From positions 1-47,119 of the forward strand of contig JAQXHF010000027.1 in NCBI GenBank assembly GCA_029007095.1: DNA of 47,119 nt. Direction: 5' to 3'. Source of the stretch: Clostridia bacterium (GTDB lineage Bacteria > Bacillota > Clostridia > Oscillospirales > Acutalibacteraceae). The translations under genes and the position numbers were made by a program. Every line of letters begins with the position of its first letter. Within the stretch, counting starts at the first letter, position 1. The notes under the pieces are model-generated. The model saw only the letters and a list, made by a program, of their open reading frames with translations. It was not told the origin of the DNA and searched no databases. Shown piece by piece: positions 1 to 47,119 of the stretch.

Positions 1-5
1 TATAT

Positions 6-1022
6 TTATTTTTTTATCTGCCAGAATCCGACCTTACGCATTACCTTGTCAAGCGTTTTGCGCGCAATTCGTCTGGCTTTTTCCGCGCCGTCTGCCGCGC
101 ATTGTTCAAGATAAGCCTTGTCGTTTATTAACTGCGAATACTTATCCTGTATCGGGCGAAGCTCCTCGATAACGCTCTCTGCGACCGCAGTTTTGAAGTC
201 GCCGTATCCCTTGCCGTCAAAATCACGCTCAATCTCCTCATAGCTGAGTCCCGTACAGCAGGAATAAATGCTCATAAGATTGTTTATGCCGTCTTTTCCC
301 TCGGCATATCGAACCTTTGCCTCGGAATCCGTAACCGCCGATTTAAACTTTTTCATTATATCTTCCGGTTTGTCGAGCAGGGAAACCGAAGCCTTGGGAT
401 TCGGATCGGATTTGGACATTTTTTTCGTAGGATCTTGAAGCGACATTACCTTGGCGCCCGCCTTGCCGATATACGGCTTCGGTACGGTAAATGTCGGGGA
501 ATATGCTCCGTTGAATCGTTCCGCAATGTCCCTTGTCAGTTCAAGATGCTGTTTCTGGTCGATTCCGACAGGCACATAATCCGCCTGATAGAGCAAGATA
601 TCCGCCGCCATAAGAGTCGGGTAAGCGAAAAGACCTACATTGACATTATCGGCGTGTTTTGCCGACTTATCCTTGAACTGTGTCATTCTCGACGCTTCGC
701 CAAACTGTGTATAACAGTTGAGAATCCAGCCAAGCTGACTGTGCTCAGGCACATGAGACTGTGTAAAAATTATATTCTTATCGGGATCGAGGCCGATAGA
801 CAGCAGAAGCGCGTACATCTCGTACGAGAGCTTGCGAAGCTTTGCAGGCTCCTGCCTTACGGTTATAGCATGGAGATCCGCCAGACCGAAAAGGCAATCG
901 TTGTCTTCGCTCATTTCTTTCCAGTTTTTGAGTGCTCCGAGATAGTTGCCGAGAGTAGGCACAGATGTCGGCTGAATAAGGCTCAATACTCTGTCTTTTT
1001 TTACAGTTGCATTATTTTCCAT
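6..1022 (-). CDS. trpS: Tryptophanyl-tRNA synthetase
   Basis: 338-aa ORF; class I aaRS signatures (PTSVPTLGNYLGAL, KMSKS), TrpRS-like throughout. Confidence 0.96.
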   Translation of the reverse strand: MENNATVKKDRVLSLIQPTSVPTLGNYLGALKNWKEMSEDNDCLFGLADLHAITVRQEPAKLRKLSYEMYALLLSIGLDPDKNIIFTQSHVPEHSQLGWILNCYTQFGEASRMTQFKDKSAKHADNVNVGLFAYPTLMAADILLYQADYVPVGIDQKQHLELTRDIAERFNGAYSPTFTVPKPYIGKAGAKVMSLQDPTKKMSKSDPNPKASVSLLDKPEDIMKKFKSAVTDSEAKVRYAEGKDGINNLMSIYSCCTGLSYEEIERDFDGKGYGDFKTAVAESVIEELRPIQDKYSQLINDKAYLEQCAADGAEKARRIARKTLDKVMRKVGFWQIKK

Positions 1023-1140
1023 AACTTTTCCTCCGTTGGGAAATGATTGCTTTATATTATATCACATATTATTACTATTGTAAATCATAAAAATATGTGA
1101 TAAAATTGTTTGCGACAATATTTATTCGGAAGTGATATAA

Positions 1141-1797
1141 ATGAATAGATTTAACACAGTAATATTTGATTTTGATGGAACAGTTGCCGACACGGGCGAG
1201 GGAATTTTTGAATGTATAAGATATGCTGTGAGAATGGAGGGACTGCCTCAGCCGAGCGAGGAGGAGCTTCGCAGATTTATAGGTCCTCCGCTTCTGGACA
1301 GTTTTATGCGCGCCTATCCGGAGATCAGTCCCGAACAGGCTACTCAGCTTGTAATCCATTACCGTGCGAAATATTCTGTTGACGGCATTTATAAATTCAG
1401 GCTCTATGACGGAATGATTGATTTGTTTAAGAAGCTCAGAGAGAACGGAATAAGAACTGCGATAGGAAGCTCAAAGCCCGAAACATTTATAAAATGTATT
1501 CTCGATTCGGCGGATCTCGGTCAGTATTTTGATGTTGCGGCAGGTTCGACTCCCGGTATTCAGGAATGTACCAAAGCAATGATTATACGCGACGCTCTTA
1601 CAAGACTTGAAATTGATAATCCGGACGGAGTTCTTATGATAGGCGACAGAAAATACGATATAGACGGAGCGCATGAAATAGGAATTCCGTGTGCGGCTGT
1701 GCTTTTCGGTTACGGAAGTCAAGAGGAGTTTGAGGAGCATAAGGCAGATTATATCGTAAGCGACTGCAAACAGCTTGAAAAAATAATATTAGGTTAA
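1141..1797 (+). CDS. HAD-family hydrolase, phosphoglycolate phosphatase-like
   Basis: N-terminal FDFDGTVADT motif, GDRKYDIDGA motif; 218 aa. Confidence 0.9.
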   Translation: MNRFNTVIFDFDGTVADTGEGIFECIRYAVRMEGLPQPSEEELRRFIGPPLLDSFMRAYPEISPEQATQLVIHYRAKYSVDGIYKFRLYDGMIDLFKKLRENGIRTAIGSSKPETFIKCILDSADLGQYFDVAAGSTPGIQECTKAMIIRDALTRLEIDNPDGVLMIGDRKYDIDGAHEIGIPCAAVLFGYGSQEEFEEHKADYIVSDCKQLEKIILG

Positions 1798-1809
1798 AGG
1801 GCGATAATT

Positions 1810-2166
1810 ATGCTGAAATTTATATGTTACCCAAAATGCACAACCTGCAAAAAAGCTCAGAAATGGCTTGACGATAAAGTAATCGAATACGAGCTTCGCG
1901 ATATCAAAACTTGTAATCCGACCTTTGAAGAGCTGTCGGAATGGTACTCGATGTGCGGACAACCTCTGAAAAAGTTTTTTAACACGAGCGGCATACTGTA
2001 TAAATCAATGGAGCTTAAAAACAAACTTCCCGATATGAGCGACGAGGAAATGCTGCGGCTCTTGGCATCTGACGGTATGCTTGTTAAAAGACCTCTGCTT
2101 GTCGGTGACGATTTCGTGCTTATCGGGTTCAGGGAGAATGAATGGGAGCAAAAGCTCACTAAATAA
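1810..2166 (+). CDS. ArsC/Spx-family thioredoxin-fold reductase-like protein
   Basis: 118 aa, N-terminal CYPKCTTCKKAQKWLD, central RDIKT, C-terminal KRPLLV typical of ArsC/Spx/YffB family. Confidence 0.88.
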   Translation: MLKFICYPKCTTCKKAQKWLDDKVIEYELRDIKTCNPTFEELSEWYSMCGQPLKKFFNTSGILYKSMELKNKLPDMSDEEMLRLLASDGMLVKRPLLVGDDFVLIGFRENEWEQKLTK

Positions 2167-2190
2167 ACGACATTAAACTAACAGAAAATC

Positions 2191-2228
2191 ACGGCTTGTA
2201 ACGGAAAAATTAACCGATACAAGCCGTT
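2191..2228 (+). terminator. Hairpin terminator-like structure downstream of ArsC-like gene
   Basis: ACGGCTTGTA...TACAAGCCGT perfect 10-bp stem followed by T-rich sequence. Confidence 0.6.
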
Positions 2229-2257
2229 TATCATTAAAGTCAGATATTATTACAAGC

Positions 2258-2288
2258 AAAAAGGCTCCTGATAATTCAAGAGCCTTTT
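2258..2288 (-). terminator. Bidirectional-looking intrinsic terminator after tRNA-Thr
   Basis: AAAAGGCTC CTGATAATTCAA GAGCCTTTT perfect stem with A/T flanks. Confidence 0.7.
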
Positions 2289-2314
2289 ACCGGGTAATTT
2301 TCGTTACCCAAAGA

Positions 2315-2390
2315 TGGAGCTAGTAGTCGGACTCGAACCGACGACCTGCGCATTACGAATGCGCTGCTCTACCAACTGAGCCATACTAGC
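2315..2390 (-). tRNA. tRNA-Thr (anticodon CGT), CCA encoded
   Basis: Reverse complement GCTAGTATGGCTCAGTTGGTAGAGCAGCGCATTCGTAATGCGCAGGTCGTCGGTTCGAGTCCGACTACTAGCTCCA folds as a cloverleaf; anticodon loop TTCGTAA gives CGT; GTTCGAGTC T-loop. Confidence 0.95.
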
Positions 2391-2595
2391 AATTATCCGT
2401 TTTTTCGTCATTAAAAATGACGATTGATATTATAATATATTTTTCTCAAAAATTCAAGAGTTTTAAAGAATTATTTTATTCTATTTTTATCTTTTATTAT
2501 AACGGTAACGGCGCAAGTTTAACGCGGTGCAATAATTACTGTAATAATCAACAGTTTTTCGGGCTATTTATTAGCTTTATTGTCGCAAAATCGGG

Positions 2596-2624
2596 TTGAA
2601 AACGCTTGCAAAATATAGTATAAT
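2596..2624 (+). promoter_or_regulatory. SigA-type promoter for nifS-nifU-mnmA
   Basis: TTGAAA - 17 nt - TATAAT. Confidence 0.7.
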
Positions 2625-2722
2625 TCAATAGAATGGTTAAAATACCATTAGTAGGATTTAGTCATAGCTTTCAACTTTGTTTAAATCCAAAAATCAAAGG
2701 AAAAGAAAGTCAGGCGATTTTT

Positions 2723-3904
2723 ATGAAAACTGTCTATGCAGACAATGCTGCTACGACGGCGCTTTCTCCCGAAGCATTTGAGGCGATGGTAACCTGTCTG
2801 AAAGACGATTACGGCAACGCTTCAAGCTTGCATCATCTGGGACAAAAAGCCGCCGCAGAAGTGGCAAAGGCGCGGCGCGAGATAGCTGAATGTCTCGGTG
2901 CCGAAGCCGGAGAAATCTACTTCACCTCCGGAGGTACGGAGGCTGATAACTGGGCAATAACAAATGCTGCCCGCCTTGGTATGAAAAAAGGCAAAACGCA
3001 TATCATCTCCACCTCTTTTGAGCATCACGCTGTTCTTCACACGCTCCAAAAACTCGAAAAAGAGGGATTCGAGGTGACATATCTTGATGTTCATTCGGAC
3101 GGATATGTCAGGATTGACGAGCTTGAAAAAGCCATAACCGACAAAACCTGCCTTGTCACAATTATGTATGCCAATAACGAAATCGGTACAATTCAGCCGA
3201 TAGAGGAGATAGGCAAACTCTGCAAGGAAAAAGGAGTTACATTCCATACGGACGCGGTTCAGGCTGTCGGACATCTGCCGATAAATGTCAAGGAGCAGAA
3301 CATAGATATGCTCTCCTTTTCGGCACATAAATTTCACGGACCTAAGGGCATCGGCGCGCTCTATTGCCGCAAGGGTATCCCTCTTATGGGATTTATGCAG
3401 GGCGGCGCTCAGGAGCGTAACAAACGCCCCGGCACTACCAATACTCCTGCGATAGTTGCAACCGCCGCAGCGCTTAAAAAGTGCTGTGCAGATATGGATA
3501 AGAATATTGCTTATGTCAGCTCTCTCAGAGATAAGCTGATAGATTCTATCGTCGAGCTGATTCCGAGAACAAGAGTAAACGGCGGCAGAGATAAAAGACT
3601 GCCGGGTAATGTAAGCTTCTGCTTTGAGGGAATCGAAGGAGAGTCGCTTCTTCTTCATCTTGACTTAAAGGGCATCTGCGGTTCTTCCGGTTCGGCATGC
3701 ACCTCCGGCTCTCTTGATCCGAGCCATGTGCTTCTTGCCCTCGGCTTGCCGCACGAGATTGCTCACGGTTCACTCAGATTGTCGCTCTGCGAGTACAATA
3801 CCGAGGACGATATAGATTATATAATTGAGGAGCTTCCGAAAATCGTTTCGATGCTCCGTGATATGTCCCCTGTTTGGGAAAAAATTATGAAAGGAGAAAA
3901 CTGA
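2723..3904 (+). CDS. nifS: Cysteine desulfurase (NifS/IscS family)
   Basis: ORF open from 2633 but likely start ATG 2723 (MKTVYADNAATTALSPEA); SAHKFHGPKG PLP lysine motif, SSGSACTSG catalytic Cys loop. Confidence 0.95.
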   Translation: MKTVYADNAATTALSPEAFEAMVTCLKDDYGNASSLHHLGQKAAAEVAKARREIAECLGAEAGEIYFTSGGTEADNWAITNAARLGMKKGKTHIISTSFEHHAVLHTLQKLEKEGFEVTYLDVHSDGYVRIDELEKAITDKTCLVTIMYANNEIGTIQPIEEIGKLCKEKGVTFHTDAVQAVGHLPINVKEQNIDMLSFSAHKFHGPKGIGALYCRKGIPLMGFMQGGAQERNKRPGTTNTPAIVATAAALKKCCADMDKNIAYVSSLRDKLIDSIVELIPRTRVNGGRDKRLPGNVSFCFEGIEGESLLLHLDLKGICGSSGSACTSGSLDPSHVLLALGLPHEIAHGSLRLSLCEYNTEDDIDYIIEELPKIVSMLRDMSPVWEKIMKGEN

Positions 3905-3907
3905 TTT

Positions 3908-4351
3908 ATGCTTTACAGTGAAAAGGTTATGGATCATTTCCAGAATCCGCGCAACCTCGGCAAGATGGACGACGCTGACGGCGTCGGTGAAGTCGGCAAT
4001 GCCAAGTGCGGAGATATAATGAAGATTTATCTTAAAATTAAGGACGGCGTCATAGAGGATGTTAAGTTCAATACTTTCGGCTGCGCTTCGGCTATCGCCA
4101 CAAGCTCTATGGCAACCGAAATGATTAAGGGACAAAAGGTGGAGGACGCTATACAAATAAGCAACAAAGCTGTTGTCGAGGCTCTTGACGGACTTCCGCC
4201 GGCAAAAATACATTGTTCCGTTCTCGCAGAGCAGGCTGTTAAGGCTGCCGTTGCTGATTATTACACAAAGAACGGAATTGAGCTTGATCCCGAAATCTTT
4301 AACAGCTGCGGCGATTGCGAGAGCTGTGAGAGCTGCGCGCACGGCGAATAA
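3908..4351 (+). CDS. nifU: Fe-S cluster assembly scaffold, NifU/IscU-like
   Basis: MLYSEKVMDHFQNPRNLGKMDDADGVGEVGNAKCGD signature; 147 aa, immediately downstream of nifS; Cys-rich C-terminal tail CGDCESCESCAHGE. Confidence 0.93.
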   Translation: MLYSEKVMDHFQNPRNLGKMDDADGVGEVGNAKCGDIMKIYLKIKDGVIEDVKFNTFGCASAIATSSMATEMIKGQKVEDAIQISNKAVVEALDGLPPAKIHCSVLAEQAVKAAVADYYTKNGIELDPEIFNSCGDCESCESCAHGE

Positions 4352-4418
4352 AAACGGTTTATACTGTTAAATTGTAATGTCCCCATTTTGTGATGACATT
4401 AAGGAAGGTATAATCAAG

Positions 4419-5489
4419 ATGAAAAAGGCAATGATTGCCATGAGCGGCGGAGTTGACAGCTCCGTCGCGGCATATCTTATCAGCCGTCAGGGCTATGAAT
4501 CCATCGGTGTTACGATGAAGCTCTTTCGCAACGATGATGTCGGACTGCCGTCTGAAAGAACCTGTTGTTCAGCGGACGATGTAGAGGACGCGAGAATGGT
4601 CGCGGATAAGCTCGGAATACCCTATTATGTTTTTAACTATACAGATAATTTCAAGCTTCAAGTCATAACCCGCTTTGTCGAAGCGTACCGAAACGGCAGA
4701 ACTCCGAATCCGTGTATAGACTGCAACAGATATATCAAGTTTAATCAGCTTATGCAAAGAGCAAAAGAGCTGAATTTTGATTATGTTGTTACCGGACACT
4801 ACGCGGTAGTTGAGTTCGACGAAAAGACAGGCAGATACCTGCTGAAAAAGGCCGCGGACGACAGCAAGGATCAAAGTTATGTGCTTTATTCGCTCACTCA
4901 GGAGCAGTTGAGTCATACGCTTTTCCCTCTCGGCAAAATGACAAAAGCTCAGGTTCGCGAGATTGCTTCCGAACAGGGCTTCTATAACGCCGATAAGCGC
5001 GACAGCCAGGATATATGTTTCGTTCCCGACGGAAATTATGCGAGATTCATTGAGGATTGGTGCGGACTTACTTTTGAAAACGGCGATTTTGTCGATAAGG
5101 ACGGTAAGTTTATTGCCCGACACAAGGGAATAATCAATTACACAATCGGACAGCGCAGAGGACTTGGCATAGCCGCAAAAAGTCCGTACTATGTTGTCAG
5201 CAAAAATCTTGCAAAGAACGAGGTCGTCCTCGGCTCCAACGAGGACTTGTTCTCTGACAGTTTGACTGCGACAGATGTGAATTTCATCTCAATAGATAAG
5301 CTTGACGGGCCTATGACAGTAAAAGCAAAGGTTCGCTATAAGCAAAAGGAGACCGAAGCCGTTATCACTCCATTGGAGGACGGCAGGGTGAGCGTGAAGT
5401 TTACCGAACCGCAGAGGGCGATAGCTCCCGGCCAGGCAGTTGTTTTTTACGACGGAGACATAGTGGTCGGCGGCGGAACAATAGAATAA
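4419..5489 (+). CDS. mnmA: tRNA-specific 2-thiouridylase
   Basis: AMSGGVDSSVAA PP-loop, TPNPCIDCNRYIKF, SQDICFVPDGNYARF; start ATG 4419 follows an AAGGA-like SD. Confidence 0.95.
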   Translation: MKKAMIAMSGGVDSSVAAYLISRQGYESIGVTMKLFRNDDVGLPSERTCCSADDVEDARMVADKLGIPYYVFNYTDNFKLQVITRFVEAYRNGRTPNPCIDCNRYIKFNQLMQRAKELNFDYVVTGHYAVVEFDEKTGRYLLKKAADDSKDQSYVLYSLTQEQLSHTLFPLGKMTKAQVREIASEQGFYNADKRDSQDICFVPDGNYARFIEDWCGLTFENGDFVDKDGKFIARHKGIINYTIGQRRGLGIAAKSPYYVVSKNLAKNEVVLGSNEDLFSDSLTATDVNFISIDKLDGPMTVKAKVRYKQKETEAVITPLEDGRVSVKFTEPQRAIAPGQAVVFYDGDIVVGGGTIE

Positions 5490-5501
5490 TTATATATAAA
5501 T

Positions 5502-5528
5502 AAAGAGCCTGCTTCGTGCAGACTCTTT
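5502..5528. terminator. Bidirectional intrinsic terminator between convergent mnmA and lipoprotein gene
   Basis: AAAGAGCCTGC TTCG TGCAGACTCTTT stem with one mismatch. Confidence 0.7.
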
Positions 5529-5548
5529 GTTTTTATGCCTGTTTAGGC

Positions 5549-6349
5549 TTATTTTTCGATAGCCTCTGTGTCCGGGTTATCCCATTCGATATCGTAATTT
5601 GAGGTTGAGCTATATCTGAAAGTAAGAGGAACTGTGCCGACGCTTTCGAGAGAGCCGTGTCCGGTAACCTCTGTGGTGACATCAACATCGCGGCTGAGTT
5701 CAAGCTTAACGAGATGGTCTGTGGTTTTATCAACAATTACCTTGACTGTACCCGATACATATTCGGCGTCATAGCTTTCCGCTGTCAGTATCGAACTGAG
5801 CTTGCCCATCTCCGTCAGGATATCCTTATCGGCAGGAATGTGATAAAGACTGCCGTAAATGCTGTCGGCGGCACCATCTTCGGGATTTTTCTCAGGGTAA
5901 AGTTTTACAACGAGAGTGTATTTTTCGTCGTCCTTATTGTCGGTAACATAAGCCGCGCTGACGCCTTTGAGCTGTAAAACACCGGCATTGTCCGAACCCA
6001 TAAGAGGGAATATATCCTTTGTGCTTTCGCCGTACTTAGTTGACTGACCGAAACTCTCGTCGGTTATGTAATCTGCAACGGTCTTAAACGCGGACTTAAT
6101 ATCCTTGTTTTCACATTCTGCGTTTCTTGCTTTCTGACTGAGAGAGTATGAAACAGCAGGCTTGCTTTCCTTAACCTGAGCAATAAGACTGTTGATTTTA
6201 TCAATAATTTCGGTTTTTGTCTGTGGAACTGCCGCGGCGTAAACAATTTCGTCGTCTTCACTTGCGGTAGTGTCACCGCAGGAACAAAGCGAAAACATAA
6301 GGAATACGGCTAAAATTGCGGAAAGGACTCTAATATATTTTTTGTTCAA
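5549..6349 (-). CDS. Putative lipoprotein of unknown function
   Basis: 266 aa; N-terminal signal MNKKYIRVLSAILAVFLMFSLCSCG with lipobox-like LCSC. Confidence 0.75.
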   Translation of the reverse strand: MNKKYIRVLSAILAVFLMFSLCSCGDTTASEDDEIVYAAAVPQTKTEIIDKINSLIAQVKESKPAVSYSLSQKARNAECENKDIKSAFKTVADYITDESFGQSTKYGESTKDIFPLMGSDNAGVLQLKGVSAAYVTDNKDDEKYTLVVKLYPEKNPEDGAADSIYGSLYHIPADKDILTEMGKLSSILTAESYDAEYVSGTVKVIVDKTTDHLVKLELSRDVDVTTEVTGHGSLESVGTVPLTFRYSSTSNYDIEWDNPDTEAIEK

Positions 6350-6432
6350 GAAAAATCAACCCCTTGTAGAATTAAACAAAGCTATTATAGCACACATTTT
6401 CGCAAATTGGAATAGTTTTTTTGTAAATTTTG

Positions 6433-7680
6433 TCAAATTCCTTGCTCATCGAATAAAAATGATGTTTCGAGCGCAATTTTAAGACCGGTTTCGATTGTTT
6501 TCGGATCAAGATTGTCCTGCGTATCGAGTCTGGTGTGGTAATATCTTGCCGGTGACGGATCCATAGCCGTGAAAGCGGAAGCGGGAATACCTGCCTGTGA
6601 AACAGCCGCCGCGTCGGTTGCGCCAAGCTCTATGGCTTTAACCGGTACATCGTATCCGAGATTTTTTGCGGCTGTCTGTATAAGGCTTGCAACTCTCTTA
6701 TCGTTTTTAACAACGCCCGTCATATCCTTGTCATAGATTGCCATAAAATCAAATTCTCTTATGGTGTCAAGGCTTACAAAGATTGTTTCGACATCTTTTT
6801 CGGCTTTTATTTCGTCCGCGTGAGCCTTCGCCCAAGCTTTTGAACCTCTGAGACCTGCTTCCTCGCCTCCGACGAGAGCGGCAACGACCTCGGTGTTCTC
6901 AAAACGGATATCGTTTGCATTCATAAATTTTATAACGGCGGCGGAAATAAGGCTTCCCGTAAGGTCGTCGTTTGCTCCGGTTACCGGACGCTTGTAATTG
7001 ACAAAAACAACTGCCGCGCCGAGAACGGGGACGGTAACATATGAAACAACGGCGATTATCTTTAATGCAAGATTGTCGCTTGTCCAAACCATTCCGTCGT
7101 TAGCTATGATAGCATAAATTCCGCCGGCAAGATGAAGCACTATGGCGATTACGGCGGTAACGATGATTCCGGCTACCGCAGGACGGCCGCCGTGATAGGT
7201 GTATGTCCATTCGTACGCAGAGTCCATATGACCGGAAAAAACAATTCTTTTTTTAGTTTCTCCGCTCGCTTTGCGTACGCCGATTACATTGCTCGACTCT
7301 TTTTTGGGAAAGAATATATCAAGCACGGGTTTGTAAAAAATAAATTCGGAAAGAATAAAGAAAAGCTCGACCGCGGCAAGAGCAACGGATACCTGCGGCA
7401 GACCGACGGTGAAGAAAACGGCGGCAAGCACAAGCAAAACGGCGCCGAGGGGAACCCACGACATAAATGCCTTGTCTGAGCATTTGAAGCTCTCGCGGCT
7501 GACGGAATCGCAAGAGGTTTTAAGCTCTTTTTCCATATAGTCAAGAGCCTTTTTTTCCTCGTCGCTTCCGACGGGGCGAGGACCGCACTCCTTGCAGATA
7601 TTTTTGATGTTTTTAATGGCATAGTTAGTATAAAGTCTGACTTCGGAATCGTACTTTGCAACTGATTCTGTTGACTTCAT
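6433..7680 (-). CDS. M28-family (aminopeptidase-like) zinc peptidase with central transmembrane segments
   Basis: FSGHMDSA, GANDDLTGS, GGEEAGLRGS, and ELGATDAAAVSQAGIPA motifs; hydrophobic segments between them. Confidence 0.85.
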   Translation of the reverse strand: MKSTESVAKYDSEVRLYTNYAIKNIKNICKECGPRPVGSDEEKKALDYMEKELKTSCDSVSRESFKCSDKAFMSWVPLGAVLLVLAAVFFTVGLPQVSVALAAVELFFILSEFIFYKPVLDIFFPKKESSNVIGVRKASGETKKRIVFSGHMDSAYEWTYTYHGGRPAVAGIIVTAVIAIVLHLAGGIYAIIANDGMVWTSDNLALKIIAVVSYVTVPVLGAAVVFVNYKRPVTGANDDLTGSLISAAVIKFMNANDIRFENTEVVAALVGGEEAGLRGSKAWAKAHADEIKAEKDVETIFVSLDTIREFDFMAIYDKDMTGVVKNDKRVASLIQTAAKNLGYDVPVKAIELGATDAAAVSQAGIPASAFTAMDPSPARYYHTRLDTQDNLDPKTIETGLKIALETSFLFDEQGI

Positions 7681-7719
7681 TTCACATCATCCTTTCTTAA
7701 AAATATTATTAAGCCATTG

Positions 7720-7748
7720 TTGACATTAGTCGGTATATAGAATAAAAT
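7720..7748 (+). promoter_or_regulatory. SigA-type promoter for VanY-like gene
   Basis: TTGACA - 17 nt - TAAAAT. Confidence 0.6.
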
Positions 7749-7786
7749 AAGATTGAGAGTAATTCTCATATATAAAAAATAAAGGA

Positions 7787-8680
7787 ATGAACTTAATGAA
7801 CAAGAAATTTACTCCGAAACTTATAAAGCAAATATGTATCGAAGCTCTTGTCGTTATTATTGCAGTTACAGCAGTAGGCGGTGCAGTCATTACCCATCAG
7901 CAATATAAATCGAACAAATCTCCCGAATCCGACTCAGCCGTCAGCGATTCATCAACGACCGAAGAGCCGGACGGTACATCGGAGGTGAACACCACGAATC
8001 AAAGCACAACAAATTCAACTCAAAACAACGAATCGACAACTTCAAAAAACGAAGCGACGGTAAATAATTCGGATTTTCCGTATGCATATGCCGGATTCAC
8101 TCCGAAAATTACGGATGTAAATGTCGACCTTTCAAAATTTATAGTAAACGGTAAATATGCGCTGCCGGAGGGTTACAAGCCGACTCTTGCCGAAGCGGTA
8201 AAGGGTTCGGGCGTACAGCTTGATTACCGTGTAGCTCCATATTATCAGGCTATGTATGACGCCGCCAAAAAGGACGGAATTACTCTGACTCCGATATCCG
8301 GCTACCGCTCGTACGAGAGACAGAAGAATAACTTTGAAAATCGCATTAAGCAATATATGAACGAGGGTATGGATAAGACGGAAGCTACCAAAAAGGCCGC
8401 CGAAATCATTATGATACCCGGTTCGAGCGAACACAATGCCGGTCTTGCGATGGATATATGCTCTCTTTCGGAAAGCTTTGAGAATACCGACGAGTTTGCA
8501 TGGCTCAATGAGCATGCCGCGGATTACGGATTTATTCTTCGATATCCTAAGGCTGCCGAAAAGCGAGAAATAACGGGCGTTACCTATGAGCCTTGGCACT
8601 ATCGTTATGTAGGCGTTGAAGCGGCAAAAGATATCAAAAGCAGAGGAATTACCCTCGAAGAATATCTCGGTTTAAACTGA
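7787..8680 (+). CDS. D-alanyl-D-alanine carboxypeptidase, VanY family (M15B)
   Basis: SGYRSYERQKNNF, GSSEHNAGLAMDIC, TYEPWHYRYVG motifs; N-terminal TM anchor then Ser/Thr/Asn-rich linker. Confidence 0.9.
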   Translation: MNLMNKKFTPKLIKQICIEALVVIIAVTAVGGAVITHQQYKSNKSPESDSAVSDSSTTEEPDGTSEVNTTNQSTTNSTQNNESTTSKNEATVNNSDFPYAYAGFTPKITDVNVDLSKFIVNGKYALPEGYKPTLAEAVKGSGVQLDYRVAPYYQAMYDAAKKDGITLTPISGYRSYERQKNNFENRIKQYMNEGMDKTEATKKAAEIIMIPGSSEHNAGLAMDICSLSESFENTDEFAWLNEHAADYGFILRYPKAAEKREITGVTYEPWHYRYVGVEAAKDIKSRGITLEEYLGLN

Positions 8681-9256
8681 TTATTTCTCTCGCTTGCCTT
8701 CGTTTATATCGGAACGGCAGATAACCTTACCGACGGTTTTGAAAATAATTTTAATATCCAGCCAAAAGCTCTGATTATCGACATATTCCTTGTCGAGCAG
8801 GGCTTTTTCTTTATATCCGAGGTTATCTCTTCCGTTAACCTGAGCGAGCCCCGTCATACCGGGCCTGACCGAATAGACTCCGTATTCCTCCCGGAGCTTC
8901 CTGATTTCGCTTTCTGCCGGAATCAGCGGACGCGGGCCGACAACGCTCATAGTGCCGTTAAGGATATTAAAAAGCTGCGGCAGCTCGTCGATGCTGGTTG
9001 ATCGGAGAAATTTTCCCGTTTTTGTAATTTTACTGTGTGCGTCGGCAAGCTCGCCCGTGGCAAAGTCTCCGACTCCGTTTTTCATAGTGCGAAATTTATA
9101 TACATTAAATAGCTTGTTATCTTTACCTACTCTCTCCTGCTTAAAAAGAACCGGACCTCCGTCATCAAGGAGAATTACCACAGAAACTACAAGGAAGAGC
9201 GGAGAAAGCAGAATGATCGCAATTAAGCTGGAAATAAAGTCAAAAATCCGTTTCAC
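8681..9256 (-). CDS. Bacterial sugar transferase (polyprenyl-phosphate sugar-phosphotransferase type)
   Basis: KRIFDFISSLIAIILLSPLFL, KQERVGKDNKLFNVYKFRTM, GPRPLI, RPGMTGLAQVNGR motifs. Confidence 0.93.
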   Translation of the reverse strand: MKRIFDFISSLIAIILLSPLFLVVSVVILLDDGGPVLFKQERVGKDNKLFNVYKFRTMKNGVGDFATGELADAHSKITKTGKFLRSTSIDELPQLFNILNGTMSVVGPRPLIPAESEIRKLREEYGVYSVRPGMTGLAQVNGRDNLGYKEKALLDKEYVDNQSFWLDIKIIFKTVGKVICRSDINEGKREK

Positions 9257-9277
9257 CGTTGAAACCTCCGTAAATCC

Positions 9278-9883
9278 TTACTTGATTCTGTTCCATAGAA
9301 TGTAGTCGTCAATAAGCACCGCTCTGACCGGCGCGCCCTCAATAGCTCCCATTTTAACAGGAAGAGCTATCAGATAGTAATCTCCCGGTTCAACGCCGGA
9401 CAAATCGAGATTTTCAAGTATGGCGACTCCGTTTTGCAGGAAAGCCTTGTGCGGCTTTAACTGATTGCCGCTTTTCCCTATCGAATCGGCGTCGGTTCCT
9501 ATAAGGCAAAGTCCCGAATCGAGAGCCTCATATGCCGCGCTCTCCATAAAGAAGCTCTGAGAGTCACCTTTTATCAGCAAACGCTCGCAGCTTTTCGGGA
9601 AAAAACGGTCTACATATTCACCGGTTATAACCCCCGGCGGAACCTCTATAACCGTGCATTTGCCTATATATTTATTGAGATCAACCTCGTCAATATTCAG
9701 ACCGCCATCAAGGAAATGGCTCGGCGCGTCCGAATGTGTGCCTGTATGAACGCAGGCGTACACCGCGGAAAGATTGCAGTCGTCGCCCCGGCTGATGGAT
9801 TTAACGCTGTCGAGCTTGGTTTCCGGATCTCCGGGATATTCAAGCGTCGTGAGCAGCGGTCTGGAAATATCAACAATGTTCAT
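9278..9883 (-). CDS. Cyclase family protein (kynurenine formamidase-like)
   Basis: DISRPLLTTLEYPGDP and HTGTHSDAPSHFLDGG metal-binding motif. Confidence 0.85.
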   Translation of the reverse strand: MNIVDISRPLLTTLEYPGDPETKLDSVKSISRGDDCNLSAVYACVHTGTHSDAPSHFLDGGLNIDEVDLNKYIGKCTVIEVPPGVITGEYVDRFFPKSCERLLIKGDSQSFFMESAAYEALDSGLCLIGTDADSIGKSGNQLKPHKAFLQNGVAILENLDLSGVEPGDYYLIALPVKMGAIEGAPVRAVLIDDYILWNRIK

Positions 9884-9898
9884 AATTATTTCCTCTTT

Positions 9899-11017
9899 TT
9901 ATTTTTGGCTCTCGTTAAGAGAAGCCTGTTTGAGATAGGCGTTTATAAATCCGTCAAGATCGCCGTCCATAACGGCGTTTATGTTACCTGCTTCGTAGCC
10001 TGTTCTGTGGTCCTTTACGAGAGTGTACGGCATGAAAACATACGAGCGAATCTGACTGCCCCAACCGATTTCTTTCTGCTCGCCCTTGATGTCCTCGATT
10101 TTATCAAGATGCTCTCTCTCTTTGATTTCAAGCAGCTTTGATTTAAGCATACGCATAGCAACCTCTCGGTTCTGGTGCTGGCTTCTTTCAACCTGACAGG
10201 ATACTACAATGTTTGTGGGAATATGGATAAGTCTGACGGCGGAGGAGGTTTTGTTGACTTTCTGACCGCCGGCGCCGGAGGCTCTGTAAACCTCCATTCT
10301 GATATCTTCGGGATTTATCTCGACATCTATCGTGTCGTCGATTTCGGGCATAACTTCAAGAGACGCAAAAGAGGTGTGGCGTCTGCCCGACGAGTCGAAT
10401 GGTGAAACGCGGACAAGTCTGTGAACTCCCGCTTCGCTTTTCATATATCCGTAGGCGTTTTCGCCCTCGATACAGAGAACCGCCGATTTCAGTCCTGCTT
10501 CATCACCGTCAAGGAAGTCTATCATACTAACCTTAAAGCCGTGCTGTTCGCCCCAATGAGTATACATTCTGACGAGCATCTGAGTCCAATCCTGAGCCTC
10601 TGTTCCGCCTGCGCCTGCATGGAATGTCAGAACGGCATTTTTGTTATCGTATTCGCCGGAAAGCAGTGTGCTTAATGTCTGCTTGTCAAGCTCGGCAGCA
10701 AACTCTTTAACGCTTGACTGACACTCTTCGAGCATATCGAGGTCTTCTTCCTCGTCCGAAAGCTCAATCATTGTGAGCGTATCGTCAAAGGAAGCGGCAA
10801 GATTTTCATACTTTGAAATTTTATTTTTTAGGAAAGCGATTTTTTGCAGAACGACCTGAGTAGAGCCGATATCGTCCCAGAAACCATCCTCTGCGGTTTT
10901 AGCTTCAAGCTCGGCAACTTCCTTTTTCATATTTTCAAGTCCGAGAGCTTCGCCAAGCTCCTTTAATTTATCTTTGTATTCGAGCAAATTCAGTCTTAAT
11001 TCTTCAAACTGTATCAT
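9899..11017 (-). CDS. prfB: Peptide chain release factor 2, single uninterrupted frame
   Basis: GGQKVNKTSSAVRL GGQ motif, SPFDSSGRRHTSFASLEV (SPF anticodon-like tripeptide); no in-frame TGA. Confidence 0.93.
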   Translation of the reverse strand: MIQFEELRLNLLEYKDKLKELGEALGLENMKKEVAELEAKTAEDGFWDDIGSTQVVLQKIAFLKNKISKYENLAASFDDTLTMIELSDEEEDLDMLEECQSSVKEFAAELDKQTLSTLLSGEYDNKNAVLTFHAGAGGTEAQDWTQMLVRMYTHWGEQHGFKVSMIDFLDGDEAGLKSAVLCIEGENAYGYMKSEAGVHRLVRVSPFDSSGRRHTSFASLEVMPEIDDTIDVEINPEDIRMEVYRASGAGGQKVNKTSSAVRLIHIPTNIVVSCQVERSQHQNREVAMRMLKSKLLEIKEREHLDKIEDIKGEQKEIGWGSQIRSYVFMPYTLVKDHRTGYEAGNINAVMDGDLDGFINAYLKQASLNESQK

Positions 11018-11279
11018 TGACAGTCACACGGTACGGGTAATTTATACAGATTTTCGTACCATTTCCTTTCGTAGTATTCTATGCAGACATAGTTTTACCA
11101 ATTGATTATACAGTAAAAATCGCATAATGTAAAGAAAAGATTTAAAAGTTTATATTAAATTTGTTAAAATTTCAGCTACAATAATATTATAACCTGTGTT
11201 ATAATAATTAAAGTGAAAAAATATAGGTTGTATGGTGGGAGCTTGCCGCCATTAATAAATCCTAATCAGAGGTTGAAAT

Positions 11280-12239
11280 ATGCAGTATAAAAATGCTATT
11301 TGCGACGGCTGTTCAAAGCCGCTTGACAATGAAGAAGATATAGTGGTCTGTCCCGTCTGCGGAACTCCCCAGCACAGGGAATGTTACTCAAAAGAGGGCA
11401 AATGCGTAAACGAAGCTAAGCACTCCGAGGGGTTTGTGTGGCAGAAACCGGAGCCTGTGGAAACGGAAAATTCCGCCCTGCCGCCGGAGAACGGCATAGA
11501 GGAAAAAAAGCCTGTGCCTATCATAATAAGTCCACAGAATGTAGGCGAGCTTGACAGAGTTTTTCTTGACGGAGTCGGCAGTAATCCTGACGAGGAGATC
11601 TGCGGCGGAGTCAAAGTTCGCGACGCAGCGTTCTTTATTCAGAACGGAGCTAAGAAATATATTAGAAAATTTAAAAAAATTAAAAATATTTCGTGGAACT
11701 GGGGTGCGTTTTTCTTCGCTCCGTACTGGTTCTTTTACAGGAAGCTTTACAAGCTCGGCTTTGTTTTCCTGAGTCTTATAATTGCGGCTACCGTTATGGT
11801 AAGTCCCATCTCTCAAAAGGCAAGCAGCGAAAGCGAAACATTATATAATTATATTTCGAGCAACGAGATTGTCGAGTTGCAGAAAGAATACTCGGAAAAT
11901 CCGAATGATGAAGCCGTTGCTGCAAAAATGACCGAGGCGACCGAAAAAATGTATACGCTCGCGGAGAGTATGATTAAATATTCCTCGATAGTTTTTGCCG
12001 TAACATTTCTGATACCGAATACCGTTGCGGCTCTGATTGCCGACACGCAGTACAGAAAGAAAATGTCGGATACCGTAAAGCTTGCAAGAGGGATATCCTC
12101 CAAAGGTCAGTCCGAAACAGCGAGATTTACCCTGCTGAAACGCGGCGGAGTGTCCTTTACGGCGGCGCTCGCAAGCATTGTTGCGGGAATGTATATGCCG
12201 AGTCTGCTGCTTATGCTTGCACAGGCTTTGGCGCGGTGA
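11280..12239 (+). CDS. Zinc-ribbon/prokaryotic RING-like N-terminus fused to a multi-TM (DUF2628-like) membrane protein
   Basis: CDGCSKPLDNEEDIVVCPVCGTPQHRECY then WNWGAFFFAPYWFFYRKLYKLGF and hydrophobic segments. Confidence 0.7.
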   Translation: MQYKNAICDGCSKPLDNEEDIVVCPVCGTPQHRECYSKEGKCVNEAKHSEGFVWQKPEPVETENSALPPENGIEEKKPVPIIISPQNVGELDRVFLDGVGSNPDEEICGGVKVRDAAFFIQNGAKKYIRKFKKIKNISWNWGAFFFAPYWFFYRKLYKLGFVFLSLIIAATVMVSPISQKASSESETLYNYISSNEIVELQKEYSENPNDEAVAAKMTEATEKMYTLAESMIKYSSIVFAVTFLIPNTVAALIADTQYRKKMSDTVKLARGISSKGQSETARFTLLKRGGVSFTAALASIVAGMYMPSLLLMLAQALAR

Positions 12240-12300
12240 TAAAACAGAATAAGGTTTAGTTTTTGTCGGAATTTAACAGCGAAGACGAAAAATTTGGGGG

Positions 12301-13947
12301 ATGGCAATGGAGATTACCGATATTTTAGGTCTGCTCGGCGGACTTGCCCTGTTCCTGTACGGTATGCGTATGATGAGTGACGGACTTGAAGACGCAGCCG
12401 GAAACCGAATGAAACAAATACTTGAGCGGCTGACATCAAACCGCTTTTTGGGCGTTGCCGTCGGCGCGGGTATTACCGCGGTTATTCAATCCTCGTCTGC
12501 GACAACCGTTATGGTAGTCGGATTTGTCAATTCCGGCATAATGACGCTCAGCCAGGCGGTCTGGATAATTATGGGCGCAAACATCGGTACTACGATAACA
12601 GGTCAGCTTATTGCTCTTGATGTCGGTATGCTTGCTCCGCTTTTCGCGTTCATCGGAGTTGCGATGATAGTATTCCTGAAAGCGCCGAAAACGCATTGCG
12701 TCGGCAAGATACTTGCAGGTCTCGGCATAATCTTTATCGGTATGGATATGATGGGCTCGGCAACATTGCCGTTGCAGCAGTCGGAAGTCTTCGTTTCTCT
12801 TATGACGAAGTTTTCAAATCCCCTTATCGGTATTTTGGCAGGAGCGGTATTTACCGCGGTTATTCAGTCGTCGTCTGCTTCGGTAGGAATACTTCAAACT
12901 CTCGCGACATCGGGACTTATCAGCTTTCCAAATGCCGTTTATGTGCTTTTCGGTCAGAATATCGGTACCTGCGTAACGGCTTTGATAGCTTCTGTCGGCG
13001 CTAACCGAAGCGCAAAGAGAACTACGATTATACACTTGCTTTTCAATATAATAGGAACAGTCGTTTTCACGGTACTGTGTCTCTCATTGCCGATTGCGGA
13101 GCTTGTCGGAGGTATAACTCCGGGCGAGCCTGCGAAACAGATTGCGAATATGCATACGATATTTAATATAGCTTCAACTCTGTTGCTTCTGCCTTTCGGC
13201 AATTATATGGCGAAGTTTGCCGAGAGAATTTTCCCGGACAAGGCTTCGGCTTCTAACGAACCTCGCTCTATCGCCGCGCTCAACGAGGAATACAGACGGA
13301 ATATAACCCACCTCGGCGCGTCGGCCATACACACCGATTTGCTTCAAAAGGAAATTTCGGAAATGGTTGCTCTTGCGGCAAAGAATGCGGACGATTGTTT
13401 CAGATGTATCCTTGAAAGGGATTCTTCGAGGCTCCCCGGCATAACCGAAGCGGAAGAAAAAATAGATTGTATGAACAATGAAATATCGCAGTATATTTCA
13501 AAAATCCTGATTCACAACAACAGTAAGGACAGCGTATCGGACATCGAGGATTATTTCCTGATAACCGGCAATGCAGAGAGAATCAGCGACCACGCTATGA
13601 ACATCGGCGGATATATTAAGGTTATAGAGCGCAAAAATATAAAATTCTCCGAGCAGGCTATTGATGAAATAGAAAATATGCGTGAAACCGTACAGAGCGT
13701 TTTGGGCAAAGCAATGAATCCCGGCGGAGATATATATAATTGGCTTTCGGATATATCTGAAATGGAGCAGAAAATTGACGATATGACCGCCGCTTTCCGC
13801 GAAAATCATCTTGACAGAATGCGTAAAGGAGTATGCTCCGAGGAGTCATGCGTACTGTTTTCCGAGCTTTTGACAGACTTTGAAAGACTCGGTGACCATA
13901 CGCTTAATATAGCTCAGGCTTATGCCGATATTTATTTGAGAAAATAA
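12301..13947 (+). CDS. Na/Pi cotransporter family protein with C-terminal PhoU-like domain
   Basis: Duplicated AVIQSSSATTVMVVG / AVIQSSSASVGILQ motifs; C-terminal helical PhoU-like region. Confidence 0.92.
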   Translation: MAMEITDILGLLGGLALFLYGMRMMSDGLEDAAGNRMKQILERLTSNRFLGVAVGAGITAVIQSSSATTVMVVGFVNSGIMTLSQAVWIIMGANIGTTITGQLIALDVGMLAPLFAFIGVAMIVFLKAPKTHCVGKILAGLGIIFIGMDMMGSATLPLQQSEVFVSLMTKFSNPLIGILAGAVFTAVIQSSSASVGILQTLATSGLISFPNAVYVLFGQNIGTCVTALIASVGANRSAKRTTIIHLLFNIIGTVVFTVLCLSLPIAELVGGITPGEPAKQIANMHTIFNIASTLLLLPFGNYMAKFAERIFPDKASASNEPRSIAALNEEYRRNITHLGASAIHTDLLQKEISEMVALAAKNADDCFRCILERDSSRLPGITEAEEKIDCMNNEISQYISKILIHNNSKDSVSDIEDYFLITGNAERISDHAMNIGGYIKVIERKNIKFSEQAIDEIENMRETVQSVLGKAMNPGGDIYNWLSDISEMEQKIDDMTAAFRENHLDRMRKGVCSEESCVLFSELLTDFERLGDHTLNIAQAYADIYLRK

Positions 13948-14048
13948 ATATTTTTTGCAATTACTATTGAAATTTTTAGGTATATGCGATAAACTTTTAC
14001 AGGAATAAGCAAATATGAAATTATTATAAGGAAAAAGGAGTTTTAATT

Positions 14049-14936
14049 ATGAAGATCAAAAAGGCTATTATACCGGCGGCAGGTCTCGGAACGAGGGTGC
14101 TTCCGGCGTCGAAAGCAGTTCCCAAGGAGATGCTGAATATTGTCGATAAACCGGCTATTCAGTACATAGTTGAAGAAGCGGCTGCTGCCGGAATCGAGGA
14201 TATTCTCATCATCACCAACAGAGGTAAGGGCGTTATCGAGGATCACTTTGACCACAGCTACGAGCTTGAAGATAAGCTTTCAAAGAATCCGTCAAAGAAG
14301 GCTCTTTACGAGGATGTTCTCAAATGCTCTAATATTGCAAATATCTACTTCGTTCGTCAGAAAGAGACAAAGGGACTCGGCCACGCTATTATGTGCGCCA
14401 AGAATTTTGTCGGTAACGAGCCGTTTGCAATACTCTACGGCGATGATGTTATCATCAACAACGAGTATCCTGTAACAAAGCAGCTCGTCGATGTTTATGA
14501 AAAGACAGGCAAGGGCGTAGTAGGCGTTAAGGAAGTTCCGAGAAAGGATGTTTCCAAGTATTGCTCTCTCGATGTTACACCCTGCTCCGACGACGGTAAG
14601 CTTATGGATGTCCATAACATAATAGAGAAGCCGACCGATGATCAGATTATGTCCTGTTACTCCATTCTCGGCAGAGTTGTCGCACCTCCATGCGTATTCG
14701 ATTATCTTGCAGAGGATTTGGCAAACACTCCGGAGGGAGAGGAACTTTTCTTCACCGATACTCTTACAAGACTCGGCAAGGAAGACAATCTTCTTGCTCT
14801 TGACTTCGACGGAACCCGTTACGATATGGGCAACAAGCTCGGCATTATGAAAGCTAACTGCGAGGTTGCGCTTTCACATAAAGAAATAGGAGAGGACTTC
14901 AAGGCATACATCAAGGATTTGGCTTCGAAACTTTAA
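14049..14936 (+). CDS. galU: UTP--glucose-1-phosphate uridylyltransferase
   Basis: KKAIIPAAGLGTRVLPASKAVPKEMLNIVDKPAIQYIVEEA. Confidence 0.95.
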   Translation: MKIKKAIIPAAGLGTRVLPASKAVPKEMLNIVDKPAIQYIVEEAAAAGIEDILIITNRGKGVIEDHFDHSYELEDKLSKNPSKKALYEDVLKCSNIANIYFVRQKETKGLGHAIMCAKNFVGNEPFAILYGDDVIINNEYPVTKQLVDVYEKTGKGVVGVKEVPRKDVSKYCSLDVTPCSDDGKLMDVHNIIEKPTDDQIMSCYSILGRVVAPPCVFDYLAEDLANTPEGEELFFTDTLTRLGKEDNLLALDFDGTRYDMGNKLGIMKANCEVALSHKEIGEDFKAYIKDLASKL

Positions 14937-14939
14937 TAA

Positions 14940-15692
14940 ATGACAATAGATGAAATAAAGCAAACGGAATTTACGGGTGCTTCGGTTTTTATGCCGGTAT
15001 ATGACGAGATTGACTCGGTTTTCAGGGCGGTTGAAATTATACTTTCAACCTGCGACAAGAGAGACATTACCGAGATAATCCTCATAATTTCAAAGCAGGG
15101 CGGAGAGCTTCACCGTTTGAAGCTCGAACCGCTCAAAGAGAAATATCCTGATGTGAAATTTAAAATTTTTGTGCAATCCCAAAACGGAGTCGGCGGCGCT
15201 TCGCGAGAAGCGATAGAAGTGTCCGACGGCTCTCATCTGATTTCCATAGCGGCGGATTTTCAGTTCGATCCGATTTGTGTTTCACAGCTCATAGAGTGCA
15301 GCAAAGCTCAGCCGGACAAGGTGTTTACAACTTCAAGATGGCTGATTAAGCATAATTTTGCAGGCTACTCCAAGGTAAAGAAAGTTTTTAATTTCCTCGG
15401 ACAGAGGTTTATATCCTTGCTTTACGGCGTTCGCCTGACAGATGTGACGACGCCGGTTCAGAGCTGTCCTACGATTTATTACAGACATCTTATTCTTGAA
15501 AGGGACGATTTTTCGTTTTTTGTTGAGGTTTCGCTCAAACTTTTGAGATTCGGTGCGGAGTTTAAGGAGATTCCGGTAAAATTTTATCCGAGAAAAGAGG
15601 GACGCTCCAACAACTCTTTCATAGAAACGATGAAATTCCTGCCCGTTACAGTTCACACAAGACTGATGAATAAAAATAAAATCATAAAATAA
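14940..15692 (+). CDS. Family 2 glycosyltransferase
   Basis: GT-A fold motifs (ASVFMPVYDEIDSVFRAVE, AADFQFDP); starts 3 nt after galU stop, so probably co-transcribed. Confidence 0.85.
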   Translation: MTIDEIKQTEFTGASVFMPVYDEIDSVFRAVEIILSTCDKRDITEIILIISKQGGELHRLKLEPLKEKYPDVKFKIFVQSQNGVGGASREAIEVSDGSHLISIAADFQFDPICVSQLIECSKAQPDKVFTTSRWLIKHNFAGYSKVKKVFNFLGQRFISLLYGVRLTDVTTPVQSCPTIYYRHLILERDDFSFFVEVSLKLLRFGAEFKEIPVKFYPRKEGRSNNSFIETMKFLPVTVHTRLMNKNKIIK

Positions 15693-15695
15693 GCA

Positions 15696-15744
15696 AGTTT
15701 TTTCGGCGGCTTTGTAATTGACCTTTACAAAACCGCCGACTTGT
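15696..15744. other. Long GC-rich hairpin in GT2-acyltransferase intergenic region
   Basis: CGGCGGCTTTGTAA ... TTTACAAAACCGCCG, about 13 bp with one mismatch; no clean U-tract on + strand. Confidence 0.5.
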
Positions 15745-15782
15745 TATATTATAGAGTTGCAGATTTTAATGCAGGTGTTTTT

Positions 15783-16793
15783 ATGAACGATTCCGTGACT
15801 TCAAACAGAATACAAAAGTGGGATATATTAAAAGCCGAGCTGATTTTTCTTGTTATTTTGGGGCATCTCGTGGATGTCTTTACAGAGGAGTATGCCGCGG
15901 CAAGGTCAATTTTTATTTTCATTTACACTTTTCATATGCCGCTTTTTATGTTTGTATCAGGTCTTTTTTCAAAAAGAATGATTGAGCAAAAGCGTTTTGA
16001 CAGAATTTTCGGTTATTTCTCGGTTTTTGTCTTTGATATGCTCCTGCGGCTTCTTATGTATCACGGAGAGAGCAGCGATTTGTTTTCGACCACCTCCGCG
16101 CCGTGGTATATGTTGGCTATGATTATGTGCGCTCTTATGACGATGTTTTTCAAGCGGTTTTCACCGGCTTATGTTTTGTGCTTCGCGGTTGTTTTTGCCT
16201 GCTTACTTGGCTATAATACGGGTGAAATGGAGCTTTTTGCGTTTTCAAGGTCTGTCGTTTTCTTCCCGTTCTACTTCCTCGGATATATCTGCGACCGTGA
16301 AAAGCTTGAAGCTTTCTGCTCCGGGAAAATCAAAAAAATTGTCGCGGCAGTTCTTATAACCGTGCTTGCGGTTGTTGCGTTTGTTTTTATTGATAAAGTT
16401 TATTGGCTGCGCCTGCTCCTTACTGCTCATTCACCGTACGAAGTTCTCGGAGCGGTAAGCTGCCGATACGGGTTCTTTATAAGACTTGCGTATTATCTCG
16501 TCGCTTCGGTTGCGGGACTGTGCGTTATAGTCCTGACTCCGAATTCTACCAAAATCAAGACTGTAACAAGAATCGGACAACGAACCTTGGCTATATATGT
16601 TTTTCAGGAAATTATGTGGGCAGCCTATCTGAAATTAAATATTAAAGGCTTGCTTGAATACTTCTTTCACGGTTACGCGGTATGGTTTACAATACCAATA
16701 GCCGCCGTCGGAGTAATCGTTATGTCGTTTGGCATTTTTGATAAAATAGTTAAAAAAATTTATAATGTACCGATGAAAAAACAGTCGGAATAA
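15783..16793 (+). CDS. Acyltransferase 3-family multi-TM membrane protein
   Basis: WDILKAELIFLVILGHL, FIYTFHMPLFMFVSGLFSKR; multiple TM segments; start ATG 15783 preferred over 15741. Confidence 0.8.
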   Translation: MNDSVTSNRIQKWDILKAELIFLVILGHLVDVFTEEYAAARSIFIFIYTFHMPLFMFVSGLFSKRMIEQKRFDRIFGYFSVFVFDMLLRLLMYHGESSDLFSTTSAPWYMLAMIMCALMTMFFKRFSPAYVLCFAVVFACLLGYNTGEMELFAFSRSVVFFPFYFLGYICDREKLEAFCSGKIKKIVAAVLITVLAVVAFVFIDKVYWLRLLLTAHSPYEVLGAVSCRYGFFIRLAYYLVASVAGLCVIVLTPNSTKIKTVTRIGQRTLAIYVFQEIMWAAYLKLNIKGLLEYFFHGYAVWFTIPIAAVGVIVMSFGIFDKIVKKIYNVPMKKQSE

Positions 16794-16806
16794 AAGGAGA
16801 TTTTTT

Positions 16807-17718
16807 ATGAAAAGACAGTTGATAGGCGGAGTTGTTGACGCTCCGGTAATAATTCACGGATGTTGGAGAACAGGCGGATTGACGCAGAAGCAAAGCGACG
16901 AGCTTTTAATGACTGCCGTTGAGAACGGAATTGATTACATAGATACCGCCGATATTTACGGAGGCGGAAATTCCGAGAAGCTGCTCGGTCAGTCGGTTAA
17001 AAACTGCATTGACAGGGAAAAAATTAAAATCCAGACAAAATGCGCCATACATGACGGACTGTACGATTTTTCTTACGAATATATCATAAAGGCGGTTGAC
17101 GCGAGCCTGAAACGCCTTGATACGGAGTATATCGACACCCTGATTCTTCACCGTCCCGACGCGCTTATGGAGCCGGAGGAGGTTGCGCGGGCTTTTGAAA
17201 AGCTCATTTCGGAGGGTAAAGTGCGCCATTTCGGAGTCAGCAACCATTCGTCGTATCAAATGCGCCTTTTGCAAAAATATGTTCCTGTGAAGCTCATTAC
17301 AAATCAGCTTCAATTTTCCGTAACAAATTCAAGTATGATTGACTTCGGAATGAATGTAAATGTTGAGCATGAGCCTGCAACCGACCGCGACGGCGGAATC
17401 CTCGACTACTGCCGCCTGAATGATATTACAATTCAGGCGTGGTCGCCGCTCCAATACGGAATTTTTGAGGGTTGCTTTATCGGAAGCGAAAAGTATCCTC
17501 AGCTTAACGCCGCGCTGCAAAAATTTGCCGACGAACATTCTATAACAAAGGCCGCCGCCGCTTTTGCGTGGATTTTGCGCCATCCTGCCAAAATTCAGCC
17601 CGTTTGCGGCTCTACCAACCCTCAGCACCTAAAAGAAATCTGCGCCGCCGCAGATGTTGAGATGACGAGAGCGGAGTGGTACGAAATTTATAAAAGCGCA
17701 GGCAACAGGATTTTATAA
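16807..17718 (+). CDS. Aldo/keto reductase
   Basis: GIDYIDTADIYGGGNSEKLLG, DTLILHRPD, HFGVSNHS, WSPLQYG. Confidence 0.92.
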   Translation: MKRQLIGGVVDAPVIIHGCWRTGGLTQKQSDELLMTAVENGIDYIDTADIYGGGNSEKLLGQSVKNCIDREKIKIQTKCAIHDGLYDFSYEYIIKAVDASLKRLDTEYIDTLILHRPDALMEPEEVARAFEKLISEGKVRHFGVSNHSSYQMRLLQKYVPVKLITNQLQFSVTNSSMIDFGMNVNVEHEPATDRDGGILDYCRLNDITIQAWSPLQYGIFEGCFIGSEKYPQLNAALQKFADEHSITKAAAAFAWILRHPAKIQPVCGSTNPQHLKEICAAADVEMTRAEWYEIYKSAGNRIL

Positions 17719-17801
17719 AATTGTCGGTATAATATTTACATTTAACTCGTAAAATGGTAAAATATAGATATTCTATGATTTGCAAACCGGAGGAATTCAA
17801 A

Positions 17802-18527
17802 ATGGATATTCGTATTTTTAATGACGCTGAGGAAATCGGAGTTGCCGCGGCGGAGCTTTACAGAGAGCTTCTTACCGAGAAGCCGAATGCGGTTCTCGGA
17901 CTTGCAACAGGAGCGACTCCCGTTCCTACATATAAAAATTTGATAAAGCTCTGCAACGAGGGCAAAATCAGCTTTAAGGATGTTACCACCTTTAACCTTG
18001 ACGAGTATTGCGACCTCGACAAGAACGATAAGAACAGCTACTACACCTTTATGCATGAAAATCTTTTCAACAGCATTGATATTATGGAGGAGAATGTGAA
18101 TTTCCTCGACGGCAATACTGCCGATTGCGACGCCGAGAGCAAGCGATATGCCGAGGCTATCAAGGCTGCGGGCGGAATCGACTTACAGCTCCTCGGAATC
18201 GGCACAAACGGACATATTGCTTTTAACGAGCCTGCCGACAAGTTTACCGACGAAGCTTTCAAGGTTACTCTCACTCAAAGTACGATAAACTCAAATCAAA
18301 AGTATTTCGGAGATGTTCCGATGCCGAGATACGCTATGACTATGGGCATCGGCTCAATAATGCGCTCAAAGAAAATTCTGCTTATCGCAACGGGCGAGTC
18401 CAAGGCTAATGCGATAAAGGCTTTGATTTCGGGCAATGTTACCCCGCAGATTCCGTGTTCGATACTCAACGAGCATCCCGATACCGTAATTATGCTCGAC
18501 AAGGAGGCCGCGAGCCTGATTAAATAA
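17802..18527 (+). CDS. nagB: Glucosamine-6-phosphate deaminase
   Basis: LGLATGATPVPTY, TFNLDEYCDL, LLGIGTNGHIAFNEP; start ATG 17802 after GGAGG. Confidence 0.94.
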   Translation: MDIRIFNDAEEIGVAAAELYRELLTEKPNAVLGLATGATPVPTYKNLIKLCNEGKISFKDVTTFNLDEYCDLDKNDKNSYYTFMHENLFNSIDIMEENVNFLDGNTADCDAESKRYAEAIKAAGGIDLQLLGIGTNGHIAFNEPADKFTDEAFKVTLTQSTINSNQKYFGDVPMPRYAMTMGIGSIMRSKKILLIATGESKANAIKALISGNVTPQIPCSILNEHPDTVIMLDKEAASLIK

Positions 18528-18548
18528 AATTTAAAAGTTGGTGAACTT

Positions 18549-19973
18549 ATGTCAAAGTCAAAGAAACAAACGCTCACTTTCGGTAAGGCGCTGATGTACG
18601 GCCTCGGAATTTTCGGAGTTCAGTTCTTCATCGGCTATGTCAATTCGTACCAATCTCAGTTCTACACAAGTATTTTCGGCGCTGATTTGATGATTTGCGC
18701 TGTGATTATACTTGTCAGCAAGGTGATAAGCTCTTTTGCCGATCCTATTATCGGAAACATAATCGACAACAGTCACTTTAAATCGGGCAAGATGCTTCCG
18801 TTTGTCAGGATAAGCGCTCTGCCGCTTGCACTTATGACAACGCTGCTTTTTGTAAAAATACCGTTTGCAAACAGCTTCCTTATGTACGCTTACATAACGG
18901 TCACTACCGTGCTGTGGAATATCTGTATGTCGTTTGCGGATATCCCGTCGCAGGGTATGCTTGCTTTGCTCAGCTCCGATTCGGGCGAGAAGAGTATGGC
19001 GGCAGGTATCTCAAACACTATGAGGACGATAGCGCTCGGCGCTCCCGGAGTTGTCGTTCCGCTCGCTTGTATATTGACCGGCTCTGCCGAAATTACAGAG
19101 AAAGAATATCTTATCGCGGCGGTTATAATAGATGTCGTCGGTCTGCTTCTCTATCTCGGAATCACAAGAGGTTCAAAAGAGGTTGTTCAGTCCCCTCCGC
19201 AGAAGATGTCGTTCAAAGATATGTTTGACGAGCTTAAAAACAACCGTATGCTTTTGATAGTATTCCTGATATATATGCTCGGATTCGGCAGGAATATGGC
19301 TATGGGCATAGGAGTTCAGACTGCGGCGGTGCTTTTTGATGTTGTTAAGTTTGACATCGGTTCTTTACACATTGAGCTTGCAGGTGAAAATCTCTCGATA
19401 GTTCTCGGTATGGCGAGCGCGGTTGCCGCAATGATTTCTATTGTTGTTGCGCCGATTATCAACTCTAAGCTCGGTGAGAAGAAAACTTACCTCGCTTTCG
19501 GCGTTTACGGTACGGTTACGAGCGTTGTCTGCTATCTGCTGTTTGTTTTCGGCGGCGAAGCTTTCCGCTCGTTTACGGCGATTATGCTTTATCAGTTCAT
19601 AATCGGATTTATGTTCGGTACACACGGCTATTCGCCTATGGTTATGCTCAGCGATACCGTTGACTATCAGGAAATGATAACCGGCAGACGAACCGAAGGT
19701 ATCCAGTATTCCGTTCTGAGCCTCGGAATAAAGCTGTCCAATGCTATCAGCGTTGCCGGCGGAATTTTCATAGTTGGTCTTTCGGGATATCAGGGAACTA
19801 TGACCTATGCCGATGTTACTCCTTCTATGCAGAATACGGTTACACTTGCGTACTGGCTCATTCCCGGCATATGCGTTGCCCTGAGCTGCATACCCGTCCT
19901 CTTCTACAAAATAGACGCCAATGTAAAAGCTCAGATTGATGACTATAAAAAGAACAAGGTTGATGTTCTGTAA
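18549..19973 (+). CDS. MFS transporter of the GPH (glycoside-pentoside-hexuronide) type
   Basis: 12-TM pattern; SFADPIIGNIIDNSHFKSGKMLPFV, DTVDYQEMITGRRTEGIQYSV. Confidence 0.85.
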   Translation: MSKSKKQTLTFGKALMYGLGIFGVQFFIGYVNSYQSQFYTSIFGADLMICAVIILVSKVISSFADPIIGNIIDNSHFKSGKMLPFVRISALPLALMTTLLFVKIPFANSFLMYAYITVTTVLWNICMSFADIPSQGMLALLSSDSGEKSMAAGISNTMRTIALGAPGVVVPLACILTGSAEITEKEYLIAAVIIDVVGLLLYLGITRGSKEVVQSPPQKMSFKDMFDELKNNRMLLIVFLIYMLGFGRNMAMGIGVQTAAVLFDVVKFDIGSLHIELAGENLSIVLGMASAVAAMISIVVAPIINSKLGEKKTYLAFGVYGTVTSVVCYLLFVFGGEAFRSFTAIMLYQFIIGFMFGTHGYSPMVMLSDTVDYQEMITGRRTEGIQYSVLSLGIKLSNAISVAGGIFIVGLSGYQGTMTYADVTPSMQNTVTLAYWLIPGICVALSCIPVLFYKIDANVKAQIDDYKKNKVDVL

Positions 19974-20019
19974 AATTTGACAAGATACAAAAGCAAACAC
20001 TTCATTCCAAAAAAATAAT

Positions 20020-20061
20020 CCACTCGAAAAAGAAATTTCCGTTCTTCTTCGAGTGGTTTTT
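20020..20061. terminator. Bidirectional intrinsic terminator
   Basis: CCACTCGAA...TTCGAGTGG followed by TTTTT, preceded by A-tract. Confidence 0.8.
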
Positions 20062-20096
20062 GTCTTATATCGCAACAAACAGGGAATTTGTGCGAT

Positions 20097-20624
20097 TTAT
20101 CTTAAATTCAGTATTTTTTGTATCAGCTCGTAGGTTACCGTGCAGTCCGACAATGCCCTGTGAGAAACGCCCTCTATGCCGAAATAATCCTTTAAATAGG
20201 AGAGCTTGTGACATTTTAACTGCGGCAGAGCTTCCCGTGAAAGTTTCAGGGTATCAAGCGTTTTGTTAGACGGAGTGAAGCCGAAATTAAGCTGAGCCTG
20301 ATGCGAGATGAACCGCATATCAAAACCGATATTGTGACCGACTATAACCCTATCCTCGGCGAAGTCAAAAAATCGGCAAAGCACAGATGAAATATCGTCC
20401 GCGTCTTTGAGCATAGAGTTATCAATTCCGGTAAGATTCACTATGAAAGGATCAATGATTTTTGAAGTATATACAAGCTCCGAAAAGCTGTCCGCTATTT
20501 CGCCGCCGTCGATTTTAAGAGCGGAAATCTCGATAATATCATTGGTTGAGCAGTTGATACCGGTGGTTTCGATATCCACTACCGCGTAATCTGTCAAAGC
20601 TCTGAACTCCTGCTCGATTTTCAT
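20097..20624 (-). CDS. DEDDh 3'-5' exonuclease (PolC/DnaQ epsilon-like)
   Basis: AVVDIETTGINCSTNDIIEISALK, VGHNIGFDMRFI, HRALSDCTVTYEL. Confidence 0.9.
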   Translation of the reverse strand: MKIEQEFRALTDYAVVDIETTGINCSTNDIIEISALKIDGGEIADSFSELVYTSKIIDPFIVNLTGIDNSMLKDADDISSVLCRFFDFAEDRVIVGHNIGFDMRFISHQAQLNFGFTPSNKTLDTLKLSREALPQLKCHKLSYLKDYFGIEGVSHRALSDCTVTYELIQKILNLR

Positions 20625-20754
20625 TTTGCTCCCTCCGGCTTTCTGCTGTTATTGCTATAATTATATAGCATACGACAACAAAATTCAACAAATTTGTTGA
20701 CACAAAACTTTGCGTAAATTATAATTGTTTTATCATACACAAAGGGGGATTACA

Positions 20755-23700
20755 TTGAAAACTACAATGGCAGGAATACTCGGAAACCTCATAAAACAGG
20801 TCAAGGGTAAAATCGTAACCGATACTATGAATATTCCCGAATGGGAGAGCCGTACGGGTAAGCATATCGAACCAGGCAAGTTCGTTTATGACGACGGACT
20901 CGAAACTATAAGAATTAACGACCGCTGGAATGCGGGTTATGACGATACAAGATGGTTCTCGGCTCAGGCGGTAATTCCGCAGAGCATGGAGGGTAAAAAG
21001 CTCTATCTGCGACTGAACTTCGGCGGCGAAGCTCTCGTCAGAATCGGAGGCAAGATAGTCGGCGCTATCAGCATGGGTGAAAATTGGACGGATCGCGACC
21101 TTATTCTGATTGATGAATTAAAGGCAGGCGACAAGCTCGATATCGAGGTGGAAGCGACCGTAAACAACGGTGTTTTCTGCGACTACGCTATGGCGGGCCA
21201 AAAATACCTCACATATACCGTAGAAACCGCACGGATAGACGCTATTCACGAGGAAACAGAGCAGTATTACTTTGATTTGAACTGCGCTTTTGAATCGCTT
21301 GAACAGATAGAAGATAAGGTTATATATGAAAGAGTATATACGGCGATAGACGAATCGCTGCATTGCCTTGACTTCGACTTTGATGGCGAAGTTTTTTACT
21401 CAACCGTTCCCGCGGCAAGAAAGAAGCTTAACGATATGCTTAACGCTATCCCTGACGCTAAGCAGGGCGAGATTTGTATGCTCGGACACAGTCATCTTGA
21501 TGTCGCATGGCTGTGGACAACGAGAGAACTTGTACGCAAGACGGCGAGAACTTTCAGCAACAATCTGGCGCTTATCAAAAAATATCCTGACTTTAAATTC
21601 ACTCAGAGTCAGGCAATAGTGTATGATTATATGAAAAAATACTATCCCGATATTTTCGAGGAAGTAAAGCAGGAAGTAAAAGCCGGTAGATGGGAAATAG
21701 TCGGCAACGCGTGGGTTGAGGCCGACACAAACCTTGCAAGTGGCGAATCGCTAATCCGTCAGCTTCTTTACGGCAGAGAATTCTTTATGAAAGAATTCGG
21801 CGTCTGCTCCGATACATACTGGCTGCCCGACTGCTTCGGTTTTACCTGGGCGCTGCCGCAGATAATCAAGCGCTCCGGTATGAAATATTTTTATACTGCC
21901 AAGCTCTATTATAACGCTACGCATAAATTCCCGTATTCGGTATTTAACTGGAAATCTCACAGCGGCGACGAGGTAATTGCCTGCGTTCAGCAGCAGCATT
22001 ACGAGGGAGAATATAACGCTGCTTATATACGCGATTGCTGGGAACGCAGCAATCAGGAGGACATTACTTCAAAAGCGGTAGGCTGCTTCGGCTACGGCGA
22101 CGGCGGCGGCGGTTGCACCGTTACAATGGTTGAAAATTCCAAGCGTTTCGAGAATATGCCCGGTATGCCCAAGGCTCGCAACACCTTTGCACGGGATTTC
22201 TTTGATGGTATGGAGCAGTATAAGGACGAGCTTCCGACCTTTAACGATGAGATGTACTACGAAAATCATCGCGGTACTTTCACAAGTCAGGCGTTTATCA
22301 AGAAGAATAACCGCAGAGGCGAGTTTATGTTCAGAAACGCTGAATTTGTAAATGTGCTCAGCTCTCTTGTTTTCGGCTCCGAATATCCGGGCGAGGAAAT
22401 GGAAAAGGGTTGGAAAATACTTCTTACCAATCAGTTCCACGATATTCTTCCCGGAACATCTATCCATGAAGCTATGGAAATGACAAGGCAGGAATATGCC
22501 GAGATGAACGAGATCGGCGGCGAACTTATCGGTTCTGCGATGAATACGCTGAATTCTCAGATAACCGTTGACGGAAATGGCGTCATAGTCTGGAATATGA
22601 ATTCGATGCCGCAGAGCGGAATTGTCAGCGCAGAGCTTCCGTTTGATTGCGGTTCGCTCACGGCAGCCGACGGAAAACTCTGCAAATTCACCAAGGACGG
22701 CAGAAAGATTACATTCATTGCCGAAGATGTACCGCCTATGGGATATGCCGTTTTCAAAGCGGTCGAAAGCGCGGCAGAAAGCGAAAAGGTTACCGCAAAG
22801 AAAAATCTGCTTGAAAACTCCAAGCTGAGAGTCGAGCTTGACGAGAACGGAAATATAGAAAGACTTTATGATAAAGTGAACGACAGAGAAGTTCTGACCG
22901 GCAAGGGCAATCGTCTCTGCATTTTCCAGGATAAGCCGATTCACGAGAGCGCATGGAACCTCGAACTTAACTATCAGAAAAAGCGTTGGGATATCGACAA
23001 AGCCGACAGCGTAGAGGTTATCGAAGCGAGCGAAGTCCGCGGAGTTGTCCGTACAGTTCGCACTTTCAACAAGTCTGTTATAACACAGGATATAATTCTT
23101 CGCGCCGACGCCGATTATGTTGATTTTGATACAAGCGTTGATTGGCACGAAACCGAAAAGGTGCTCAAAGCCGAATTCCCGGTAAGCGTTAAGAATAATT
23201 ATGCAAACTACGAGATAGCTCACGGCTCGATAAGCCGCCCGACTCATTGGAACTATTCGACCGACCTCGTAAGATTTGAGGTTTGCGGCCATAAATGGGC
23301 AGACCTTTCGGAGGGCGACTACGGAGTAAGTATAATTAACGACTGTAAGTACGGCTATGACATTAAGGACAGCCGTATGCGAATAACCTTGATGCGCGCT
23401 CCGATTTGCCCCGATCCGGTCGGCGACAAGGGCGTAAACACCTTCGTTTACAGACTGTATCCTCATGCCGGCAGTTGGGAGCAGGCAGATACCGTAAAGT
23501 ATGCTTTTGAGCTGAATCAGCCTCTCAAAGGCTTTGCCGCAGAGAATCAGAGCGGCTCGCTTCCCGAATCACATTCGTTTATCACGGTTAACCGAGAGGA
23601 AGTAATCATTGACGCAGTTAAACCGGCTCAGGACGGCAACGGAATCATTATCCGTATGTATGAATCGGAGAATAAGCGCGGCAATGTAGAAGTCAAGCTC

Positions 23701-23835
23701 GGCTTCGGAAAATTCAGCAAGGTTGTCGAATGTAACCTTATGGAAGTCGATGAGAACGAAATTCCGTTTAACGGTAATTCATTTAACCTCTTCATCACTC
23801 CGAATCAGGTTCGTACTTTCAGGCTTATTCCCTGA
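20755..23835 (+). CDS. Alpha-mannosidase, glycoside hydrolase family 38
   Basis: 1026-aa protein; GHSHLDVAWLWTTRE, VGNAWVEADTNLASGES, YWLPDCFGFTWALPQI; TTG start at 20755 preceded by AAAGGGGG SD. Confidence 0.94.
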   Translation: MKTTMAGILGNLIKQVKGKIVTDTMNIPEWESRTGKHIEPGKFVYDDGLETIRINDRWNAGYDDTRWFSAQAVIPQSMEGKKLYLRLNFGGEALVRIGGKIVGAISMGENWTDRDLILIDELKAGDKLDIEVEATVNNGVFCDYAMAGQKYLTYTVETARIDAIHEETEQYYFDLNCAFESLEQIEDKVIYERVYTAIDESLHCLDFDFDGEVFYSTVPAARKKLNDMLNAIPDAKQGEICMLGHSHLDVAWLWTTRELVRKTARTFSNNLALIKKYPDFKFTQSQAIVYDYMKKYYPDIFEEVKQEVKAGRWEIVGNAWVEADTNLASGESLIRQLLYGREFFMKEFGVCSDTYWLPDCFGFTWALPQIIKRSGMKYFYTAKLYYNATHKFPYSVFNWKSHSGDEVIACVQQQHYEGEYNAAYIRDCWERSNQEDITSKAVGCFGYGDGGGGCTVTMVENSKRFENMPGMPKARNTFARDFFDGMEQYKDELPTFNDEMYYENHRGTFTSQAFIKKNNRRGEFMFRNAEFVNVLSSLVFGSEYPGEEMEKGWKILLTNQFHDILPGTSIHEAMEMTRQEYAEMNEIGGELIGSAMNTLNSQITVDGNGVIVWNMNSMPQSGIVSAELPFDCGSLTAADGKLCKFTKDGRKITFIAEDVPPMGYAVFKAVESAAESEKVTAKKNLLENSKLRVELDENGNIERLYDKVNDREVLTGKGNRLCIFQDKPIHESAWNLELNYQKKRWDIDKADSVEVIEASEVRGVVRTVRTFNKSVITQDIILRADADYVDFDTSVDWHETEKVLKAEFPVSVKNNYANYEIAHGSISRPTHWNYSTDLVRFEVCGHKWADLSEGDYGVSIINDCKYGYDIKDSRMRITLMRAPICPDPVGDKGVNTFVYRLYPHAGSWEQADTVKYAFELNQPLKGFAAENQSGSLPESHSFITVNREEVIIDAVKPAQDGNGIIIRMYESENKRGNVEVKLGFGKFSKVVECNLMEVDENEIPFNGNSFNLFITPNQVRTFRLIP

Positions 23836-23863
23836 TTTTCGGTTCACCTCACATAAAAACCAG

Positions 23864-23902
23864 GGCGCTGTAAAAAAACGAAAGTTTTTTACAGCGCCTT
23901 TT
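23864..23902 (+). terminator. Strong intrinsic terminator after alpha-mannosidase
   Basis: GGCGCTGTAAAAAAAC GAAA GTTTTTTACAGCGCC + TTTT, about 15 bp. Confidence 0.85.
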
Positions 23903-23913
23903 AAGGTGATGGG

Positions 23914-24150
23914 AAAAAAAGATGAAGAACGGACAAACTGAGCAAAATCAAGACTTTCGTCTTGATTTTGTCTGCCCGACGGCGTACAAAGGTACGCCGA
24001 GTGGCGAAGTTTGTTCGTAGTATAAAACATAAAATATTTACATTTTACACTTTAATGTAATTTTATGGGGTTCTTACGGTTTTCCATACCGAAGAATCCC
24101 CTTGTATTATACGGTTTTATACGGTCTTCGCTTTTTTTACATCCCCTTTT
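23914..24150. repeat. Structured intergenic repeat, copy 1
   Basis: Near-identical (inverted) to 46879-47119; contains hairpins AAAATCAAGAC-TTTC-GTCTTGATTTT, CGGCGTAC-AAAG-GTACGCCG, TTACATT...AATGTAA, GGGGTTCTT...AAGAA(T)CCCC. Confidence 0.93.
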
Positions 24151-24151
24151 A

Positions 24152-25429
24152 TTATTTTTTCTTTATTTTTTCCCAATATTCCTTTGCCGCCTGTTCGTTT
24201 TTATTTTGTCCGTATTCGTAATAAACTGCGTCTTTCAGAGCGTCGGGAAGATATTGCTGTTGAACCCAATGGTTAGGGTAATCGTGGGGGTAATCATAAA
24301 ACTGTCCTTTATTCTGATTATCCTCGCCGTCATAATGCATATTTTGAAGTTGGCGCGGTATCGGTCCGCTTTTTCCCTTTTTTACATCAGCCATAGCGGC
24401 GTTTATTGCGTTGTATGCCGAATTCGATTTAGGCGCATTGCATACAAGCACAACCGCGTCTGCAAGCGGAATCCTTGCTTCGGGAAGTCCTACCGACATG
24501 GCGATATCGACGGCGGCCTTTACTATCGGCAATATCATAGGATATGCAAGTCCTACATCTTCGCTTGCACACACCATCAGCCGTCGGCAGGCGGAGGGAA
24601 GATCCCCGGCGTCAAGCAGCCGTGCAAGATAGTGGAGAGCGGCGTTTGGATCAGAACCTCTCATTGATTTCTGATAAGCAGAGACGATATCGTAATGCTC
24701 GTCGCCGTCACGATCATATTTCATTGCGCTGCGCTGTGTCAGAGCTTTTGCCGTTTCCGGCGTAATTTCAATATTTCCGTGCAAATCGGGCTTGGTAGAA
24801 AGCACGCACAGTTCAACGGAATTCATGGCTTTCCTGACATCGCCGCCACAGGCGAACGCTATATGCTTTATTGCTTGCTCGTTGACCGTAATTTTTACTT
24901 GATTTTTATTTTCAAGATATCCGAAAGCGCGTTTTATGGCAGGGGTTATTTCCTCAGGCGAAACCGATTTGAATTCAAAAACAGTTGAACGGCTGAGAAT
25001 TGCGTTGTAAACATAAAAATACGGATTTTCGGTGGTGGACGCGATAAGCGTTATTGAGCCGTCCTCTATAAATTCAAGCAGGGTTTGCTGCTGCTTTTTA
25101 TTGAAATACTGTATCTCGTCAAGGTAGAGCAGGATACCGTTCTGAGCTTCAAAGGTGTCGAGCTTTGAAATCACGGCTTTTATATCCGCTGTGCCGGCGG
25201 TTGTTCCGTTGAGCTTACAGAGCTTACGGTTTGTGGTTTTTGCGATTATGGAAGCGACTGTTGTTTTTCCCGTGCCTGACGGCCCGTAAAAAATCATATT
25301 CGGCAGAGTGCCGGATTCTATTATATTTCGCAGAGGTTTGCCTTCGCCTATCAGATGAGTCTGGCCGACAACATCGTCAAGAGTGCTTGGACGGATTTCC
25401 TGCGCCAATGGCTCGGACACAATTCTCAC
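24152..25429 (-). CDS. rarA: Replication-associated recombination protein A (AAA+ ATPase, MgsA/RarA)
   Basis: RPSTLDDVVGQTHLIGEGKPLRNIIESG, FYGPSGTGKTTVA, LDEIQYFNKKQQQTLL. Confidence 0.94.
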   Translation of the reverse strand: MRIVSEPLAQEIRPSTLDDVVGQTHLIGEGKPLRNIIESGTLPNMIFYGPSGTGKTTVASIIAKTTNRKLCKLNGTTAGTADIKAVISKLDTFEAQNGILLYLDEIQYFNKKQQQTLLEFIEDGSITLIASTTENPYFYVYNAILSRSTVFEFKSVSPEEITPAIKRAFGYLENKNQVKITVNEQAIKHIAFACGGDVRKAMNSVELCVLSTKPDLHGNIEITPETAKALTQRSAMKYDRDGDEHYDIVSAYQKSMRGSDPNAALHYLARLLDAGDLPSACRRLMVCASEDVGLAYPMILPIVKAAVDIAMSVGLPEARIPLADAVVLVCNAPKSNSAYNAINAAMADVKKGKSGPIPRQLQNMHYDGEDNQNKGQFYDYPHDYPNHWVQQQYLPDALKDAVYYEYGQNKNEQAAKEYWEKIKKK

Positions 25430-25481
25430 CTCGATTTATCGTGAATTTCGGTATATATTATATATCAAATGTCGCGCCTTT

Positions 25482-25525
25482 ACAAGTATATTTCCAACTT
25501 TAAACAAGTATATTTCCAACTTTAA
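25482..25525. repeat. Perfect 22-bp tandem duplication
   Basis: (ACAAGTATATTTCCAACTTTAA)x2, in the divergent rarA / acyl-CoA ligase intergenic region. Confidence 0.97.
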
Positions 25526-25593
25526 ATATTACTTGCTTTTAGTATCTTATTGTGATATAATTAAAAAGATTTTGGAATAGGGGCATATGTTGG

Positions 25594-27228
25594 ATGAAAA
25601 AGAAAGATAAAATAAATAAAATGAAGTCTTTCCCCGATTTTGTCACGGTAAAGGATATTGTCGCTTACGGTGCAAAAAACGGAGGAGATAAAAAACAATT
25701 TATGTATACCGATCTCGGCAAAAAGGTTGCGACAAAAACCTTTAACGAGGTCTGGTATGACTCTACCGGAATGGGACAGTATCTTTATTCCAAAGGTATG
25801 AGGAACAAGAAAGTAGCTATTCTCGGTGAGAACAGCTATTATTGGATTGCTTGTTACTATGCCGTGGTAACGGGCAGAATAGTTGCGGTTCCTCTTGATC
25901 CGAAGCTTCCGACAGCCGACCTTGCGGATATACTTATCAGAAGCGGCTGTGAAGGACTTATTTACAGCGATGATTTTGCGTCCGACGCCGAAGCTTTAAA
26001 AAATACACCGGGCGTTGCCGTAAAAGAGTATTTCAGAATGGATGATGTCGAAAATCTCGCTAAGCTCGGCCATGCAGAACTTAAAAAAGGAGCCGAAAGC
26101 TATCTTGACGACGAGGTCTTGCCCGACGATCTTGCATTCATCGTATATACATCGGGAACAACCGGTAAGAGTAAGGGCGTTATGCTTACTCAGAAAAATG
26201 TTGCAACAGATGTAACCTCTACCTGCCGCGTAATGTGTGCAGAGAACGCTATCGCGTTTCTCCCGTTCCACCATTGCTTCTCATGGGGAAGCGCTCTCTT
26301 TGCGAGCTGTGTATTCACGGAGTGGGGATATATATGTCCGAGCCTGAGAACCCTTGAAAAAGATATCAAGGATTATCACCCTCAGAATTTCTCGGCAGTT
26401 CCGCTTGCCGTCGAAACTATTTATAAAAAAATATGGTTTACGGTAAAGAAGCAGGGCAAGGAAGAAATACTTAAAAAAGGACTTAAAATCAGCAAGTTCC
26501 TTTTGAAATTCGGCATAGATATCAGGCGTAAAATTTTCAAAGAGGTTATCGACAATCTCGGCGGCAATCTTGAAGTCATAATTTGCGGCGGCGCATACCT
26601 CGACACCAAGTATGAGCAGGGGTTGACCGATCTCGGAATTCAGATTATAAACGGATACGGAATCTCGGAGTGTTCCCCGATAGTTACCGTTAATCGTATT
26701 GATAATTATAAATTCGGCAGCGTAGGTTTGCCTATCCCGTGCAACGAGGTTAAAATCAACGAGCCTGACGCAGACGGCGTCGGTGAGATTTATGTCCGCG
26801 GAACTAATGTTATGAAGGGCTACTACAACGATCCCGAATCTACTGCGGAAGCGTTTGACGGCGACTGGTTCAAGACGGGCGACTTCGGCAGACTCGACGA
26901 AGACGGATTCCTCTTCTTTGTCGGCAGGAAGAAAAATCTCATAGTTCTTTCAAACGGTAAAAATGTTTCTCCGGAGGAGCTTGAAGATAAGCTCATTTCC
27001 ATAGATTATGTAAAGGAAGTTGTTGTCTACGGCGAAAACGATATGATAACGGCCGAATTCTTCCTTGATACGGTTTTGGAGCCTGAGGCTGAAAAGAAGA
27101 TTAAATCCGATGTTAATAACCTTAACAAGCAGCTTCCGGGATATAAGCGTATCGCAAAAATAAAAACCCGCGATTCGGAATTCCCGAAGACTACGACTCT
27201 CAAAATACGAAGGAATTATAAAAATTAA
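25594..27228 (+). CDS. AMP-dependent synthetase/ligase (long-chain acyl-CoA synthetase-like), paralog 1
   Basis: YTSGTTGKSKGVMLTQ, GYGISECSPIVTVN, GDWFKTGDFGRLDEDGFLFFVGRKKNLIVLSNGKNV. Confidence 0.9.
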   Translation: MKKKDKINKMKSFPDFVTVKDIVAYGAKNGGDKKQFMYTDLGKKVATKTFNEVWYDSTGMGQYLYSKGMRNKKVAILGENSYYWIACYYAVVTGRIVAVPLDPKLPTADLADILIRSGCEGLIYSDDFASDAEALKNTPGVAVKEYFRMDDVENLAKLGHAELKKGAESYLDDEVLPDDLAFIVYTSGTTGKSKGVMLTQKNVATDVTSTCRVMCAENAIAFLPFHHCFSWGSALFASCVFTEWGYICPSLRTLEKDIKDYHPQNFSAVPLAVETIYKKIWFTVKKQGKEEILKKGLKISKFLLKFGIDIRRKIFKEVIDNLGGNLEVIICGGAYLDTKYEQGLTDLGIQIINGYGISECSPIVTVNRIDNYKFGSVGLPIPCNEVKINEPDADGVGEIYVRGTNVMKGYYNDPESTAEAFDGDWFKTGDFGRLDEDGFLFFVGRKKNLIVLSNGKNVSPEELEDKLISIDYVKEVVVYGENDMITAEFFLDTVLEPEAEKKIKSDVNNLNKQLPGYKRIAKIKTRDSEFPKTTTLKIRRNYKN

Positions 27229-27338
27229 GAAATACAAAATAAATATAATATAAACAATATGGTATTATAATTTCAAACGGCTTATTGCAATTTATTTTGC
27301 ATAATATAACAGCGATTAATTAAGTGGAGGAATTTTAT

Positions 27339-28961
27339 ATGGGTAAGAAAGTCAACATTCCTGCTATACCGGAGCTTCAAACCGTTAAAGAGATAGTTGC
27401 TTACGGTGCTGAACATGGCAAGGATAAAAAGCAGTATATGTATATGAATCTCCAAAATGAAGTTTGCACAAAAACTTTCAATGAGGTTTGGTACGATACT
27501 ACCGGACTCGGTCAGTATCTTTATAAAATCGGTATGAGAGGCAAAAAGGTCGCAATAGTCAGCGAAAACAGCTATAATTGGGTTGCGGCTTATTACTCGA
27601 TTATTACAGGAAAAATGACTGCGGTTCCTCTCGATCCCAAGCTCCCGTATGAAGATATAGCGCAGCTTATTGCTCACAGCGAATGTGAAGCGGTTTATTA
27701 CAGCGATGAATTTGCACCGGCTATGGATGTTGTTAAAAAGACTCCCGGCGTTATTGTTAAAGAATATATAAGACTTGACGATATGGACAATCTTGTAAAA
27801 ATCGGACATTCCGAGGTTGAAAACGGCGCGGAGAATTATCTTGACGATGAGGTTTTGCCCGAAGACCTTGCATTTATAGTTTACACATCGGGAACTACCG
27901 GCAAGAGCAAGGGCGTTATGCTTACTCAGAATAATGTCGCGTCCGATGTTATAGCTTCGCTGAAAGTTATGACAGGCGGCCACGCTATCGGATTTTTACC
28001 GCTTCATCATTGCTTCTCGTGGGTAGGCGCTCTGTTTACAGGCTGTATGCTTACCGAGTGGGGATATATTTGCCGCAGCCTTAAAGATATCCAGAAAGAT
28101 ATGGAAACATATCATCCGCAGAATTTCTCGGCTGTTCCGCTTGCCGTTGAAACTATATATAAAAAGATTTGGTACACCGCCAAAAAGACCGGCAGAGAGG
28201 AAGTTCTCAAAAAAGGTCTTAAAATCAGCAATTTCCTTATGAAGCTCGGAATTGACAAGAGAAGAAAGCTGTTTAAGCAGATTATCGACGGTCTCGGCGG
28301 CGAGCTTGAAATTATCGTTTGCGGCGGAGCTTATCTTGACGAGAAATATGAAAAAGGTATGTACGATTTCGGCGTTCAGATAATAAACGGATACGGTATT
28401 ACCGAGTGTTCTCCCGCAGTTACGGTTAACAGAATTGATAATTACAAAATGGGCAGCGCAGGATTGCCGCTTCCCTGCAACGAAATAAAAATTCATGAAC
28501 CCGACGAGGACGGCGTGGGCGAAATCTATGTCAGAGGCTCCAATGTTATGAAGGGTTACTACAAAGATCCTGAGGCTACTGCCGAAGTCTTCGACGGCGA
28601 ATGGTTCAAGACGGGCGACTACGGCAGAATTGACGAGGACGGCTTCCTTTTCTTTGTCGGAAGAAAGAAGAATCTTATCGTCCTTTCCAACGGCAAGAAT
28701 GTTTCTCCTGAGGAGATAGAGGATAAGCTGTCAACTATCGAATATGTCAAAGAGGTAGTTGTCTACGAGGAGGATAGCTGTATAACAGCCGAATTCTTCC
28801 TTGATACGATTTCAACCCCTGACGCCAAGGACAGAATTAAGGCCGATGTCAACGAGATAAACAAGAAGATGCCGCGCTATAAGCAGGTAACGAAAGTAAA
28901 AACTCGTGATGTTGAGTTCCCCAAGACAACAACGCTTAAAATACTCAGGAATTACAAATAA
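27339..28961 (+). CDS. AMP-dependent synthetase/ligase (long-chain acyl-CoA synthetase-like), paralog 2
   Basis: Same motifs as upstream ORF and highly similar over full length; ATG 27339 preceded by GGAGG. Confidence 0.9.
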   Translation: MGKKVNIPAIPELQTVKEIVAYGAEHGKDKKQYMYMNLQNEVCTKTFNEVWYDTTGLGQYLYKIGMRGKKVAIVSENSYNWVAAYYSIITGKMTAVPLDPKLPYEDIAQLIAHSECEAVYYSDEFAPAMDVVKKTPGVIVKEYIRLDDMDNLVKIGHSEVENGAENYLDDEVLPEDLAFIVYTSGTTGKSKGVMLTQNNVASDVIASLKVMTGGHAIGFLPLHHCFSWVGALFTGCMLTEWGYICRSLKDIQKDMETYHPQNFSAVPLAVETIYKKIWYTAKKTGREEVLKKGLKISNFLMKLGIDKRRKLFKQIIDGLGGELEIIVCGGAYLDEKYEKGMYDFGVQIINGYGITECSPAVTVNRIDNYKMGSAGLPLPCNEIKIHEPDEDGVGEIYVRGSNVMKGYYKDPEATAEVFDGEWFKTGDYGRIDEDGFLFFVGRKKNLIVLSNGKNVSPEEIEDKLSTIEYVKEVVVYEEDSCITAEFFLDTISTPDAKDRIKADVNEINKKMPRYKQVTKVKTRDVEFPKTTTLKILRNYK

Positions 28962-29001
28962 GGTAAAATAGTTAAAAGATAAATTAAAAAATAAGCGATA
29001 A

Positions 29002-29046
29002 AGCAGGTGCAATTGTGGATTTTCTACAAAAAACGCCTGCTTTTTT
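29002..29046 (+). terminator. Intrinsic terminator after acyl-CoA ligase paralog 2
   Basis: AGCAGGTG...CGCCTGCT stem + TTTTTT, with inner TTGTGG/CTACAA stem. Confidence 0.8.
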
Positions 29047-29090
29047 CTAATAAAACTTTTTGAATACTCGGCTATTTTTTTAATTTAGCA

Positions 29091-29119
29091 TTTACGCCGG
29101 CACATAATTATGTTATAAT
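29091..29119 (+). promoter_or_regulatory. Candidate promoter of hydrogenase operon
   Basis: TTTACG - 17 nt - TATAAT; -35 is weak. Confidence 0.45.
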
Positions 29120-29213
29120 CATATAGTATTTATGCTGTAAACGCATAGCACAAAGACGCTGTGAACGCTTCGACGGTTCACGGTTCATCTTGCTGCAAAG
29201 GAGGAACAACCAA

Positions 29214-29711
29214 ATGGTAAAAAAAATCAGCAAAATTCCGTTCAGAGGAACACCTGAGCAGGAAGCTCAGCTCCGTGCTGTAATAGATGAGTGTAAGAGT
29301 GATAAAAGTCTTCTTATGCATGTTATGCAGCAGGCGCAGGGCATCTACGGTTATCTGCCCATCGAGGTACAGCAGATGATAGCCGACGGTATGGATGTAC
29401 CGCTTGAAAAGGTTTACGGAGTTTCTACATTTTACGCTCAGTTTGCTCTTTCACCCAAGGGACTTTATAATGTTTCGGTGTGTCTCGGCACGGCGTGTTA
29501 TGTTAAAGGCTCTCAGGATGTGCTTGATAAAATCTGTGAAAATCTTGGAGTTGAGGCAGGAGAATGTACCGATGACGGTAGATTTTCTGTTGAAGCTTGC
29601 AGATGCATAGGCGCATGTGGACTGGCGCCTGTAATGACCGTTAATGACGAAGTTTACGGTAAGCTCACCGCCGATGATGTTGACGGAATTCTCGCAAAGT
29701 ACAAGGATTGA
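29214..29711 (+). CDS. NuoE-like [2Fe-2S] subunit of NADH-linked hydrogenase (HydC-type)
   Basis: VYGVSTFYAQF, CLGTACYVKGSQ, CRCIGACGLAPVM; ATG 29214 after AAAGGAGG. Confidence 0.93.
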   Translation: MVKKISKIPFRGTPEQEAQLRAVIDECKSDKSLLMHVMQQAQGIYGYLPIEVQQMIADGMDVPLEKVYGVSTFYAQFALSPKGLYNVSVCLGTACYVKGSQDVLDKICENLGVEAGECTDDGRFSVEACRCIGACGLAPVMTVNDEVYGKLTADDVDGILAKYKD

Positions 29712-29717
29712 CGCCGA

Positions 29718-30269
29718 ATGAGGGAGCTTTCCTTAAATGTATTAGACATAGCTCAGAACTCAATATCCGCAGGAGCTTCGGTTATTGAAATAGAAGTATT
29801 GCGTGACACGGTTAAAAATGAGCTTTTTATAGGAATTTATGATAACGGAAAAGGTATGACTGCCGAACAGGTAGAAAGGGTTAAAGATCCGTTTTTTACA
29901 ACCAGAACAACGAGAAAGGTTGGTATGGGGATTCCGCTTTTTACCCTTGCCGCACGGCAGACCGGCGGTGACCTTGAAATTCAGTCAGAGCCGGGCAAAG
30001 GCACAAAGGTTACGGCTGTATTTAACACGGACAGCGTAGATTTTACGCCTTTGGGAGATATAAATTCCACCGTATGGACTCTTATGACTATGAATACCGA
30101 CAGGGATTTTGTTTACCGTTTCGGTATAGACGGCAGGGAGTTTACGTTAAAAACCTCCGAGCTTAATGAAATTCTCGGAGGGGTAAAGCTCTCGGAGCCG
30201 GAAATTTCCAAGTGGCTCAGGGAGTATCTTGATGAACAAACAGATAATATTTGCGGAGGTGTTAAGTAA
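29718..30269 (+). CDS. Stand-alone histidine-kinase-like (GHKL) ATPase domain protein
   Basis: N box DIAQNSISAGA, G1 YDNGKGM, G2 GMGIPLFTLA; no HisKA phosphoacceptor domain visible. Confidence 0.87.
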   Translation: MRELSLNVLDIAQNSISAGASVIEIEVLRDTVKNELFIGIYDNGKGMTAEQVERVKDPFFTTRTTRKVGMGIPLFTLAARQTGGDLEIQSEPGKGTKVTAVFNTDSVDFTPLGDINSTVWTLMTMNTDRDFVYRFGIDGREFTLKTSELNEILGGVKLSEPEISKWLREYLDEQTDNICGGVK

Positions 30270-30643
30270 TGAAAACACTCGAAGAACTTATGGCAATTCG
30301 TGACAGAGCTAAGGCGGATATGACCGACAGAGGCGGAGAGGGCGACTCTATAAGGGTTGTTGTAGGTATGGCTACCTGCGGAATTGCAGCGGGAGCAAGA
30401 CCTGTTCTCAATGCTTTTGTTGACGAGATTGCAAAGAGAAATTTAAGAAATGTAACAGTTACACAGACAGGCTGTATCGGTATGTGCCAGTATGAACCTA
30501 TCGTTGAGGTAATCAGACCGGGCGAGGAGAAAGTTACTTATGTTAAAATGACTGCCGACAAAGTGCCGACTGTTGTTGCAGACCATATAGTCAACGGCAA
30601 TCCGGTTGCTGAATATACCGTTGGTGCTGTTGTCAAAGACTAA
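30269..30643 (+). CDS. Thioredoxin-like [2Fe-2S] ferredoxin-domain protein
   Basis: GMATCGIAAGARP ... QTGCIGMCQYEPIVEV four-Cys pattern; 124 aa; start overlaps upstream stop. Confidence 0.9.
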   Translation: MKTLEELMAIRDRAKADMTDRGGEGDSIRVVVGMATCGIAAGARPVLNAFVDEIAKRNLRNVTVTQTGCIGMCQYEPIVEVIRPGEEKVTYVKMTADKVPTVVADHIVNGNPVAEYTVGAVVKD

Positions 30644-30655
30644 GGAGGTAAAGCA

Positions 30656-32443
30656 ATGTATCGTTCACACGTTCTGATATGCGGCGGTACCGGCTGCACC
30701 TCTTCTCACAGCGCCGAGATATGTGAGGCTCTCGAAGCCGAGCTTAAAGCCAAGGGGCTTGAGAATGAGGTAAAAGTCGTAAAAACCGGTTGCTTCGGAC
30801 TCTGTGCATTGGGCCCGATTATGATTGTATATCCCGAAGGATGCTTTTACAGCGAAGTAAAGGTCGAGAATGTGCCCGAAATTGTTGAGGAACATCTCTT
30901 AAAGGGACGCATCGTTAAGCATCTTCTTTATGACGAGACGGTGCATAAAGACGAGATTAAACCGCTTAAAGAAACTAATTTCTATAAAAAGCAGCATAGA
31001 ATTGCTCTTAGAAACTGCGGCGTTATTGATCCTGAGAACATAGAAGAGTACATAGCTATGGACGGCTATCAGGCTCTTGCAAAATGCCTTACGGAGATGA
31101 CTCCCGACGAGGTTATACAGGTCGTTAAGGATTCCGGACTTCGCGGCAGAGGCGGCGGAGGATTCCCGACCGGACTTAAATGGAGCTTTACCGCCAAGAA
31201 CAGCGCAGACCAAAAGTATGTTGTATGTAATGCAGACGAGGGAGATCCGGGAGCGTTTATGGATCGTTCCGTGCTTGAAGGCGATCCGCATTGCGTACTT
31301 GAAGCTATGGCTATCTGCGGTTACGCAACCGGTGCAAGCGAGGGTTATATTTATGTTCGCGCCGAATATCCGATTGCCGTACACAGACTTGAAATCGCTA
31401 TCAAGCAGGCTCGCGAGAACGGCTTGCTCGGTAAAAATATCTTTAATTCAGGCTTTGATTTTGATATCTTTGTCCGTCTCGGCGCAGGTGCATTCGTCTG
31501 CGGCGAAGAAACGGCGCTTATGACTTCTATTGAGGGTAACAGAGGCGAGCCGAGGCCCCGTCCTCCGTATCCTGCCGTTAAGGGACTTTTTGCAAAGCCG
31601 ACTACTGAAAATAATGTTGAAACCTTTGCAAATATCCCGCAGATTATACTCCACGGCGCGGAATACTTCTCGTCTATGGGTACAGAGAAATCCGCAGGAA
31701 CAAAGGTATTCGCTCTCGGCGGAAAGATAAACAATACGGGACTTGTCGAGGTGCCGATGGGTACTACGCTCAGAGAGATTATAGAGGATATCGGCGGCGG
31801 CGTTCCGAACGGCAAGAAATTCAAAGCGGCTCAGACCGGCGGACCTTCCGGCGGATGTATTCCTGCTTCGCTTATTGATACGCCTATTGATTACGATAAT
31901 CTTACCGCTATCGGCTGTATGATGGGTTCGGGCGGACTTATTGTAATGGACGAAGACAACTGTATGGTTGATATCGCTAAATTCTTCCTCGATTTCACGG
32001 TTGACGAGTCCTGCGGTAAGTGTACTCCCTGCCGTATCGGTACTAAGAGAATGAGAGAGTTGCTCGAAAAGATTACGGATGGTAAAGCAACTCTTGACGA
32101 CCTTGATGAGCTTGAAACTCTTGCCCATTACATCAAAGAGAACTCACTCTGCGGTTTGGGACAGACAGCGCCCAATCCGGTTCTTGCAACTCTGCGCTTC
32201 TTTAAGGACGAATATATCGCTCACATCGTAGATAAGAAATGTCCTGCCGGCGTATGTAAGAAGCTTGTCAGTTACAGCATTGACGCTGATAAGTGTAAGG
32301 GCTGTACCGCCTGCGCGAGAAAGTGTCCCGTCGGAGCAATTTCAGGCGCTATCAAGAGTCCGCACAGCATTGATACATCTAAGTGCGTTAAGTGCGGCGT
32401 TTGTATGGAAACCTGCCGATTCGGCGCTATTGTTAAGAAATAA
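30656..32443 (+). CDS. NuoF-like flavoprotein subunit of bifurcating-type hydrogenase (HydB-type)
   Basis: N-terminal 2Fe-2S domain, GRGGGGFPTGLKW FMN site, CGKCTPCRIGTKRM, C-terminal 2x[4Fe-4S] CKGCTACARKCP / CVKCGVCMETC. Confidence 0.95.
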   Translation: MYRSHVLICGGTGCTSSHSAEICEALEAELKAKGLENEVKVVKTGCFGLCALGPIMIVYPEGCFYSEVKVENVPEIVEEHLLKGRIVKHLLYDETVHKDEIKPLKETNFYKKQHRIALRNCGVIDPENIEEYIAMDGYQALAKCLTEMTPDEVIQVVKDSGLRGRGGGGFPTGLKWSFTAKNSADQKYVVCNADEGDPGAFMDRSVLEGDPHCVLEAMAICGYATGASEGYIYVRAEYPIAVHRLEIAIKQARENGLLGKNIFNSGFDFDIFVRLGAGAFVCGEETALMTSIEGNRGEPRPRPPYPAVKGLFAKPTTENNVETFANIPQIILHGAEYFSSMGTEKSAGTKVFALGGKINNTGLVEVPMGTTLREIIEDIGGGVPNGKKFKAAQTGGPSGGCIPASLIDTPIDYDNLTAIGCMMGSGGLIVMDEDNCMVDIAKFFLDFTVDESCGKCTPCRIGTKRMRELLEKITDGKATLDDLDELETLAHYIKENSLCGLGQTAPNPVLATLRFFKDEYIAHIVDKKCPAGVCKKLVSYSIDADKCKGCTACARKCPVGAISGAIKSPHSIDTSKCVKCGVCMETCRFGAIVKK

Positions 32444-32457
32444 GGAGCGTGTCATAA

Positions 32458-34203
32458 ATGGAAATGTTAAATATTAAAATCAATGGCATGCCCCTGAGCG
32501 TGCCGAGCGGTTTAACGATTCTCGAAGCTGCCCGCTATGCCGGAATTGAAATACCGACTCTTTGCTACCTTAAAGAAATTAACGAAATCGGTGCTTGCCG
32601 TATTTGTATGGTTGAGGTAAAAGGAGCAAGAAGTCTTGTTTCGGCTTGCGTTTACCCGGTAAACGAGGGCATGGAGATTTTTACAAATTCTAATAAAGTC
32701 AGAGCTTCAAGAAAGATGACTCTTGAACTTATACTTTCTACTCATAACCGCAAATGTCTTTCCTGCGTAAGAAGCGGAAACTGCGAGCTTCAAAAGCTCT
32801 GCAAGGAGTACGGCGTTGATGACGAGGGAAGATTTGACGGAGTAACTCCGAATTACAATTATGACGATTCTATGGCTCATATGGTTAGGGATAACAGCAA
32901 GTGTATCCTTTGCCGTCGATGCGTTGCCGCTTGCAACAATCAGGCGATATCGGTAATCGGAGCTAATTCAAGAGGTTTTGATACGAGCATAACTTCGCCG
33001 TTTGAAAGGAATATTTCTGAGTTCTCTTGCATATCATGCGGTCAGTGCATCGCTTGCTGTCCGACAGGCGCACTTCGTGAGAAGGACGATACAGACAAGG
33101 TTCTTGCCGCTATCGGTGATCCCGACAAGTATGTAGTTGTTCAGACTGCTCCTGCGGTTCGCGCAGCTCTCGGTGAAGAGTTCGGTCTTCCTATCGGAAC
33201 AAATGTTGAGGGCAAAATGGCGGCAGCTCTTCGCAGACTCGGCTTTGATAAGGTATTCGATACCAACTTCGGTGCAGATCTCACGATTATGGAGGAGTCG
33301 CACGAGCTTATTGAGAGAATCACTAACGGCGGCGTTTTGCCGATGATAACCTCATGCTCTCCCGGTTGGATTAAATACTGCGAGTTTTACTATCCCGATC
33401 AGCTTGAACATTTGTCAAGCTGTAAATCTCCGCAGCAGATGTTCGGCGCAACCGTAAAGACCTGGTACGCTCAGAAGATGGGAATTGATCCGGCTAAGAT
33501 TGTTTCCGTCAGCGTAATGCCCTGTACTGCTAAGAAGTTTGAAATCGGCAGAGATGACCAGAATGCTTCGGGTTACAGTGATGTAGATATTTCAATTACC
33601 ACACGCGAACTTGCAAGAATGATAAAGGGCGCAGGCATTAACTTTAATCTTCTTAATGACGAGGCATTTGACAGCCCTCTCGGAGAGGGTTCGGGAGCAG
33701 CGGTAATCTTCGGCGCAACCGGAGGCGTTATGGAAGCTGCCTTGCGTACAGCGGTTGAAACTATTACCGGTCAAACTCTTGACGATGTTGAATTTGCAGA
33801 GGTCAGAGGTATGGACGGAGTTAAGGAAGCTGTTTATTCGGCAGGAGACTTGCAGATAAAGGTTGCCGTTGCGAGCGGTACCAAGAATGCGAAAAAGCTT
33901 ATGGAGCAGGTCAAGAACGGTACATCGGAGTATCAGTTTATAGAGATAATGGCTTGCCCCGGCGGTTGTATAAACGGCGGCGGACAGCCTATTGTTCCGG
34001 CAAGCGTTCGCAATTTTGAGGATTACAGGAGCAAGAGAGCTTCTGCTCTCTATAATTCCGACCGCGAGAATCCAAACCGCAAATCTCACAATAATGAGAG
34101 TATAAAGCGTATTTATGATGAGTTCTTCGGTGAACCCGGCAGCCATAAGGCTCACGAAATTCTGCATACAAGTTATGTTAAGAGAGAGCTTTATAACAAC
34201 TAA
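32458..34203 (+). CDS. [FeFe]-hydrogenase catalytic subunit (HydA-type, NADH-dependent/bifurcating)
   Basis: N-terminal 2Fe-2S, [4Fe-4S] domains, H-cluster motifs TSCSPGW, MPCTAKKFE, MACPGGCINGGGQP; C-terminal small-subunit-like tail. Confidence 0.95.
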   Translation: MEMLNIKINGMPLSVPSGLTILEAARYAGIEIPTLCYLKEINEIGACRICMVEVKGARSLVSACVYPVNEGMEIFTNSNKVRASRKMTLELILSTHNRKCLSCVRSGNCELQKLCKEYGVDDEGRFDGVTPNYNYDDSMAHMVRDNSKCILCRRCVAACNNQAISVIGANSRGFDTSITSPFERNISEFSCISCGQCIACCPTGALREKDDTDKVLAAIGDPDKYVVVQTAPAVRAALGEEFGLPIGTNVEGKMAAALRRLGFDKVFDTNFGADLTIMEESHELIERITNGGVLPMITSCSPGWIKYCEFYYPDQLEHLSSCKSPQQMFGATVKTWYAQKMGIDPAKIVSVSVMPCTAKKFEIGRDDQNASGYSDVDISITTRELARMIKGAGINFNLLNDEAFDSPLGEGSGAAVIFGATGGVMEAALRTAVETITGQTLDDVEFAEVRGMDGVKEAVYSAGDLQIKVAVASGTKNAKKLMEQVKNGTSEYQFIEIMACPGGCINGGGQPIVPASVRNFEDYRSKRASALYNSDRENPNRKSHNNESIKRIYDEFFGEPGSHKAHEILHTSYVKRELYNN

Positions 34204-34217
34204 TTAAAACAAAATCG

Positions 34218-34258
34218 AAAATAGGTTTGCGCGATAATTTCGTGCAAGCCTATTTTGT
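34218..34258 (+). terminator. Intrinsic terminator of hydrogenase operon
   Basis: AAAATAGGTTTGC...GCAAGCCTATTTT, 13 bp with one wobble. Confidence 0.8.
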
Positions 34259-34362
34259 TGTATTTCAAGGTTGATAATTCGGTAAAAAAGTGGTAGTATA
34301 TTAAAAATAGACTGTAATTTACCGCAGATAATTATTTCGGATTTTATTAAAGGGTGGAATAA

Positions 34363-36090
34363 ATGAAAAATCTTTTGAAATATTTGAAGCCTTATGTAAA
34401 AGAGAGCATACTTGCACCGTTCTTCAAAATGCTTGAAGCAATTTTTGAATTGATGGTTCCACTTGTAATGTCTGCGATTATTGATACCGGAATCAAAAAT
34501 TCCGATAAGCCGTTCATCTACAAAATGGTGCTTGTCCTTGTTGTGCTTGCATTAGTGGGATTTATAAGCGCGGTCACGGCGCAGTATTTCGCTGCAAAAG
34601 CGGCGATGTATTTCGGTAAGGAAGTAAGAAGCGACCTCTTTCGGCACATAAATTCGCTTTCTTACAGCGAGATTGATTCGCTCGGTACATCAACTCTGAT
34701 AGCTCGACTTACCTCCGATGTAAATCAAGCGCAGACGGCGGTTAATCTTTTCCTGCGTCTATTCCTTCGTTCACCGTTTATTGTCATCGGCGCTACGGTA
34801 ATGGCGTTTACCGTTGATAAAAAGGTAGCAACGATTTTTGCGGTCAGCGTACCGTTGCTTGCGGTCGTTGTTTTTGCGGTAATGTTCGGTTCCGTTCCGA
34901 TTTATAAAAGGGTGCAGTCTAAACTTGACAAGGTGCTTAAAATTACCCGAGAGAACCTTTCGGGAGTGAGAGTTGTCCGTGCGTTTAACAGGCAGAAACA
35001 GGAAACGGAAGAGTTTGAAGAAAATTCGCTTGAACTTCAGAAATCACAGCTTTACGGCGGCAGAATAATGGCTCTGCTGAATCCGATAACATATGTGATT
35101 GTAAATATAGCTATCCTGCTGATAATCTATACGGGCGGCCTGCGCGTAAATACCGGAAATCTTACGCAGGGCGAGGTAGTCGCGCTGATAAATTATATGT
35201 CTCAGGTGCTTGTCGAGCTTGTTAAGCTTGCGAATCTTATAATAAATCTCACAAAATCAATGGCGAGCGGCAGCAGAATAAGCGCTGTTCTGTCGGTTGA
35301 GCCTACTATACCGGACGGCGAAAAATTTGCAGATAAGGGTGATGATCCTGCCGTAGAATTCGATAATGTAAGCATTGCCTACAACAGATCAAAGGAGAAA
35401 TCGCTCAGCGGTCTTAATGTTTCCGTTCCGGTTGGAACGACCGTCGGAATTATAGGCGGTACAGGTTCGGGCAAAACTACTCTCGTTAATTTGATACCGC
35501 GCTTTTATGATGTTACCGAGGGAAGCGTTAAGGTGAACGGCATTGATGTACGAGAGTGGAATAAAGAAAAACTGCGCGAGAAAATCGGCGTTGTTCCGCA
35601 GAAAGCCGTGCTTTTCAGAGGTACGGTAAGGGATAATATGAAGTGGGGCAAGCAGAATGCGAGCGATGATGAAATAACCGAGGCACTCCGCATAGCTCAG
35701 GCAGAAGATTTCATCAAGGCGAAGGACGGGCTTGATACCGCTGTTCAGCAGGACGGACGCAACTTCTCAGGCGGACAAAGACAAAGACTGACGATAGCCC
35801 GCGCGCTTGTCCGTAAGCCGGAGATACTTATACTTGACGACAGCGCATCGGCGCTTGACTTTGCTACGGACGCCGCGCTTCGCAGAGCGATTCACGCGAG
35901 TACGGACGGTATGACGGTATTTATAGTTTCGCAAAGAGCTTCGACCGTTAAAAACGCCGATATGATAATCGTTCTTGACGACGGAGAGATTGCCGGAATC
36001 GGAAATCATACGGATTTGTATGAAAACTGCGAGGTTTATCGCGAAATTTGTCTTTCTCAGCTTTACTCGGAGGAGGCGTCGGCAAAATGA
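34363..36090 (+). CDS. ABC transporter, fused permease/ATPase half-transporter 1
   Basis: TM domain then GGTGSGKTTL Walker A, NFSGGQRQR signature, LILDDSASALD. Confidence 0.93.
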   Translation: MKNLLKYLKPYVKESILAPFFKMLEAIFELMVPLVMSAIIDTGIKNSDKPFIYKMVLVLVVLALVGFISAVTAQYFAAKAAMYFGKEVRSDLFRHINSLSYSEIDSLGTSTLIARLTSDVNQAQTAVNLFLRLFLRSPFIVIGATVMAFTVDKKVATIFAVSVPLLAVVVFAVMFGSVPIYKRVQSKLDKVLKITRENLSGVRVVRAFNRQKQETEEFEENSLELQKSQLYGGRIMALLNPITYVIVNIAILLIIYTGGLRVNTGNLTQGEVVALINYMSQVLVELVKLANLIINLTKSMASGSRISAVLSVEPTIPDGEKFADKGDDPAVEFDNVSIAYNRSKEKSLSGLNVSVPVGTTVGIIGGTGSGKTTLVNLIPRFYDVTEGSVKVNGIDVREWNKEKLREKIGVVPQKAVLFRGTVRDNMKWGKQNASDDEITEALRIAQAEDFIKAKDGLDTAVQQDGRNFSGGQRQRLTIARALVRKPEILILDDSASALDFATDAALRRAIHASTDGMTVFIVSQRASTVKNADMIIVLDDGEIAGIGNHTDLYENCEVYREICLSQLYSEEASAK

Positions 36091-37847
36091 AAAAGAAAAG
36101 TAAAAGCGTAAACAAGCATACTGTTAAGCGTATGATAGCGCTTGTATCCAAATACAAGTTTTTTGTAATTCTTTCCCTGCTGATGGCGATAATTTCCGTG
36201 GCAAGCCAGCTCTATGCTCCGATACTTTTCGGAAATGCAGTCGATCTTATTGTAGGAAAAGGCAATGTCGATTTTGACGGAATTATAAAAATCATCATCA
36301 GGACTCTGATAGTTATAGCCGTTACCGCGGTTTCGCAATGGCTTATGAGCATAATTAACAATAATATCACCTACCGCGTTGTCAAGGATGTAAGAGTAAA
36401 AGCATTCAGACATTTGCAGAATATGGAGATATCGTATATAGACTCGCATAATCACGGCGATATCGTCAGCCGTCTCATAACCGATATCGACCAATTCTCG
36501 GACGGCTTGCTTATGGGATTCACACAGCTCTTTACGGGAGTTGCCACCATAATCGGAACTTTGATTTTTATGGTTCTTGTAAATCCCAAAATAACATTGA
36601 TAGTTGTTCTTCTGACGCCCGCGTCGCTTTTTTTGGCTTCTTTCATAGCGAGAAAAACTCATGTTATGTTCCATAAGCAGTCGGAGGCGAGGGGAGATAT
36701 TACAACTCATATAAATGAGATGATAGGCAATCAGAAAGTTGTAAAGGCTTTCGGCAGAGAGGAAAATTCAATAGAAAAGTTTGAAGATGTCAATAAAAGA
36801 CTTACGGAATACAGCTTGCAAGCTACTTTCTTTTCTTCTCTTGTCAATCCGTCAACAAGGCTTATAAACGCTTTGGTTTACGCCGGCGTCGGAGCATTCG
36901 GAGCTGTTTCGGTAATGAGCGGAAGCGGCTTCACCGTAGGACAGCTTACCTGCTTTCTTTCGTATGCAACTCAGTATGCAAAACCTTTCAATGAAATTTC
37001 AGGCGTTATTACAGAACTTCAAAATGCTCTTGCCTGCGCCGAAAGAGTGTTTGAATTCATTGACGAAAAACCGCAGATTCCCGATTCCGAGAACGCAAAG
37101 GTGCTTACCAATCCCGACGGTACGGTTTCTTTTGAAAATGTCTGCTTCTCCTATTCAAAGGACAAGGAGCTTATAAAGAATCTCAATGTCAGCGTAAAAC
37201 AGGGACAGCGTGTAGCGATTGTCGGACCTACCGGCTGCGGAAAAAGTACGATTATCAATTTGCTTATGAGGTTTTATGACGCCGACAGCGGCGCTATCAT
37301 TGTAAACGGCGAGAATTCAAAGAATTTCACGCGAGCTTCTCTCAGAACGAATTTCGGAATGGTGCTTCAAGAAACATGGCTCAAAGCCGGAACCGTCAGG
37401 GAAAATATTGCCTACTCAAAGCCTGACGCTACGGACGATGAAATTATTGCCGCAGCTAAACTGACTCATGCACACAGCTTCATTAAAAGACTGACTAACG
37501 GCTATGACACCGTACTCGGTGAGGACGGCGGAAGTCTGTCGCAGGGACAGAAGCAGTTACTTTGCATTACAAGGGTTATACTCAATCTTCCTCCGATGCT
37601 GATACTTGACGAAGCGACATCGTCAATCGACAGCCGAACAGAGATACGAATACAAAAAACCTTTACAAAAATGATGAAGGGCAGAACCTGTTTTGTTGTC
37701 GCTCACAGATTGTCAACTATTAAAGAATCCGATGTTATTCTCGTAATGAAAGACGGAAAGATAGTAGAGCAGGGTACTCATGAAAGCCTGCTTGAAAAAA
37801 ACGGCCTGTATTCGGAAATCTATAACAGTCAGTTTGCGGAGGCTTAA
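36087..37847 (+). CDS. ABC transporter, fused permease/ATPase half-transporter 2
   Basis: GPTGCGKST Walker A, SLSQGQKQLL signature, LILDEATSSID; ATGA overlap with upstream gene suggests heterodimer. Confidence 0.93.
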   Translation: MKKKSKSVNKHTVKRMIALVSKYKFFVILSLLMAIISVASQLYAPILFGNAVDLIVGKGNVDFDGIIKIIIRTLIVIAVTAVSQWLMSIINNNITYRVVKDVRVKAFRHLQNMEISYIDSHNHGDIVSRLITDIDQFSDGLLMGFTQLFTGVATIIGTLIFMVLVNPKITLIVVLLTPASLFLASFIARKTHVMFHKQSEARGDITTHINEMIGNQKVVKAFGREENSIEKFEDVNKRLTEYSLQATFFSSLVNPSTRLINALVYAGVGAFGAVSVMSGSGFTVGQLTCFLSYATQYAKPFNEISGVITELQNALACAERVFEFIDEKPQIPDSENAKVLTNPDGTVSFENVCFSYSKDKELIKNLNVSVKQGQRVAIVGPTGCGKSTIINLLMRFYDADSGAIIVNGENSKNFTRASLRTNFGMVLQETWLKAGTVRENIAYSKPDATDDEIIAAAKLTHAHSFIKRLTNGYDTVLGEDGGSLSQGQKQLLCITRVILNLPPMLILDEATSSIDSRTEIRIQKTFTKMMKGRTCFVVAHRLSTIKESDVILVMKDGKIVEQGTHESLLEKNGLYSEIYNSQFAEA

Positions 37848-37850
37848 AAT

Positions 37851-38522
37851 ATGAAAACCGTTGCGAGAATCAGAACGGATTTTCCGACTAAATTCGGAAT
37901 ACCGCGGCAAAGCGGAATGTGTGATGAGCTGAAAGCCGAGATAATTTTTGAACCGGAATTCAGAGCGCGCGAAGCAGTCAGAGGTATAGAGGATTTCTCG
38001 CACCTTTGGCTGATATGGGGCTTTTCGGAGGTTAAAGGAGATAATTATTCGCCGACGGTCAGACCGCCTAAGCTCGGCGGCAACAAACGAATGGGCGTGT
38101 TTGCAACTCGTTCACCTTTCAGACCGAACCGAATGGGACTTTCCTGCGTTAAGCTTCTTTCGGTCAGGTACACCGAGCAAGATGGAACAATCTTGACCGT
38201 GTCGGGCGCAGATATGGTTGACGGCACACCGATTTATGATATCAAGCCGTATGTACCATATACCGATTGCCATACCGAGGCTACCGGAGGATTCTCAAAA
38301 GAGCCGGATTTCGGCAGATTGAAAGTTATATTGCCCACCGAGCTTGCCGAAAAATTACCGCGAGAAAAAATCAACGCTCTGACAGAGGTATTGTCACTTG
38401 ATCCTCGCCCCGGATATATCGACGAGCCGGACAGAGTTTACGGCTTCGGATTTGCAGGCTTTGAAGTGAAATTTAAGGTAGAATCCGATGTGCTTACTGT
38501 GACGGATTTACAAAAAATATGA
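37851..38522 (+). CDS. trmO: tRNA (N6-threonylcarbamoyladenosine(37)-N6)-methyltransferase
   Basis: RTDFPTKFGIPRQSG, GVFATRSPFRPNRMGLS, DMVDGTPIYDIKPY. Confidence 0.93.
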   Translation: MKTVARIRTDFPTKFGIPRQSGMCDELKAEIIFEPEFRAREAVRGIEDFSHLWLIWGFSEVKGDNYSPTVRPPKLGGNKRMGVFATRSPFRPNRMGLSCVKLLSVRYTEQDGTILTVSGADMVDGTPIYDIKPYVPYTDCHTEATGGFSKEPDFGRLKVILPTELAEKLPREKINALTEVLSLDPRPGYIDEPDRVYGFGFAGFEVKFKVESDVLTVTDLQKI

Positions 38523-38541
38523 ATATTTATGCGTAAAAGTA

Positions 38542-38570
38542 TTGACACGGCCTGAATACGGTGTTATAAT
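38542..38570 (+). promoter_or_regulatory. Consensus SigA promoter of the aromatic operon
   Basis: TTGACA - exactly 17 nt - TATAAT. Confidence 0.92.
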
Positions 38571-38597
38571 TTCTCCAACAAATTAAGGAGAAAAGCA

Positions 38598-38657
38598 ATG
38601 AACAAAGTCGCATTCACAGCTTCATACTTTTACTTTTACTTTATCAACAAAAGTTGA
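38598..38657 (+). CDS. Leader peptide MNKVAFTASYFYFYFINKS (attenuator)
   Basis: AAGGAG SD at 38585-38590, ATG 38598, TGA 38655-38657; 7 of 19 residues are Phe/Tyr, with a YFYFYF run; sits between promoter and terminator upstream of aroF. Confidence 0.9.
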   Translation: MNKVAFTASYFYFYFINKS

Positions 38658-38697
38658 TAGGGTTTGTAGGTTTTGCTGTGAAATGAGAATCGGATAC

Positions 38698-38730
38698 AAT
38701 CCGCAGTGAAATTTACACTGCGGATTTTTT
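38698..38730 (+). terminator. Attenuator terminator of the aromatic operon
   Basis: AATCCGCAGTG AAATTTA CACTGCGGATT TTTT, perfect 11-bp stem 25 bp upstream of aroF ATG. Confidence 0.93.
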
Positions 38731-38755
38731 GTTGTCGCTTGGGAGGTAACATAAA

Positions 38756-39760
38756 ATGGTAGTTGTATTAAAAAAGAATACGGACGAGGCTCAGGTCGAG
38801 AACCTCGTAAACTGGCTCAAATCTTTGAATATTGATGTTCACCGCAGTAACGGCGAATACGAAACTGTTTTGGGACTGGTCGGTGACACAAGTCATGTTG
38901 ATATAGATCTTGTGAGCAGTCTTGACATCGTTGATAATGTTACGAGAATTTCAGAACCTTATAAGAGTGCGAACAGAAAGTTCCATCCGGACGACACTGT
39001 TATTGATATAAACGGTTACAAGATAGGCGGAGGTAACTTTCAGTATATAGCCGGACCATGTTCCGTTGAGTCAGAAGAGCAGATTTGCTCTATCGCTTCT
39101 GATGTAAAGGCCGCGGGCGCGAATATGCTCAGAGGCGGAGCTTTCAAACCGAGAACTTCACCTTATGCGTTCCAGGGTATGAGAGGCGACGGACTTAAAC
39201 TTCTGGAAGAGGCTAAGAAGCAGACGGGTATGCCGATAGTTACCGAAATTATGGATATATCGCATCTCGACCTTTTTGAGAATGTTGATGTCATTCAGGT
39301 CGGCGCGAGAAATATGCAGAATTTTGAACTTCTCAAGGAGCTTGGACATACCGATAAGCCGATTTTGCTCAAAAGAGGACTTGCCAATACTATGCAGGAG
39401 CTTCTTATGAGTGCGGAATACATAATGGCAGGCGGTAACGAGAAAGTTATTCTCTGCGAAAGAGGTATAAGAACCTTTGAAACCTACACGAGAAACACGC
39501 TTGATATTTCCGCAGTTCCTCTGCTTAAAGAGAAAACTCATCTCCCGGTAATAGTTGATCCGAGTCATGCCGCAGGAATTGCAAGACTTGTTCGTCCGCT
39601 TTCTCTTGCAGCGGTTGCGGCCGGTGCAGACGGACTTATGATAGAAGTTCATAACGATCCGGCTCACGCTCTCTGCGACGGACCGCAGGCATTGACTCCT
39701 CCGCAGTTTGCCGAGGTAGTTAAAAAAGCCGAAGCAATACGCAGCGCTATGTGCGATTAA
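38756..39760 (+). CDS. aroF: 3-deoxy-7-phosphoheptulonate synthase with N-terminal ferredoxin-like regulatory domain
   Basis: GPCSVESEEQ, RGGAFKPRTSPYAFQG, VIVDPSHAAG; N-terminal domain MVVVLKKN...EPYKSANRKFHPDDTVID as in T. maritima-type DAHPS. Confidence 0.96.
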   Translation: MVVVLKKNTDEAQVENLVNWLKSLNIDVHRSNGEYETVLGLVGDTSHVDIDLVSSLDIVDNVTRISEPYKSANRKFHPDDTVIDINGYKIGGGNFQYIAGPCSVESEEQICSIASDVKAAGANMLRGGAFKPRTSPYAFQGMRGDGLKLLEEAKKQTGMPIVTEIMDISHLDLFENVDVIQVGARNMQNFELLKELGHTDKPILLKRGLANTMQELLMSAEYIMAGGNEKVILCERGIRTFETYTRNTLDISAVPLLKEKTHLPVIVDPSHAAGIARLVRPLSLAAVAAGADGLMIEVHNDPAHALCDGPQALTPPQFAEVVKKAEAIRSAMCD

Positions 39761-39778
39761 AAGAAAGGACTGACGGTT

Positions 39779-40612
39779 ATGAATGTTGGAATAGTCGGTC
39801 TTGGACTTATCGGCGGTTCGCTTGCAAGAGCTGTCAAAGAGATGACCGAGCATACGCTTTATGCTTATGATATATCCGTTCCGTCTATGCTTGCGGCAAA
39901 GATGGTAGGATCGTGCGACGGTGAACTGAATGAGGAAACCTTGCCGCTTTGCGATATTGTTATGATTTCAACCTATCCGCAGGCTGCGATAGATTATGTC
40001 AAAGCGAATAAGGAAAACTTTAAAAAAGGAGCTGTTGTTATCGACTGCTGCGGCGTAAAGAGAGTCGTCTGTGACGCCCTTACGGATTTAGCGGAGGAAA
40101 ACGGATTTATTTTCATCGGCGGTCATCCGATGGCAGGTACTCAGTTCTGGGGATTTGAACATTCAAGAGCGAGCTTGTTTAAGGGAGCTTCGATGATTTT
40201 GGCTCCCGGTCACAAAATTTCCGATATAAATTTACTTGATAAGCTGAGAACATTTTTCCTTGAACTTGGATTCGGTACGCTTACGATAACTACTCCCGAC
40301 GATCACGACAGGATAATTGCTTATACATCTCAGCTTGCACACATTGTTTCAAACGCTTATGTAAAAAGTCCGACAGCTCTTAACCGTAAAGGCTTCTCTG
40401 CCGGAAGTTACCGCGATATGACGAGGGTTGCAAAGCTGAATGTCGATATGTGGACTGAGCTTTTCCTTGAAAACGGCGACTATCTTGCGGACGAAATAGA
40501 CCTTCTTACAGAAAATCTGAAACAATACAGCGAGGCTATCCGCGCAAATGATGAAGAAAAACTGAAAAAATTGCTTCAAGACGGTAAAGATACAAAGAAG
40601 CAGGCAGGTTAA
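39779..40612 (+). CDS. tyrA: Prephenate dehydrogenase
   Basis: VGIVGLGLIGGSLARAVK; GGHPMAGTQFWGFEHS; 277 aa, no ACT domain. Confidence 0.93.
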   Translation: MNVGIVGLGLIGGSLARAVKEMTEHTLYAYDISVPSMLAAKMVGSCDGELNEETLPLCDIVMISTYPQAAIDYVKANKENFKKGAVVIDCCGVKRVVCDALTDLAEENGFIFIGGHPMAGTQFWGFEHSRASLFKGASMILAPGHKISDINLLDKLRTFFLELGFGTLTITTPDDHDRIIAYTSQLAHIVSNAYVKSPTALNRKGFSAGSYRDMTRVAKLNVDMWTELFLENGDYLADEIDLLTENLKQYSEAIRANDEEKLKKLLQDGKDTKKQAG

Positions 40613-40649
40613 AATCGTATTAAATCTTTTTACGGTATAGCAGAAAGGT

Positions 40650-41705
40650 ATGGGTGTATTTATGGAAAAGGTCAGTGTAAACGCCTCAAAGCAGTATGAT
40701 GTCATAATCGGTTACGATACCATCGCTCTGCTCGGCAGTAAAATTAAAAGTATGTTTCCGTCGTCCAATGTGTGCATTGTTTCGGACGACAGAGTGGCTT
40801 CGTTTCATATTGATAAGGTGAAAGCCATTCTTGACGATAACGGCATAGCTAACGAAGCATTTGTTTTCCCGAACGGAGAGAAATCAAAGTGTCCTCAGGT
40901 GCTTTTTGAGCTTCTTGAATTTCTTGCGGAGAAGCATTTTTCAAGGCGCGATGTACTTGTTGCACTCGGCGGCGGCGTAACCGGCGACCTTACGGGACTT
41001 GCGGCGGCTATGTTTATGAGAGGTATGCACCTGATTCAGATCCCGACAACTCTGCTGGCAATGGTAGATTCCTCTGTTGGCGGAAAAACCGCGGTAAATC
41101 TTGAAGCCGGAAAAAATCTTGCCGGTGTTTTCAATCAGCCCGAATTGGTGCTTTGCGATACTCAGATGCTTCTAACCTTGCCGAAAGAGATTTTTGCGGA
41201 CGGTATGGCTGAGGTTATCAAATACGGCGTTATCGCCGATAAGGAGCTTTTTGAAATCGTCAAAGACGGTGAAATACAGAATAATCTTGAAAAAATCATC
41301 GCACGATGTGTTTCTATCAAGAGAGATATAGTTAACGAGGACGAGTTCGATACAGGCAGACGCCAGCTTCTGAATTTCGGACATACGATAGCTCACGCGA
41401 TTGAAAAGAACAGTAATTTTGAGATAAGCCATGGCAGCGCGGTTGCTGTCGGAATGGTTATAATGTCGGAAGTCGCTTATAAAAACGGACTTACACAGGT
41501 TGATTGCAGCGGTGAAATTATCGACGCGCTTTTAGAAAATCATCTGCCTATAAGCTGTCCGTATAAGAACAGCGAGCTTTACGAAGCAACAATTTCTGAT
41601 AAAAAATGTGCCGGCGGCAGAATTTCTATAATAATCCCGGACGCTATCGGCAAATGTTCGGCTAAAAACATTTCAATAGAAGAATTGAAGGGATTGCTTG
41701 CTTGA
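40650..41705 (+). CDS. aroB: 3-dehydroquinate synthase
   Basis: VALGGGVTGDLTGLAAAMFMRGM, PTTLLAMVDSSVGGKTAVN, NFGHTIAHAIE; start may be 40650 or 40662. Confidence 0.96.
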   Translation: MGVFMEKVSVNASKQYDVIIGYDTIALLGSKIKSMFPSSNVCIVSDDRVASFHIDKVKAILDDNGIANEAFVFPNGEKSKCPQVLFELLEFLAEKHFSRRDVLVALGGGVTGDLTGLAAAMFMRGMHLIQIPTTLLAMVDSSVGGKTAVNLEAGKNLAGVFNQPELVLCDTQMLLTLPKEIFADGMAEVIKYGVIADKELFEIVKDGEIQNNLEKIIARCVSIKRDIVNEDEFDTGRRQLLNFGHTIAHAIEKNSNFEISHGSAVAVGMVIMSEVAYKNGLTQVDCSGEIIDALLENHLPISCPYKNSELYEATISDKKCAGGRISIIIPDAIGKCSAKNISIEELKGLLA

Positions 41706-42940
41706 TGGATATTAAGATAAATCCGAAAACTCTCTGCGGTTCGGTCGAAGCTCCTGCGTCTAAATCTGTCGCACATCGTATGCTTATATGCGCCGCGCTT
41801 GCCGACGGTAAAAGTACGGTCAGGATAAACGCCGATTCCGAGGATATAGAAGCGACGGCAAACTGCCTGAGATCAATCGGAACTAAAATAGATGTTAACG
41901 GGAGCGAGTGGAGCGTAACTCCGCCGGATAGACTGCCCGAAAAAGCCTTGCTTGACTGCGGAGAAAGCGGTTCGACTTTAAGGTTTATGCTGCCGGTTGC
42001 CGCCGCTCTCGGAATAGAAGCGACCTTCACGGGCAGAGGAAGACTGCCGTCAAGACCGGTGGGAATCCTCCTTGACGCTATGGAACAGCACGGAGTTACG
42101 GTTGTTTCGCGTGATTTCCCGATACATATTAAAGGGCGGCTTCAAAGCGGCGAATATTCCGTCGCAGGAAATGTCAGCTCGCAGTTTATAACAGGTCTGT
42201 TGCTGGCTTTGTCTGTTTGCGACGGAGAGAGCAGAATCAAGCTCATTCCACCGGTGGAATCGCGCTCATATATAAATATAACGCTTAGCGTTTTATCAAA
42301 TTTTGGAGTTAAGGTTAAACAGTTGGAAAACGAGTACATATTAAACGGCGGTTCTTTAAAAAGCGGAGATTTCACGGCCGAGGGAGACTGGTCAAACGCC
42401 GCATTCTGGCTTGCGGCAGGGATTGAAGTGAGCGGACTTAATGCAGATTCAGTACAGGGAGATAAAGCCGTTTTGCGAGAGCTTCATAATTTCGGAGCAG
42501 AAATTACAAACAGCGGAAACTGCTTTAAGGCAGATGTATCAAAGCTTCGCGGGATTCGCATTGACGCTTCGGATATACCCGACCTTGTGCCGATAATATC
42601 GGTGGCGGCAGCCTGTGCGGACGGAGAAACCGTAATATATAACGCGTCCAGGCTTCGCCTTAAAGAGAGCGACAGAATAGAAACCACAGTCCGTCTGATA
42701 AACGACCTCGGCGGCGAAGCGTACGCTACGGATGACGGACTTGTCATAAAAGGAAAGAAAAAACTTACGGGAGGAACGGTTGACGGCTGCGGCGACCACA
42801 GAATAGTGATGTCTGCGGCGATTGCGTCCTGCAAATGCGAAGAAGCGGTTGTAATAAAGGGCGCACAGGCAGTATCAAAATCATATCCTGAGTTTTTCAA
42901 TCGGTTCAATTCTATTGGAGGTGAAGCAGATGTCATGTAG
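41705..42940 (+). CDS. aroA: 3-phosphoshikimate 1-carboxyvinyltransferase (EPSP synthase)
   Basis: ASKSVAHRMLICAAL, DCGESGSTLRFMLPVAA, GRGRLPSRP; TGATG overlap with aroB stop. Confidence 0.96.
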   Translation: MDIKINPKTLCGSVEAPASKSVAHRMLICAALADGKSTVRINADSEDIEATANCLRSIGTKIDVNGSEWSVTPPDRLPEKALLDCGESGSTLRFMLPVAAALGIEATFTGRGRLPSRPVGILLDAMEQHGVTVVSRDFPIHIKGRLQSGEYSVAGNVSSQFITGLLLALSVCDGESRIKLIPPVESRSYINITLSVLSNFGVKVKQLENEYILNGGSLKSGDFTAEGDWSNAAFWLAAGIEVSGLNADSVQGDKAVLRELHNFGAEITNSGNCFKADVSKLRGIRIDASDIPDLVPIISVAAACADGETVIYNASRLRLKESDRIETTVRLINDLGGEAYATDDGLVIKGKKKLTGGTVDGCGDHRIVMSAAIASCKCEEAVVIKGAQAVSKSYPEFFNRFNSIGGEADVM

Positions 42941-44000
42941 CTTCGGAGAAAAATATAAAATTACCATCTTCGGTCAGTCTCATTCTGAGGCTATCGGAGT
43001 TGTTATTGACGGAATACCTGCCGGAATAAAGCTCGATATGGAAAAAATCCTTGCATTTATGGCGAGGCGCGCTCCGGGCGGAAAAGCCTATGCAACGAGA
43101 AGAAATGAATCGGATTACCCGAATATCGTATCAGGCGTAGTTGACGGAGTTACCTGCGGCGCACCGCTGTGCGCTGTGATTGTAAATAGCGACCAACATT
43201 CTTCTGATTATAATAAACTTAAATATCTTCCGAGACCGTCTCACGCCGATTTTGCCGCATATATGAAGCATAACGGCTTTAACGATATTAGAGGCGGCGG
43301 CAATTTTTCCGGCAGAATGACAGCGCCTATGTGTTTTGCAGGCGCGGTTGCAATGCAGATACTTCAAGAAAAAGGAATTACTGTCGGAGCGCATATTTCG
43401 AGTATAGCGGGAATCGCAGATTCTTCATTTGATCCAGTAAATGTTTCCGCTGACGAGCTTAATGAGATAAAAGTTAAGAGCTTCCCTGTAATCGACGGTG
43501 AAAAAGGTGAAGAAATGCTCGCTGAAATCGAAAAGGCGAGAATGTCGCTTGATTCGGTCGGCGGCGTCATTGAATGTGCCGCTGTCGGCCTTAAACCCGG
43601 CATAGGCGAGCCTGTTTTTGACGGAATGGAAAATGTGATAAGCAGTGCTGTCTTTGGCGTACCTGCCGTAAAGGGTATCGAATTCGGAAACGGTTTCGCC
43701 TGCACAAAGCTCAGAGGAAGCGAAAACAACGATCCTTTTGTTATGGATGGCGACGAGGTTAAGACTCTTACTAATAATCACGGCGGAATCCTCGGCGGAA
43801 TTTCATCGGGAATGCCGATTATTTTCCGCGTTGCAATGAAGCCGACCGCTTCTGTTTCGGTCGAGCAGAGGACAGTAAATCTTAAAGAAAAGAAAGAAGA
43901 AAATCTTGTTATCGGCGGCAGACATGATCCGTGCATAGTGCCGAGAGCCGTTCCGTGCATTGAAGCAGCGACGGCGATAGCTATAATAAATCTTCTGTAA
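42930..44000 (+). CDS. aroC: Chorismate synthase
   Basis: GQSHSEAIGVVIDGIPAG, RPSHADF, RGGGNFSGR; ATG 42930 after GGAGGTG inside the 3' end of aroA. Confidence 0.96.
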   Translation: MSCSFGEKYKITIFGQSHSEAIGVVIDGIPAGIKLDMEKILAFMARRAPGGKAYATRRNESDYPNIVSGVVDGVTCGAPLCAVIVNSDQHSSDYNKLKYLPRPSHADFAAYMKHNGFNDIRGGGNFSGRMTAPMCFAGAVAMQILQEKGITVGAHISSIAGIADSSFDPVNVSADELNEIKVKSFPVIDGEKGEEMLAEIEKARMSLDSVGGVIECAAVGLKPGIGEPVFDGMENVISSAVFGVPAVKGIEFGNGFACTKLRGSENNDPFVMDGDEVKTLTNNHGGILGGISSGMPIIFRVAMKPTASVSVEQRTVNLKEKKEENLVIGGRHDPCIVPRAVPCIEAATAIAIINLL

Positions 44001-44057
44001 AGCTTATAAGGCTTGAATGTCGCCGCAACGGCGCTCCTTTCAGGCTTTTTGCTTTAC
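43997..44057 (+). other. Nested hairpin in aroC-pheA intergenic region
   Basis: GTAAAGC/GCTTTAC outer stem, GCTTGAA/TTCAGGC + TTTTT middle stem, CGCCG-CAA-CGGCG inner stem. Confidence 0.75.
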
Positions 44058-44080
44058 GGGAAAGGAATTGTGATATAAAT

Positions 44081-45217
44081 ATGGACATTAAGGAACTCAG
44101 GAACGAGATAGACAGCATCGACAGCCAAATCGTCAAACTCTTTGAGCGCAGAATGGAAACGGCGGCACAGATTGCACAGTATAAAAAGGATAACGGTTTG
44201 CCTGTTTATGACCGCAGCCGCGAGCGTGAGGTTATAAACAAGGTAACTTCGATGGTTAAGCCGGAATTCAGCGGATACACAAAGGTTTTTTACCAGACGA
44301 TGTTTGATGTCAGCAGTTCATATCAGCGCAAGATGAATTCGGGCAAGTCAAAGCTCTGCGAAAAGATTGAGCGAATTACTGCCGAAACTCCGCAGATAAG
44401 ACCGGACAGAGCCGTGGTAGCTTGTCAGGGCGTAGAGGGAGCTTATTCACAACACGCCTGCGACAAAATGTTTGCGTATCCGACGATAATGTATTTCAGC
44501 ACCTTTGAGGATGTTTTCAAGGCGGTTAACAGCGGACTTTGCCGCTATGGAGTGCTGCCTGTCGAGAATAGCACGGCAGGTTCGGTAAATCAGGTTTACG
44601 ACCTTATGAGCAAGTACCGTTTTTACATTACCCACAGTATGAAAATGTGTATAGAGCATACTCTGCTCGGCAATGAGGGTGCAGTTGAGAGCGGTTTGAA
44701 AGAAATTTACTCTCACGAGCAGGCGATAAACCAGTGCGCCGATTATATAAACAAACTCGGCGTTAAGGTGAAAATCTGTAAAAATACAGCGGAAGCGGCA
44801 AAACTCGTTGCCGAATCGGGCAGAACCGATGTAGCCGCTATCGGTTCAAAGGACTGTGCAGACCTTTACGGACTCAATATAATTTCGAGCAGTATCCAGA
44901 ATACCGAGAATAATTATACAAGATTTATATGTATTTCAAAAAACCCCGAAATTTATCCGGGCGCAAAAAAGACGAGTATTATGCTGACTCTTGCACATAA
45001 GCCGGGTTCGCTTTACGGCATAATTGCGAGATTTGCCGCACTCGGACTTAACCTGACCAAGCTTGAAAGCCGCCCGATTGCGGGAAGCAATTTTGAGTTT
45101 ATGTTCTACTTTGATATTGATGCCTCCGTTTATTCGCCTGAGCTTAAAGAGCTTATTTCCGAGCTTGAAAATGACGGAGAAGTATTTACCTATCTCGGAA
45201 GCTATACCGAGGACTGA
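44081..45217 (+). CDS. pheA: Bifunctional chorismate mutase / prephenate dehydratase
   Basis: N-terminal chorismate mutase helix (ELRNEIDSIDSQIVKLFERRM), PDT motifs (GVEGAYSQ, VLPVENSTAGSVNQVYDLM), C-terminal ACT domain with ESRP. Confidence 0.95.
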   Translation: MDIKELRNEIDSIDSQIVKLFERRMETAAQIAQYKKDNGLPVYDRSREREVINKVTSMVKPEFSGYTKVFYQTMFDVSSSYQRKMNSGKSKLCEKIERITAETPQIRPDRAVVACQGVEGAYSQHACDKMFAYPTIMYFSTFEDVFKAVNSGLCRYGVLPVENSTAGSVNQVYDLMSKYRFYITHSMKMCIEHTLLGNEGAVESGLKEIYSHEQAINQCADYINKLGVKVKICKNTAEAAKLVAESGRTDVAAIGSKDCADLYGLNIISSSIQNTENNYTRFICISKNPEIYPGAKKTSIMLTLAHKPGSLYGIIARFAALGLNLTKLESRPIAGSNFEFMFYFDIDASVYSPELKELISELENDGEVFTYLGSYTED

Positions 45218-45231
45218 CGGAGATGATTTAT

Positions 45232-46455
45232 ATGTTCGGTTTGTTGGGCAGAAAATTAGGTCACAGCCTTTCACCGCAGATACACGCCCTCTTCGGGGAC
45301 TACCCCTACGAGCTTTTTTGCAGAGAGCCGGAGGAGCTTGACGACTTTTTTTCTGACAAATCAATAAAAGGCTTTAATGTTACGATTCCGTACAAAGTCA
45401 ATGCTTACGGCTACTGCGACGAGGTTTCCGAGACGGCAAAAAAAATCGGCAGCGTAAATACCGTTATACGCAGAAACGACGGTACGCTGTACGGAGATAA
45501 TACCGATTATTTCGGATTCAGCTATAGGGCGAAAAAAAACGGAGCCGATATCAGGGATAAAAAGGTAATTGTACTCGGAAGCGGTGGCGCAAGCCGTACT
45601 GTGTGCGAGGTTTCCAAGGACAGCGGCGCGGCGCAGACGATAGTTGTCAGCCGTTCGGGTGAAAATAATTACGACAATATCGAGCGAAACTATGACGCCG
45701 ATATCATTGTCAACACTACTCCGGTAGGAATGTACCCCAATAACGGGGAAAGGCTTATTGACCTTTCAAAATTTACTAGATGCCATTGTGTGCTTGACCT
45801 GATTTACAATCCGGCTAAAACGGCGCTTTTGCTCGACACAGAGAAGCTTAATATACCGTGCGGAAACGGATTGACTATGCTCGTAGCTCAGGCTCTGCGC
45901 TCAGCGGAGCAGTTTTTAAATAAAAAATTTGACGACAGCATAATTGACGAGGTATATGAAAAGATAATTTTCGGTCAGAAAAACATCGTTCTTATCGGTA
46001 TGCCCGGCTGCGGTAAATCAACCCTCGGAGAGCTTCTTTCAAAGGAGCTTGGCAGGGAGGTCGTTGACACCGACGCCGAGATAGTTAAAGCCGACGGAAG
46101 AAGCATACCTGAAATATTCAACTCAGACGGAGAAACTGTTTTCCGCGAGCTTGAAGCGAAAGCCGTTGCCGAAACCGGTAAGCAAATCGGTAAAATTATC
46201 GCAACGGGCGGCGGAGCTGTGATGCGCGAGGACAACCGCCGTGCGCTTAAACAGAACGGAACTGTCATTTATCTCAAAAAGCCGCTGTCAGGACTTGCTC
46301 TTGACGGCAGACCTCTTTCAAAAGATGCAGAAGCCGTTGCTAAAATATATGAGACGCGAAAATCTACATACGAAGCGCTTGCCGACTGCACGGTAGATGT
46401 CAGCGCCGATCCTCAAATAACGCTTGGGAGGGTGTTAAAATGCATATCCTTGTAA
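45232..46455 (+). CDS. Shikimate dehydrogenase - shikimate kinase fusion (AroE-AroK)
   Basis: N-terminal AroE (GLLGRKLGHSLSP, FNVTIPYK, NTDYFGF, LGSGGASR); C-terminal AroK from about residue 250 (LIGMPGCGKSTLG, DTDAEI, FRELE, ATGGGAV, DGRPLS) in one uninterrupted ORF. Confidence 0.94.
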   Translation: MFGLLGRKLGHSLSPQIHALFGDYPYELFCREPEELDDFFSDKSIKGFNVTIPYKVNAYGYCDEVSETAKKIGSVNTVIRRNDGTLYGDNTDYFGFSYRAKKNGADIRDKKVIVLGSGGASRTVCEVSKDSGAAQTIVVSRSGENNYDNIERNYDADIIVNTTPVGMYPNNGERLIDLSKFTRCHCVLDLIYNPAKTALLLDTEKLNIPCGNGLTMLVAQALRSAEQFLNKKFDDSIIDEVYEKIIFGQKNIVLIGMPGCGKSTLGELLSKELGREVVDTDAEIVKADGRSIPEIFNSDGETVFRELEAKAVAETGKQIGKIIATGGGAVMREDNRRALKQNGTVIYLKKPLSGLALDGRPLSKDAEAVAKIYETRKSTYEALADCTVDVSADPQITLGRVLKCISL

Positions 46456-46874
46456 TAAACGGGCCGAATCTTAATATGCTCGGCATCCGTGAACCTGATA
46501 TCTACGGCAGGAAAACATATGCGGATCTTTGCGAATTTATAAGCGCTCAAGCCGAAAAAGAAAATGTTGCCGTTGAGTTTTATCAGTCAAATCACGAGGG
46601 CGGAATAGTGGATAAAATTCAGGAGGCTTACGGAAAGGCAGACGGAATTATAATAAATCCGGGAGCTTATACGCACACGAGCGTAGCCATACTCGATGCA
46701 CTCAAAGCCGTCGGCATTCCGACCTGCGAAATTCATATTTCCGATGTCAATGCCAGAGAGCCGTTCCGCAGCATATCGTATGTCGGTATGTATGCGGAAA
46801 AAACATATGCCGGTTACGGCTTCAACGGATATACGATGGCGCTGAGCTATCTCAATGAAAAATACGGAAAATAA
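46440..46874 (+). CDS. aroQ: 3-dehydroquinate dehydratase, type II
   Basis: ILVINGPNLNMLGIREPDIYG, YQSNHEGGIVDKIQEA, NPGAYTHTSVAILDAL. Confidence 0.96.
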   Translation: MHILVINGPNLNMLGIREPDIYGRKTYADLCEFISAQAEKENVAVEFYQSNHEGGIVDKIQEAYGKADGIIINPGAYTHTSVAILDALKAVGIPTCEIHISDVNAREPFRSISYVGMYAEKTYAGYGFNGYTMALSYLNEKYGK

Positions 46875-46878
46875 CCGC

Positions 46879-47119
46879 AAAAGGGGATGTAAAAAAAGCG
46901 AAGACCGTATAAAACCGTATAACACAAGGGGTTCTTATTCTGTATCGGAAACTGTAAGAACCCCCATAAAATTACATTAAAGTGTAAAATGTAAATATTT
47001 TTATGTTTTATACTACGAACAAACTTCGCCACTCGGCGTACCTTTGTACGCCGTCGGGCAGACAAAATCAAGGCAAAAGCCTTAATTTTGCTCAGTTTGT
47101 CCGTTCTTCATCTTTTTTT
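46879..47119. repeat. Structured intergenic repeat, copy 2 (inverted relative to copy 1, truncated by window end)
   Basis: Reverse complement matches 23914-24150 with few substitutions and 1-nt indels; same hairpins retained. Confidence 0.93.

Follow-up and report, generated by a model that had tools for sequence, protein, structure and literature searches.

Immediately upstream of aroF, a Clostridia bacterium of the family Acutalibacteraceae very probably carries a ribosome-mediated transcription attenuator responsive to the charging of tRNA-Phe and tRNA-Tyr. The bacterium very probably switches its Phe/Tyr pathway according to the speed of ribosomes on a Tyr/Phe-rich leader peptide. The window, here meaning the whole stretch of DNA analysed, comprises 47,119 nt (contig JAQXHF010000027.1). 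Sequence and comparative computation directly show the parts of the attenuator, how far these are conserved, which alternative pairings they can form and how well the pairings are supported statistically; both the conservation of the leader and its pairings exceed by far what chance would produce.

Architecture of the aroF leader region

The locus contains, in this order, a promoter, a Shine-Dalgarno (SD) sequence, a leader ORF and an intrinsic terminator (Table 1), with the short, translatable ORF lying between promoter and terminator. These elements and the control codons lie exactly where the first-pass annotation of this DNA had placed them, and the perfect 11-bp terminator that it described is present. 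With a 17-nt spacer and no mismatch in the 12 consensus positions, the promoter is the sole promoter-like site within positions 38400-38800; similar promoters are also found 5' of the Tyr/Phe leaders of relatives. The leader ORF comprises 19 codons and ends in a TGA stop, followed by an in-frame TAG. The fold of the 169-nt leader has a predicted energy of -49.9 kcal/mol, compared with -31.7 kcal/mol (sd 4.0) for shuffled sequences (z = -4.6).

Table 1. Features of the proposed aroF attenuator, the downstream operon and the T-boxes of the same genome
Feature	Position	Strand	Basis or remark
Sigma-70-type promoter, TTGACA-17-TATAAT	38542..38570	+	-35 TTGACA 38542-38547, -10 TATAAT 38565-38570
Shine-Dalgarno AAGGAG of leader ORF	38585..38590	+	Sequence
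Leader ORF MNKVAFTASYFYFYFINKS	38598..38657	+	Sequence; Tyr/Phe run conserved in relatives
Region 1 TTCACAGC	38613..38620	+	Pairs with region 2; helix found unaided by RNAalifold
Control codons Tyr-Phe-Tyr-Phe-Tyr-Phe	38625..38642	+	Sequence; six alternating codons
Inner hairpin CTTTATCAAC(AAAA)GTTGATAGGG	38639..38662	+	Inside 1:2 stem-loop, directly 3' of control codons
Region 2 TTTTGCTGTGAA	38671..38682	+	Common to 1:2 (38675-38682) and 2:3 (38671-38680)
Intrinsic terminator 3:4	38698..38730	+	11-bp stem 38698-38726, 7-nt loop, then T-rich tail
Region 3 CGCAGTGAAA	38702..38711	+	Partner is region 2 or region 4
aroF, DAHP synthase, first operon gene	38756..39760	+	NF006421, 497 bits
tyrA, prephenate dehydrogenase family	39779..40612	+	Top NCBIfam matches are all prephenate dehydrogenases but fall short of the cut-offs
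aroB, 3-dehydroquinate synthase	40650..41705	+	TIGR01357 over cut-off
aroA, EPSP synthase	41702..42940	+	TIGR01356 over cut-off
aroC, chorismate synthase	42915..44000	+	TIGR00033 over cut-off
pheA, chorismate mutase/prephenate dehydratase	44081..45217	+	Profile match
aroE-aroK fusion, shikimate dehydrogenase/shikimate kinase	45223..46455	+	Profile match
aroQ, type II 3-dehydroquinate dehydratase	46440..46874	+	TIGR01088 over cut-off
T-boxes of pheS and trpE	L149:2574-2796 and L132:2047-2291 (minus strand)		Rfam search

The downstream operon is complete (aroF-tyrA-aroB-aroA-aroC-pheA-aroE/K-aroQ), its products being Phe and Tyr. The match between leader and operon that had been pointed out holds, as the six control codons are all Tyr or Phe and both tyrA and pheA belong to the operon. 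We considered whether the lack of Trp codons reflects an inability of the organism to synthesize Trp and rejected this explanation, since Trp genes are present elsewhere in the window's genome, namely trpE (L132) and a trpC-F-B-A run (L274). A trpE match is missing in most other genus members.

On its 5' side, the attenuator adjoins trmO (37851-38522), which encodes a tRNA m6t6A methyltransferase (TIGR00104); this adjacency is probably coincidental. Lying between two same-strand genes, the terminator might merely end trmO transcription, with the small ORF being accidental, but a perfect promoter separates trmO from the terminator, relatives with other upstream genes have the same leader and terminator before aroF, and the Tyr/Phe ORF is conserved, with a chance rate near zero. 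This explanation is, therefore, extremely unlikely.

Alternative pairings and predicted folds

Region 1 is complementary to GCTGTGAA within region 2, as the first reading of the sequence had proposed. The 2:3 pairing also exists, but duplex folding extends it to up to 12 bp rather than the 9 bp first claimed. Duplex energies are -13.0 kcal/mol for 1:2, -12.9 for 2:3 and -19.1 for 3:4, and the three pairings are mutually exclusive, as in attenuators of the trp/phe/his type. The energy of the window's own 2:3 pairing compared with shuffled spacers is suggestive only (p = 0.07). The inner hairpin, which is conserved, had been missed in the first-pass annotation.

In the fold model, the naked transcript up to region 3 folds as the 1:2 hairpin together with the inner hairpin. 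Region 1 ends 4 nt 5' of the first control codon and region 2 starts ~28 nt after the last, a geometry in which a ribosome on the control codons masks region 1 and not region 2. When a stalled ribosome was modelled by masking all RNA as far as 13 nt beyond the A-site codon's first base, a stall at any of the six control codons left region 2 exposed, and 2:3 was the predicted fold before region 4 exists. The models behave as the originally suggested switching scheme requires, forming 2:3 with region 1 masked and 1:2 with region 1 unmasked. Folds that include region 4 always favour the terminator energetically, so the decision must be kinetic, as in trp. With a ribosome still at the stop codon, region 2 would only just be accessible (from 38672); thus, termination after full translation would need ribosome release and refolding to 1:2. 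This dependence of the high-amino-acid state on quick ribosome release is a weak point of the model.

Conservation and covariation within the genus

AroF was found in 14 of 18 genus genomes, and 13 of the 14 readable aroF upstream regions in the genus keep a Tyr/Phe leader. The leaders are mostly of the type MKRNVFAAEYFYFYFINKS, with four of other types, such as MFNRFYNEYFYYYFIRYNDKVCFPAVRIAR. Tyr and Phe codons swap among genus members (YFYFYF, YFFFYF, YFYFFF) within a run that remains aromatic, and the gene 5' of the leader varies, as read from the sequences. In the same-genus exception (L009:1340-1510), all Tyr/Phe codons are lost and a stop occurs before region 1, with 1:2 and the terminator kept. 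This leader looks like a natural loss of the sensor and is predicted to be locked or unregulated.

Covariation was evaluated on A2, an alignment of ten genus-type sequences, in which the SD is conserved. On the structure formed by 1:2, the inner hairpin and 3:4, 95.3% of the cells are paired, and 7 pairs changed on both sides, accounting for 12 such cells; none of 500 shuffles reached these values, and slid versions of the structure pair 28-48%. Changes on both sides affect 2 of the 8 pairs of the 1:2 helix and 3 pairs of the terminator, and the inner hairpin shows a compensatory C-G/U-A change (columns 60:71). RNAalifold recovered the same structure unaided. Covariation of 2:3 was also sought within the genus and none was visible, the helix being almost invariant. 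The comparison of relatives that the first-pass annotation had put forward is, therefore, favourable for the leader ORF, the Tyr/Phe run, 1:2 and 3:4, which are conserved or covary, but not for covariation of 2:3 in the genus. Homologous loci devoid of a conserved leader ORF or pairings, named there as evidence that would speak against an attenuator, are not what the relatives display.

An RNA model (R1) was run over 60 relatives, and its matches within the genus were aroF leaders only. Weak matches outside the genus were rejected as leaders where checked (L267, L270, L272 and L273), these being ordinary 3' terminators.

Distribution of the leader across Clostridia

Using strict criteria (ATG, SD and at least five Phe/Tyr in nine codons), we detected a Tyr/Phe leader ORF in 82 of 123 aroF upstream regions from relatives and named records, compared with 0 of 123 reverse complements and 3 of 1230 dinucleotide shuffles. 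In a class sample of 80 aroF upstream regions drawn from Clostridia, a relaxed scan matched 32 of the 80 reverse complements and was, therefore, replaced by the strict criteria, which identified the leader in 44 regions across 23 of 38 families (reverse complements, 1/80; dinucleotide shuffles, 4/800). Named hosts include Oscillibacter valericigenes (L096), Angelakisella massiliensis (L048) and Bittarella massiliensis (L115).

Close AroF relatives were also present in records titled Treponema, Lentisphaerae, Planctomycetaceae, Kiritimatiellae and others (L079, L087, L093, L097, L104, L112, L118 and L126), some of them with Tyr/Phe leaders (L087, L112, L118 and L126). These records may reflect mislabelled bins or, alternatively, a transfer of the gene.

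Peptide length and sequence vary widely between families, and the Tyr/Phe run stays. This bears on the possibility that the product is a functional hydrophobic micropeptide, for instance a membrane peptide, with no regulatory read-out. The peptide is indeed short, hydrophobic and apparently translated; nevertheless, everything in it apart from the Tyr/Phe run varies freely, and its occurrence is linked to aroF and to a terminator/antiterminator, which leaves the micropeptide with hardly any probability and favours the attenuator.

Over a set of 100 leaders, which includes a few that are not true leaders, 1:2 was better than 95% of shuffled spacers in 58 and 2:3 in 37, and the two pairings use the same region 2/spacer bases in 93. 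In a swap test on 79 leaders, thinned of related sequences with some kinship remaining, a leader's own 1:2 and 2:3 pairings were better than the swapped-partner expectation by 3.3 and 3.2 kcal/mol, respectively, and none of 2000 permutations was as good as observed. As the partners were exchanged between loci, this shows that, between families, changes in region 2 are accompanied by changes in both region 1 and region 3.

T-boxes and further leader peptides

Amino acid control in Clostridia is usually described in terms of T-boxes. These occur directly 5' of aroF in two relatives (RF00230; L039 and L042), pointing to an exchange of sensors at the same gene, and, in the window's genome, before pheS (130.3 bits) and trpE (90.7 bits, slightly below the gathering score). 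Leader peptide and T-box thus appear to work side by side for aromatic amino acids in this genome. Given these T-boxes, the aroF terminator might itself be controlled without translation by a tRNA- or metabolite-binding riboswitch, either a T-box or an unknown aptamer, the ORF being incidental. The Rfam search, which the first-pass annotation had proposed, found no existing model matching the locus: neither a T-box (RF00230) nor any other relevant family was found at the gathering score or at E values up to 10, where the matches were chance ones only, and a Phe_leader covariance-model match was also missing, but the same search finds the pheS and trpE T-boxes. Moreover, what is conserved is an SD together with a reading frame that contains an aromatic run, and the encoded peptide is diverse across families. 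A riboswitch is, therefore, very unlikely, and translation of the leader remains the preferred basis of control.

Upstream of ilvB, three same-genus genomes (L314, L315 and L316) and two other families of the same order (L308 and L310) have an Ile/Val/Leu-rich leader ORF, such as MFSFAAQLGIIIINVINLVAVGLVDNAKDYAQRCQKAV, and a terminator, which would constitute a second type of leader-peptide attenuator in the group. The ilvB genes of G019, G024 and G048 (L301-L303) have a T-box-like sequence in place of the leader peptide. The scan found neither His-rich leaders before hisG nor Trp-rich leaders before trpE.

Predicted leaderless variants

Several loci that fail the SD criterion still have Tyr/Phe leaders before aroF. 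In L065, L069, L074, L086 and L107, the AUG lies 6-7 nt 3' of a TATAAT-like box, compared with mostly 26-35 nt in the SD type, so these leaders would be read from leaderless mRNA. This has a precedent in Corynebacterium glutamicum, where, to judge by the title of a paper in the reference list of PMC4046766, the ilvBNC leader peptide is formed in the absence of a ribosome binding site.

On a broader reading, for and against which we see equal grounds, aromatic leader-peptide attenuation at aroF would be an ancient system found throughout the class Clostridia, one that exists alongside T-boxes and replaces them, and that in some lineages uses leaderless mRNAs (AUG 6-7 nt after the -10 box), with ribosomes loading directly on the 5'-end AUG as the RNA emerges.

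Proposed mechanism and its relevance

Transcription start, leader translation, stalling and the regulatory response are the steps that we infer from the sequence. The leader transcript would start just after 38570, and a ribosome would load at 38585-38598 and translate the peptide while RNA polymerase proceeds. When Phe- or Tyr-tRNA is short, the ribosome would stall within the control codons, covering region 1, so that region 2 could pair with region 3 before region 4 is made; no terminator would then form, and the shikimate/Phe/Tyr operon would be transcribed. When both tRNAs are plentiful, or the leader is untranslated, 1:2 would pair, the inner hairpin close and 3:4 form, ending transcription near 38730.

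According to this scheme, a predicted Yanofsky-type attenuator would stand at the entrance to aromatic biosynthesis in a large part of the Clostridia, a dominant gut class, with a possible bearing on how gut bacteria adjust Phe and Tyr synthesis to supply. The presence in one genome of T-boxes at pheS and trpE versus a leader peptide at aroF raises the question of why each sensor was chosen. The class sample provides a data set for building a covariance model, for leader annotation and for tests of the mutual replacement of sensors.

Comparison with known systems

Enterobacterial pheA and pheST attenuators combine runs of control codons, mutually exclusive 1:2, 2:3 and 3:4 pairings and an intrinsic terminator before an aromatic operon. 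The window's leader resembles these systems (Rfam Phe_leader) in its leader peptide, exclusive pairings and terminator before an aromatic amino acid operon, but its Tyr and Phe codons alternate, and it would control the whole common pathway from aroF. T-box leaders (RF00230) likewise sense tRNA charging, through uncharged tRNA, and act on a terminator ahead of amino acid genes; they differ in binding tRNA directly, without translation, and in having no match at the window locus.

The first-pass annotation regarded leader-peptide attenuation as under-described in Firmicutes. This is right in substance, although precedents exist. Ribosome-mediated attenuation has genetic and mutational support in the Leu-rich ilv-leu attenuator of Staphylococcus aureus, which, unlike that of the window, senses Leu and has another operon and an unrelated sequence (PMC5794164), and His leader peptides are described in bacilli (PMC2965389). 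The uORFC-13-1 motif is described as a uORF that lies exclusively before aroF, contains one or more Phe codons and is accompanied by a promoter, an RBS and a terminator, with attenuation suggested; going by this description, it comprises 24 sequences from the genus Acholeplasma and environmental sources, its base-paired substructure is another one, and Tyr goes unmentioned (PMC8632094). Outside Firmicutes, the aroF gene of C. glutamicum is described as having a putative Phe-Tyr-Phe leader peptide before the DAHP synthase gene, detected as an attenuator-type transcript; the likeness is one of description, and C. glutamicum belongs to Actinobacteria, with aroF as one of two DAHP synthase genes (PMC4046766). 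Our search of the open-access literature found no report of leader-peptide attenuation at aroF in Clostridia. The type of mechanism is, thus, already known, and the window's leader, having the sequence-level features that define a trp/phe attenuator, would work like one; what appears to be new is a widespread Clostridia family with no Rfam model and with leaderless-mRNA variants.
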